A DNA stretch of 42,815 bases from Bacteroidales bacterium (GTDB lineage: Bacteria; Bacteroidota; Bacteroidia; Bacteroidales; UBA932). The translations under genes were made by a program, and so were the position numbers. Shown here piece after piece: positions 1 through 42,815 of the stretch. The DNA is taken from assembly GCA_017439305.1 (NCBI GenBank), contig JAFSJK010000008.1, positions 1 to 42,815 of the forward strand, read 5' to 3'. Below the pieces are notes generated by a model. The model did not search any database, had not been told where the DNA came from, and saw only the letters and a program-made list of their open reading frames with translations. Every line of letters begins with the position of its first letter. Positions within the stretch are counted from its first letter, which is position 1.

Positions 1-2
1 AG

Positions 3-1004
3 CACGTGACGGACAACCTCGGCCCCCACGGCCTACCGCTCATTGGCCGGGCCGACTGGAACGACTGCCTGAACCTGAACTGCTTCTCCGACAATCCCGA
101 CGAATCCTTCCAGACCACCGAGAACAAGACCGAAGGTTCTAAGGCGGAATCCCTGATGATCGCCGGCCTGTTCGTGGCCGAGGGCAAGGATTTCGTCGAG
201 TTGCTCTCGCATCCGTCTGTCGCGGCGGATCCGGAATATGTCCTGGGAGTCAAGGAATCCGTCGATTCGATGGAAAAGGCGGTCAAGCAATACGGCTGGG
301 ACGGCGAGTGGTTCCTCCGCGCGTATGACTATTACGGCCGGAAGATCGGCTCCCACGAATGTGAGGAAGGCAAGGTGTTCATCGAGAGCCAGGGCTGGTG
401 CACGATGGCCCGCATCGGAGCCGATGAGGGCCTGTGCGACAAGGCGTTGGATTCAGCCGTGAAATATCTGGAATGCGAGCATGGCCTGGTCCTGAACAGC
501 CCGGCCTATACGAAATACCTGATCGACTACGGGGAAATCAGTTCCTATCCGGAAGGATACAAGGAGAACGCCGGCATTTTCTGCCACAACAATCCCTGGA
601 TCATCATCGGTGAGGCGATGGCCGGCCGGGCGGAGGACGCCTGGAAGCATTATAAGAAGATTACGCCCGCTTTCACGAAGGACCAGGCCTTGAGGAAGGT
701 CGAGCCCTACGTTTTCTGCCAGATGGTTGCCGGCAAGGATGCCGCCAGGCCGGGCGAAGGCAAGAACAGCTGGCTCACCGGCACGGCCGCCTGGACCTGG
801 AAAGCCGTGAGTGAGGCGCTCCTCGGCATCAAGCCGCAGTTCGACGGCCTCCTCGTCGAACCCTGCATACCGATCGGCACCTACCGCATCCACCGTCGTT
901 TCCGGGATGCGGAATACGACCTGACCATCCGCCAGACAGGCAAGGGCGGAAAGGTCTTCATTCCCTACAAGCCTGGAAAGCAAACCCTTGAAATAGCTTT
1001 ATGA
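3..1004 (+). CDS. GH94 disaccharide phosphorylase (cellobiose phosphorylase-like), C-terminal part
   Basis: The reading frame is open to the left window edge, so only about 333 C-terminal residues are visible; the GTG at position 6 is internal. The motif [10 protein letters not shown] lies just inside the fragment. It belongs to the catalytic (alpha/alpha)6 barrel of GH94 enzymes and holds their general-acid Asp. The following stretch with SFQTTENK and [10 protein letters not shown] also resembles cellobiose phosphorylases. Family members are cytoplasmic and split a beta-linked disaccharide with phosphate into an alpha-sugar-1-phosphate and a free sugar. Cellobiose is my first guess; chitobiose or laminaribiose cannot be excluded from this fragment. 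The stop overlaps the start of the next gene by four bases (ATGA), suggesting translational coupling with the GH2 gene. Family call is firm, substrate is inference. Confidence 0.87.
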
Positions 1005-4000
1005 TAATCAGAAAGGCATTTTCCTGCTGTCTGCTGGTGTTGGCGATTCCCGCTGGCGCCCAGTCCTATCTGGACCGGCTTTCCGACTACATCGAGAACA
1101 CGTCCGTGTTCGAGGAAAACCAGGAGCCCGGCCGGGCGTTCCACCTTCCGGAGCAGTCCCTCTCCCTGAACGGCACCTGGAAGTTCGGTTATTACGAGCG
1201 TCCGTCGGAGGTGCCTGCGGATTTCTTCAAGCCGTCCTTCAATGACCGGAAGTGGGGGACTGTCGAAGTTCCTTCCAACTGGGAGATGCAGGGATATGGC
1301 CAGGCCGTTTTCCGCAATGTCACCACCCCTTTCCCGCTGTTGCCCCCCCAGGCGATGCGGGAGCAGTTCGCAGCCGCCTATCAGACTCCGGGTCTTTCGG
1401 AGACGGCCAAGGAATACCTGCTTTCCCGTCTGGGCGGCAGCCTGACCCCTCCTCCTTTCGCCGTGAGCGTCCCGGAGGTCCCCGAATTCAATCCTACAGG
1501 AGCCTACAGGACCGTTTTCAGCCTGCCCAAGGACTGGAAGGGACAACAGGTGTTCCTGCGTTTCGAAAAGGTGGCATCGGCTTCCTTCGTTTGGATCAAC
1601 GGGCAGGAAGTGGGCTACAACGAAGGCGCCCAGGAACCGGCGGAATACAATGTTACGAAGTATCTCAAGCCCGGAAAGAACACGCTGGCGGTGCTGGTGC
1701 TTAAGTACAGCGACGGTTATTATCTCGAGAGTCAGGATTACTGGCGGCTTGCAGGCATCTTTGACGATGTGACGCTCTATGCCTCCCCGCAGGCCCGGAT
1801 CTGGGACTGGCAGGTAATCACAGACTTCGGACCGGATTTCGTCGATTCGGACCTGAGCGTCGCCGTCACCCTGCGCGGATTTGACGTGCAGGGGAGCGGA
1901 TACCAGGTGAAGGCGACCGTTTCCCAGGAAAGGAAGATAGTCGCGCAGATGACCGGCGCCCCCGTCACCATCGGCCCGGGCAGCTGCCAGACGGTGAACC
2001 TGGCCGCGAAGGTGAAGGCCCCCGAGAAGTGGACGGCCGAAACCCCGGCGCTGTACCGGCTGGACCTTGTTCTCACGGATGCGGCCGGCCAGGTCGTGGA
2101 CCGGGTTGACAAGCGCATCGGCTTTAAGAAGACCGAGATCCGGGACGGCGTCTTCTATCTGAACGGACAGCCCATCAAGGTAAGCGCCGAATGCACGCAC
2201 ATGCAGCATCCGACGCTCGGGCATGCGATGACCGAGGAGGTCGTCCGCCGCGACCTGGAAATCCTCAAGCAGTTCAATTTCAACGCGGTCCGGACCTCGC
2301 ACTATCCGCCCGTGAACGAATACCTGGACCTGGCCGACGAATACGGCATCTACGTCATCGACGAGACCGGGGATGAGTCCCACGCTTCGGAATATGTGTC
2401 CGACTGGCCTGAATTCACCGAAATGTACCGGGAACGGGTGCGGCGGATGGTCCTGCGGGACCGCAACCATGCCTGCGTCCTGTTCTGGAGCGCCGGCAAC
2501 GAAAGTGGTGAGGGAAATAACATCACGGAGGTTGTCAAGGAAGGCAAACGCCTGGATCCCACCCGTTTCTGGATGTATGGCGGCAATGCGGCCAAGCATC
2601 CGGCCGAGGATATCGTCGGCCCGCGTTATCCCATTCCCATCGAACATGAAATCGGCTATGGACTGGACCGGGAGGACCTGCGTCCGTCCTTCATGGACGA
2701 GTATCTGTCCGTTGCCGGCAATGGCGGAGGCGCCCTGGACGATTTCTGGGAGGTGATCTACGCCCATCCCAAGCTTCTGGGCGGCGCCATCTGGGATTTC
2801 GTGAGCCCGGGTCTGGAAGAACCGGTCCGCGCGCTGAAAGACCGTTCGCCCCATGCGGTTCCCGCCCATATCATGGGCCAGGCCAAACTGGTGAAAGGTC
2901 CTACGGGAAAAGCCATCGACCTGAACAAACTGGACCAGTGGGTGCAGGTGTACCGGGATGACGCCGTGGAGATTGCCGGCGACAAGCTCACCCTCACGCT
3001 GGACATCCTTCCCCGGAAATACAATGTTTCCGGCGGGTATCTCCTTACCAAGGGTGAGAAACAGTACGGCCTTCGGCAGTACCGCGACGAGCGGCTTGAT
3101 TTCTATCTGGACAACGGAAAGAAACAGGTCCTGTCGTCGGCCCTTCCCGCGGATTGGGAAGGAAAGTGGCACAATGTGACTGCCACCTATGACGGGGCTA
3201 CCATGAGAATCTATATCGACGGTGCCGAAGCGGCCTCGCAACCCATGCAAGGATCCATCCGCAACCTTCCGCTTGCCGTATGCATCGGCCGGAGCGAGGA
3301 GTCCTGCGGACAGGAAACGAGTGTCTTTATCTGCGACGCGCTTATCGACAATGTCGGCATTTTCGCCGAGGCCGTGCAACCGGGGGCCTTCGATCCGTCC
3401 AAGGCAGCTCTCTGGCTGGATTTCGAGGAGGAGACCGTGGAAGGCACCTTCTGGACCTACGGCCTCGGGGCGCGGACCTACGGCAGCATCTGGCCGGACC
3501 GCACGCCGCAGCCGGAGATGTGGCAGATGAAAAAGAGCACCCAGCCGCTTTCCTTCAAGCTTTTGGATCCGGAGCACGGAATCGTGGAGGTGTGGAACCG
3601 CAGCCGGTTCCTGAACGCCTCGTACTATTCGACTTCCTGGATTCTGACGGCCGATGCCGACGTGGTTGCGTCCGGTGAACTACTGCTGGATGTCGCCCCG
3701 ATGGACCGCGCCATCGTCCGCATTCCGATGCCGCATCCGGAAGCCGTTCCCGGAAAGGAATACCGTCTCACGGTCACCTCGGTGCTGGCGGAGGATGAGA
3801 TCTGGGCGCCGAAGGGACACGAAGTTTCCTGGGACCAGTTTGAACTGTCGGCCTGGAATGTACCCGCCCAGTATGTTCCGGCTGTCGGAAAAACGAGGCT
3901 GGAACGGGATGAGAAGGGCATTACGGTTACCGGAGCAGGCTTTTCCTATCGGTTCGACGCAGTTTCTGGCGCGCTGGTTTCAGCGGTTGTTGACGGAAAG

Positions 4001-4858
4001 GAAATGCTCTCCGCACCGCTCAAACTGAATGCCTGGCGGGCTCCGCTTGCGAATGAATTGGACGGCTGGAACAGCGGCAGCGGCGGAAGGATTGATGCAA
4101 ACGGATACGGTACCCTCGGTTCCGGCATGGTGCTGGCTTCCCATTACTATGTGGCGGGTCTGGACCGGATGTCCACACTGCCCATCCGGGTGGATGCCCG
4201 GGAAGTGGGAAACGAGGTAGCCGTCGAGGTCCGCGACCTCGCCCTGCTGGGCAGCGAGAACGTCCAGCTGGATGCCTATATCAGCGGGAATACCTTTAAC
4301 GGGTTTGACGAGACCTGGTCGTGGCGGGTTTCCGGTGACGGAACCCTGACTGTGCACCATAAAGTTTGTCCGCAGGGGAATATGCCCGCGTGGCTCCCGC
4401 GGATGGGCGTCACCCTGATGCTGGACAAGTCCCTGGATCAGGTGGAATGGCATGGAAGGGGACCGCAGGCTTCCTATCCGGACCGCAAGAGCGGTTACCG
4501 GCTGGGAATCTGGCGGTCGGACATCGATGCGATGTACGAGCCTTATCTGATTCCGCAGGATTATGGCCTCCGGATGGACAGCCGCTGGGTCCGGATGACG
4601 GACGGCACCGGTGCCGGCCTGGAGTTTTCCATGGACCGGCCGTTCGCCTTCAACGCTTACGACTGCACCACCGACAACCTCACGAAGGCGATGTACCAGT
4701 TCGACCTGCAACGGGGAGGAAACATCACCCTGAACCTGGATTATGCCACTTCCGGCGTCGGGGACACCGCCAGGGGTATCCTGGGTGCATACCGGGCCTA
4801 TCCGACCGTTTATGAGCGGACGCTCCGCATCCGGCCGCTCCACCCGGGATCGGAATGA
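1001..4858 (+). CDS. Exported GH2 beta-galactosidase (LacZ type) with inserted LamG-like domain
   Basis: A 1285-residue glycoside hydrolase family 2 protein that begins with a typical signal peptide (about residues 1-20, ending AGAQS). Order: sugar-binding jelly roll (about 45-260), Ig-like domain (265-380), TIM barrel (385-600 plus about 815-880), further Ig-like region, and the C-terminal beta-galactosidase small-chain-like domain (about 985-1275). The acid/base Glu is E501 in GNESGEGN and the likely nucleophile is E567 in FMDEY. Between IWDFVSPGL (about 596) and [10 protein letters not shown] (about 820) sits a block of some 170 residues with [10 protein letters not shown] and [10 protein letters not shown], typical of LamG/concanavalin-like lectin folds. 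It splits the last part of the barrel. E. coli LacZ is 1024 residues, so the insertion accounts for most of the extra length. The protein likely cleaves terminal beta-galactose from glycans in the periplasm or at the surface. Starts in an ATGA overlap with the GH94 gene. Confidence 0.9.
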
Positions 4859-4866
4859 AAAATGAC

Positions 4867-4874
4867 TATCTTTG
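4867..4874 (+). promoter_or_regulatory. Putative -7 promoter element for the GH3 gene
   Basis: TATCTTTG matches the Bacteroidetes -7 consensus TAnnTTTG and begins eight bases after the GH2 stop codon, 33 bases before the GH3 ATG. I see no good TTG at the usual distance upstream, so it may be a weak or secondary promoter inside a longer transcript. Confidence 0.5.
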
Positions 4875-4907
4875 TATTTGAGGAAAACCCATAACCCTGA
4901 AACTGAT

Positions 4908-7208
4908 ATGAAACGGATTCTTTTGACTGCCATGGCCCTGGGCCTGACCCTCGCCGCCTTTGCGCAGCCGCAGCTGACCAAAGACAACATCGACGAAGTC
5001 CTGAAGGCGATGACCCTGGAGGAGAAAGCGACCCTCCTGGTGGGCGGCGCCCGCGCGGCCATCGTGAACGGCGTCACTTCCGGCATCGCCGCCGAGGTTC
5101 CCGGTGCGGCCGGCAATACCCGTCCCATCGAGCGCCTGGGCATTCCCGGCACCGTCCTGGCTGACGGCCCCGCCGGCCTTCGCATCAATCCTACCCGTCA
5201 AGGCGACAGCCGGACTTACTATTGCACCGGCTTCCCGGTGGGGACCCTACTCGCCAGTTCCTGGGATCTCGACATGGTCGAGGAAATGACCCGGGCGATG
5301 GGCAATGAGGTCCTGGAATATGGCGTGGACGTCCTCCTCGCTCCGGGCATGAACATCCATCGCAACCCTTTGTGCGGACGTAACTTCGAGTATTTCTCCG
5401 AAGACCCGCTCCTGTCCGGCAAGATGGCTGCCGCCTATGTGCGCGGCATCCAGTCCAACGGGGTGGGCACTTCCATCAAGCATTACATGGCCAACAACCA
5501 GGAGACGAACCGCAACGAGAATGACGCCCGCATCAGCCAGCGCGCCCTCCGCGAAATCTACCTGAAGAACTTCGAAATCGCCGTGAAGGAGTCCGATCCT
5601 TGGACCGTAATGTCCTCCTACAACCAGATGAACGGCGAGTATACCCAGCAGAAGTTCGACCTCCTCACCACCGTGCTCCGGGACGAATGGGGCTTCCGGG
5701 GAATCGTGATGACCGACTGGGGCAACAAGGCCGGTACCGTGAAGTCCGCCAAGGCGGGCAACGACCTGATGGAACCGGGCAACCAGAACGAGATCGACCG
5801 TATCATCGCGGGTGTGAAGGACGGCACCATCTCCCAGGAGGAACTGGACCGCAATGTCCGTAACATGCTCCATTACATTGTCCGTACCCCGCATTTCCGG
5901 GGATATGCCTACGGCAATGCCCCGGACCTGAAGGCCCATGCCGCCGTAGCTCGCAAGGCTGCCGCCGAGTCCATCGTCCTGCTCCGTAACGAGAAGGAAA
6001 CCCTGCCGCTCAAGGGCGACGAGAAAGTGGCCCTTTATGGTGTCTCTTCCGTTGACTTCGTGGCCGGTGGTACCGGTTCCGGCAACGTGAACAAGGCATA
6101 TGTCGTGAATATGGAGGAGGCGATGGAAGCCGCCGGTTTTACGCTGGACAAGGCTCTGAAGAACTTCTACCGTGAGCACAAGGCGTACAATCTCGCCACA
6201 CGTGAACTGACTGCCGGAAACGGCTGGTCCACCTGGGGCGGAACCAAGCTTGCCGAGACCCCCATCCCCGCCGCGGCCATCCAGGCCGAGGCGAAGGCCA
6301 ACGACGTGGCCGTCGTGGTGCTGGGCCGCAACGCCGGTGAAGGCGCCGACCGTCACCAGATGAACGACTTTGAACTGACGAACACCGAGCGGGAACTGCT
6401 TCAGAACGTGAGCACTTCCTTCCGGGCCCAGGGCAAGAGGGTCGTCGTGATCCTGAACATCGGCGGTGTCATTGAAACCGCTTCCTGGAAGGGACTGGCC
6501 GATGCGATCGTCCTGCCGTGGTCTCCGGGCCAGGAAGGGGCCAACGCCGTCGCCGATGTCCTGACCGGCAAGGTGAATCCTTCCGGCAAGCTTCCGATGA
6601 CTTTCCCGGTGAACTTCATGGACCATCTGTCCTCTGCGAATTTCCCGTATGACTACAATGGCCAGCAGGGTGGTTTCGGCTGGGGACGCCGCGCTCCGCG
6701 CAAGGACGTGGACTATACCGACTACGCCGAGGGCATCTGGGTGGGCTACCGTCACTTCCAGACCCATGGCGTGGAGGTTTCCTATCCGTTCGGTTATGGC
6801 CTGACCTACAGCTACTTCGTCTATTCCGATCCGAAGGTCAAGGCGACCGCAGACGGCTTTGAGGCCTCCGTCACCGTGACCAACCAGGGCCGGGTGGCCG
6901 GCAAGGAGGTCGTCCAGGTGTATGTCCATGCCCCCGAGGGCGGCCTGGAGAAGCCGGACCAGGAACTCAAGGCCTTCGCGAAGACCCGGCTCCTGGCCCC
7001 GGGCGAAAGCCAGACGCTGACTTTCAAGGTGGACGCCTATTCCCTTGCTTCCTTCAACGAGGCAGCGAGTGCCTGGGAAACCGCCGCCGGTGTCTATACG
7101 GTGAATTTCGGCTCCCACATCCAGGACCTCCGCCGCAGTGCTTCCTTCAAGCTCAAGGCTCCGAAGTCCTGGCCCGTCCACAATGTCCTTGCTCCCGTCA
7201 CGGAATAA
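4908..7208 (+). CDS. Exported GH3 beta-glucosidase-like glycoside hydrolase
   Basis: A 766-residue family 3 glycoside hydrolase. I start it at the ATG at 4908 because that gives a clean signal peptide (MKRILLTAMALGLTLAAFAQ). An in-frame TTG at 4872 lies within the putative promoter. The N-terminal TIM-barrel domain carries KHYMANNQET and the catalytic nucleophile D270 in VMTDWG. The alpha/beta sandwich follows (about 350-590), and a fibronectin type III-like domain (about 675-755) closes the protein, the usual three-domain plan and length for bacterial GH3 beta-glucosidases. It should remove non-reducing beta-linked glucose, or a related sugar such as xylose, in the periplasm and feed the phosphorylase encoded upstream. 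Exact specificity cannot be told from motifs. Confidence 0.92.
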   Translation: MKRILLTAMALGLTLAAFAQPQLTKDNIDEVLKAMTLEEKATLLVGGARAAIVNGVTSGIAAEVPGAAGNTRPIERLGIPGTVLADGPAGLRINPTRQGDSRTYYCTGFPVGTLLASSWDLDMVEEMTRAMGNEVLEYGVDVLLAPGMNIHRNPLCGRNFEYFSEDPLLSGKMAAAYVRGIQSNGVGTSIKHYMANNQETNRNENDARISQRALREIYLKNFEIAVKESDPWTVMSSYNQMNGEYTQQKFDLLTTVLRDEWGFRGIVMTDWGNKAGTVKSAKAGNDLMEPGNQNEIDRIIAGVKDGTISQEELDRNVRNMLHYIVRTPHFRGYAYGNAPDLKAHAAVARKAAAESIVLLRNEKETLPLKGDEKVALYGVSSVDFVAGGTGSGNVNKAYVVNMEEAMEAAGFTLDKALKNFYREHKAYNLATRELTAGNGWSTWGGTKLAETPIPAAAIQAEAKANDVAVVVLGRNAGEGADRHQMNDFELTNTERELLQNVSTSFRAQGKRVVVILNIGGVIETASWKGLADAIVLPWSPGQEGANAVADVLTGKVNPSGKLPMTFPVNFMDHLSSANFPYDYNGQQGGFGWGRRAPRKDVDYTDYAEGIWVGYRHFQTHGVEVSYPFGYGLTYSYFVYSDPKVKATADGFEASVTVTNQGRVAGKEVVQVYVHAPEGGLEKPDQELKAFAKTRLLAPGESQTLTFKVDAYSLASFNEAASAWETAAGVYTVNFGSHIQDLRRSASFKLKAPKSWPVHNVLAPVTE

Positions 7209-7230
7209 ACAGTACCAGATAAACTGAACT

Positions 7231-8610
7231 ATGTACGATCTTGCCATCATCGGGGGAGGCCCCGGCGGCTATGTAGCCGCGGAACGTGCCGGCGCTGCCG
7301 GCCTTTCCGTCATCCTTTTCGAAAAACGTGAACTGGGCGGCGTGTGCCTGAACGAAGGTTGCATTCCCACCAAAACCTTGCTGTACAGCGCCAAGGTGCT
7401 GGACTATGCCCACCATGCCGACAAATACGGCGTGTCCGTGGAAGGCGCATCCCTGGATTATGCCAAGGTGTCGAAGCGCAAAGACAAGGTAGTCAAGAAA
7501 CTGGTGGGCGGCATCAAGGTCAAGATGCGGGAAGCCTCCGTCGAGGTTGTCAGGGGCGAGGCCGTGATCCAGGGAAAGACCGGCGATGTCATCATTATCA
7601 TCTCCGGTGACCAGACTTACGAAGCCCGTAACCTTCTGGTATGTACCGGCTCCGAGGCGGCCGTTCCGCCGATTCCCGGCCTTCGGGAGGGGCTTGGCGG
7701 CACGGTACTGACCAACCGGGAGATCCTGGCCCTGGAGCAGCAGCCGGAGAGCCTTGTCGTCATCGGCGGCGGCGTCATCGGAATGGAGTTCGCCAGCTTC
7801 TTCAACTCCATCGGCACGAAAGTGACGGTGGTGGAGATGCTTCCGAAGATCCTGGGTCCGATGGACGATGAGATCAGTGCGATGCTTCAGGCCCAGTATG
7901 CGAAGAAAGGCGTGGAGTTCCATCTGAGCTGCAAGGTGACGGCTGTGGAAGGGAACGATGTCGTCTATGAAGACCCGGAAGGGAACGTCTGTCGCGCCAC
8001 CGGGGAAAAGATCCTCGTATCTGTCGGCCGTCGGGCGAACATCCAGGGGTTCGGCCTGGAGAACATCGGTGTGGAGTTTGCCCTGAACCCCGCAGGCCGT
8101 CCTTACGGCATCCAGGTCGATGACCATATGCGCACGAACGTCCCCGGCGTCTATGCGGCGGGTGATGTGACCGGCTTCTCGATGTTGGCCCATACCGCCA
8201 GCCGGGAAGGCGAGGTGGCTGTGAACGACATCCTGGGCAAATCCGACCGGATGCGCTACAACGCGATCCCGGGCGTGGTTTATACGAATCCGGAAGTGGC
8301 GGGCGTCGGTGTCACCGAGGCCGAAGCGGAGAAGAAGGGCCTGGACTGTGTCGTCCTGAAGCTTCCGATGGCCTATGCAGGCCGTTTCGTGGCTGAAAAT
8401 GAGCGCGGCGAGGGCCTCTGCAAGGTCATAGCCGACCGGGATAACCACCAGGTTCTGGGTGTCCATATGCTGGGAAACCCTTGCTCCGAGATGATCCACG
8501 GTGCCTGCATCGCCATCGAGCAGGGATTGACCGTCGAGCAGCTGAAGGAAGTCGTCTTCCCGCACCCGACCGTCTCCGAAATCCTGAAGGAAACCGTTTT
8601 TACGCTGTAG
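7231..8610 (+). CDS. lpdA: Dihydrolipoyl dehydrogenase (E3)
   Basis: A 459-residue FAD/NAD(P)-dependent disulfide oxidoreductase. The FAD-binding GGGPGGYVAAE (8-18) and redox-active C39/C44 in GGVCLNEGCIPTK are present. So are the NAD-binding GGGVIGMEF, the FAD motif YAAGDVTG and the C-terminal active-site pair H445/E450 in HPTVSE. All are standard for E3, which reoxidises lipoyl groups of 2-oxoacid dehydrogenases or the glycine cleavage system with NAD+. It lies 22 bp after the GH3 stop with no obvious own promoter, so it may be read through from the glycosidase genes. No lipoyl or E1/E2 genes are nearby. Its stop is six bases from the stop of the convergent porin gene. Confidence 0.95.
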   Translation: MYDLAIIGGGPGGYVAAERAGAAGLSVILFEKRELGGVCLNEGCIPTKTLLYSAKVLDYAHHADKYGVSVEGASLDYAKVSKRKDKVVKKLVGGIKVKMREASVEVVRGEAVIQGKTGDVIIIISGDQTYEARNLLVCTGSEAAVPPIPGLREGLGGTVLTNREILALEQQPESLVVIGGGVIGMEFASFFNSIGTKVTVVEMLPKILGPMDDEISAMLQAQYAKKGVEFHLSCKVTAVEGNDVVYEDPEGNVCRATGEKILVSVGRRANIQGFGLENIGVEFALNPAGRPYGIQVDDHMRTNVPGVYAAGDVTGFSMLAHTASREGEVAVNDILGKSDRMRYNAIPGVVYTNPEVAGVGVTEAEAEKKGLDCVVLKLPMAYAGRFVAENERGEGLCKVIADRDNHQVLGVHMLGNPCSEMIHGACIAIEQGLTVEQLKEVVFPHPTVSEILKETVFTL

Positions 8611-8616
8611 GCGGGT

Positions 8617-9606
8617 TTACCGCTTGTAGATATTGAACCGCCAGGTGATCCCCACGTCGAAGTTGTTCACCCGGTCGTGGTTGTCCCTGAAATAGACGGC
8701 GTGCAGGCGGAGATTCTCGTTCCCGAGTGGGAAATACTCCACCCCGGCGCCCCCATACAGATAGTCGTTCCCGGCTGGCAGGACCAAATCGTAGGAAATG
8801 CCGTCGGGAGCGACGTTTTCCGCATCGTTCCGCTCATAGCCCACCTTGGTGCACAAGTTCCACTTGCCCAGGGTGAGGATGGCCTTGCTGATGATCGTCC
8901 AGTCGGAGAATAGGAAACGGGGCTGGCCGAAAGCGGCGCGGTTGATGTAGTCTACGTCCACGACCAGGTTCCCGAACGAGAACTTGTTTCCCAGGGCGAT
9001 CCAGTTCATCTTCCGGTGCAGTTCGTCCTCCACGTAGTTGTAGCTCCAGGTAGTGCGCCAGATGCCGATTTCTCCGTTCCAGTACAGATTGTAGGAATAG
9101 GCGTCCTGCGTGCCCGGCGAAATGGGGGAGGGACAGAACTCCAGGGATATATGATGCCCGGGGGCTGGGGAGTAAGTGGCGGTGGCGCCAAAGGCGTAGT
9201 ATTGGTAAAGCCGGCTGCTGAAAGCGCCGTAATAGTAGACATCGATCGGAGGGGAGTCGATCTCATAGCCGCCGATGAGGATGGCCTGTTTCCCCGCGGT
9301 AAAAGACCACCTGGGGGTGGCCTGCCACTTGAGCCAGAGGAAGTCCGTGGCGTTGAAAGGGTTTAATTCGTCGATCTTCTTGTTCAACCGCTGCCGCACC
9401 CGGAACGTGAGGTTATCCGCCAGCTGTCCTTTGATGTGGAGATTGAAATAGTCCCCCTGGAAATGGGAATCGTACACACCGTCCGTAGTTTGCTGATGGA
9501 AGGTGGCACGGGTGTCGATGGAAACTTCGTCCACGTGCGTCTGCTGGGCATGAAGGAACGGAGTGGCCAGCAGAAAGCCGAGGACTGTCAGGAAGCGAAG
9601 CCGCAT
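8617..9606 (-). CDS. Porin O/P family outer-membrane beta-barrel protein
   Basis: A 329-residue protein with an N-terminal signal peptide ending in HAQQ. The rest is a run of alternating short amphipathic strands rich in Tyr and Trp (for example LWLKWQ, DVYYYG, GITWRFNIYKR), ending in an aromatic-basic beta strand as outer-membrane barrels do. The pattern and length resemble the phosphate-selective porin O/P family common in Bacteroidota. Start ATG at 9606 lies three bases after the serB stop, so it is the last gene of the trkA-serB-porin operon. The transported solute cannot be deduced. Phosphate or other anions are suggested only by family name. Confidence 0.75.
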   Translation of the reverse strand: MRLRFLTVLGFLLATPFLHAQQTHVDEVSIDTRATFHQQTTDGVYDSHFQGDYFNLHIKGQLADNLTFRVRQRLNKKIDELNPFNATDFLWLKWQATPRWSFTAGKQAILIGGYEIDSPPIDVYYYGAFSSRLYQYYAFGATATYSPAPGHHISLEFCPSPISPGTQDAYSYNLYWNGEIGIWRTTWSYNYVEDELHRKMNWIALGNKFSFGNLVVDVDYINRAAFGQPRFLFSDWTIISKAILTLGKWNLCTKVGYERNDAENVAPDGISYDLVLPAGNDYLYGGAGVEYFPLGNENLRLHAVYFRDNHDRVNNFDVGITWRFNIYKR

Positions 9607-9609
9607 GGA

Positions 9610-10839
9610 TTACATCCTCCCTTGTTCTCCGAGGTTGCTGTCCTTGAACCCGAGGAAGTACAGGACGCCGTCCAGGCCGATGGTGTTGATGGACTGCTTG
9701 GCGTTGGCCACGACGCGCGGCTTGGCGTGGAAGGCGATGCCCAGTCCGGCCGCGCCCAGCATCGGCAGGTCGTTGGCGCCGTCGCCGACGGCGATGGTCT
9801 GCGCCAGGTTCACCCGTTCGGTCTGGGCGATGAGTTTCAGGAGGTCCGCCTTCCGGTGTCCGTCCACGATCTCGCCCACATAGCGGCCGGTGAGTTTCCC
9901 GTCCTCGCCGATTTCCAGCTCGTTGGCATAGACATAATCAACTCCGAACCGCTGCCGGAGGTACTCCCCGAAGTAGGTGAAACCGCCGCTGAGGATGGCG
10001 ATCTTGTAACCGCAGGTCTTCAGGACCGACATCAGGCGGTCCGCTCCCTCGGTAATGGGAAGATGCTCGGCGATGTCCTGCATCACGCTCACGTCCAGGC
10101 CTTTAAGTAAGGCGACGCGACGCGTGAAACTCTCCTTGAAGTCGATTTCCCCGCGCATTGCGGACTCTGTGATGGCCCGGACCTCGGCCCCGACGCCGGC
10201 CCGGTCGGCCAGCTCGTCGATGCATTCGGTCTGGATGAGGGTGGAGTCCATGTCGAAGCAGATGAGGCGCCGCATCCGGCGGTACATGTCGTCCCGCTGG
10301 AGGGAGAAATCCATGCCCATTTCGGAGGAGAGCCGCATCAGGCGGGTCTGCATCTCCTCCTTGTCCTTGGGAATGCCCCGGAGGGAGAACTCGATGCAGG
10401 ACCGGGTGTTGCGTTCAGGATGGGCGATGCTCAGGCGGCCGGTCAGGCGCTTGATGGAATCGATGTCCAGACCCTGCTCGGCGATTACCTTGGCGGCCGC
10501 GCCGATCTGGGCGGCGGAGAGGCTCCGGCCGATCATCGTCAGGATATAGCGTTTCCGGCCCTGACGGCTGGCCCACTCCTCATAATCGTCATCCGGAACG
10601 GGCTCGAACCCGACCTGGACGCCCAGCTCCGTGGTCTTGAACAGGAGTTCCTTCATCACCTGGCCGGAATGCTGGTCGTCGATCCGGAACAGGATGCCCA
10701 AGGACAGGGTGGAATGGATGTCGGCCTGGCCGATGTCCAGGATCTGGGCATCGTAGCGGGCCAGGATTTCGGTAATGGAGGCGGTGAGTCCGATCCGGTC
10801 CTTGCCGGTGATGCGGACGAGTATCTGTTCGTAGGCCAT
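9610..10839 (-). CDS. serB: Phosphoserine phosphatase with N-terminal ACT domains
   Basis: A 409-residue protein: two ACT-like regulatory modules (about 5-78 and 98-175) followed by a HAD phosphatase domain. The catalytic motif FDMDSTLIQTE has nucleophile D196 and acid/base D198. ILSGGFTYF (motif II) and VGDGANDLPML (motif III) follow. The enzyme removes phosphate from O-phosphoserine in the last step of serine synthesis, and the ACT domains probably sense serine or a related amino acid. It begins nine bases after trkA and ends three bases before the porin gene, so it is the middle gene of a - strand operon. Confidence 0.95.
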   Translation of the reverse strand: MAYEQILVRITGKDRIGLTASITEILARYDAQILDIGQADIHSTLSLGILFRIDDQHSGQVMKELLFKTTELGVQVGFEPVPDDDYEEWASRQGRKRYILTMIGRSLSAAQIGAAAKVIAEQGLDIDSIKRLTGRLSIAHPERNTRSCIEFSLRGIPKDKEEMQTRLMRLSSEMGMDFSLQRDDMYRRMRRLICFDMDSTLIQTECIDELADRAGVGAEVRAITESAMRGEIDFKESFTRRVALLKGLDVSVMQDIAEHLPITEGADRLMSVLKTCGYKIAILSGGFTYFGEYLRQRFGVDYVYANELEIGEDGKLTGRYVGEIVDGHRKADLLKLIAQTERVNLAQTIAVGDGANDLPMLGAAGLGIAFHAKPRVVANAKQSINTIGLDGVLYFLGFKDSNLGEQGRM

Positions 10840-10848
10840 GGGGCGTAT

Positions 10849-12216
10849 TTACTTGAAGAATCTGTCGACCTCCTTGACGGTTTCGGGAAGGGCGAAGACG
10901 GCGACGCGGTCGTACGGTTCGATCCGGGTGTCGCCCACGGCGATGAAGGATTCGCTGCCGCGGATGATGCCGCCGATGATGGCGTTGCGCGGGAATCCGA
11001 TGTCCTTCAACGCTCCCTTGGTGACCTTGGAGTTCGGTGCGGCCGTATATTCCAGCACTTCCGCGTCCGTCCCGCTCATGTAGCGGACGAAGCGGACCTT
11101 GTCGGACAGGGTGAACTTGAAGATGCGGCCGGCGGTGATGAGTTTCTTGTTGATGACCGCGTCCACGCCCATGTCCTCGGCCAGGCGCACGTATTCCAGG
11201 TTCTCCACCTGGGCGATCGTGCGCGCCACGCCGAACTTCTTGGCGACCACGCAGGCGAGGATGTTGGCCTCGTCGTTGCCGGTGACCGCCACGAGGGCGT
11301 CGTATTCGCGGATGCCTTCCTCCACGAGGAAGTCGGAATTCCGGCAGTCCCCGTTCGCGACGATGACGTCGGAAGGCAGTTTTTCGGACAGTTCCCGGCA
11401 GCGGTCCTTGTCGATTTCAATCAGCTTGACGGCCTCCAGCTGCTGGCTGGAGAGCTGGGCGGCGACCATCTCGCCGATCTCGCTGCCGCCGAGGATCATC
11501 GCCTTGTTCACCTCGATGTTGTCCTTCCCGAGGAACTTCATGATGGTGGGGACGCCTTCGCGCTTGGCGATGATGTACAGATGGTCGTTGTAGTTGAACT
11601 TGGTGTCGAATTTTGGGATGATGGTCTCCCCCTTGCGGGCGATGGCGATGATGCGCAGCTGGGCCTGGGCCGACGCCGCCTCCATCGCCGCCGTGAACTC
11701 GGCGACCTTCATGTCCAGGATGGGGGAGTCGTCGTCCAGGCGAAAGACCACGAGCTGGAGTTTGCCGCGGGCGAAGTCCATCGAGTCGGTGGAGGCCGTG
11801 TGCTTGAGCATGTCGATGATCTCGTCGCTGGCGATTTTCTCGGGGTAGAAGAGCATATCGATGCCCATATCCTTGAACATCAGCTTGTTCTCCGGTAGGA
11901 GATAGGCTTCGTCCTCGATGCGGGCGATGACCCGCTTGGAACCCAGCCGCTTGGCGAGCAGGGCGCTGACGATGTTCACGGTCTGGGTAGTGAAGGGATT
12001 GACCGCGATGAAGAGATCGGCCCGGGCGCAGCCGGCGTCCCGGAGGACCGTAACCGAGGACGGATCCCCCACGACGGTGACCACGTCGGCGGTCGAGTTG
12101 AGCTTCTGGAGCCGTCCCTCGTTGTCGTCGATGACGGTGATGTCACCGCCCTCGTGGCTGAGCATCTTCGCGAGGTGGGAACCCACCTGGCCGGCCCCTT
12201 CGATGATGATCTTCAT
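10849..12216 (-). CDS. trkA: Trk potassium uptake regulatory subunit TrkA
   Basis: A 455-residue cytoplasmic protein made of two RCK units, each an NAD-binding Rossmann fold (IIEGAGQVGSHLAKML at the N-terminus; MILGGSEIGEMVAAQL near residue 230) followed by a TrkA_C-like module. This is the normal full-length TrkA plan (E. coli 458 residues). TrkA gates the K+ channel subunit TrkH/TrkG in response to nucleotides; no trkH is in the window. I start it at the ATG at 12216, not at the in-frame upstream codon at 12252, because the Rossmann fold begins immediately and a -7 promoter element lies at 12240-12247. First gene of the trkA-serB-porin operon. Confidence 0.94.
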   Translation of the reverse strand: MKIIIEGAGQVGSHLAKMLSHEGGDITVIDDNEGRLQKLNSTADVVTVVGDPSSVTVLRDAGCARADLFIAVNPFTTQTVNIVSALLAKRLGSKRVIARIEDEAYLLPENKLMFKDMGIDMLFYPEKIASDEIIDMLKHTASTDSMDFARGKLQLVVFRLDDDSPILDMKVAEFTAAMEAASAQAQLRIIAIARKGETIIPKFDTKFNYNDHLYIIAKREGVPTIMKFLGKDNIEVNKAMILGGSEIGEMVAAQLSSQQLEAVKLIEIDKDRCRELSEKLPSDVIVANGDCRNSDFLVEEGIREYDALVAVTGNDEANILACVVAKKFGVARTIAQVENLEYVRLAEDMGVDAVINKKLITAGRIFKFTLSDKVRFVRYMSGTDAEVLEYTAAPNSKVTKGALKDIGFPRNAIIGGIIRGSESFIAVGDTRIEPYDRVAVFALPETVKEVDRFFK

Positions 12217-12239
12217 ACGCCTTTTCTTTTTAACGTCCA

Positions 12240-12247
12240 CAAATATA
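12240..12247 (-). promoter_or_regulatory. -7 promoter element for trkA operon
   Basis: On the minus strand this reads TATATTTG, a perfect TAnnTTTG, 23 bases upstream of the trkA ATG. It faces away from the promoter of the M48 gene, making the 65-bp spacer a divergent promoter region. Confidence 0.65.
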
Positions 12248-12269
12248 ATCAATTCTTCACAAATTTGTT

Positions 12270-12277
12270 TATATTTG
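12270..12277 (+). promoter_or_regulatory. -7 promoter element for M48 gene, nearly touching the start codon
   Basis: TATATTTG, a perfect TAnnTTTG, with only four bases between its last G and the ATGATG start. If the transcription start lies at the usual distance, the mRNA would be leaderless. The perfect palindrome ACAAATTTGT (12259-12268) lies just upstream, between the two divergent -7 boxes. Confidence 0.65.
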
Positions 12278-12281
12278 CGGT

Positions 12282-13067
12282 ATGATGAAACGACTCCTTG
12301 CCTTTGCAGCCGGCGCGCTGTTGCTCGTCTCCTGCTCCGAAACTTTCAACGCGACCCGCGCCCTCCAGGGTGGAATGATCGCCGCGCAGGCCCTGTCCCT
12401 TTCCGACGAACAGGTGCAGGCCTATGTCCACCAATACATTACCCAGCTGGATGCCCAGAGCCGCGTCCTGCCGGAGAGCAACGCCTACACCAAGCGGCTC
12501 CGCAACCTCACGAAGGGACTGGATGCCGTGGACGGCGTTCCGCTGAATTTCAAAGTCTACCAGGAGGACCAAGTCAATGCGTTCGCCTGCGCCGACGGCA
12601 GCGTCCGGGTTTATACGGGCATCATGGACGTCATGTCGGACAATGAACTGCTCGGCGTCATCGGTCATGAAATCGGCCATGTCGCCCTCAAGCACACCAA
12701 GAAAGAGATGCGTACGCAGCTCCTGACGAGCGCCGCCCTCGAAGGTCTGGCGTCCACCAGCCAGACCGCCGCTGCCCTCACCGACTCCCAGCTCGGTGCC
12801 ATCGGAAACGCCGTCCTGAACGCCCAGTATTCCAAGAAACAGGAGAGCCAGGCCGACGATTACGGCTACGAGTTCCTGAAGGCTGCCGGAAGGAACCCTT
12901 GGGGAATGGCGATGTCTTTCGAGAAACTGATGATGGTTGCCGGCGGCTCCGGTGCCCAGGCCGGTGCCGTGCAGAAGTTGTTCTCTTCCCATCCGGATAC
13001 GGAAACCCGCATCAAGCGGATGGCCGCCCGGGCTACCCAGGAAGGATACAAGCGTCCGGCTAACTGA
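12282..13067 (+). CDS. M48 family zinc metalloprotease, lipoprotein
   Basis: A 261-residue exported peptidase. The N-terminus has a lipoprotein signal with lipobox VSC at C18, so it is probably anchored to a membrane facing the periplasm. The zinc site HEIGH is at 129-133 (H129, E130, H133) and the third ligand is E188 in QESQADDYG, both typical of peptidase family M48. Small M48 lipoproteins such as E. coli LoiP and YcaL take part in outer-membrane protein quality control; a similar role here is inference. Two ATG codons in tandem (12282 and 12285) could serve as start. The 3' end overlaps the end of the convergent glycosyltransferase gene by eight bases. Confidence 0.92.
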   Translation: MMKRLLAFAAGALLLVSCSETFNATRALQGGMIAAQALSLSDEQVQAYVHQYITQLDAQSRVLPESNAYTKRLRNLTKGLDAVDGVPLNFKVYQEDQVNAFACADGSVRVYTGIMDVMSDNELLGVIGHEIGHVALKHTKKEMRTQLLTSAALEGLASTSQTAAALTDSQLGAIGNAVLNAQYSKKQESQADDYGYEFLKAAGRNPWGMAMSFEKLMMVAGGSGAQAGAVQKLFSSHPDTETRIKRMAARATQEGYKRPAN

Positions 13068-14097
13068 GTTTGATCTTACGGCCCGTCAGGGCCCGGATCA
13101 CCATCCAGCGGGGATACCACCCCTGGATGGTGGTTTCTTTTTGCGCCGCCACTTCCTCCGGGGTCGTTTTCCGCCTGAGTTTCCGGTATTCGGCATGGGC
13201 CTTGACCACAGCCTTGTAGGAAGCCCATTTCTTAGTCGTGAGATAGCTCACGGCGGAAGCTCCGTCCAGCAGCATCCGGACAAAGATGCGGCGGCGGGCC
13301 TTTCCCAGGGCTCCGTCGACGCTGGATCCCTGGGCCCTGAAGGCCTTGGCCAGGTTATTCTCCAGCATCAGGAGATTATTGCGGTAGTTGAGCCGCAGTT
13401 TGAAGGGGGAGTCGTTCGGGAGGGTCCCGCCTCCGAGGTGGTACACATACGATTCCGGTACCACGGTTATCCGGTATCCGGCCAGTTGGATGCGCCAGCA
13501 CAGGTCGATTTCCTCCATATGGGCGAAAAAACGGTCATCCAGGCCGCCGAGTTCCTTCCAGAGCCGGCTCCGGACCATGAGGCAGGCGCCGGATACCCAG
13601 AAAACATCGGCTGGCGTATCGTATTGTCCCTCATCTTTTTCTACCATCCTCATGATCCGGCCGCGGCAGAAAGGATAGCCGTACCGGTCGAGGAGCCCTC
13701 CGGCCGCCCCCGCATATTCGAAAGCATTCCGGTCGTTCATGGAAAGCAGTTTGGGGCCGCAGGCACCGCATTGGGGATGGGAGTCCATCCAGTCTACGAG
13801 CGGTTTCAGCCAGTTCTGCGGAACCTCGATGTCCGAGTTGATCAGCACGAAATAGTCGGCTTCAACTTGCGCCAGGGCGCGGTTGTAGCCGCCGGTAAAG
13901 CCGTAGTTGTCGTCCAGGGAAATCCGTCGGATCTGCGGGAATTCCGCCGCGAGCATCTCCAGGGACCCGTCCACGGACGCATTGTCCGCGACAATGACTT
14001 CGGCATCCATCCCTTCCGTGGAAGAGATGAGTGCCGGCAGGTACTTCCGAAGATAATCCTTCGTATTCCAGTTCAGTATGACGACGGCGGTCTTCAC
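13060..14097 (-). CDS. Glycosyltransferase family 2 (rhamnosyltransferase-like)
   Basis: A 345-residue GT-A fold transferase. The N-terminus VVILNWNTKDYL, the nucleotide-sugar region ADNASVDGS and the metal-binding motif INSDIEVP mark it as a GT2 enzyme of the kind that adds rhamnose or related sugars to surface polysaccharides. The C-terminal third is basic and helical and may sit on the membrane. The start is a GTG that directly follows the TAG stop of the SlyD-like gene with no base between, so translation is probably coupled. It is the last gene of the six-gene - strand group. Donor and acceptor sugars cannot be told. Confidence 0.88.
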   Translation of the reverse strand: MKTAVVILNWNTKDYLRKYLPALISSTEGMDAEVIVADNASVDGSLEMLAAEFPQIRRISLDDNYGFTGGYNRALAQVEADYFVLINSDIEVPQNWLKPLVDWMDSHPQCGACGPKLLSMNDRNAFEYAGAAGGLLDRYGYPFCRGRIMRMVEKDEGQYDTPADVFWVSGACLMVRSRLWKELGGLDDRFFAHMEEIDLCWRIQLAGYRITVVPESYVYHLGGGTLPNDSPFKLRLNYRNNLLMLENNLAKAFRAQGSSVDGALGKARRRIFVRMLLDGASAVSYLTTKKWASYKAVVKAHAEYRKLRRKTTPEEVAAQKETTIQGWYPRWMVIRALTGRKIKLS

Positions 14098-14766
14098 CTA
14101 TTCTTCTTCGTGATGGCAGTGGCCGTGACCGCAGCATTCACCGTCGCCATGATCGTGATGACCGCAGCATTCGCCGTCGCCATGGTCGTGATGGCCACAG
14201 CATTCGCCATCTTCATGTTCGTGGTGATGGTGGCAGTGGCCCTTGCCCTTGCCGTGGCAGCAATGATGCCCTTCCTCCAGCGGGAGGAATTCCCCGTGCA
14301 GGCCTTCGGTAAGTTCCTTCTCGGTCGCGTCGCGGACGGATAGCACTTTTCCTTTGAAATTCAGGACTTTTCCGGCCATCGGGTGGTTGAAGTCCATGGT
14401 TACTCCCTCTTCCTTCACTTCCACCACGGTGGCATTGACGATGGAACCGTCGGCGCCGACCATCGGCAGGATCCGTCCGATTTCCATCAGGTCCTCGCGG
14501 ACTTCGCCCTGGATGGTGAAAGCACTCTTGGGGAGGAGGATGCGGCGTTTTTCATCATAGGAGCCGTAGCCCTCTTCGGGCTGGATGGTGAAGGAGAAGG
14601 CAGCCCCATCTTCCAGACCTTCCAGTTCGTCCTCGAAACGGGGAATCAGCATATGCATGCCCTGGATGTAGTCCAGGGGATTATCCTGTGTTGCGGCGTC
14701 CACCACTTTACCTTCCACTTCCAGTTCGTAGGAGAGGACCACCACTTTGTTTTTTTCGATTTTCAT
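14098..14766 (-). CDS. SlyD-like FKBP peptidyl-prolyl isomerase with Cys/His metal-binding tail
   Basis: A 222-residue FKBP-type cis-trans prolyl isomerase of the SlyD branch. The N-terminus VVVLSYELEVEGKVVD and the signature MDFNHPMAGKVLNF flank an IF (insert-in-flap) chaperone domain. The last 55 or so residues are almost only His, Cys, Gly, Asp and Glu, with three 11-residue units of the type HHDHGDGECCG and a final HGHCHHEEE. SlyD tails bind Ni and other transition metals, and in E. coli support hydrogenase nickel loading. This tail is longer and more regular than many. No hydrogenase or urease gene is in the window. The start overlaps the TldE stop by four bases (ATGA), and it ends directly at the start of the GT2 gene. 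Confidence 0.93.
   Translation of the reverse strand: MKIEKNKVVVLSYELEVEGKVVDAATQDNPLDYIQGMHMLIPRFEDELEGLEDGAAFSFTIQPEEGYGSYDEKRRILLPKSAFTIQGEVREDLMEIGRILPMVGADGSIVNATVVEVKEEGVTMDFNHPMAGKVLNFKGKVLSVRDATEKELTEGLHGEFLPLEEGHHCCHGKGKGHCHHHHEHEDGECCGHHDHGDGECCGHHDHGDGECCGHGHCHHEEE
14127..14225 (-). repeat. Three tandem 33-bp units encoding the metal-binding tail
   Basis: Units at 14127-14159, 14160-14192 and 14193-14225. The first two differ at two positions and the third is more diverged. Each unit encodes 11 residues (HHDHGDGECCG or HHEHEDGECCG) in the SlyD-like protein. In-frame unit length means copy-number change would alter tail length without a frameshift. Confidence 0.9.
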
Positions 14767-16109
14767 CCGTTACAGTCGATTTTTTCGAACGCTAAGGTCG
14801 GGATTAATTTTGACATGCACAAACGGGCGTCGTCGGCGACGGCGATGAGACGGCTCCACAGGTCCAGGAAGTTGCCGGTAACCAGCATCTCCCGGACGGG
14901 GTGGGTGATACGGCCTTCCTCGAAGGCGAAACCCTCGATTCCGTAAGAGAAGTCTCCGGTGGAGGAATTGGAGTTTCCTCCGTTGAAGCCGGTGATGAGG
15001 ATGCCTTTCCCGACTTTCCGGAGAACGTCATCCCGGGTCTTGCATCCGCCATAGGGCATGACCTTCGGCCGCGTGGCGTCCTCGATGGTCGGGGCCATTC
15101 CGGTCTTTCCCGCGATATAGGTATTCACGAAATAGCGTGTGGGAATCCCTTTGTCAATGATGGGAAACTCCTGGGTGGCAACGCCTTCGCTGTCGAACAG
15201 ACGGGATCCTGTCTCCCCGGTGCTCCGGGGGCGGTCCAGGACGGTCAGATGCTCGGAAAAGACCTTTTGGCCGACCTTGTCCAGCAGGAAGGAATTCTTC
15301 TGCTGGACGGCATAGCCGCCGAGGGCGTTCAGTACCGGCGTCAGGAACTTGGAGGCGCATTCGCTGTCCACCACGATGTCACATTTCCCGCCCGGGTGGT
15401 CCTGGGGGCCGATCTGGGCGGCTGCTCTCCGGACAGCCCGCTCGCAGCAGGTTCCGAGCGAGGGGAGGATCTGTTCCAGCTTCGGGGTCGCATCCCACCA
15501 GTAGCTGGCGTACCGGTTCCCTTCCGGATCTTCCACGGTCACTTCATAGCCGATTTCGAAGGAGGTCTCCGTATGCCGGGCAAAGAGCCCGTTGGAGTCC
15601 ATGACGACGCTGTCGAACAGGCTGTCGGAATACTCTCCCTCTTCGGAAACGAGTTTGAATCCCTGTTCCAGGGCGGCCTTCCGTTGCCATACGGAGGTTC
15701 CCAGCGTCATCTCTCTCCGTTTTTCGGAGGTAAGGGTTTCATAGGCCGGATCATACAGGTCCAGTTCCCGTCCGGTGGAAGCGTCCCGGACGGTCCGTCC
15801 GGGGGCCGGAAGGTCCCTGGCGGCGTCGGGCTCCAGGTTCCGCACGGTGTCGATGGCACCGAGGATGAACCGTTCCAGTCCTTCCCGGTCCAGCCGGTTG
15901 GAAGAGAAACTGCCGAACCGTCCGTCTACAAACAGGGAGAGTTGCAGGCTGCGGTCCAGGGCATGGGTAACCTTGTCCAGTTGTCCGTCCAGTATCCCGA
16001 ACAGTTCCATCAGGCTCTTGTTCAGCGTTACGCGCACCTTTTGCGCTCCATGCTCCAGCGCAAAGCCCATCGAGGCCCTGGCGAGGGCGATTTCCTGGTC
16101 TGTCAGCAT
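14763..16109 (-). CDS. tldE: TldE/PmbA family metalloprotease subunit
   Basis: A 448-residue member of the TldD/PmbA (modulator of DNA gyrase) family. It has the TldE-type C-terminal barrel (for example GGNSNSSTGDFSYGIEGFAF and REMLVTGNFLDLW) and lacks the HExxxH motif seen in its TldD neighbour, as expected for the non-catalytic partner. TldD and TldE form a heterodimer that degrades unfolded or small peptides in the cytoplasm. In E. coli it helps mature microcin B17 and clear the CcdA antitoxin. It starts two bases after the TldD stop and overlaps the SlyD-like gene by four bases. Confidence 0.93.
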   Translation of the reverse strand: MLTDQEIALARASMGFALEHGAQKVRVTLNKSLMELFGILDGQLDKVTHALDRSLQLSLFVDGRFGSFSSNRLDREGLERFILGAIDTVRNLEPDAARDLPAPGRTVRDASTGRELDLYDPAYETLTSEKRREMTLGTSVWQRKAALEQGFKLVSEEGEYSDSLFDSVVMDSNGLFARHTETSFEIGYEVTVEDPEGNRYASYWWDATPKLEQILPSLGTCCERAVRRAAAQIGPQDHPGGKCDIVVDSECASKFLTPVLNALGGYAVQQKNSFLLDKVGQKVFSEHLTVLDRPRSTGETGSRLFDSEGVATQEFPIIDKGIPTRYFVNTYIAGKTGMAPTIEDATRPKVMPYGGCKTRDDVLRKVGKGILITGFNGGNSNSSTGDFSYGIEGFAFEEGRITHPVREMLVTGNFLDLWSRLIAVADDARLCMSKLIPTLAFEKIDCNG

Positions 16110-16111
16110 CT

Positions 16112-17578
16112 CTATTCCCCTCCTACGGTCAGGTTTTGGATCAGCACGGTGGGGATGCCGCAGGAGACGGGAACACTCTGCTCCTTGCCGCAGGTCCAGG
16201 TGCCGGGATCGATCGCGAGGTCGTTGCCCACGGCGACCATGTTCCGCAGGGCTTCCGGCCCGTTGCCGATGATGTTGATGTCTTTTACGGGAGCGGTAAG
16301 CCGGCCACCTTCGATCAGGTAGCCGCTCTTGACGAAGAAGGTGAAATCGCCTTCCCCGATCTTGACCTGCCCGTTGGCGAACTCGTCGACGTAGATTCCT
16401 TTCGAAACCGATGCGATAATGTCGGCGGGGGTAGCCTGTCCGCTTTCCATGTATGTGGCGCGCATCCGGGGGATGGGAGCATAGCGGAAGGACTCCCGGC
16501 GTCCGTTCCCGGTGGGGGAGACCCCGTAATGGCGGGCGCTGATGCGGTCGTGCAGATAGGAGGTCAGGATGCCGTCCTCCACCATGTAGGTCTTCTGAGC
16601 CGGTACGCCTTCATCGTCGAAGTTGAGCGCGCCGCGGTTGCCCTTGAGGGTGCCGTCGTCAATAATCTGGATTCCTTCCGCACATACGCGCTGTCCCATC
16701 TTGTCGGAGAAGATGGAAGTTCCCTTGCGGTTGAAATCGGCTTCGAAGGCATGTCCCATGGCTTCGTGGAGAAGGATGCCCGAGGCTCCTGCACCCATCA
16801 CGACAGGCATCTGCCCGCCTTTGGGCCGGCGGGCGGCGAACCGGTCGTCGATGCCCCGGACCGCCTGGGTTGCCATTTCCTCGATCAGGGAATCCGTAAG
16901 CATCTCCACCCCGGTCCGGTAGCTGCGGGAAACCGTCTTGTTCTCCACCTGGCCGCCTTGCTGGAAGATGACCGTAACACCGACCGACGCCATCGGCCGG
17001 GTTTCGTACTTGAGTTCGCGGAGGGAATTGTACATCAGCACGTCCGTGACCTGCCAGGCCAGCATCACCATCACCTTGACGATGCGGCTGTCCCGGCCTT
17101 GGATGGCCTGTTCCAACTTCTGGAGGAAGGGAATGAGGGTGGAGGCTTCCGTTTCCCGCCAGTGGACGCGGACCGGATACCGGTCGGCGGCAGGATTGGG
17201 TTCGCCGCGGAACCGGCGGCCGACCAGGCGGGAACCGTTGGCATCGGCCTGGACGGAGTGCTCGTAGAAGGCGGAAGTGCCGTCAGCGATGGCCGAAGCC
17301 GCCCGGGCGCTTTCCAGCATGTCGGGCATCGCGGTGCTTTCCGCATAGGCGTAGCCGGTCTTTTCTCCATTCAGGACACGGATGCCCACGCCGTAATCGA
17401 TATGCCTGCCGCCTGCGGTCACCGCCCCGTCCCGGAGGGACAGGTTGCCGTATGTCGTATTTTCGAAATAAAGGTCGCAGTAGTCTCCGCCGTGCCGCAG
17501 GGCTTCGCCCACGAGGGTTTCCAGCTCTGGCTCTCCGACCCGGAATATCTCCAGATAGTGCTGTTTAGGGTGAATCAT
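16112..17578 (-). CDS. tldD: TldD metalloprotease, catalytic subunit
   Basis: A 488-residue TldD protein. The zinc-binding motif HEAMGHAFEAD (HExxxH, near residue 270) is intact. The downstream GDFTFFVKSGYLIEGG and DINIIGNGPEALRNM blocks are hallmarks of the family. With TldE it forms the peptide-degrading heterodimer. Start ATG at 17578 lies inside the last codons of the kinase gene (14-bp overlap), and the stop is two bases before TldE, so the three genes are almost certainly co-translated. Confidence 0.95.
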   Translation of the reverse strand: MIHPKQHYLEIFRVGEPELETLVGEALRHGGDYCDLYFENTTYGNLSLRDGAVTAGGRHIDYGVGIRVLNGEKTGYAYAESTAMPDMLESARAASAIADGTSAFYEHSVQADANGSRLVGRRFRGEPNPAADRYPVRVHWRETEASTLIPFLQKLEQAIQGRDSRIVKVMVMLAWQVTDVLMYNSLRELKYETRPMASVGVTVIFQQGGQVENKTVSRSYRTGVEMLTDSLIEEMATQAVRGIDDRFAARRPKGGQMPVVMGAGASGILLHEAMGHAFEADFNRKGTSIFSDKMGQRVCAEGIQIIDDGTLKGNRGALNFDDEGVPAQKTYMVEDGILTSYLHDRISARHYGVSPTGNGRRESFRYAPIPRMRATYMESGQATPADIIASVSKGIYVDEFANGQVKIGEGDFTFFVKSGYLIEGGRLTAPVKDINIIGNGPEALRNMVAVGNDLAIDPGTWTCGKEQSVPVSCGIPTVLIQNLTVGGE

Positions 17579-18131
17579 AGGAAGATTTGATCTGTTGGTA
17601 GAGATCGAAATCCCGGACCGTCATCCCCTTGCGAGTCCCTTCCGCGACCGTGTCGAAGGTCCCGGACGTGTTGTCCACCAGCATCCATTTGTCGCAGGCG
17701 GGGGCGTATGCTTCGAAGAAATATTGCAGGCCGGTGTGGTACCGGCGCCGGATGACGTCGGCCGGAACGTCGTGGCCGCCGGCCGCCACCCGGGCCGCCA
17801 CCCGCTGGATGGCGATTTCGGGGGAGGCGAGCCACAGGTAGACGACGGTGACGAAATACCCCTGGTCCTGGGCCCGGCGCACCGTTTTGATCAGCGACCG
17901 GGTGGCCAGGGTGGTTTCGATGCAGAAATCCTCCCGACGGGCGAAAAGATACTGCAGTTTCCGCAGCATGAACCGGCTGGCGGTGACGTAGGCCGTCTCC
18001 GGATGGAAGGGGGCCAGGCTCTTGGCGAACTCGTCGGAATTGACGAATTCGGTGCAGTCGAGCAGCTCCGGAAGGAGGGCGTACGAAGCCGTCGTCTTTC
18101 CGGAGCCGTTGCAGCCCGATATGATGTACAT
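17565..18131 (-). CDS. Zeta-toxin-like P-loop kinase/ATPase
   Basis: A roughly 188-residue P-loop protein. The Walker A motif GCNGSGKTT is at residues 6-14, followed by FVNSDEFA, FCIETTLAT and the RRRYHTGLQYFFEAY segment seen in stand-alone zeta-toxin-like kinases. Zeta toxins phosphorylate UDP-N-acetylglucosamine, and many chromosomal relatives have unknown substrates. No epsilon-type antitoxin gene is next to it, so I do not call it a toxin-antitoxin system. The start is uncertain: GTG at 18140 adds three residues, and I prefer the ATG at 18131. It lies 27 bp after the peptide transporter and overlaps tldD by 14 bp. Confidence 0.75.
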   Translation of the reverse strand: MYIISGCNGSGKTTASYALLPELLDCTEFVNSDEFAKSLAPFHPETAYVTASRFMLRKLQYLFARREDFCIETTLATRSLIKTVRRAQDQGYFVTVVYLWLASPEIAIQRVAARVAAGGHDVPADVIRRRYHTGLQYFFEAYAPACDKWMLVDNTSGTFDTVAEGTRKGMTVRDFDLYQQIKSSYDSP

Positions 18132-18158
18132 CCTGGGCACGGGTTCAGTGCCGTAGGG

Positions 18159-19853
18159 TTATTCGGCCGTGGCCGCGTTGATCTTCTTGAGCATCGAGAA
18201 CATGATGACGCCCGCGATGACGCACAGTGCCATCAGGATGGCCCAGTTGGCCCAGAGGGGAACGCGCTCCCACAGCAGGCCGGGGATGGAGCTCAGGTAG
18301 TTGCCGACGGCGGTGGAAGCGAACCAGAGACCCATCATCAGACCCTTCAGGCGCGGCGGAGCCACTTTCGTGACGAAGGAAATGCCCATCGGGCTCAGAA
18401 GGAGTTCGGCGAAGGTGAGGACGAGGTAGGTGCCCATCAGGTAGGTCGGGACCACCGGGTCAGGAGAGACCGTGCCGGCGAGGGCGGCCGGGGAAGCCTG
18501 GCCGCGGGAGGCGACGATCATGATGAGGTAGCCCAGGGCGGCGACGAACATGCCGAGACCGATCTTCACCGGAGCGGAAGGCTCCCGCCCGTCGGGATGT
18601 TTTGCGTCTTTCTTGTTCGCCAGGGCGCTGAAGATGGCCATCGATACCGGCGTCAGGGCGACGACGAAGAACGGATTGAACTGCTGGAACAGCTGCGGGA
18701 AGATCTCGAGCGGATTGGCCAGGCCCTTGTAGATGCCGTAGGCCCCGACCCACAGGCCGGCGGTGATAAAGCCGCAGATGATCTTGGAAGCGGTCTTTTC
18801 GCTCTGGAAGGTGGCGAACAGCGTGTAGACGGAAGCGGCGATGAGGGCGAGTGCCCAGATGTTGAAGCCGATGCGGGTCCAGCCTTCCGCGAAGCTCTGG
18901 GTGTAGTCGCGGGCGAACCAGGTCAGGGACTGGCCGTTCTGGTGGAACGCCATCCAGAAGAAGATGACCACGGCGAAAACCAGGATGAGGGCGACGACAC
19001 GGCTCTTCTCCTGCCCCTTGGTGAGTTCCTTGACGGGCGTGGCGCTGGCGGCGGCCTGCTTGGCGTTGACGTCGGCATGCTTGAACCAGTTCCTGCAGCC
19101 GAAGTAGATGGCGATGGACACGATCAGGGAGAGGCAGGCGACGGCGAAGCCCATGTTGTAGGCGCTGGACAGGTGGTCGATGTAGTACTGGCTGAAGGCT
19201 CCGAGGTCCATCGACGTGACGGAAGCCTCCGGCATCTGGGCGGCCAGGGAAGTCAGTTTTTCCGTATTTTCAGGAGTGATGGTGCCGCCGAGGAACTGGT
19301 GGGCGAGGGCAGGAATGTCCGCCTTGTAGATGAGGCCGGCCTTGCCCAGGAACTTGTTCGTGATGGCGGTGGCGGCGGCGGGAGCGAACATGGCGCCGAC
19401 GTTGATGGCCATGTAGAACAGGGAGAAGGCGGAGTCGCGCTTGGCGGAATATTTCGGATCGTCGTACAGGTTGCCGACGAGCACTTGCAGATTACCCTTG
19501 AACAGGCCTGTTCCGATGGCGATCAGGGTCAGGGCACCGAGCATAAGGGCGACGCCGAGTCCGTTGGCCGCTGTCGGGATAGAGAGGCACAGGTAGCCGG
19601 CGAACATGATGACGATACCGGTTACGACGCACTTGCCGTAGCCAATCTTGTCAGCCAGCCAGCCGCCGACCACGGGCATGAAGTAAACGGCGGCCAGGAA
19701 AATGGAGTAGACTTGGCTGGCGGTGGCTCCGCCCCAGCCGAACTTCGCCTGGAGGAAGAGCATGAAGATGGCCAGCATCGTGTAGTAGCCGAAACGTTCG
19801 CCGGTATTGGCGAGCGCGAGGGCGTACAGACCTTTGTGTTGTCCTTTGAACAT
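18159..19853 (-). CDS. POT family proton-dependent di/tripeptide transporter
   Basis: A 564-residue major-facilitator membrane protein with many hydrophobic helices. The family motif ANTGERFGYYTM (ExxERFxYY) is in helix 1, and VGGWLADKIGYGK is the cytoplasmic loop 2-3 signature. A long middle segment (about 300-330) probably corresponds to the extra helices of bacterial POT proteins. It imports small peptides with protons across the inner membrane. It is the first gene of the - strand group that continues with the kinase and TldD/TldE, a sensible link between peptide import and intracellular peptide breakdown (inference). A -7 promoter box lies about 40 bp upstream. Confidence 0.92.
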   Translation of the reverse strand: MFKGQHKGLYALALANTGERFGYYTMLAIFMLFLQAKFGWGGATASQVYSIFLAAVYFMPVVGGWLADKIGYGKCVVTGIVIMFAGYLCLSIPTAANGLGVALMLGALTLIAIGTGLFKGNLQVLVGNLYDDPKYSAKRDSAFSLFYMAINVGAMFAPAAATAITNKFLGKAGLIYKADIPALAHQFLGGTITPENTEKLTSLAAQMPEASVTSMDLGAFSQYYIDHLSSAYNMGFAVACLSLIVSIAIYFGCRNWFKHADVNAKQAAASATPVKELTKGQEKSRVVALILVFAVVIFFWMAFHQNGQSLTWFARDYTQSFAEGWTRIGFNIWALALIAASVYTLFATFQSEKTASKIICGFITAGLWVGAYGIYKGLANPLEIFPQLFQQFNPFFVVALTPVSMAIFSALANKKDAKHPDGREPSAPVKIGLGMFVAALGYLIMIVASRGQASPAALAGTVSPDPVVPTYLMGTYLVLTFAELLLSPMGISFVTKVAPPRLKGLMMGLWFASTAVGNYLSSIPGLLWERVPLWANWAILMALCVIAGVIMFSMLKKINAATAE

Positions 19854-19892
19854 ATCAGTGATGATTAATAAAAATTATCGTGTCCGATTTCA

Positions 19893-19900
19893 CAAATATA
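19893..19900 (-). promoter_or_regulatory. -7 promoter element for the POT transporter operon
   Basis: Reads TATATTTG on the minus strand, 39 bases upstream of the transporter ATG. A -33 TTG is not clear. Confidence 0.6.
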
Positions 19901-19923
19901 ACAAAGTTTTTCGATAAAAATAG

Positions 19924-19931
19924 TATATTTG
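19924..19931 (+). promoter_or_regulatory. -7 promoter element for the lipid A acyltransferase gene
   Basis: TATATTTG, a perfect TAnnTTTG, nine bases before the ATG at 19941. The 5' leader would be only a few bases long. It is divergent from the peptide transporter promoter within an 87-bp AT-rich spacer. Confidence 0.65.
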
Positions 19932-19940
19932 TAAAGGTAT

Positions 19941-20873
19941 ATGGACAAGAAAAGGACGTTCGGTGTCCGGATCGTGGAGGGCCTGATGCGCCTTCTCGCC
20001 CGGCGGCCGCTTAGAAAGCATTACAGGGCAGCGCGTTTCGTGACGTGGCTGGTCGGCGATGTGCTCCGGTACCGCCGGGACGTCCTGACTACCAACCTGG
20101 CGAGGAGTTTCCCCGATGTGGACTATGACGTCCTGGACGGGATGCGGAAGGATTTCTACCGGCATTTCGGCGAGATCCTGGCCGAGACTGTCTGGTTCGG
20201 CGGATGCCGGGGGGAAAAGGGACGGAAGAAGCTCTACGAAAGCGGCATCGTGGAGATTGACAACAGCGACGAATTCAACGATTTCTACGACCGGTCCACA
20301 TCCGTCATGCTCCTGAATTCCCACGCCGGGAACTGGGAACTGATGGGAGGCGTGGGGCAGTACGACCGCAGTGCGCCCGGCCGCCGGAACTGGACCGATA
20401 AGGAAGTCGTGGTCGTGTACCGGGCCTTGTACAGCAAGCTTTGGGACCAGGTCATCGCGGACAACCGGCTTGCTCCGGTGTCGGACCTGGACTATGAGGG
20501 CTATGTGGAGGGAAGTTCCATCCTCCGGTTCGCGGCCACCCATCGGCACGACAAGAAACTGTATATCTTCAATACGGACCAATATCCCTATTGGCAAACG
20601 CAGCATTATGATGTAGGCACCTTCCTGAACCAGCATACGGAGGCGATGGGAGGAGCGGCCGTTCTCGCCTGCAAGCTGGGGATGTCGGTCGCCTATATCC
20701 GCTGGCGGCAGGAGGAGCAGGGCCACTATAAGATGACCTTCGTCCCCCTGGTGGAAAACGCTGCGGAATCCAATCCCGGACAGATCCTGGAAATGTTTTA
20801 CAAGCATCTGGAGGAGGATATCCAGGCCCAGCCCTGGAACTACCTCTGGACCCATAAGAGATGGAGGAAATAG
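19941..20873 (+). CDS. Lipid A biosynthesis acyltransferase (LpxL/HtrB family)
   Basis: A 310-residue lysophospholipid/lipid A acyltransferase. The active-site motif HAGNWE (H128, E133) is the HxxxxD/E signature of LpxL-type enzymes. RSFPDVDYDV and YRHFGEILAE upstream also fit the family. It should transfer an acyl chain to the lipid A precursor at the inner face of the inner membrane. It heads a + strand run followed after two bases by the DUF4831 gene, then pepD and hrpB. Confidence 0.9.
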   Translation: MDKKRTFGVRIVEGLMRLLARRPLRKHYRAARFVTWLVGDVLRYRRDVLTTNLARSFPDVDYDVLDGMRKDFYRHFGEILAETVWFGGCRGEKGRKKLYESGIVEIDNSDEFNDFYDRSTSVMLLNSHAGNWELMGGVGQYDRSAPGRRNWTDKEVVVVYRALYSKLWDQVIADNRLAPVSDLDYEGYVEGSSILRFAATHRHDKKLYIFNTDQYPYWQTQHYDVGTFLNQHTEAMGGAAVLACKLGMSVAYIRWRQEEQGHYKMTFVPLVENAAESNPGQILEMFYKHLEEDIQAQPWNYLWTHKRWRK

Positions 20874-20875
20874 CG

Positions 20876-21871
20876 ATGAATCCCAAACTCCTTGCCTGCA
20901 CCCTTCTTGTCGCGGCCGCGTCCGTGATGCAGGCCCAGACCGTTACCTACAGCCTTCCGCAGACCGTCGTCACCGTGGAAGTGGACGCCGTGCAGGAGTC
21001 CTTTTTCGCCGGCCCGTATGCCCCGTTCGCCAAGAAGTTCCTGGGCATCGAGGTCCGTCAGACGGATGCCACCCGTTCCTATGTGAAGGAGGTGCGCCTG
21101 ATTACCCGTACGGAAGGCGATCCCGCCGCCCGTTTCTCCACGGATATCAAGGGGGCCGAGGACCGTTTCCTCGCCCTGACTTCCCAGGGGTTGGTCTCGT
21201 TCCAGGACAAGCTGGAGGCCGGTGACCTGATCTGGCGCTTCAATCCGCAGCCGGAGGCCGACTTCGGGTCCAGGGGGATGACCTCGACCACCCGCACCGA
21301 AGTCCGGACCACGTGGAAGGAAGTTCAGACGGATACCGCCTTCACCCGGATTCCCGTAGAAGAGACCTACCAGGTCGAGAAAACTTCCGAGATGAAGGCG
21401 AAGGAAGCGGCCGACCTGATCCTGAAGGCCCGGCAGGAACGCTTCAACATCTCCACCGGCAACACCGACGCCACCTTCAGCGGTGAGGCGCTCGGGGCTG
21501 CCCTCGCCGAACTGGACCGCGTGGAGAAGGAGTATCTGACCCTTTTCACCGGTTATACCGTCACCCGCGAGCAGAGCGGATCTTTCGACGTCGTCCCTTC
21601 CGCCACGGCCCGCAAGCAGCAGTATCCGGCATTCCGCCTGTCCGGCCGGGATGGACTCATCCCCGACGGTCCCGGAACGGTCTATAACCTGGAATTCGAA
21701 CCCGTGGAAGTCGCTGACGGCCAGTCGGCCGCCAAGGATTCGAAGAACATGGTCCATTACCGGATCCCCGCCATCTGCAACGTCCGGCTCACTTCGGGCG
21801 GCAGGACGCTTTTCAGCAGCCGCATCCCGGTCTATCAGCTCGGTCGCGAAAGCCTGTATCCCCTGAGATAA
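20876..21871 (+). CDS. Exported DUF4831 family protein
   Basis: A 331-residue protein I assign to DUF4831, a Bacteroidales family of unknown role, from the N-terminal block TVTYSLPQTVVTVEVDA and FAGPYAPFAKKFLGIE. I use the ATG at 20876 because it gives a signal peptide (cleavage near MQAQ), two bases after the acyltransferase stop; an ATG at 20861 lies inside the previous gene. No catalytic motif is visible. Being exported and downstream of a lipid A acyltransferase suggests a cell-envelope role, but this is only context. Confidence 0.8.
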   Translation: MNPKLLACTLLVAAASVMQAQTVTYSLPQTVVTVEVDAVQESFFAGPYAPFAKKFLGIEVRQTDATRSYVKEVRLITRTEGDPAARFSTDIKGAEDRFLALTSQGLVSFQDKLEAGDLIWRFNPQPEADFGSRGMTSTTRTEVRTTWKEVQTDTAFTRIPVEETYQVEKTSEMKAKEAADLILKARQERFNISTGNTDATFSGEALGAALAELDRVEKEYLTLFTGYTVTREQSGSFDVVPSATARKQQYPAFRLSGRDGLIPDGPGTVYNLEFEPVEVADGQSAAKDSKNMVHYRIPAICNVRLTSGGRTLFSSRIPVYQLGRESLYPLR

Positions 21872-21891
21872 CACACTAAAACGTTTATTAT

Positions 21892-23349
21892 ATGAGCATC
21901 AAAGATTTGGAACCCAAGGTAGTTTGGGGTAATTTCTATGGTCTGACCCAGATTCCGCGCCCTTCCAAGCATGAAGGGAAGGTCATCGAATATCTGTTGA
22001 ACTGGGGCAAGGAACACAACGTGGAGGTCTTCAAGGACGAGACCGGCAACGTCATCTTCCGCGCTCCGGCCACCCCGGGCTTCGAGAACCGGCGCGGTGT
22101 CATCCTCCAGGGCCATATGGACATGGTCCCGCAGAAGACGTCCGACTCTTCCCACGACTTCCTGAAGGACCCGATCAACGCCTATGTCGACGGCGAATGG
22201 GTGACGGCGGACCGCACCACCCTGGGGGCCGACAACGGAATCGGCGTGGCGATGGGCCTTGCCGTGCTCGAGGACCCTTCCGTCCAGCACGGTCCGGTGG
22301 AAGTCCTGGTGACCTATGACGAGGAAACCGGCATGACCGGTGCCACGGCCTTGAAGCCGGGTGTCCTTCAGGGCGACATCCTCATCAACCTCGATTCCGA
22401 GGAGGAAGGCGAACTTTGCGTCGGCTGCGCCGGCGGCCTGGACGTCTCCGCCGAATTCAAATACCGCAAGTACAATACGAAACCCGGTTACAAGGGCCTG
22501 AAACTCACCGTAAAGGGTTTGCAGGGCGGACACTCCGGCATGGACATCTCCCTGTACCGCGCCAATGCGAACAAGGTGATGGCCCGCATCCTCCTCCCGC
22601 TGATGGAGGTGTTCGGCGTGCAGGTGGTCAGCTTCACGGGCGGTTCCCTCCGCAACGCCATTCCGTTCGAGGCCGAGGTTGAAGCGGTCGTTCCCTCCGA
22701 AAACCTGGAGTCCGTGAAGAAACTCATTGGCAACATTTTCGACGAGATCAAGTCCGAGTTTATCGACAGCGATCCGGGGGCCGTCCTGTTCGTGGAGGAT
22801 GTTCCCGCGGCTCCGAAGTACATCCAGGGCAGTGTGATGCTGAATGCCGTGAAAGGTCTGATTGCGTGCCCGTCCGGCGTCATCCGCATGAGCCAGACGA
22901 TGCCCGGCCTTACCGAGACTTCCATCAACATGGCCATCGTCCGCACGGAGCGGGGCCGCATCACGGTCCACTCCCTGATGCGCAGCGCCGTGGATTCCGC
23001 CAAGGCCTGGCTCGCCCAGCGCGTCCGCTGCATCTTCGAGATCGCCGGCGCTGACGAAATCGAGTTCAAGGGCGGCTACAGCGGCTGGACGCCGCGCCTG
23101 GACACCCCGATGAACCGGGTGATGATGGAACAGTACGAGAAGGTCTATGGCACGCCGATGAAGATCATGGCCACCCACGGCGGTCTGGAATGCGCCCTGC
23201 TGGGTGCCAAGTATCCGCACTGGGAAATGGTCTCCGTCGGTCCCACCATCAAATATCCGCACTCCCCGGACGAGCGTGTGAACATCGCTTCCGTCGGCCG
23301 TACCTGGGAGTACTTGAAGGAGGTCCTGAAGAACGTTCCTGAGAAGTAA
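21892..23349 (+). CDS. pepD: Aminoacyl-histidine dipeptidase (PepD, M20 family)
   Basis: A 485-residue cytoplasmic metallopeptidase. The zinc-binding residues are visible as H75 in QGHMDMVPQ, D114 in LGADNGIG and the E144/E145 pair in YDEETGMTGA. LKPGVLQGDILINLDSEEEG and RIMATHGGLECALL-like blocks follow the family. It hydrolyses dipeptides, notably Xaa-His such as carnosine, and some tripeptides. It lies 20 bp after the DUF4831 gene and 13 bp before hrpB. It complements the peptide transporter encoded nearby on the other strand. Confidence 0.95.
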   Translation: MSIKDLEPKVVWGNFYGLTQIPRPSKHEGKVIEYLLNWGKEHNVEVFKDETGNVIFRAPATPGFENRRGVILQGHMDMVPQKTSDSSHDFLKDPINAYVDGEWVTADRTTLGADNGIGVAMGLAVLEDPSVQHGPVEVLVTYDEETGMTGATALKPGVLQGDILINLDSEEEGELCVGCAGGLDVSAEFKYRKYNTKPGYKGLKLTVKGLQGGHSGMDISLYRANANKVMARILLPLMEVFGVQVVSFTGGSLRNAIPFEAEVEAVVPSENLESVKKLIGNIFDEIKSEFIDSDPGAVLFVEDVPAAPKYIQGSVMLNAVKGLIACPSGVIRMSQTMPGLTETSINMAIVRTERGRITVHSLMRSAVDSAKAWLAQRVRCIFEIAGADEIEFKGGYSGWTPRLDTPMNRVMMEQYEKVYGTPMKIMATHGGLECALLGAKYPHWEMVSVGPTIKYPHSPDERVNIASVGRTWEYLKEVLKNVPEK

Positions 23350-23362
23350 CATATCGCTCCCC

Positions 23363-25807
23363 GTGGGGGAGGTCGCATCTGACGTGAACCGCGCTCTTGA
23401 GGAGTGCGGTTCAGCGGTTGTGACGGCTCCGCCGGGTGCTGGCAAGTCGACATTGTTGCCCCTGACCATCCTGGAGGCTGTTCCGGGGAAGGTGCTGATG
23501 CTGGAACCCCGGCGGGTCGCCGCCCGGCAGATCGCCGAGCGGATGGCCTGGATGCTGGGGGAGCCAGTCGGGCAGACCGTGGGCTACCGGATGCGTTTCG
23601 ATCACTGTGTGTCTTCCGGGACCCGTATCGAGGTCCTGACGGAAGGCGTTCTGGTCCGTCGCCTGGTGGACGATCCCGGGCTGGAAGGCGTCTCCGTCGT
23701 CATTTTCGACGAGTTCCATGAGCGGAGCCTGACGACGGATGTAGCCCTTGCGCTCACGCGAGAGGCACGGCAGGTACTCCGCCCGGACTTGAAACTGGTG
23801 CTGATGTCGGCAACCATCGATGCAACAGCTCTTTGCAAGGCGCTGAATGCGCCACTCGTGGAGAGCCGCGGAAAGATGTTCCCGGTGGAGATTGCACGCG
23901 GCAAGGAAGAAGCAAAGCCTGAGAATGCCGCGGAAATCGTGTCTCAGACAGTGCGTATTGCGCATCGGGAGCACGAGGGTGACATCCTCGCTTTCCTTCC
24001 GGGCGAAGCCGATATCAGGCGCTGTGCGGAACACCTCGGGAGTTCTTTGGGAACTACGCAAGTCTGTCCCTTGTATGGAATGCTGTCGGGTGCAGAGCAG
24101 CGCCGGGCCATTGCTCCCAGCGCACCGGGGGAGCGGAAAGTGGTCCTGGCTACGCCCATCGCCGAGACTTCCCTGACGATCGAAGGCGTCCGCGTAGTCG
24201 TGGACAGTGGCTTGTGCCGGAAGATGGTTTTCGATTCGCAGCGCGGTCTGAGCCGCTTGGAAACCGTGCGGATCAGCCGGGACATGGCGGATCAGCGCAC
24301 CGGCCGTGCAGGGCGTGTCGCTCCGGGCATTTGTTACCGGCTCTGGAGTGCGGTTACTGAGCAGCGGATGCTTCCGATCCGGGTTCCGGAGATTCTGGAA
24401 GCTGACCTGGCTCCCACTGTCCTGGCCATTGCCGCCTGGGGTGAATCCCACCCTGAGCGGCTTCCCTGGCTTTCTCCGCCGCCTGCGCTTTCACTTGCGC
24501 ATGCACGGGAACTTCTTCAGGGCTTGGACGCCGTGGATGAATCGGGCCGGATTACGCCACACGGACGTGAACTGGCCGCCTTGCCATGCCATCCGCGTGT
24601 GGCGCAAATGCTTTTGAAAGCGGACACGCCGGCGCGGAAGGCTCTGGCAGCCGACGTGGCGGCCCTGCTGGAGGAAAAGGATCCGCTGGATACGGTCGAA
24701 GCGGGTATTTATCTTCGCCTCCGGGCACTCCGCGATGCCCGCCGTTCCCGGCGGGAGGGCCGCTGGAGCCGGATCGCCCGTATCGCTGAGCAATACCGGA
24801 AAATGGTGCGGGTTCCAGAGGACAATGCGGATCCGGATCCTTTCGAGGCCGGAGCCTTGCTGGCTGCTGCCTATCCTGAACGGATAGCCAAGACATGGAA
24901 GGAAGGGGTGGGACGTTTCTGCCTTTCGAGCGGTGACTTGGCGGCCGTGGACCCCTCCGACCCCATCGCTGCCAGCGAATGGCTGGCCGTGGGCAGCCTG
25001 CATGCCGTCCCGGGCGGTGTCGGACGTATCTTCCTGGCTGCCCCGTTGGGCGCATCGGATTTGAAACCATTTATCCGCCAAAGGGATATCGTCGCCTGGG
25101 ACAGCCGGCAGGGGAGTATCATCGCCCGGCGGGAGTTCCGGATCGGTCAGCTTCCGGTGAACTCCCAACCGCTATCTGACGTGCCCCGGGCGGAGATCGT
25201 CCGTGTCATTTGTGAAGCGGCGCGGAAAGAGGGTCAGTCCATGCTGGATTTCTCCGAGGAAGTGGGCAATCTCCAGCGTCGTGTCGCTGCAGTTGCAACC
25301 TGGCATCCGGAATTGGAACTGCCTGATCTGTCGACGGATGCCTTACTGCAGCGGACTCCGGAGTGGCTTCCGCCTTTCATCGGACGGGCATCGGCCGTCG
25401 CGGAACTCAAAAAGATCGATTTGGCGGCAGCGCTATGGGCCCAATTGTCCTGGTCCCAGCAACAGGCGGTGGACCGTCTGGCCCCTTCGCATATCACCGT
25501 TCCCACCGGAAGCCGTATTCGCGTCGAGTACCGGCAGGGAGCGGAGGCTCCGGTTGTCCGCGTACGCCTGCAAGAATGCTTCGGCCTGGGGGATACACCC
25601 CGGGTAGATGACGGACACCGTCCCGTCCTGATGGAGTTGCTTTCCCCGGGTTACAAGCCGGTCCAGCTCACCTCGGATCTCCGCAGTTTCTGGGAAGGGA
25701 CTTACTTCGAGGTCCGGAAGGAATTGAAACGACGCTATCCCAAGCACGCCTGGCCGGACAATCCGCTTGAGGCGGATCCGGTAAGGGGCGTCCGGAAGGA
25801 CCGGTAA
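23363..25807 (+). CDS. hrpB: ATP-dependent RNA helicase HrpB
   Basis: An 814-residue DExH-box helicase of the HrpB branch. Motif I APPGAGKST (22-30), motif II DEFHER, motif III SATID and motif VI QRTGRAGR are all present. The long C-terminal region with the HrpB_C block near residues 660-800 also fits. Length is normal. The first standard start in frame is the GTG at 23363. The upstream codons read ISLPV, which resembles the usual HrpB N-terminus, and the frame is open only back to 23330. The true start may therefore be a rare codon such as ATA at 23351. Cellular role of HrpB is poorly defined. Confidence 0.93.
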   Translation: MGEVASDVNRALEECGSAVVTAPPGAGKSTLLPLTILEAVPGKVLMLEPRRVAARQIAERMAWMLGEPVGQTVGYRMRFDHCVSSGTRIEVLTEGVLVRRLVDDPGLEGVSVVIFDEFHERSLTTDVALALTREARQVLRPDLKLVLMSATIDATALCKALNAPLVESRGKMFPVEIARGKEEAKPENAAEIVSQTVRIAHREHEGDILAFLPGEADIRRCAEHLGSSLGTTQVCPLYGMLSGAEQRRAIAPSAPGERKVVLATPIAETSLTIEGVRVVVDSGLCRKMVFDSQRGLSRLETVRISRDMADQRTGRAGRVAPGICYRLWSAVTEQRMLPIRVPEILEADLAPTVLAIAAWGESHPERLPWLSPPPALSLAHARELLQGLDAVDESGRITPHGRELAALPCHPRVAQMLLKADTPARKALAADVAALLEEKDPLDTVEAGIYLRLRALRDARRSRREGRWSRIARIAEQYRKMVRVPEDNADPDPFEAGALLAAAYPERIAKTWKEGVGRFCLSSGDLAAVDPSDPIAASEWLAVGSLHAVPGGVGRIFLAAPLGASDLKPFIRQRDIVAWDSRQGSIIARREFRIGQLPVNSQPLSDVPRAEIVRVICEAARKEGQSMLDFSEEVGNLQRRVAAVATWHPELELPDLSTDALLQRTPEWLPPFIGRASAVAELKKIDLAAALWAQLSWSQQQAVDRLAPSHITVPTGSRIRVEYRQGAEAPVVRVRLQECFGLGDTPRVDDGHRPVLMELLSPGYKPVQLTSDLRSFWEGTYFEVRKELKRRYPKHAWPDNPLEADPVRGVRKDR

Positions 25808-25823
25808 GGGGTCCCGCCTGCTC

Positions 25824-25854
25824 TTTGATTTCAAGTTCTTTTTCTGTATCTTTG
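25824..25854 (+). promoter_or_regulatory. Canonical Bacteroidetes promoter for the peptide/lipoprotein pair
   Basis: TTTG at 25824-25827, then 19 bases, then TATCTTTG at 25847-25854. Box sequences and spacing both match the Bacteroidetes sigma-ABfr consensus. Expected transcription start near 25860, giving a leader of about 17 bases before the small peptide gene. Confidence 0.75.
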
Positions 25855-25876
25855 TCTGAATTAGAACTTTACCCCT

Positions 25877-26026
25877 ATGAACAGCCATCCCGTAACACTT
25901 GCTTCCGCCAGTCAAGAATACGTTTCTCCTGGCTTGCGGATCATTCCCCTCATCTGTGAACACGCCATCTGTGAAAGCCCGATTCCGGGCGGAAACGAGG
26001 ACATCGGCTATGAAGACTGGGATTAA
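25877..26026 (+). CDS. Small 49-residue peptide gene of unknown function
   Basis: An ATG-started frame of 49 codons ending TAA, placed 22 bases after a canonical promoter and 16 bases before the start I chose for the lipoprotein gene. The product has no signal peptide. Its second half runs LRIIPLICEHAICES and then PIPGGNEDIGYEDWD, so it pairs a hydrophobic segment and two cysteines with a Gly/Asn/Glu/Asp-rich acidic tail. From memory, similar short peptides with a hydrophobic stretch, a Cys-Ser and an acidic Gly/Asn tail recur in Bacteroidales and are seldom annotated; I could not check this. Role unknown: it could be a leader peptide, a secreted or modified peptide, or a partner of the lipoprotein. 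Confidence 0.6.
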   Translation: MNSHPVTLASASQEYVSPGLRIIPLICEHAICESPIPGGNEDIGYEDWD

Positions 26027-26042
26027 AATGACGGAGGACAGG

Positions 26043-29000
26043 ATGATGAGAAAGTATTTGTTCCTTGCCGCAGCGCTTCTTGCGCTGGCAGGCTGCACCA
26101 GCCGTCTGGAAACGGATATTCCCGAAACCAACATGACGCTCATCGCCAGGACGGAGAGTTCGGCTGCCTCCAGGACCGTCGTGGAAGGGGAAACCCATGT
26201 CTATTGGGAGCCGGGGGATAATATTACGGTCTTTTCTGGGACTCAGAGAGGTAATTTCCGGGCGGATATTTCCGAGCCCTCTGATACGGCGCCTTTCCGC
26301 GGCTATCTGGCCGATGGGGTGGGTACGGACCTTTGGGCCTTGTTTCCTGCTTCCTGGGAAGCGAGTTACGAAAATGAAGTCATTACGACGCTTCTCCCGT
26401 GTAACCAGGAGGCCCGCGAGGGTTCCTTCGGAAGAGCGACGAATATAGCCATCGCCCATTCCACGACAGGAGCCCTCCAGTTTTACAACGTGGGAGGCGG
26501 CGTCCGTTTCTCGGTCCAGGAAGAAGGCATCCGGAAAGTGGTTTTCCAAGGTCTGGACGGAGAAGTCCTCGCCGGAGAGATCCGGATTGGTTTCGAAGAC
26601 GGCCGTCCGGCGGTGCTGGATGTCAAGAATGGGAAGCGTTCCATCGTCCTCAGGGCCCCGTATCCGGGAACCTTCCAGAAAGATACATGGTATTACTTTG
26701 TTGCGATTCCCGGTGCCTTGGAAAAGGGCTTTGAGATGCATTTCTTCAAGGAGAACGGCCATGGTTCTCGCGCGTTTGAGAAATCCGTTACTGTCAAGCG
26801 GAGCATTTACGGTACCCTGACCCATGCGGACGATGGTGTAAGCTATGCCGATTTCTCCGACGGATCGGTCGGATTCAAGGACGATCAGGTGAAAACCATC
26901 CTGGTCAACAGCTTCGACTTGGATAACAACGGAAGGATCTCCCTGAGTGAAGCGGCTGTCGTCCGTTCTTTCCTGTCGAATAAAGCTCCGACCCGAGCCG
27001 ATGACGGGAGAGTGAGCCTCTTTGCCGGTACCGGCATCACCTTTTTCGATGAGATGGTCTATTTCACCGGACTGACCCGGATTGAGGACGGTGCGTTTGC
27101 CGGCTGCACGGAACTGACCTCCGTTACCCTTCCGGAGAGCATCACTTCCATTGGTGACATTGCCTTCAACGGCTGTACCGGTCTGGAGTCCATCACGGTG
27201 ATGTCCCCTACGCCTCCTGAAATCGGAACCGACGCCTTTGCCAATACGGGTGACTGCCCCATCTGTGTTCCCGAGGAGGCCGTGGAACAGTACGTCTCGC
27301 TGTGGGACGAATATGCCCCCCGCATCCAGGCGGTTGAGTTCGATTATCCGGTACCGGAGGCTGTCGACCTGGGCCTTCCTTCCGGTGTGAAATGGGCTTC
27401 CTGGAACCTGGGCGCTTCTAAGCCGGAGGAGTACGGTTATTATTTTGCATGGGGTGAAACGGAACCGAAGACGGTTTTTAACGAGTCGAATTACAAGTGG
27501 TATGAAAGCGAGGGTGAATCGGTGGGATTGACCAAATACTGCATGTATTCTGAAGCAGGATTTGAAGGATTCCGGGATGAAAAGATGATGCTGGACCCGG
27601 AAGATGACACCGCCCGTGTTAACCTCGGCGAGGACTGGCGAATGCCTACGGCTGGGGACTGGGACGAACTGGCTCGTCTGTGTTCCTTTGACTGGGTCTC
27701 CCTGGGCGGCGTGTCCTGTGTGAAACTCACCGGCCCCAACGGGAACAGTATCATCCTCCCTCCTGGCGGTGGTGCAACTGACGCTGATTTTCAGGAAATC
27801 GGTGAGAGTGGATTATTCTGGTCCTCTGCCGGCGTCCATATTGAAGCGGATGAAGTCGGTGCCTGGATATTCGGTTTTTATGAGGATATGGACAAGGAAG
27901 ATGAAGGCTTTCCTTATCCGGACCGGTGTCTGTTGACCTCACCCAATGGCCCCCGTCCATATGGTTTAACCATCCGTCCGGTGTCCGGTCCGGAACCGGT
28001 TCTGGCTGAAAGCGTTTCGTTGGACAAGACCGAGATCGATATACAATATGGCGAAACCGTAATCCTGAACGCTTCCATCCTTCCTGAAAACACAACGCAT
28101 AAGGAGCTGCTCTGGATTACGGATGACGATAATGTCGTCACCGTATCCGCCAAAGGCGAGGTGACCGGAATCCGAGTCGGAGAGGCCACCGTGTATGCCC
28201 TGGTCATGGACGGATGTATCATGGCTCAATGTACGGTCCGGGTCGGTATGCCGGAAGTGGTGGATCTGGGACTTCCATCCGGTATCAAATGGGGTTCCTT
28301 CAATCTGGGATCCTCCTATCCCTATGGTGATTATTATGCATGGGGGGAGACGAGCCCGCACTATAAGGCCGGCGGTGCCCAGTCGGATTCTCCGGAGTGG
28401 GAAACGGGGTATGACGCAAACGGAGAATTCATCAGGGATTACAGCTGGAGATCCTACCGGTTTGTGGAGGATTATCAGGAGTATTCTTCCGGCTATTCTT
28501 TCGATTTGTCCAAATACTCGGATGATGGTGGCAGGTGGTCGGAAGGAGACTGTAAAACGTATCTGGATCCGGAAGATGACGCGGCCCATGCGTTGCTGGG
28601 GGGAGACTGGAGAATGCCTTCTTGGGCGGAGATGAATGAATTGAAGAACTATTGTACATGGGAATGGACGACGCAAGAGGGTGTAAACGGATATCAAGTG
28701 ACGAGTCCTGCCAATGGCAACAGCATTTTCCTTCCTGCTGCTGATGCCCGCTACGGAACAAGTCTCGATGATCCTGGAATCTACGGCTATTATTGGACGG
28801 CCTCCCGTTGGCCGACGGATCGTTCTGCGGTCGGCATGAGCTTCGATGCCGATAAGGTATCGGTTGGCGGTTTTGCGCGCTATTATGGTTTCTCCATCCG
28901 TCCTGTCCAGGGAACCGTTCCCATCCCTGTCGAGGACGTCTCCTTGAATATCTACGAGGATTCGATACTCATTGGCGAATCCGTCACGTTAGTGGCGACG

Positions 29001-29744
29001 GTCTATCCTTCCAACGCGACATTCCCGGATTTGAGCTGGACGTACTCGTATGGATGGTACAGCGGAGGCGGGACCGGAAGTACGGTTTCTTTAAAGAGAG
29101 AAGGGGATGGAGTTGTCGTGACGGGCTTGGCTGCCGGTACCGCCACCATCAGGGTCATCAGCCAGGATGGCGGCAAGATGGCCATCTGCAATCTTTCCAT
29201 CGTCGATCCGGTGGATATCCTGGTGGAGGATTTGGTAGGTTCCTATACCTGCAGTTCGTCAAAAGAAGCCAGTGAACAACCCTGGACGATAGAGGTCGTA
29301 AAGGACAAAGATGATAGCCATAAGGTATGGTTCTATAATTTGTTCGCCTGGTCAGCCTGGTCTTCCGATGATACTGTATTCTACGGTACCGTTGATGAAA
29401 CCAATGGTACCGTCACCATCCCTTATGGCCAACAATCAGAGTTCCTGTACCAGGGAGAAACGCCCATAACCCTCTTCTGGCTCGATACCGAGAGTAATTA
29501 TGACGTGACGGGCTCGAATACGGTAACCATCCGAAAGGATGATTCCGGGAAGGTTATCGGACTCGTCTTCGATGAGACTTTGGGGTTCGTTGGCATGGTT
29601 GGGGATCTGGGCTATATCGGTTATGCTTATCCCGCTATCACTGCTGTTAAAGAGGGTGAATCCGTTTCAGCGGCTCCCCGCCAGCAAGGGAAGAGCCTGC
29701 TTCCCAATAGTTTGGGTGGGTCTCTTTTAGAAAGGCCTGATTGA
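26043..29744 (+). CDS. Large mosaic surface lipoprotein: fimbrillin-like, EF-hand, BspA LRR, two FISUMP and two BIG_2 domains
   Basis: A 1233-residue lipoprotein (lipobox LAGC, C18). I start at ATG 26043, which has GGAGG five bases upstream; 26028 and 26046 are alternatives. Order from sequence: fimbrillin-like region (about 25-265); dockerin/EF-hand loop DLDNNGRISLSEA (about 292); BspA-type leucine-rich repeats (about 335-420, with FAGCTELTSVTLPESITSIG); FISUMP-type domain 1 (about 438-648, begins VDLGLPSGVKWASWNLG); BIG_2 domain 1 (about 650-735); FISUMP 2 (about 737-958, begins VDLGLPSGIKWGSFNLG); BIG_2 2 (about 960-1060); and an unassigned C-terminal domain. Such repeats are typical of surface adhesins or glycan-binding proteins. 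No catalytic motif is seen. Base use is more AT-rich than the neighbouring genes. Confidence 0.85.
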   Translation: MMRKYLFLAAALLALAGCTSRLETDIPETNMTLIARTESSAASRTVVEGETHVYWEPGDNITVFSGTQRGNFRADISEPSDTAPFRGYLADGVGTDLWALFPASWEASYENEVITTLLPCNQEAREGSFGRATNIAIAHSTTGALQFYNVGGGVRFSVQEEGIRKVVFQGLDGEVLAGEIRIGFEDGRPAVLDVKNGKRSIVLRAPYPGTFQKDTWYYFVAIPGALEKGFEMHFFKENGHGSRAFEKSVTVKRSIYGTLTHADDGVSYADFSDGSVGFKDDQVKTILVNSFDLDNNGRISLSEAAVVRSFLSNKAPTRADDGRVSLFAGTGITFFDEMVYFTGLTRIEDGAFAGCTELTSVTLPESITSIGDIAFNGCTGLESITVMSPTPPEIGTDAFANTGDCPICVPEEAVEQYVSLWDEYAPRIQAVEFDYPVPEAVDLGLPSGVKWASWNLGASKPEEYGYYFAWGETEPKTVFNESNYKWYESEGESVGLTKYCMYSEAGFEGFRDEKMMLDPEDDTARVNLGEDWRMPTAGDWDELARLCSFDWVSLGGVSCVKLTGPNGNSIILPPGGGATDADFQEIGESGLFWSSAGVHIEADEVGAWIFGFYEDMDKEDEGFPYPDRCLLTSPNGPRPYGLTIRPVSGPEPVLAESVSLDKTEIDIQYGETVILNASILPENTTHKELLWITDDDNVVTVSAKGEVTGIRVGEATVYALVMDGCIMAQCTVRVGMPEVVDLGLPSGIKWGSFNLGSSYPYGDYYAWGETSPHYKAGGAQSDSPEWETGYDANGEFIRDYSWRSYRFVEDYQEYSSGYSFDLSKYSDDGGRWSEGDCKTYLDPEDDAAHALLGGDWRMPSWAEMNELKNYCTWEWTTQEGVNGYQVTSPANGNSIFLPAADARYGTSLDDPGIYGYYWTASRWPTDRSAVGMSFDADKVSVGGFARYYGFSIRPVQGTVPIPVEDVSLNIYEDSILIGESVTLVATVYPSNATFPDLSWTYSYGWYSGGGTGSTVSLKREGDGVVVTGLAAGTATIRVISQDGGKMAICNLSIVDPVDILVEDLVGSYTCSSSKEASEQPWTIEVVKDKDDSHKVWFYNLFAWSAWSSDDTVFYGTVDETNGTVTIPYGQQSEFLYQGETPITLFWLDTESNYDVTGSNTVTIRKDDSGKVIGLVFDETLGFVGMVGDLGYIGYAYPAITAVKEGESVSAAPRQQGKSLLPNSLGGSLLERPD

Positions 29745-29753
29745 GCATAGCCC

Positions 29754-29784
29754 TTGCTTTTTCAGATAATTATTCCTATCTTTG
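29754..29784 (+). promoter_or_regulatory. Promoter of the rpsF-rpsR-rplI operon
   Basis: TTG at 29754-29756, 20 bases, then TATCTTTG at 29777-29784. Matches the Bacteroidetes consensus. Leader of roughly 65 bases to the rpsF ATG. Confidence 0.75.
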
Positions 29785-29800
29785 CAGTCCTTTTTGGGCC

Positions 29801-29825
29801 CTTTGTGTCCCGGAAAGGACTTAAG
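29801..29825 (+). promoter_or_regulatory. Hairpin in the rpsF leader, candidate S6:S18 autoregulatory site
   Basis: GTCC (29807-29810) and GGAC (29817-29820) enclose the loop CGGAAA. A second short pairing, CTT with AAG (29801-29803 and 29823-29825), closes it across an internal loop. Many bacteria control rpsF-rpsR through an S6:S18-binding leader hairpin with a CCG-containing bulge. The position fits and the sequence contains CCCGG, but I could not match the motif rigorously. Confidence 0.35.
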
Positions 29826-29853
29826 TATTTAATAAACAATTAATTAACAAACA

Positions 29854-30228
29854 ATGGTTAACCAGTACGAGACCGTATTCATTGCAACTCCCGTTTTGTC
29901 TGAGGCCCAGATGAAGGATGCGGTTGCCAAGTACACCCAGCTCATCCGCGACAACGGCGGTGAGATCGTGTACGAAGAGGATTGGGGCCTGCGTCAGCTC
30001 GCTTATCCGATCCAGCACAAAACCTCAGGTTTCTATTACCTGATCGAGTTCAAGGCCGACTCGCAGTTCGTCGCCACCCTCGAGACCCAGTATCACCGTG
30101 ACGAGCGCATCATCCGCTTCCTGACCGTCGCCCTGGACAAGGACGCCGTCGCCTACGCCGAGAAGCGCCGCGCCAATAAGGCTGCCAAGGCCTCTGCCGC
30201 CGAGGCTCCCAAGACCGAAGAAGAGTAA
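29854..30228 (+). CDS. rpsF: 30S ribosomal protein S6
   Basis: 124 residues. The N-terminus [15 protein letters not shown] and the central [14 protein letters not shown] with [10 protein letters not shown] are diagnostic of bS6. The Ala/Lys/Glu-rich C-terminal tail is normal for the phylum. bS6 binds the 30S platform together with bS18, encoded 18 bp downstream. First gene of the ribosomal operon, with its own promoter and a leader of about 65 bases. Confidence 0.97.
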
Positions 30229-30246
30229 TCAAAGGAGGAATTCATC

Positions 30247-30516
30247 ATGGCAAACGAAAACAGCGAAATCCGTTATCTGAACCCTCCGACCGTGGAGGTT
30301 CGCAAGAAGAAATACTGCCGCTTCAAGAAAGCAGGTATCAAGTATGTCGATTACAAGGACCCTGAGTTCCTCAAGAAGTTCCTCAACGAGCAGGGCAAGA
30401 TCCTTCCCCGCCGCATCACCGGTACTTCCCTGAAGTTCCAGCGCAAGGTCGCCCAGGCCATCAAGCGGGCCCGTTCCCTTGCTCTCCTTCCGTATGTCAC
30501 TGACCTTCTTAAATAA
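30247..30516 (+). CDS. rpsR: 30S ribosomal protein S18
   Basis: 89 residues. The conserved core [18 protein letters not shown] and the C-terminal [20 protein letters not shown] are typical of bS18. An AAAGGAGG-like sequence lies shortly upstream (30230-30238), a rather strong ribosome binding site for this genome. It sits between rpsF and rplI in the usual order, without an intervening ssb gene. Confidence 0.97.
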
Positions 30517-30524
30517 TCTGCCTT

Positions 30525-30971
30525 ATGGAAATTTTGCTGAAGAAAGATGTGGCCAATCTCGGCTACGCAGGTGAGATCGTCAAGGTCAAGGCCGGTTATG
30601 CAATGAACTATCTCGTGCCGCAGGGCTTCGCCACCGTGGCCACCGAGTCCGTGAAGAAGCAGCATGCGGAGACCCTCCGTCAGCGTGCGCACAAGGAGGC
30701 CAAGCTCGTCGCCGACGCCGAGGCCCTCGCCGCCACCCTGAACGCCCAGGTCCTCGAGGTCGCTGCCAAGGTTGGTGAGACCGGCAAGCTCTATGGCTCC
30801 GTCACCACCGAGCAGCTCGCCGAGGCGCTCGCCGCCAAGGGACTGAACATCGACAAGAAGGACATCACCATCCTCGCCTCCGAGGTGAAGGAACTGGGTG
30901 AGTACGAGGCCGCCGTGAAACTCTACAAGGGCATCAAGGGCACCTTCAAGTTCAACGTGGTCGCCGAGTAA
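30525..30971 (+). CDS. rplI: 50S ribosomal protein L9
   Basis: 148 residues. The N-terminal domain MEILLKKDVANLGYAGEIV with the signature KAGYAMNYLVPQGFA is standard for bL9. A long connecting helix and the C-terminal RNA-binding domain follow (GKLYGSVTTEQLAEAL). Last gene of the operon; a strong terminator hairpin begins 50 bases downstream. Confidence 0.97.
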   Translation: MEILLKKDVANLGYAGEIVKVKAGYAMNYLVPQGFATVATESVKKQHAETLRQRAHKEAKLVADAEALAATLNAQVLEVAAKVGETGKLYGSVTTEQLAEALAAKGLNIDKKDITILASEVKELGEYEAAVKLYKGIKGTFKFNVVAE

Positions 30972-31020
30972 ATCCTTGCATCGTCCTCCGGTCCTTTCGG
31001 GCCGGGAACGGTCCATTTTC

Positions 31021-31062
31021 AAACAAAGACATCCGGAAACAATCCGGATGTCTTTGTTTTTG
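31021..31062 (+). terminator. Strong intrinsic terminator of the ribosomal operon
   Basis: A perfect 17-bp stem (31021-31037 with 31043-31059), loop AACAA, followed by T residues. The left arm is AT-rich at its base and GC-rich at its tip. Confidence 0.92.
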
Positions 31063-31107
31063 TTGATTGCCAGTTACTTATCCTGCAAGGAAACAGGTCT
31101 TCCCACA

Positions 31108-31139
31108 TTTGCCCCCGAGCGCTCCGCTCCCTACCTTTG
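31108..31139 (+). promoter_or_regulatory. Promoter facing no protein gene; likely drives a small RNA
   Basis: TTTG at 31108-31111, 20 bases, TACCTTTG at 31132-31139: both boxes and spacing fit the Bacteroidetes consensus. Downstream on this strand there is no coding gene, only a compact structured segment and a terminator before the end of the convergent acyl-CoA synthetase gene. Confidence 0.7.
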
Positions 31140-31143
31140 CGGG

Positions 31144-31236
31144 GATACCTGCCACCGTTTCCGGTTGAGCACTCAGGCCCGTCTGCCGTGAGGGTATCGT
31201 CCGGGGGATGGCGTTTCCGCCATCCCCTTTCTGATT
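31144..31236 (+). ncRNA. Candidate structured small RNA of about 93 nt
   Basis: Between a canonical promoter and an intrinsic terminator lies a segment that folds on paper as a three-way junction. P1 is GATACC (31144-31149) with GGTATC (31193-31198). P2 is ACCG/CGGT (31154-31157 with 31162-31165, loop TTTC). P3 is CTCAGG with CCGTGAG (31172-31177 with 31186-31192, one bulged G). The terminator hairpin follows after a few bases. No convincing open frame with a start fits the transcript. I looked for SRP RNA domain IV motifs and 6S-like organisation and did not find them. It is either an unannotated small RNA or a known family I do not recognise. Confidence 0.55.
31204..31236 (+). terminator. 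Intrinsic terminator of the candidate small RNA
   Basis: A perfect 10-bp GC-rich stem (31204-31213 with 31218-31227), loop TTTC, then TTTCTGATTATT. It reaches into the stop codon of the convergent gene. On the other strand the same hairpin lacks a T tract. Confidence 0.8.
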
Positions 31237-32956
31237 ATTCCTCTTCCTTCTTCCCGTCTTCCTTGACGGGCTTCTCCGGCTCGTCGCCGTGGGAATCCTT
31301 GTACTTGAAGCGGCGGATCTTCTGGGTGGCGGTCTTCTCGAACGGTTCCTTCATCGCATCGACTTCACCGATCTTGGAGTTCTTGCCCACCTTCTTGTTC
31401 ACCCAGTCCAAAACGGCCTTCTTGCGGTTTTCCAGTTCTTCGAACCATTTGTCTTCGACGGCCTGGTCCCAGTTGAGGGCGTTGTCGGAGAATTTGACGA
31501 GGGCGACGAGCTTGCCGTCACGTTCCATCACGAGGGATTCCTCCACGCCTTCGAAGTTATTGATTACCTGTTCAATCTCTTCGGGATAGATGTTTTCGCC
31601 GGAAGGACCCAGGATGGTGTTGTTCAGGCGGCCCTTGATGTAGTAGTTGCCCTGATTGTCTACGGTGGCGACGTCGTTGGTATGGAACCAGCCTTCGTCG
31701 TCCAGGACCTGCAGCGTACGCTCGGGATCCTTGTAGTAGCCCAGCATCACGTTGTTGCCGCGGACGACGATCTCGCCTTCTCCATTGGCCGGATTCACGT
31801 TGTCCAGCCGGATGTCAACCTTGTAGGTGGCGACTCCGATGGATCCGAGGTGCTTCTTCTTGTTCACCATCACGTTGCATACCAGCGGCGCGGTCTCGGT
31901 GAGGCCGTAGCCGACAGCATACGGGAACTTGCAGTCGATGAGGAACTGTTCCACCATCGGGTCCAGCTTGGCGCCGCCGATGCCGAAGAACTGGAGTTTC
32001 CCACCGAAGGAATTCACCATGCGCCGGCCGATGAACCAGTGCAGGATGCCGGGAATATGCTTGTCGGCCCAGGAAAGGATGCGGCTCTTCTGGATGGTAG
32101 GCAGGACACTGTTCTTCACCACCTTCTCGATGATCAGGGGAACGGACAGCACGACGGTGGGCTTCACCTTCTTCATCGCTCCGAGCAGGATGGTCGGAGT
32201 CGGTGGTTTCTGCAGGGTATAGCACGTGGCACCCACATAGAAGGAATACAGTGTGGAAACGCTCATTTCGTAAGCGTGGGCGGCCGGGAGGATGCTCAGG
32301 AAGCGGTCTTTCTTAAAAGCGGGCTTCGCCTTGAAGGCGGCCGCCAGGTTGCTGGACAGGTTGCGGTGGCTCAGCATTACGCCCTTGGCCTTGCCGGTCG
32401 TGCCGGAAGTGTAGATGATGCAGGCCAGGTCGTCCGGCTGCGGATCTTTCACCCATCCGTTGCACTTGAAGTTCTCCTTGTCTTTCTTGAGGAATTCGAA
32501 GGTTTCGATGTCGATGATGAGGGTGAGCTTCTGCTTGCACTCTTCGCTGAGTTTCGGCATCATCCGCTTGGAGATGAAGATGACCTTCGACTCGGAATGG
32601 TTCAGGATGTTGGTGAGTTCGTGCTCCGAGCTGTCCGGAAGGACGGGGACGGCCACGCGGCCGAAGGCCGTTGCGGCAAAGAAGGCCACCACCCAGTTGG
32701 GCATGTTCTGCGAGAAGATGGCGACCCGGTCTCCGTGCTTGATGCCGAAGCGGGACATCCGCTGCGAAAGCCGTTCGGTCTTGGTGCGGAAATCCGCGTA
32801 AGTATAGCACTGACCGCCGTCTACGAACTGGTAGGCAATCCGTTTCGCATAATTGGTGGTGGCGTAGTCAAAGACCTTATGAAGGGTGGTACAGGTGTTC
32901 TCGCGGTTCCGGTATCTCCGCCAGGCTTTGTAGGGACTCTTGATTTTCTTGGCCAT
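31235..32956 (-). CDS. Long-chain acyl-CoA synthetase (AMP-binding)
   Basis: A 573-residue ANL-superfamily adenylating enzyme. The AMP-binding P-loop YTSGTTGKAKGVMLSHRN, the VGYGLTETAPLV motif and the hinge region GRLNNTILGPSGENIYPEEIE are clear. It should activate fatty acids to acyl-CoA, or possibly acyl-ACP, with ATP. Compared with E. coli FadD the length is similar and the C-terminus ends in a charged Lys/Glu tail. It lies 27 bp downstream of a PlsC-like acyltransferase, so the pair may channel fatty acids into phospholipid. Substrate chain length is inference. Confidence 0.9.
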   Translation of the reverse strand: MAKKIKSPYKAWRRYRNRENTCTTLHKVFDYATTNYAKRIAYQFVDGGQCYTYADFRTKTERLSQRMSRFGIKHGDRVAIFSQNMPNWVVAFFAATAFGRVAVPVLPDSSEHELTNILNHSESKVIFISKRMMPKLSEECKQKLTLIIDIETFEFLKKDKENFKCNGWVKDPQPDDLACIIYTSGTTGKAKGVMLSHRNLSSNLAAAFKAKPAFKKDRFLSILPAAHAYEMSVSTLYSFYVGATCYTLQKPPTPTILLGAMKKVKPTVVLSVPLIIEKVVKNSVLPTIQKSRILSWADKHIPGILHWFIGRRMVNSFGGKLQFFGIGGAKLDPMVEQFLIDCKFPYAVGYGLTETAPLVCNVMVNKKKHLGSIGVATYKVDIRLDNVNPANGEGEIVVRGNNVMLGYYKDPERTLQVLDDEGWFHTNDVATVDNQGNYYIKGRLNNTILGPSGENIYPEEIEQVINNFEGVEESLVMERDGKLVALVKFSDNALNWDQAVEDKWFEELENRKKAVLDWVNKKVGKNSKIGEVDAMKEPFEKTATQKIRRFKYKDSHGDEPEKPVKEDGKKEEE

Positions 32957-32983
32957 AGGGACAGGTTTTCAGTTCGTTCGAGT

Positions 32984-33565
32984 TCAGGGGACGATAAATC
33001 CGTCCTTGTGCTTCCCCTGGATGCCCAGGGGCCTGTAGATGTCATAGATGCGCTGCATGTCCGCCTTGGGATCGTCCGTCAGTTCGATGGGTTCGCCGAC
33101 GCTGATGCGCTTGCGTCCCCAGTCATAATAGCCGACATAGACAGTCGCGCCGGTTTCCCGGGCAATCAGGTGGAAGCCGGTCTTCCAGCGCTTGGTGGCC
33201 TTGCGGGTTCCTTCCGGGGCGATGGCGAGATGGAATTCCTCCGCCTGGTCCATCTGGTGGATGAGGCTGCGCACCATCGAGGCCGCGCTTTCCCGGTCCA
33301 CGGGAACCGCTCCGCAGGCGCGGAGGATGGGACCGAGGGGCCAGAAGAAGAACTCCTTCTTGATCATGATGTGGGCGACCTTTCCGAACTGGGTATAGAA
33401 CAGGTAGCTCACGAGGAAATCCCAGACGGAGGTGTGGGGAACGCCGAGTACGATGGCTTTCTTCTCCTTCATCGGACCGCCGACGCTTTCCCAGCCCATC
33501 TTGCGGAGCCACCAGCCGCAGAATTTCGCCCATCCGGGGCGCACTTGACTTTTGATCTTTCCCAT
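32984..33565 (-). CDS. PlsC-like 1-acylglycerol-3-phosphate acyltransferase
   Basis: A 193-residue acyltransferase with the catalytic HTSVWD (HxxxxD) motif near residue 44 and the substrate-binding APEGTR block near residue 117. It is shorter than typical PlsC (about 240 residues) and has little hydrophobic sequence at the N-terminus, so it belongs to a small soluble-looking subgroup. It probably transfers acyl chains to a lyso-phospholipid or a related lipid at the inner membrane. It begins two bases after the parE stop and precedes the acyl-CoA synthetase gene, suggesting one transcript. Confidence 0.85.
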   Translation of the reverse strand: MGKIKSQVRPGWAKFCGWWLRKMGWESVGGPMKEKKAIVLGVPHTSVWDFLVSYLFYTQFGKVAHIMIKKEFFFWPLGPILRACGAVPVDRESAASMVRSLIHQMDQAEEFHLAIAPEGTRKATKRWKTGFHLIARETGATVYVGYYDWGRKRISVGEPIELTDDPKADMQRIYDIYRPLGIQGKHKDGFIVP

Positions 33566-33567
33566 GG

Positions 33568-35481
33568 TCAGATATTTACGTCTTCGAGTTCCTCCTCGCT
33601 GCGGAGGTTCTCCATGATGAACAGCTGCCGTTCGCCGGTATTGTCGCCCATGTAGAATTCCATGATTTCGGAGATGGACTCTTCGTCGGCGAGCTTCACC
33701 GGATCCAGGCGCATGTTCTCGCCGATGAAGTCCACGAATTCGTGGGAGGAGATTTCACCAAGACCCTTGAACCGGGTAATCTCCACGCCGGTCTTGAGTT
33801 TCTTCACGGCCGCCTCCTTTTCGTCGATGGAATAGCAGTATCGGGTTTCCTTCTTGTTGTGGACCCGGAACAGGGGTGTCTGCAGGATATGGACGTGGCC
33901 GCGGCGGATGAGGTCGGGGTAGTACTTCATGAAGAAGGTAAGGACCAGCATCCGGATGTGCATGCCGTCGTCATCGGCATCGGTGGCGACGATGATGTTG
34001 TTGTAGCGGAGGTCGTCCAGGTCCTCTTCCACGCCAAGGGCGGAGACCAGCAGGTTCAGCTCCTCGTTCTCGGCCACTTTCTTGCGGCTTTCCTTGTAGC
34101 AGTTGATGGGTTTGCCCCGGAGGGAGAACACGGCCTGGGTGTTGGCATTCCGGACCTTCGTGATGGTACCGGACGCCGAATCGCCCTCCGTGATGAAGAT
34201 GGAGGTCTTTTCCCGTTCGTCCTCCTTGTTTTTCAGCGGCTTGTCGTTGAAATGGATGCGGCAGTCACGGAGCTTGCGGTTGTACACATTGGCCTTCTTG
34301 TTCCGCTCCCGCGTCTTTTTCTGGATGCCGGCGATCTCCTCGCGTTCGGCCTGGGAATCCTTGATCTTCTTCTCGATCGTCGGGACAATGTCCATATGCA
34401 TATGGAGGTAATTGTCCAGGTTCTTGGAGACGAAGTCGTTGATGAAGCTGCGGATGGTGGGGCCGCGGTCCGTGGCGGTGCTCCCGTCCGGATTCTTCAC
34501 CTGGGTTTCCCACATGTAGGTGGATCCCAGCTTGGTCTTGGTCTGGCCTTCGAAGATCGGTTCCTGGATCTGGATGGCGATGGCGCCCACGACACCCTGG
34601 CGGACATCCTCCGGCTTGTAGTCCTTTTTGAAGAAGTCTTTGAAAGTCTTGGCGATAGCCTCGCGGTAGGCCGCAAGATGGGTGCCGCCGTCGCGGGTGT
34701 TCTGGCCATTGACGAAGGAGGATATGTTCTCACCGTAGCTGTTGCCGTGGGTAAGGACGATTTCGATATCCTCGCCTTCGATGTGGATCAGCGGATAAAG
34801 CGGGGTCTCCGCCATGTTCTCCGTCACCAGGTCCAGCAGGCCGTTCTCGCTCTTGTAAGGGACTCCGTTCAGGACGAGGGTAAGGCCTTTCTTCAGGTAG
34901 GAGTAGTTCTTGACCATCGTTTCGACGATGTCCATGTGGAAGGAATAGCCCTCGAACATCTGGTCGTCCGGTGTGAAACGGATGATGGTGCCGTTCTTCT
35001 CGGTGGTTTCGCGGAGTCCGCTGTCCAGCAGGATGCCCCGGGAATAGTGGGCGAAAGAGCCCTGGCCGTCGCGGAAGGATTCCACCCAGAAATCGGAGGA
35101 CATCGCGTTCACGGCCTTGGTACCGACACCGTTCATGCCCACGGATTTCTGGAAGGAGGCGGTGTCGAACTTGCCGCCGGTGTTGAGCTTGGAAGTGGCG
35201 TCCACGACCTTCCCGAGGGGAATGCCGCGTCCGAAGTCGCGCACGGTGACGGTATTGTCCTCGATGGTGATGTCGATGCGCTTGCCGAAGCCCATGGAGA
35301 ATTCGTCCACCGAATTGTCGATGACTTCCTTCAGGAGGACGTAGATGCCGTCGCCCTGCCGGTCGCCGTTTCCGAGCCTTCCGATGTACATTCCGGAGCG
35401 CCTGCGGATGTGCTCATACCATTCGAGGGTGACGATGGAACCGTCGTTGTAGCCCGTGTTATGCTGATTCTGCTCTGCCAT
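33568..35481 (-). CDS. parE: DNA topoisomerase IV subunit B
   Basis: A 637-residue type IIA topoisomerase ATPase subunit. The GHKL ATPase motifs are EVIDNSVDEF, RDFGRGIPLG and GMNGVGTKAVNA. The TOPRIM motifs are FITEGDSASG and the acidic DADDDGMHI. The C-terminal ENMRLDPVKL closes the protein. I prefer ParE over GyrB because of the length and the short insert-free TOPRIM region, but the two are close. No parC lies next to it in this window, whereas in many bacteria they are paired. A canonical promoter lies just upstream, and the lipid genes follow within two bases. Confidence 0.9.
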   Translation of the reverse strand: MAEQNQHNTGYNDGSIVTLEWYEHIRRRSGMYIGRLGNGDRQGDGIYVLLKEVIDNSVDEFSMGFGKRIDITIEDNTVTVRDFGRGIPLGKVVDATSKLNTGGKFDTASFQKSVGMNGVGTKAVNAMSSDFWVESFRDGQGSFAHYSRGILLDSGLRETTEKNGTIIRFTPDDQMFEGYSFHMDIVETMVKNYSYLKKGLTLVLNGVPYKSENGLLDLVTENMAETPLYPLIHIEGEDIEIVLTHGNSYGENISSFVNGQNTRDGGTHLAAYREAIAKTFKDFFKKDYKPEDVRQGVVGAIAIQIQEPIFEGQTKTKLGSTYMWETQVKNPDGSTATDRGPTIRSFINDFVSKNLDNYLHMHMDIVPTIEKKIKDSQAEREEIAGIQKKTRERNKKANVYNRKLRDCRIHFNDKPLKNKEDEREKTSIFITEGDSASGTITKVRNANTQAVFSLRGKPINCYKESRKKVAENEELNLLVSALGVEEDLDDLRYNNIIVATDADDDGMHIRMLVLTFFMKYYPDLIRRGHVHILQTPLFRVHNKKETRYCYSIDEKEAAVKKLKTGVEITRFKGLGEISSHEFVDFIGENMRLDPVKLADEESISEIMEFYMGDNTGERQLFIMENLRSEEELEDVNI

Positions 35482-35504
35482 ACCTTCCTTTGTTCACTAT
35501 CTTG

Positions 35505-35535
35505 CAAAGATACGGAATTATCCCGATAATTTCAA
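35505..35535 (-). promoter_or_regulatory. Promoter of parE
   Basis: On the minus strand TTG (35533-35535), 20 bases, TATCTTTG (35505-35512), 23 bases before the parE ATG. Good match to the Bacteroidetes consensus. Confidence 0.75.
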
Positions 35536-35551
35536 CTCTTGCCCATATCCC

Positions 35552-35559
35552 GGAAAATG
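35552..35559 (+). promoter_or_regulatory. Weak -7-like box before the duplicated-domain lipoprotein gene
   Basis: TAAATTAG, one mismatch from TAnnTTTG, 34 bases before the ATG at 35594. No clear -33 box. It lies divergent to the parE promoter. Confidence 0.3.
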
Positions 35560-35593
35560 TGTAAATTAGCAGTCTGAATTAAAAATACTGAAG

Positions 35594-36514
35594 ATGAAAA
35601 GACTGATGCTTCTCGTTGCGGCCCTCCCGGTCCTGTTCCTCGCGGGCTGCAAAAAGGAAAAGATTGATCCGCTCAAGCCCAATGTGACTTGGGAATCCAA
35701 CAGCAACTTCGAGACCAAGGAACTCACTCCCGCCCTGGATGCGAAGGTGACCGTTACGGCCCCCGGCAAGTTCCAGGACCTTTCCCTTGTGCTGGGAATC
35801 GGCCAGTACTATCTCCTGGCGAACCAATACATCTCCATCGGCAGCAACAAGGGGAGCAGTTCCTCCAGTGCAGTCATGAACCTCGTTTCCGATGACGCCT
35901 GTGTCTCCTTCCTGCGTGATCTCGGGATGACGGCCGGCGCACCCCTCAAGAACCGGGACCAGGTGGTCCTGGACCTGAAGAAAATCCTCGAAGCCCTGAC
36001 CAAAGGACAGGTTGTTGACAACAATTCTTCGTTCTCGATCGAGATCCGGGTCACGGACCAGACCGGTGGCACGAATTCCAAGACGGCCAGGTTCCATTAC
36101 ACCGCAGGTCCGTCCATCACCTGGGCGAAGAACGCTTCTTTCGGGGAAGTGGACCTGGATGCCGATGCCATCGAAAGCAAGATTGAGATCCTGGCCCCCG
36201 GCAAGATCGAAGGGTTGAAGGTGCAACTGGAAGACGGTGCCGACCCTGCGGTGACCTCGAAGGTGAAGAACCGTACGACGGGCTCCGTCACCCTCATCGA
36301 CCTGGTCGGTGATGCGAAGGTGGCCGATGGTTTCAAGGGCTTTTTCCCGGCTTCGGCTGACATCTCCGGCAAGGACCGCGCCTTGCTCGACTTCGGGTTC
36401 ATGTATGACTGGAAGTACGACATGTCCGGCGCGTCACTGAATGTCTTCACGATTACGGTGACGGACCAGAACGGCAAGGAAACCGTCGAGGAGGTTTCTT
36501 TCAGAAAAAAGTAA
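35594..36514 (+). CDS. Lipoprotein with two copies of an unidentified domain
   Basis: A 306-residue lipoprotein (lipobox LAGC, C19) of no family I recognise. The mature part is an internal duplication. Repeat 1 (about 29-170) begins VTWESNSNF and contains VTAPGKFQDLSLVL. Repeat 2 (about 171-300) begins ITWAKNASF and contains ILAPGKIEGLKVQL. Each then has an LV-(S/G)-D segment and ends with a beta-rich VTDQ-GG/NGKE stretch, which suggests two Ig-like beta-sandwich modules. Likely periplasmic or surface exposed. Its stop is directly adjacent to the stop of the convergent DUF1573 gene. Confidence 0.75.
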   Translation: MKRLMLLVAALPVLFLAGCKKEKIDPLKPNVTWESNSNFETKELTPALDAKVTVTAPGKFQDLSLVLGIGQYYLLANQYISIGSNKGSSSSSAVMNLVSDDACVSFLRDLGMTAGAPLKNRDQVVLDLKKILEALTKGQVVDNNSSFSIEIRVTDQTGGTNSKTARFHYTAGPSITWAKNASFGEVDLDADAIESKIEILAPGKIEGLKVQLEDGADPAVTSKVKNRTTGSVTLIDLVGDAKVADGFKGFFPASADISGKDRALLDFGFMYDWKYDMSGASLNVFTITVTDQNGKETVEEVSFRKK

Positions 36515-37690
36515 CTATTGGAGCAGCCCGACGAGGAAAAGGTTGATCAGCGGTCGGGCCGGACAGTTGGTGGTGACGGTGATCATGATGACCGTCTCGC
36601 CTTTCGGAAGGGAGGAAGTATCCAGCTTCACGCGGATGCTTCCTTTTTTCTGTGCCGGGGTGTCTCCGGGGAGGGAGGCGGTGATTCCTTCCGTGTCGGC
36701 ATCCAGGCTGTAGAATTTCAAGGGGGACTTGCCCTTGTTGGTGAAGGTGAATTCCGCTTCGGCGGGCGTTCCGGCTTTGAGCGTTCCGAAGGAAACCGTG
36801 CTTTCGTCGAAGATGCACTGGGCGGATTCCTTCCGCTGCTCAGGGGTCCAGTCGGCGAAGTTTCCACGGGTTAACGCGGTGAAAGAGAGCGGTTTGGAGG
36901 CCTTCTTCCCATTCAGGACAGGCGTTGCATAATAGGTGTGCTTTCCCCAGATGGAAGGGTTTGCTTTGACCGTGAAACGAAGGGCGGCCGTTTCGCCGGC
37001 CGGGATGGTCTGGGGAACCGTCTCGACGGTCAGGTTGGGGGAGACGTCCGTGAAGGTGACCTTCAGGGGCTGTTTCCCGAGGTTGGCAACCTTGGCCTCA
37101 TCGGAAGACGATTCGCCTTGGAGGACGTTCGGCACCTTGTAATCCAGGGATTTGAGGCCGAGGGCTCCGAGTTTCTGGGCACCGTACAGCTCGGTGACGG
37201 ATTTCTTCTTTTCGTGGACCATTCCGCGGAGGCGGAGGATGATGGGCTTGTTGACGCCGGCGATGTATACGGTGAGGGTTTTGTCAAAGGGGATGGGACC
37301 GTCCTCGTTCTTGTAAGTGGCGGAGATGGTACCGGTCTTGCCCGGCTGGAGCGGTTCCCGCGTCCACTGGGCGTCGGTGCAGCCGCAGGAGGTGACGACC
37401 TCGTAAATGGCGATGGGCTCCTTGCCGATGTTCTTGACCTTGAAGGTACAGCTCTGCGGCCCGTCGTCCACGCTGATGTCCCCGAAATCGTGGACCGTCT
37501 TGTCGAACTCCACGACGTCGCCCACCTGGACGGCATCGTCCGTGCTTTCGTCCGGAGCGAGGGCCATCGTAGGCTCTTCCACGGTCTGGCTCAGGTTTTG
37601 CAAAGCGTTCTTCACCTCGGCGCTGCTGGCGTTCCTGCAACCGCAGACGGCGGCCAGGGCGAGGGCGCAGTATAATACGTTTTTCATCAT
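36515..37690 (-). CDS. DUF1573 (HYDIN-like Ig) lipoprotein
   Basis: A 391-residue exported protein. A signal peptide ends at a possible lipobox VCGC (C18). The first domain (about 55-160) carries the DUF1573 hallmarks KTVHDFGDIS, FKVKNIGKEPI and VTSCGCTDAQW. Two more related Ig-like domains follow (about 180-275 and 295-391; the last has TVSFGTLKAG and FTFTNKGKSPL). DUF1573 proteins are widespread exported proteins of Bacteroidota with unknown role. ATGATG at the start offers two start codons. The promoter -7 box ends only four bases upstream, so the mRNA may be leaderless. Confidence 0.88.
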   Translation of the reverse strand: MMKNVLYCALALAAVCGCRNASSAEVKNALQNLSQTVEEPTMALAPDESTDDAVQVGDVVEFDKTVHDFGDISVDDGPQSCTFKVKNIGKEPIAIYEVVTSCGCTDAQWTREPLQPGKTGTISATYKNEDGPIPFDKTLTVYIAGVNKPIILRLRGMVHEKKKSVTELYGAQKLGALGLKSLDYKVPNVLQGESSSDEAKVANLGKQPLKVTFTDVSPNLTVETVPQTIPAGETAALRFTVKANPSIWGKHTYYATPVLNGKKASKPLSFTALTRGNFADWTPEQRKESAQCIFDESTVSFGTLKAGTPAEAEFTFTNKGKSPLKFYSLDADTEGITASLPGDTPAQKKGSIRVKLDTSSLPKGETVIMITVTTNCPARPLINLFLVGLLQ

Positions 37691-37694
37691 GGCA

Positions 37695-37725
37695 CAAAGT
37701 TAAGGGTGAATGTTTGAAAAACAAA
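37695..37725 (-). promoter_or_regulatory. Promoter of the DUF1573 gene, start codon four bases after the -7 box
   Basis: On the minus strand TTTG (37722-37725), 19 bases, TAACTTTG (37695-37702), then four bases and ATGATG. Both boxes and spacing are consensus, so a leaderless transcript is likely. Confidence 0.75.
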
Positions 37726-37742
37726 TTAAATGCTTAAATTTG
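37713..37742 (+). promoter_or_regulatory. Promoter of the ferredoxin gene
   Basis: TTTG (37713-37716), 18 bases, TAAATTTG (37735-37742). It overlaps the divergent DUF1573 promoter so that the two -33 boxes lie within 13 bases of each other. Leader of about 40 bases. Confidence 0.65.
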
Positions 37743-37786
37743 CACACCAATTGGATGACACTACAACAATTTAAAGGTTTTAAACT

Positions 37787-37960
37787 ATGGCTTACGTAAT
37801 CAATCCCGACCTCTGCATGGCTTGCGGTACCTGCCAGGGTGAATGCCCTACCGGCGCCATCAACGAAGGCGATGTCTACAGCATCGACCCGAACATCTGC
37901 ATCGACTGCGGCACCTGCGCCGGCGTCTGCCCGGCCGAGGCCATCGCTCCCGGTGAGTAA
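37787..37960 (+). CDS. 2[4Fe-4S] ferredoxin
   Basis: A complete 57-codon gene. The product has two CxxCxxCxxxCP clusters: C10, C13, C16, C20 and C38, C41, C44, C48, in the near-symmetric halves typical of clostridial-type ferredoxins (length 55-60). It carries low-potential electrons in the cytoplasm, for example from pyruvate:ferredoxin oxidoreductase, whose gene end lies at the right edge of the window, to hydrogenase or Rnf. It has its own promoter and terminator, so it is a single-gene transcript. Very high confidence from the cysteine pattern despite its small size. Confidence 0.97.
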   Translation: MAYVINPDLCMACGTCQGECPTGAINEGDVYSIDPNICIDCGTCAGVCPAEAIAPGE

Positions 37961-37971
37961 GATCAACGCTT

Positions 37972-38012
37972 AAAAAAGAGCTCCCGACCTCTTGCGAGGC
38001 CGGGAGTTTTTG
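37972..38012. terminator. Bidirectional intrinsic terminator between ferredoxin and M16 genes
   Basis: An 11-bp stem with one A-C mismatch (37981-37991 with 37996-38006), loop TTGC, is followed on the + strand by TTTTTG. On the - strand it is followed by a run of six T (37972-37977). It can therefore stop both the ferredoxin transcript and the M16 transcript. Confidence 0.85.
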
Positions 38013-38015
38013 TAA

Positions 38016-38040
38016 ATGGAGGGGGGCATGCCCCCTCCAT
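38016..38040. terminator. Second palindromic hairpin after the M16 gene
   Basis: Stem 38016-38025 with 38031-38040, loop GCATG, very GC-rich. It begins seven bases after the M16 stop on the minus strand. The T tract behind it is short, so it probably works together with the bidirectional terminator or protects the mRNA 3' end. Confidence 0.55.
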
Positions 38041-38046
38041 CTAAGT

Positions 38047-40893
38047 TTATTCCGCTTCGGCGGTGTTTGCAGGCTTCATCACGACCTCGAGGAGGTTGCC
38101 CTGGGCAAGGACATCCTGCAGGACCTTCTGGATCTTCTCCTTGGTGAGGGCGTTGACGGCGGCCTCGTATTCGGCATCACGGTTGTTGCCGTAGTGCTCG
38201 TGGCTTTCGAGGGCACTCTGCCAGTAAGAGTTCCTGAGACGGTTCTCGGGGATGTTCTTCTGGAGATTGAGGATCGCGCTCGACACTTCTTCGTCAGTGG
38301 GGCCGTTGGCGGAGAGATCGTTGATCCCGTCGATGGCCAGGCTGCGGAGTTTGTCGCAAAGGGACGGACGGCAGGCGAAGACCACCTGGAACAGGATTCG
38401 TTCCTCGGGACGGCGGCTGAATTCGTAGACGGTGCTGGCGCCATAGGTGCCGCCTTCATCTTCACGCAGGGAGTTCGTATAGCGGATATCCATGATGTAG
38501 GAGATTGCATCCAGGGCGGCGACGCGCTCGGCGGTATACGGCAGGTAGGCGGAGTGGACCTGGACGACGGTGCTCATGGGCGTCTGCATGTCCACGGCGA
38601 AGACATCCTCGATGCGTCCTCTCGGGATACGGGTGCCGTCATCGGCCCATTTCAGGGCTTTCTTTCCCTTCGGGAGGGAACCGATGTACTTCTCCACCAG
38701 CGGTTTCAGGGTGTCGATGTCGATATCACCCACCACCACGAAGGTGGCGCCGGCGGCATCGTTGAACAGCATCCGGAAATTCTTCTCGAGGGTTTCCAGG
38801 CTGGCGGCGTCCAGCACTTCCTGCGAAATCATCGCATGGCGCGGGCCTTCGCCGTACAGGACCTTGTAAAGCTCTTGCTGGAGCTTGTAGTTGGGTTGGC
38901 CATAGAGGTTCGGGAGAACGGCCTTGATCGTGTTGATGCCGTTGTCGTACTCATTCTGGTCGAAACGGGGCTGCGTGAAGCAGAGATAGAGCAGCTGGAA
39001 AGCAGTCTCGAGATCCTTCTGGGTGGCGTTGCCGCTGATGCCGTGCTCGAGATCTTCGATGTACGGGCTGACACTCAGGGACTTGCCGGTGAGCATCTTG
39101 GATACCTGGGTGCCGGAGAAGCCGGCGACACCGCTGTTCTGCTGGAAAAGCTGCAGGATGTTGTCGTCGAAGGAGGCGATGTCGGCATCGGAGATGAGGC
39201 TCTTGCCACCGTCCTTGAACAGGTCGAAGATGATCTGGTCCTTGGCGTACTCGGTAGGGAGGAAGATGACTTTTACGCCGTTCTTGAGCATCCACTCGGT
39301 GGCGCCGTAGAGGGTCTTGTGGGCCTTCTTGGACTTGGATCCCTTGAGCGTGGCCGGATTCAGGAACTCGGAGGCGATCTCCTCGCCTTCAATCGGTTTG
39401 ATGTCGGAGGCCTTCACTTCGGCGATGGCGGCGAGAAGCTGCTCCTCGTTCGGAGTGGCGATGCCTTCCTTCTCGGGACCGGAATACAGGATGATAAGGT
39501 TCTCCTCGGGCATCTGGGACATCACCATCGACAGGACCTGGGCATTGATGCCGGCCATGATCTGCTGGACGACCTGCAGTTCGGTCTCCGGTTCCATGTA
39601 AGGCTCATTGTCGAAGAAGTTGAGGATGAGCGGGCGGATGAATTCCGGGTTCTTGCGGGTCGAGGCCTGCTTGACGGCATTCTCGCAGATGTTCAGGATG
39701 TTGGTCTTGGCGCGGTTCACTTCTTCGTCGGTGAAGCCGAAGCGTTTCATCCTTTCCAGTTCCGTGTAGAAGGCCTTGAAGCCGTCCAGGATGCTGTCTT
39801 CCTTCAGGTCCACGTCACCCATCTGGGCTTCGATGTCTTCGTAGATCAGGTCGCCGAAGCCGAAACTGGCAGAGAGGTAGGGGCTGTCAGGCTTGGAGGT
39901 GATGTCGGAGAAACGCTCGTACATGATGTTGCTGATGAGGGCCTTGACGTAGTCTTCCATCTGGCCCATGAGGGTGGGATTGAATGATTCGGGCGTGGCT
40001 TCGCCGTGCCAGATCATTTCAATGGTCGGACGGGTGGTCTCCGGGTCCGTGATGATGCCCACGATGGGTTCGGCGTTGGCCGGGACGGTCAGGTGCTCTT
40101 TCGCTTTCGGGTTTTCGCACTTGGGGATGATGGAGAAGATCTCCTGGATCTTCGCCTCAGTGCGGTCCACGTCCACGTCACCCACGACGATGACGGCCTG
40201 CATGTCCGGGTGGTACCAGGTCTCGTAGAAGTTGTGGAGGCTCTCCGGCTTGAAGGTCTCCAGGCTCTCCTGACGACCGATCAGCGTGCAGTTCTCCATC
40301 TTGGTGCCCTTGAAATAGTAGGGGAGGGAACGCTCCATCGTACGCCAGGAGGCGTTGCGGCGCTGGCGGCGCTCCTCGATGATGACACCGCGCTCCTTGT
40401 CGATCTCGACCGGATCGTTGATGACGAAGTGGGCGTAGTCGCACAGGATCATCAGGCAGGAGTCCACGACGGATTCGCGTTCGACGGGGATGTTGTTGAG
40501 CATGTACTGGGTTTCCTCGAAGCCAGTGGAGGCGTTGATGTTCCGTCCGAATTCGGCACCGATGGAACGGAGATAGTCCAGGATGGCCTTGTCGGGGAAA
40601 TGCTGCGTGCCGTTGAAGCACATATGCTCGAGGAAGTGGGCGAGACCGTCCTGGTCAGGTGTCTCCTGGATGGCGCCCACGTTGGTGGCGAGATAGAATT
40701 CCGCACGTCCTGCGGGAAGCTCGTTGTGACGGATGTAATAAGTCAGTCCGTTGTCCAGATGTCCCACGCGGACGGCGGGATCGTTGGGGAGGGGGGCCAT
40801 CATCTGCTGCATGGCCTCTTCCTGCGTCTGCGCAATGGCCGGGATGCCAGCCAGGAGCGAGAGCGCTGCGATTGCGATAAAGAATCTCTTCAT
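38047..40893 (-). CDS. Exported M16 family zinc protease (two peptidase units)
   Basis: A 948-residue peptidase with a signal peptide (ending about IPAIAQ). The inverted zinc motif HFLEH is at 86-90, and E167 lies exactly 76 residues after H90, the pitrilysin HxxEH-76-E pattern. The second, inactive M16 half follows (about 525-940) with the TFVVVGDID and R/Y-rich substrate-binding segments typical of PqqL-like proteins. It should degrade peptides in the periplasm. The leader is long (about 105 bases) and the promoter lies in the AT-rich spacer shared with the LysR gene. Two hairpins close the transcript. Confidence 0.93.
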   Translation of the reverse strand: MKRFFIAIAALSLLAGIPAIAQTQEEAMQQMMAPLPNDPAVRVGHLDNGLTYYIRHNELPAGRAEFYLATNVGAIQETPDQDGLAHFLEHMCFNGTQHFPDKAILDYLRSIGAEFGRNINASTGFEETQYMLNNIPVERESVVDSCLMILCDYAHFVINDPVEIDKERGVIIEERRQRRNASWRTMERSLPYYFKGTKMENCTLIGRQESLETFKPESLHNFYETWYHPDMQAVIVVGDVDVDRTEAKIQEIFSIIPKCENPKAKEHLTVPANAEPIVGIITDPETTRPTIEMIWHGEATPESFNPTLMGQMEDYVKALISNIMYERFSDITSKPDSPYLSASFGFGDLIYEDIEAQMGDVDLKEDSILDGFKAFYTELERMKRFGFTDEEVNRAKTNILNICENAVKQASTRKNPEFIRPLILNFFDNEPYMEPETELQVVQQIMAGINAQVLSMVMSQMPEENLIILYSGPEKEGIATPNEEQLLAAIAEVKASDIKPIEGEEIASEFLNPATLKGSKSKKAHKTLYGATEWMLKNGVKVIFLPTEYAKDQIIFDLFKDGGKSLISDADIASFDDNILQLFQQNSGVAGFSGTQVSKMLTGKSLSVSPYIEDLEHGISGNATQKDLETAFQLLYLCFTQPRFDQNEYDNGINTIKAVLPNLYGQPNYKLQQELYKVLYGEGPRHAMISQEVLDAASLETLEKNFRMLFNDAAGATFVVVGDIDIDTLKPLVEKYIGSLPKGKKALKWADDGTRIPRGRIEDVFAVDMQTPMSTVVQVHSAYLPYTAERVAALDAISYIMDIRYTNSLREDEGGTYGASTVYEFSRRPEERILFQVVFACRPSLCDKLRSLAIDGINDLSANGPTDEEVSSAILNLQKNIPENRLRNSYWQSALESHEHYGNNRDAEYEAAVNALTKEKIQKVLQDVLAQGNLLEVVMKPANTAEAE

Positions 40894-41003
40894 ATCTGTG
40901 AATAATAAATATGTCTCGTACGTAAGACGCCCAATTGCTTCAAAAACTACACCTTTCTGTTCCTTACGGTCTCTTATTTGTGTATTAGCTTTTTAGTACA
41001 CTA

Positions 41004-41034
41004 CAAAGGTACAAACATTTTTTATACTTCCAAA
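41004..41034 (-). promoter_or_regulatory. Promoter of the M16 protease gene
   Basis: On the minus strand TTTG (41031-41034), 19 bases, TACCTTTG (41004-41011). The expected start near 40998 leaves a leader of about 105 bases, unusually long for this window. I see no known riboswitch in the leader. Confidence 0.75.
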
Positions 41035-41115
41035 TAATATTTATATTTCTTTTATCCTGTTATCGGGACTGAGATTATATCTTATTTGAATGCTTTCTAA
41101 ATGCAAATTTAGATA

Positions 41116-41161
41116 AAATTTATTGAAAAACAATAATCTTTACAGAAAATTCAATAAATTT
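41116..41161. promoter_or_regulatory. AT-rich inverted repeats in the M16/LysR spacer, candidate regulator site
   Basis: The spacer 40894-41214 (321 bases) holds no gene. Besides the two divergent promoters it has a perfect 11-bp inverted repeat (AAATTTATTGA at 41116-41126 with its complement at 41151-41161) and, nested in it, TATTG-AAAAA-CAATA at 41121-41135. LysR regulators commonly bind such dyads next to their own divergent promoters, so autoregulation is plausible but unproven. Confidence 0.4.
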
Positions 41162-41190
41162 GGAATTGAGACGGGAAATGCCTTACTTTG
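41159..41190 (+). promoter_or_regulatory. Putative promoter of the LysR gene
   Basis: TTTG (41159-41162), 20 bases, TTACTTTG (41183-41190; one mismatch from TAnnTTTG), 24 bases before the ATG. A perfect TAAATTTG at 41155-41162 overlaps the -33 box and is an alternative -7 element. Confidence 0.5.
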
Positions 41191-41214
41191 CAGGCAGTAT
41201 AAGTATTCCTTATC

Positions 41215-42015
41215 ATGCTGGACGATTTCAGATTACGGGTTTTCATGACAGTGGCTGCCGAAAGCAGTTTCACCCGGGCCGCACAGCATCTGGGCGTTTC
41301 CCAGCCCGCCGTGAGCCAGAACATTGCGGAACTGGAAAGGCAGGTGGGCAAGGCTCTCTTCGAGCGGAAAAGGGGAGAAGTGACGCTCACGGCCGAAGGT
41401 TTTGTGTTCAGGGACTATGCGGCGAAGATCCTGCATTGGTACGACGCGGCTGACGCCCTCTTCGGCAGTGCCGGCAAGATGACGGTGAACCGTCCCGTCC
41501 GGATCGCCACGACTTCCTTCGTCGCCTCGCATCTCCTTCCCGACCTGCTGAAGGACCTTCTGGCCGTGACCGCAACCAGCTTCATTATCGACACTTATCC
41601 GGAATCGGCCTTCCCCGAATCGATGGACGCCGACCTCTACTTCTTTACGTCCGCGCGCAGGGAAACGCTTGATTTCGATGCGGGTTCCATCGTGGGAACG
41701 GTCCAGGCCGCCCTTGTCACCGCCACTCCTGATTTCCCGGAAGAACCCCGTTACGCGGTATGGGCGCCCTACCGCCCGTACGTGAGCCAGGATATGTACG
41801 CCCGCTCCGTCCTCGTCTCCGATACCATCCCCACATTGCTGCATCTCATCCGTGAGAACTCCAACCTTGTCGGCGTCATTCCCTCGCAGGCGGCCTCCGG
41901 CCTCATCCTTCATCCCGACCCGCTTCCGCACCTTCAGCAGGACCTCCATCTCCGCGTTTCCGATGCCTTCTCCCGCACCGGCATCGCCCAATGGCTCACC
42001 TCCCGCTTCGCGTAA
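41215..42015 (+). CDS. LysR family transcriptional regulator
   Basis: A 266-residue regulator. The N-terminal winged helix-turn-helix is clear: FMTVAAESSFTRAAQHLGVS followed by QPAVSQNIAELE (about 10-45) and LFERKRGEVTLTAEG. A shortened periplasmic-binding-like effector domain follows (about 90-266); full-length LysR proteins are nearer 300 residues. The divergent M16 protease gene and a dyad in the spacer suggest local control, which is inference. Downstream there is no further + strand gene, only the inverted-repeat region. Confidence 0.92.
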   Translation: MLDDFRLRVFMTVAAESSFTRAAQHLGVSQPAVSQNIAELERQVGKALFERKRGEVTLTAEGFVFRDYAAKILHWYDAADALFGSAGKMTVNRPVRIATTSFVASHLLPDLLKDLLAVTATSFIIDTYPESAFPESMDADLYFFTSARRETLDFDAGSIVGTVQAALVTATPDFPEEPRYAVWAPYRPYVSQDMYARSVLVSDTIPTLLHLIRENSNLVGVIPSQAASGLILHPDPLPHLQQDLHLRVSDAFSRTGIAQWLTSRFA

Positions 42016-42023
42016 CTGTAGCT

Positions 42024-42100
42024 CGTAGGTCCATTGGCTGTACCAACGGGAAAACTATGCCTGCGTTTTTCACCCTGTCGGTCCAAACTGTGGACCTACG
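42024..42100. repeat. 77-bp inverted-repeat element after the LysR gene
   Basis: A perfect 10-bp inverted repeat, CGTAGGTCCA (42024-42033) and TGGACCTACG (42091-42100), bounds the segment. Inside are two smaller hairpins: TTGG with CCAA (starting 42034) and GGTCC-AAACTGT-GGACC (42080-42096), the latter competing with the outer stem. It starts nine bases after the LysR stop. It has no T tract typical of a terminator. Confidence 0.7.
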
Positions 42101-42110
42101 GTAAAAGGTG

Positions 42111-42320
42111 GCCTGTGAGGCAGTAGGGCGATTCCGCTCCGTACGGCTTTCAGCCGCTACGCCCTGTCGGGAAGGCGCTTGACGGCGAACTCCTCCTTTT
42201 ACGGGCTCGCCCGTAACGTCGTCAAACAAACGCCGTCATCCCTGCCGGGCACGCGCCTTCCCTCCGGCTCGCTGTCGCTGAAATCCGATCTCCGCAGAAT
42301 CGCCCTACTGCCTCACAGGC
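42111..42320. repeat. 210-bp element with 24-bp terminal and several nested inverted repeats
   Basis: Perfect 24-bp inverted ends (42111-42134 with 42297-42320) enclose concentric dyads: GGGAAGGCGC (42169-42178) with GCGCCTTCCC (42253-42262), TGACGGCG (42180-42187) with CGCCGTCA (42231-42238), and TTACGGGC-TC-GCCCGTAA (42199-42216) at the centre. A side hairpin CGGCT-TTC-AGCCG lies at 42144-42156. The whole could fold into one long arm. No credible protein gene lies inside. It could be a miniature mobile element, a repeat family or a structured RNA. I see no clear target-site duplication. Together with the preceding 77-bp element it fills the 374-base gap 42016-42389. Confidence 0.8.
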
Positions 42321-42337
42321 TCCCCATTGAATTTAAA

Positions 42338-42373
42338 CAAAAAGAGGCCGACCGTGAAGGTCGACCTCTTTTG
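42338..42373 (-). terminator. Intrinsic terminator of the pyruvate:ferredoxin oxidoreductase gene
   Basis: On the minus strand a 13-bp stem with one G-U pair (right and left arms about 42342-42354 and 42360-42372) is followed by TTTTTGTTT, 17 bases after the stop codon. Confidence 0.85.
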
Positions 42374-42389
42374 GAATGGAGAAACCGGA

Positions 42390-42815
42390 CTACTTGCCGG
42401 CGAGGCGCTTGTAGGTGTTCAGGCGGACCTTGGCGAATTCCTCGGTCTTGGAGAGGAGTTCGTCGGCGCTCTCCGGGAACATCTTGTACAGGGACGCGAA
42501 GCGGACCTCACCCTTGAGGAAGTCCTGGAACTTGCTCCAGTCGGGTTCCTTGGAGTCGAGGGTGAACGGGTTCTTGTCCGTGCCTTCGAGGGCCGGGTTG
42601 TAGCGGTAGAGGTGCCAGTAGCCGCAGTCGACGGCGAGCTTCTCTTCCTTCTGGCTCAGGCCCATGCCCGCCTTCAGGCCGTGGTTGATACACGGGGAGT
42701 AGGCGATGATCAGGGACGGACCGTCGTAGGCCTCGGCCTCCTTGATGGCGTTGAAGAACTGCACCGGGCTGGCGCCCATGGCGACCTGGGCCACATAGAC
42801 ATAGCCGTAGCTGAT
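42390..42815 (-). CDS. nifJ: Pyruvate:ferredoxin (flavodoxin) oxidoreductase, C-terminal end
   Basis: Only the last 141 residues are in the window; the frame is open to the right edge. The segment YVAQVAMGASPVQFFNAIKEAE, split by motifs such as PSLIIAYSPCINHG and KAGMGLSQKEEKLAV, matches the thiamine-diphosphate domain end and C-terminal extension of the large homodimeric PFOR. The enzyme converts pyruvate and CoA to acetyl-CoA, CO2 and reduced ferredoxin. The small ferredoxin encoded at 37787 is a possible partner. The GTG at 42794 is an internal codon, not the start. Confidence 0.92.
   Translation of the reverse strand: MSYGYVYVAQVAMGASPVQFFNAIKEAEAYDGPSLIIAYSPCINHGLKAGMGLSQKEEKLAVDCGYWHLYRYNPALEGTDKNPFTLDSKEPDWSKFQDFLKGEVRFASLYKMFPESADELLSKTEEFAKVRLNTYKRLAGK

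Follow-up and report, generated by a model that had tools for sequence, protein, structure and literature searches.

Background

Between rplI and the gene that converges on it, a Bacteroidales bacterium carries a short stretch of DNA that resembles a gene of its own. The question is whether it encodes an RNA and, if so, what that RNA would do. The window, the whole stretch of 42,815 nucleotides that was analysed, is contig JAFSJK010000008.1 of assembly GCA_017439305.1, and a sequence-only reading had proposed a free-standing small RNA gene in it. We believe that positions 31108-31236 are probably a small RNA (sRNA) gene, that its product would act as a trans-encoded antisense of the mRNA of an AraC-type regulator and lower that regulator, and that it was probably born as an inverted copy. 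The gene anatomy is conserved, the RNA is complementary to the regulator gene, the two occur together and they carry matched changes. It is in our view an open question how new sRNAs come to be matched with their targets. If our explanation is true, the birth of a regulatory RNA, its target site and the co-evolution of the two can all be seen in one clade, which offers the RNA, a strong candidate target and relatives that are without the RNA or the site.

A probable gene with its own signals behind rplI

We define membership by promoter, core and terminator standing together behind rplI. Of 400 genomes sampled from the genus to which the window belongs, 12 keep the unit in this form: G000 (the window's own), G003, G088, G172, G359, G382, G418, G389, G318, G297, G240 and G255. 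The transcript is predicted to run from 31144 to 31236 on the plus strand (about 93 nt), both ends being read from sequence and fold. Ahead of it on the same strand are the promoter boxes that had been claimed, TTTG at 31108-31111 and, after a 20-nt spacer, TACCTTTG at 31132-31139. TTTG with a spacer of 19-20 nt is found in nine of the 12 members; the second box has the form TAnnTTTG in 11 and TAACTTTA in one, and lies 3-4 nt before the core. A -33 TTTG and a TAnnTTTG are the boxes of the Bacteroides primary sigma factor in PMC7366714, and judged by their letters the -33 and -7 boxes of the window fit this promoter type. A sigma-70 scan of 30000-32400, which does not cover the Bacteroides-type promoter, found no promoter. 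By eye, GCRAG stands upstream of the promoter at about the same distance in all 12 members and is perhaps a regulator-binding site; in the window this upstream element is TGCAAGGA at 31084-31091 (plus strand).

The GC-rich terminator is also present, and the terminator scan places it at 31203-31228 on the plus strand, a hairpin of 11 pairs with a T-poor tail, CTTTCTGATT. All 12 members fold with a hairpin behind the core, mostly of other sequence in the relatives; the core is conserved while the spacer and terminator sequences change. Upstream, rplI (bL9; 30525-30971, plus strand) is the neighbour in every member. A terminator-like hairpin at 31021-31059 (plus strand) would close the ribosomal operon, as had been said, and part the small RNA from it. 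The acyl-CoA synthetase-like gene at 31235-32956 is on the minus strand and converges, so there is indeed no protein gene on the plus strand for the unit to serve. The convergent gene is an acyl-CoA synthetase in 10 of the 12 members and another gene, by eye a sugar transporter, in the other two. Among the 10, G389 has an extra plus-strand open frame between the RNA and the synthetase gene (L071, about 1632-2048). The genome G105, which is without the RNA, has a rplI-synthetase gap of 256 nt (L031, about 1245-1500, minus strand) with a hairpin and, by eye, a promoter-like TATTTTCG, perhaps an unrelated small RNA.

Bases that vary between members, along with indels, argue by eye against a coding frame. 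By these sequence signals the unit has its own promoter and terminator and is not a coding gene, as a trans-encoded sRNA gene should be. The retention of promoter, core and terminator in 12 members supports the idea that it would be a free-standing unit of about 93 nt. By eye it had been matched to no known RNA family, and an Rfam scan of the window agrees, with 0 matches at the gathering score; at relaxed thresholds there were seven matches, the best at 19.1 bits against a cutoff of 60, which gives no family, whether SRP RNA, 6S RNA, riboswitches or others.

Occurrence in relatives

The members were reached by several searches. A search of 151 genomes of the genus found rplI in 125, and among the loci of the best 30 of these 125 matches the unit stands behind rplI, by eye, in three besides the window's own. 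An exact core pattern finds it in seven of the 400 genomes. A covariance model built from those seven members (R1) matches 30 places in 27 of the 400 genomes at E up to 0.02: the 12 members, three places on the antisense strand of the target gene discussed below (G088, G172, G418), 10 that were dropped and five left unassigned (G222, G070, G261, G101 and G402, E 0.016-0.019). In the 10 dropped places (L074, L077-L083, L087, L088) the 16 nt upstream contain no TAnnTTTG, and the loop GGCCCGTCTGC is absent. Of these places, L074 (genome G009) scores ahead of two members (E 4.2e-5, against 5.2e-4 and 6.0e-4 for L075 and L076); it is without promoter and loop and is coding by eye. A second model built from the 12 RNAs alone (R2) recovers the 12 RNA genes at E up to 0.002 in the 400 genomes, as expected for its own members.

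Beyond the genus, 393 genomes of the order were searched, and the window's own match is the single one to stand out. The five others (L060-L064, E 0.002-0.05) are a smaller number than expected by chance from so many genomes, and they too lack both a TAnnTTTG in the 16 nt upstream and GGCCCGTCTGC. A scan of named genomes gave 10 stretches, of which six are the unit; the remaining four (L050, L051, L054, L055) are located elsewhere and were not accepted as members. The six are each identical over 700 nt to one of G088, G172, G003, G418, G359 and G382 and therefore add no member. All six come from assemblies of uncultured Bacteroidales or Bacteroidia, five with RUG names, which we take to be rumen genomes; the genus may be a Cryptobacteroides-like one of rumen Bacteroidales. 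None of these absences is absolute, since the searches score part of the first-look candidates and many genomes are incomplete. In a rplI tree of 31 rows the 12 members form one group, weakly supported (48/81).

The fold of the RNA

The sequence-only reading described a closed three-way junction, and this claim stands in part. The MFE fold of 31144-31237 is a three-way junction and a hairpin at -44 kcal/mol (z -4.45, 0 of 200 shuffles as stable). The score is exceptional because the terminator is included: for the core without it (31140-31202) z is -1.14 and 30 of 200 shuffles fold equally well. The core folds no better than shuffles, so the single window sequence supports the terminator only, and the unit is more than chance because 12 species conserve it. 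Helix P1 joins GATACC (31144-31149) to GGTATC (31193-31198), with a U-A to C-G change in relatives. P2 is a hairpin at 31150-31171, CCG-UUUC-CGG with lower pairs. P3 and its loop region occupy 31172-31192, all on the plus strand. Compensatory base changes in relatives had been named as one check to make, and they are found in P1 and P2. What does not hold strictly is P3, where the inner GGC/GCC is mostly kept and the outer pairs (CTCA/TGAG) vary in the relatives. Inside this region GGCCCGTCTGC, at 31176-31186 (plus strand), is invariant in all 12 members.

Over the nine distinct core sequences of the 12 members, 94.4% of the cells of the junction are paired, both-sided changes occur in three of 16 stem pairs (11 of 500 shuffles have as many), and the covariation score is matched by one of 500 shuffles. 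G297 is misaligned in P2 of the MAFFT alignment, by eye. Ten cores folded alone have P1 and P2 in every case. MFE folds that include the terminator have P1 in eight of the 12 members, and it is absent in G418, G088, G382 and G389. An alternative fold, in which GUCU replaces GGUAUC as the partner of the first strand, is the MFE structure for the whole G382 transcript. With the first seven members it had 100% of its cells paired and a covariation score matched by 24 of 500 shuffles, against 95.8% and 12 of 500 for the junction. On all 12 it falls behind, at 91.5% and 47 of 500 against 94.4% and one of 500, and is disfavoured.

A candidate target in a short AraC-type regulator gene

In four members (G088, G172, G418 and G003) the models have a second match, antisense within a coding sequence. 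It would be natural to dismiss those of R1 in G088, G172 and G418 as chance matches in coding sequence, and this proved wrong, as they are the antisense strand of the target gene. Because of these second matches we searched the 12 genomes for GCAGACGGGCC, the complement of the invariant loop. Of its 75 occurrences 12 are the RNA genes; as a word it is not enriched, since the reversed control has 72. Of the 63 places outside the RNA genes, however, 12 belong to one orthologous group that has a single member per genome. The remaining 51 are in genes common to at most seven genomes (the next groups have 7, 5, 4 and 4). A second orthologous gene has GCAGACGGGCC in seven of the 12 genomes (L091, L129, L130, L137, L141, L150, L155) and a third has it in five; these are possibly further targets, or merely conserved codons.

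The group found in all 12 is a short regulator gene. The G000 protein has 171 aa and carries HTH_18 and HTH_AraC domains; its gene lies behind one for YitT/DUF2179. By eye, the start of the protein looks like a membrane anchor. The invariant loop, GGCCCGUCUGC in the RNA, thus meets GCAGACGGGCC in the regulator gene of every RNA-bearing genome, in the window's own at G000:C20:6798-6808. The site occupies nt 139-149 of the coding sequence, in a linker whose columns are invariant at 11 of 11 positions of the site and at 16 of 67 of the rest. In all 12 genomes the RNA gene and the target sit on separate contigs, so the RNA is encoded away from its target. Two yitT genes and leuS (by eye) precede the regulator in four of five stretches inspected; the G240 stretch starts in the second yitT. 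In L203 (1957-7175) the row leuS - yitT - yitT - araC-like is nearly gapless and the regulator is last; the interval from leuS to the regulator yielded no exact TAnnTTTG. The RNA could therefore uncouple the regulator from its operon.

The complementarity goes well beyond the 11-mer. Most of the length of the core is complementary to about codons 41-62 of the regulator. With G-U counted, the paired positions among those aligned are 58/62 in G255 and G240, 52/60 in G318, 50/55 in G382, 49/60 in G389, 49/57 in G297, 47/57 in G003, 46/57 in G418, G088 and G172, and 39/48 in G000 and G359. Conserved complementarity with a target mRNA, as a trans-encoded base-pairing sRNA should have, thus appears to be present and is weakest by score in the window's own genome. 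For each of the 12 the cognate duplex is more stable than every one of 300 dinucleotide shuffles, with a narrow margin in G000 and G359 (-62.3 against -61.2 for the best shuffle). By alignment score G000 stays below the best of its 500 simple shuffles (42.5 against 44.0), and G359 and G172 likewise do not rise above theirs. The regulator ranks first among the 11-mer sites in 10 genomes; in G000 and G359 another site scores slightly above it (44.0 against 42.5).

Homology searches reach the same gene. R2, in the 400 genomes at E up to 0.002, has nine secondary places, all on the antisense strand of the regulator gene. BLAST with the G240 RNA (E up to 10) matches that strand in eight of the 12 genomes. 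That strand is the best match in G318 (3.9e-8, 81% over 61 nt) and G382 (0.009), it is second to the RNA gene in G255 (2.6e-5) and G240 (5.1e-4), and it is weak in G000, G359, G003 and G297 (E 0.15-0.94), the G000 site (0.17) standing behind an unrelated match at 0.048. Elsewhere in G389 a 31-nt stretch (G389:C13:128146-128176) is 87% like the G240 core, E 2.7e-4. Across the 12 members the mean unpaired value of the 11-mer is 0.43-0.60 in the RNA and 0.37-0.60 in the mRNA; it is partly unpaired in both partners, so a first contact there is permitted.

Matched changes and relatives without the RNA

The RNA and the gene differ between members in corresponding ways. Only in G389 does the RNA read GUCUGCU and the gene AGCAGAC, where the others have GUCUGCC (GUCUGCG in G318) and GGCAGAC. 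G297 has a U before GGCCC in the RNA and an A after GGGCC in the gene, and in G240 and G255 RNA and gene carry additional bases at the same position. There are also changes that break pairs, GCG against GGC in G318 and C.U in G389. Among nine sequences the excess of cognate over swapped pairs is reached in 22 of 100,000 permutations by alignment and in 13 by energy, and among six sequences in 299 and 157, with the tree ignored in all of these figures.

A regulator-protein search of 27 RNA-less genomes finds a close homologue (52-67% identity) in 18, each with yitT in the same stretch, and the 11-mer is present in 0 of these 18. The other nine have more distant homologues only and were left out of the count. 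The best regulator homologues of five further genomes, two of them close, are also without the 11-mer. In G149, whose rplI is a patchwork, there is no core behind rplI and no site in the regulator homologue. When an antisense copy was sought in six RNA-less genomes with one relative's gene segment, the best E outside the regulator gene was 0.022. It is important to realize that this co-occurrence may be one event, since the members form one group; the simplest history would be that a single clade gained RNA and site once.

Proposed explanation and its alternatives

We propose that the predicted RNA of about 93 nt binds the mRNA of the short AraC-type regulator (HTH_18) encoded behind the yitT genes at the other locus. 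The invariant loop GGCCCGUCUGC would most likely make the first contact, and the remainder would zip into a long imperfect duplex inside the coding sequence. Such a duplex would stop translation or make the mRNA a substrate for double-strand cleavage, and the level of the regulator would fall relative to its operon partners. Repression seems to us the likeliest outcome because the duplex would lie in the ribosome's path and would be long enough for double-strand cleavage. As for its origin, a single event in the ancestor of the clade probably placed an inverted copy of a regulator segment behind a promoter downstream of rplI, after which RNA and target would have changed together. That the RNA was born by inverted duplication of a coding piece of its own target, moved, and was kept complementary over about 60 nt by matched changes among nine sequence forms is a part of the proposal for and against which we find the case about even. 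The natural matched variants in G389, G297 and G240 would be ready compensatory mutants.

A real small RNA could instead have its function elsewhere, in protein binding or on other mRNAs, with its likeness to the regulator a relic of an inverted-copy origin. The likeness over 61 nt fits common descent, the both-sided changes in P1 and P2 make the RNA's own fold seem to be under selection, and other complementary sites exist in one gene of seven genomes and one of five. A relic would decay, however, and the 11-mer is instead invariant within a variable linker in all 12 genomes; cognate pairs also fit better than swapped ones, so we regard this as unlikely. It is more doubtful by far that there is no functional RNA here and that a conserved intergenic stretch carries chance matches to a promoter and a terminator. 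The core does fold like its shuffles, but it is kept while spacer and terminator sequences vary, and chance leaves the matched changes with the target unaccounted for; we give this hardly any weight.

The element could also work in cis, insulating rplI from the convergent synthetase gene or serving as a 3' UTR element of the latter on the minus strand. It sits in a convergent gap, and its hairpin starts just behind the synthetase stop codon. Yet rplI has its own terminator-like hairpin, four RNA-less relatives (L016, L020, L029, L034) have only 62-125 nt between rplI and the synthetase gene, and the convergent gene differs in two of the 12 members (a transporter by eye). Since the promoter is on the plus strand in all 12 and insulation needs no invariant 11-mer, we consider a role in cis very improbable. 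A junction that resembles an aptamer and is followed by a terminator recalls an orphan riboswitch or attenuator, in which a ligand would bind the three-way junction. The next gene is convergent, though, Rfam has no riboswitch match (fluoride reaches 10.8 bits against a cutoff of 34), and the complementarity to a distant gene would be left unexplained, so that this idea is scarcely tenable. The antisense RNA of the regulator mRNA is the explanation we prefer.

Comparison with known systems

PMC7366714 describes GibS and RteR as trans-encoded sRNAs of Bacteroides, a genus without an obvious Hfq or ProQ homologue. RteR is 90 nt long and makes expression of the tra operon discoordinate, and GibS uses a single-stranded, conserved seed at its 5' end to pair with translation initiation regions. 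Bacteroidetes mRNAs have no Shine-Dalgarno sequence, and the same source called the action of trans-encoded sRNAs there open in 2020. The RNA of the window is like GibS and RteR in being a predicted free-standing small RNA with a promoter of the Bacteroidetes type, the sequences having been compared through the Rfam scan only. Unlike GibS as described there, it would be folded, with most of its length pairing to a coding region. A GibS-like seed at the translation start is not what we find, as the site is at nt 139-149 and the invariant loop is unpaired only in part.

The DonS family, as described in PMC7366714, consists of cis-antisense RNAs of Bacteroides of 78-128 nt that lie opposite their target. 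The window's RNA would be an antisense RNA of similar length, but none of the 12 genomes has its gene and its target on one contig. It does not overlap the target on the opposite strand as a cis-antisense RNA does, the two being at different loci, and by eye there is no TAnnTTTG at the matching place on the antisense strand of the regulator in the sequences inspected. A narrow phrase search of open-licence literature gave, in titles and the starts of abstracts, no bacterial example of an sRNA that arose as an inverted copy. The CopA/CopT plasmid antisense pairs are perfect cis-encoded complements whose loops could make the first contact. Our pair is like them in being two complementary RNAs with a possible loop contact, and unlike them the window's RNA would be trans-encoded, imperfect and chromosomal. 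Some plant microRNA genes were born from inverted copies of their targets. The RNA proposed here differs from these in being bacterial, with a terminator and no RNA interference machinery, and it resembles them in its proposed origin, an inverted segment of a target becoming the regulator of that target.
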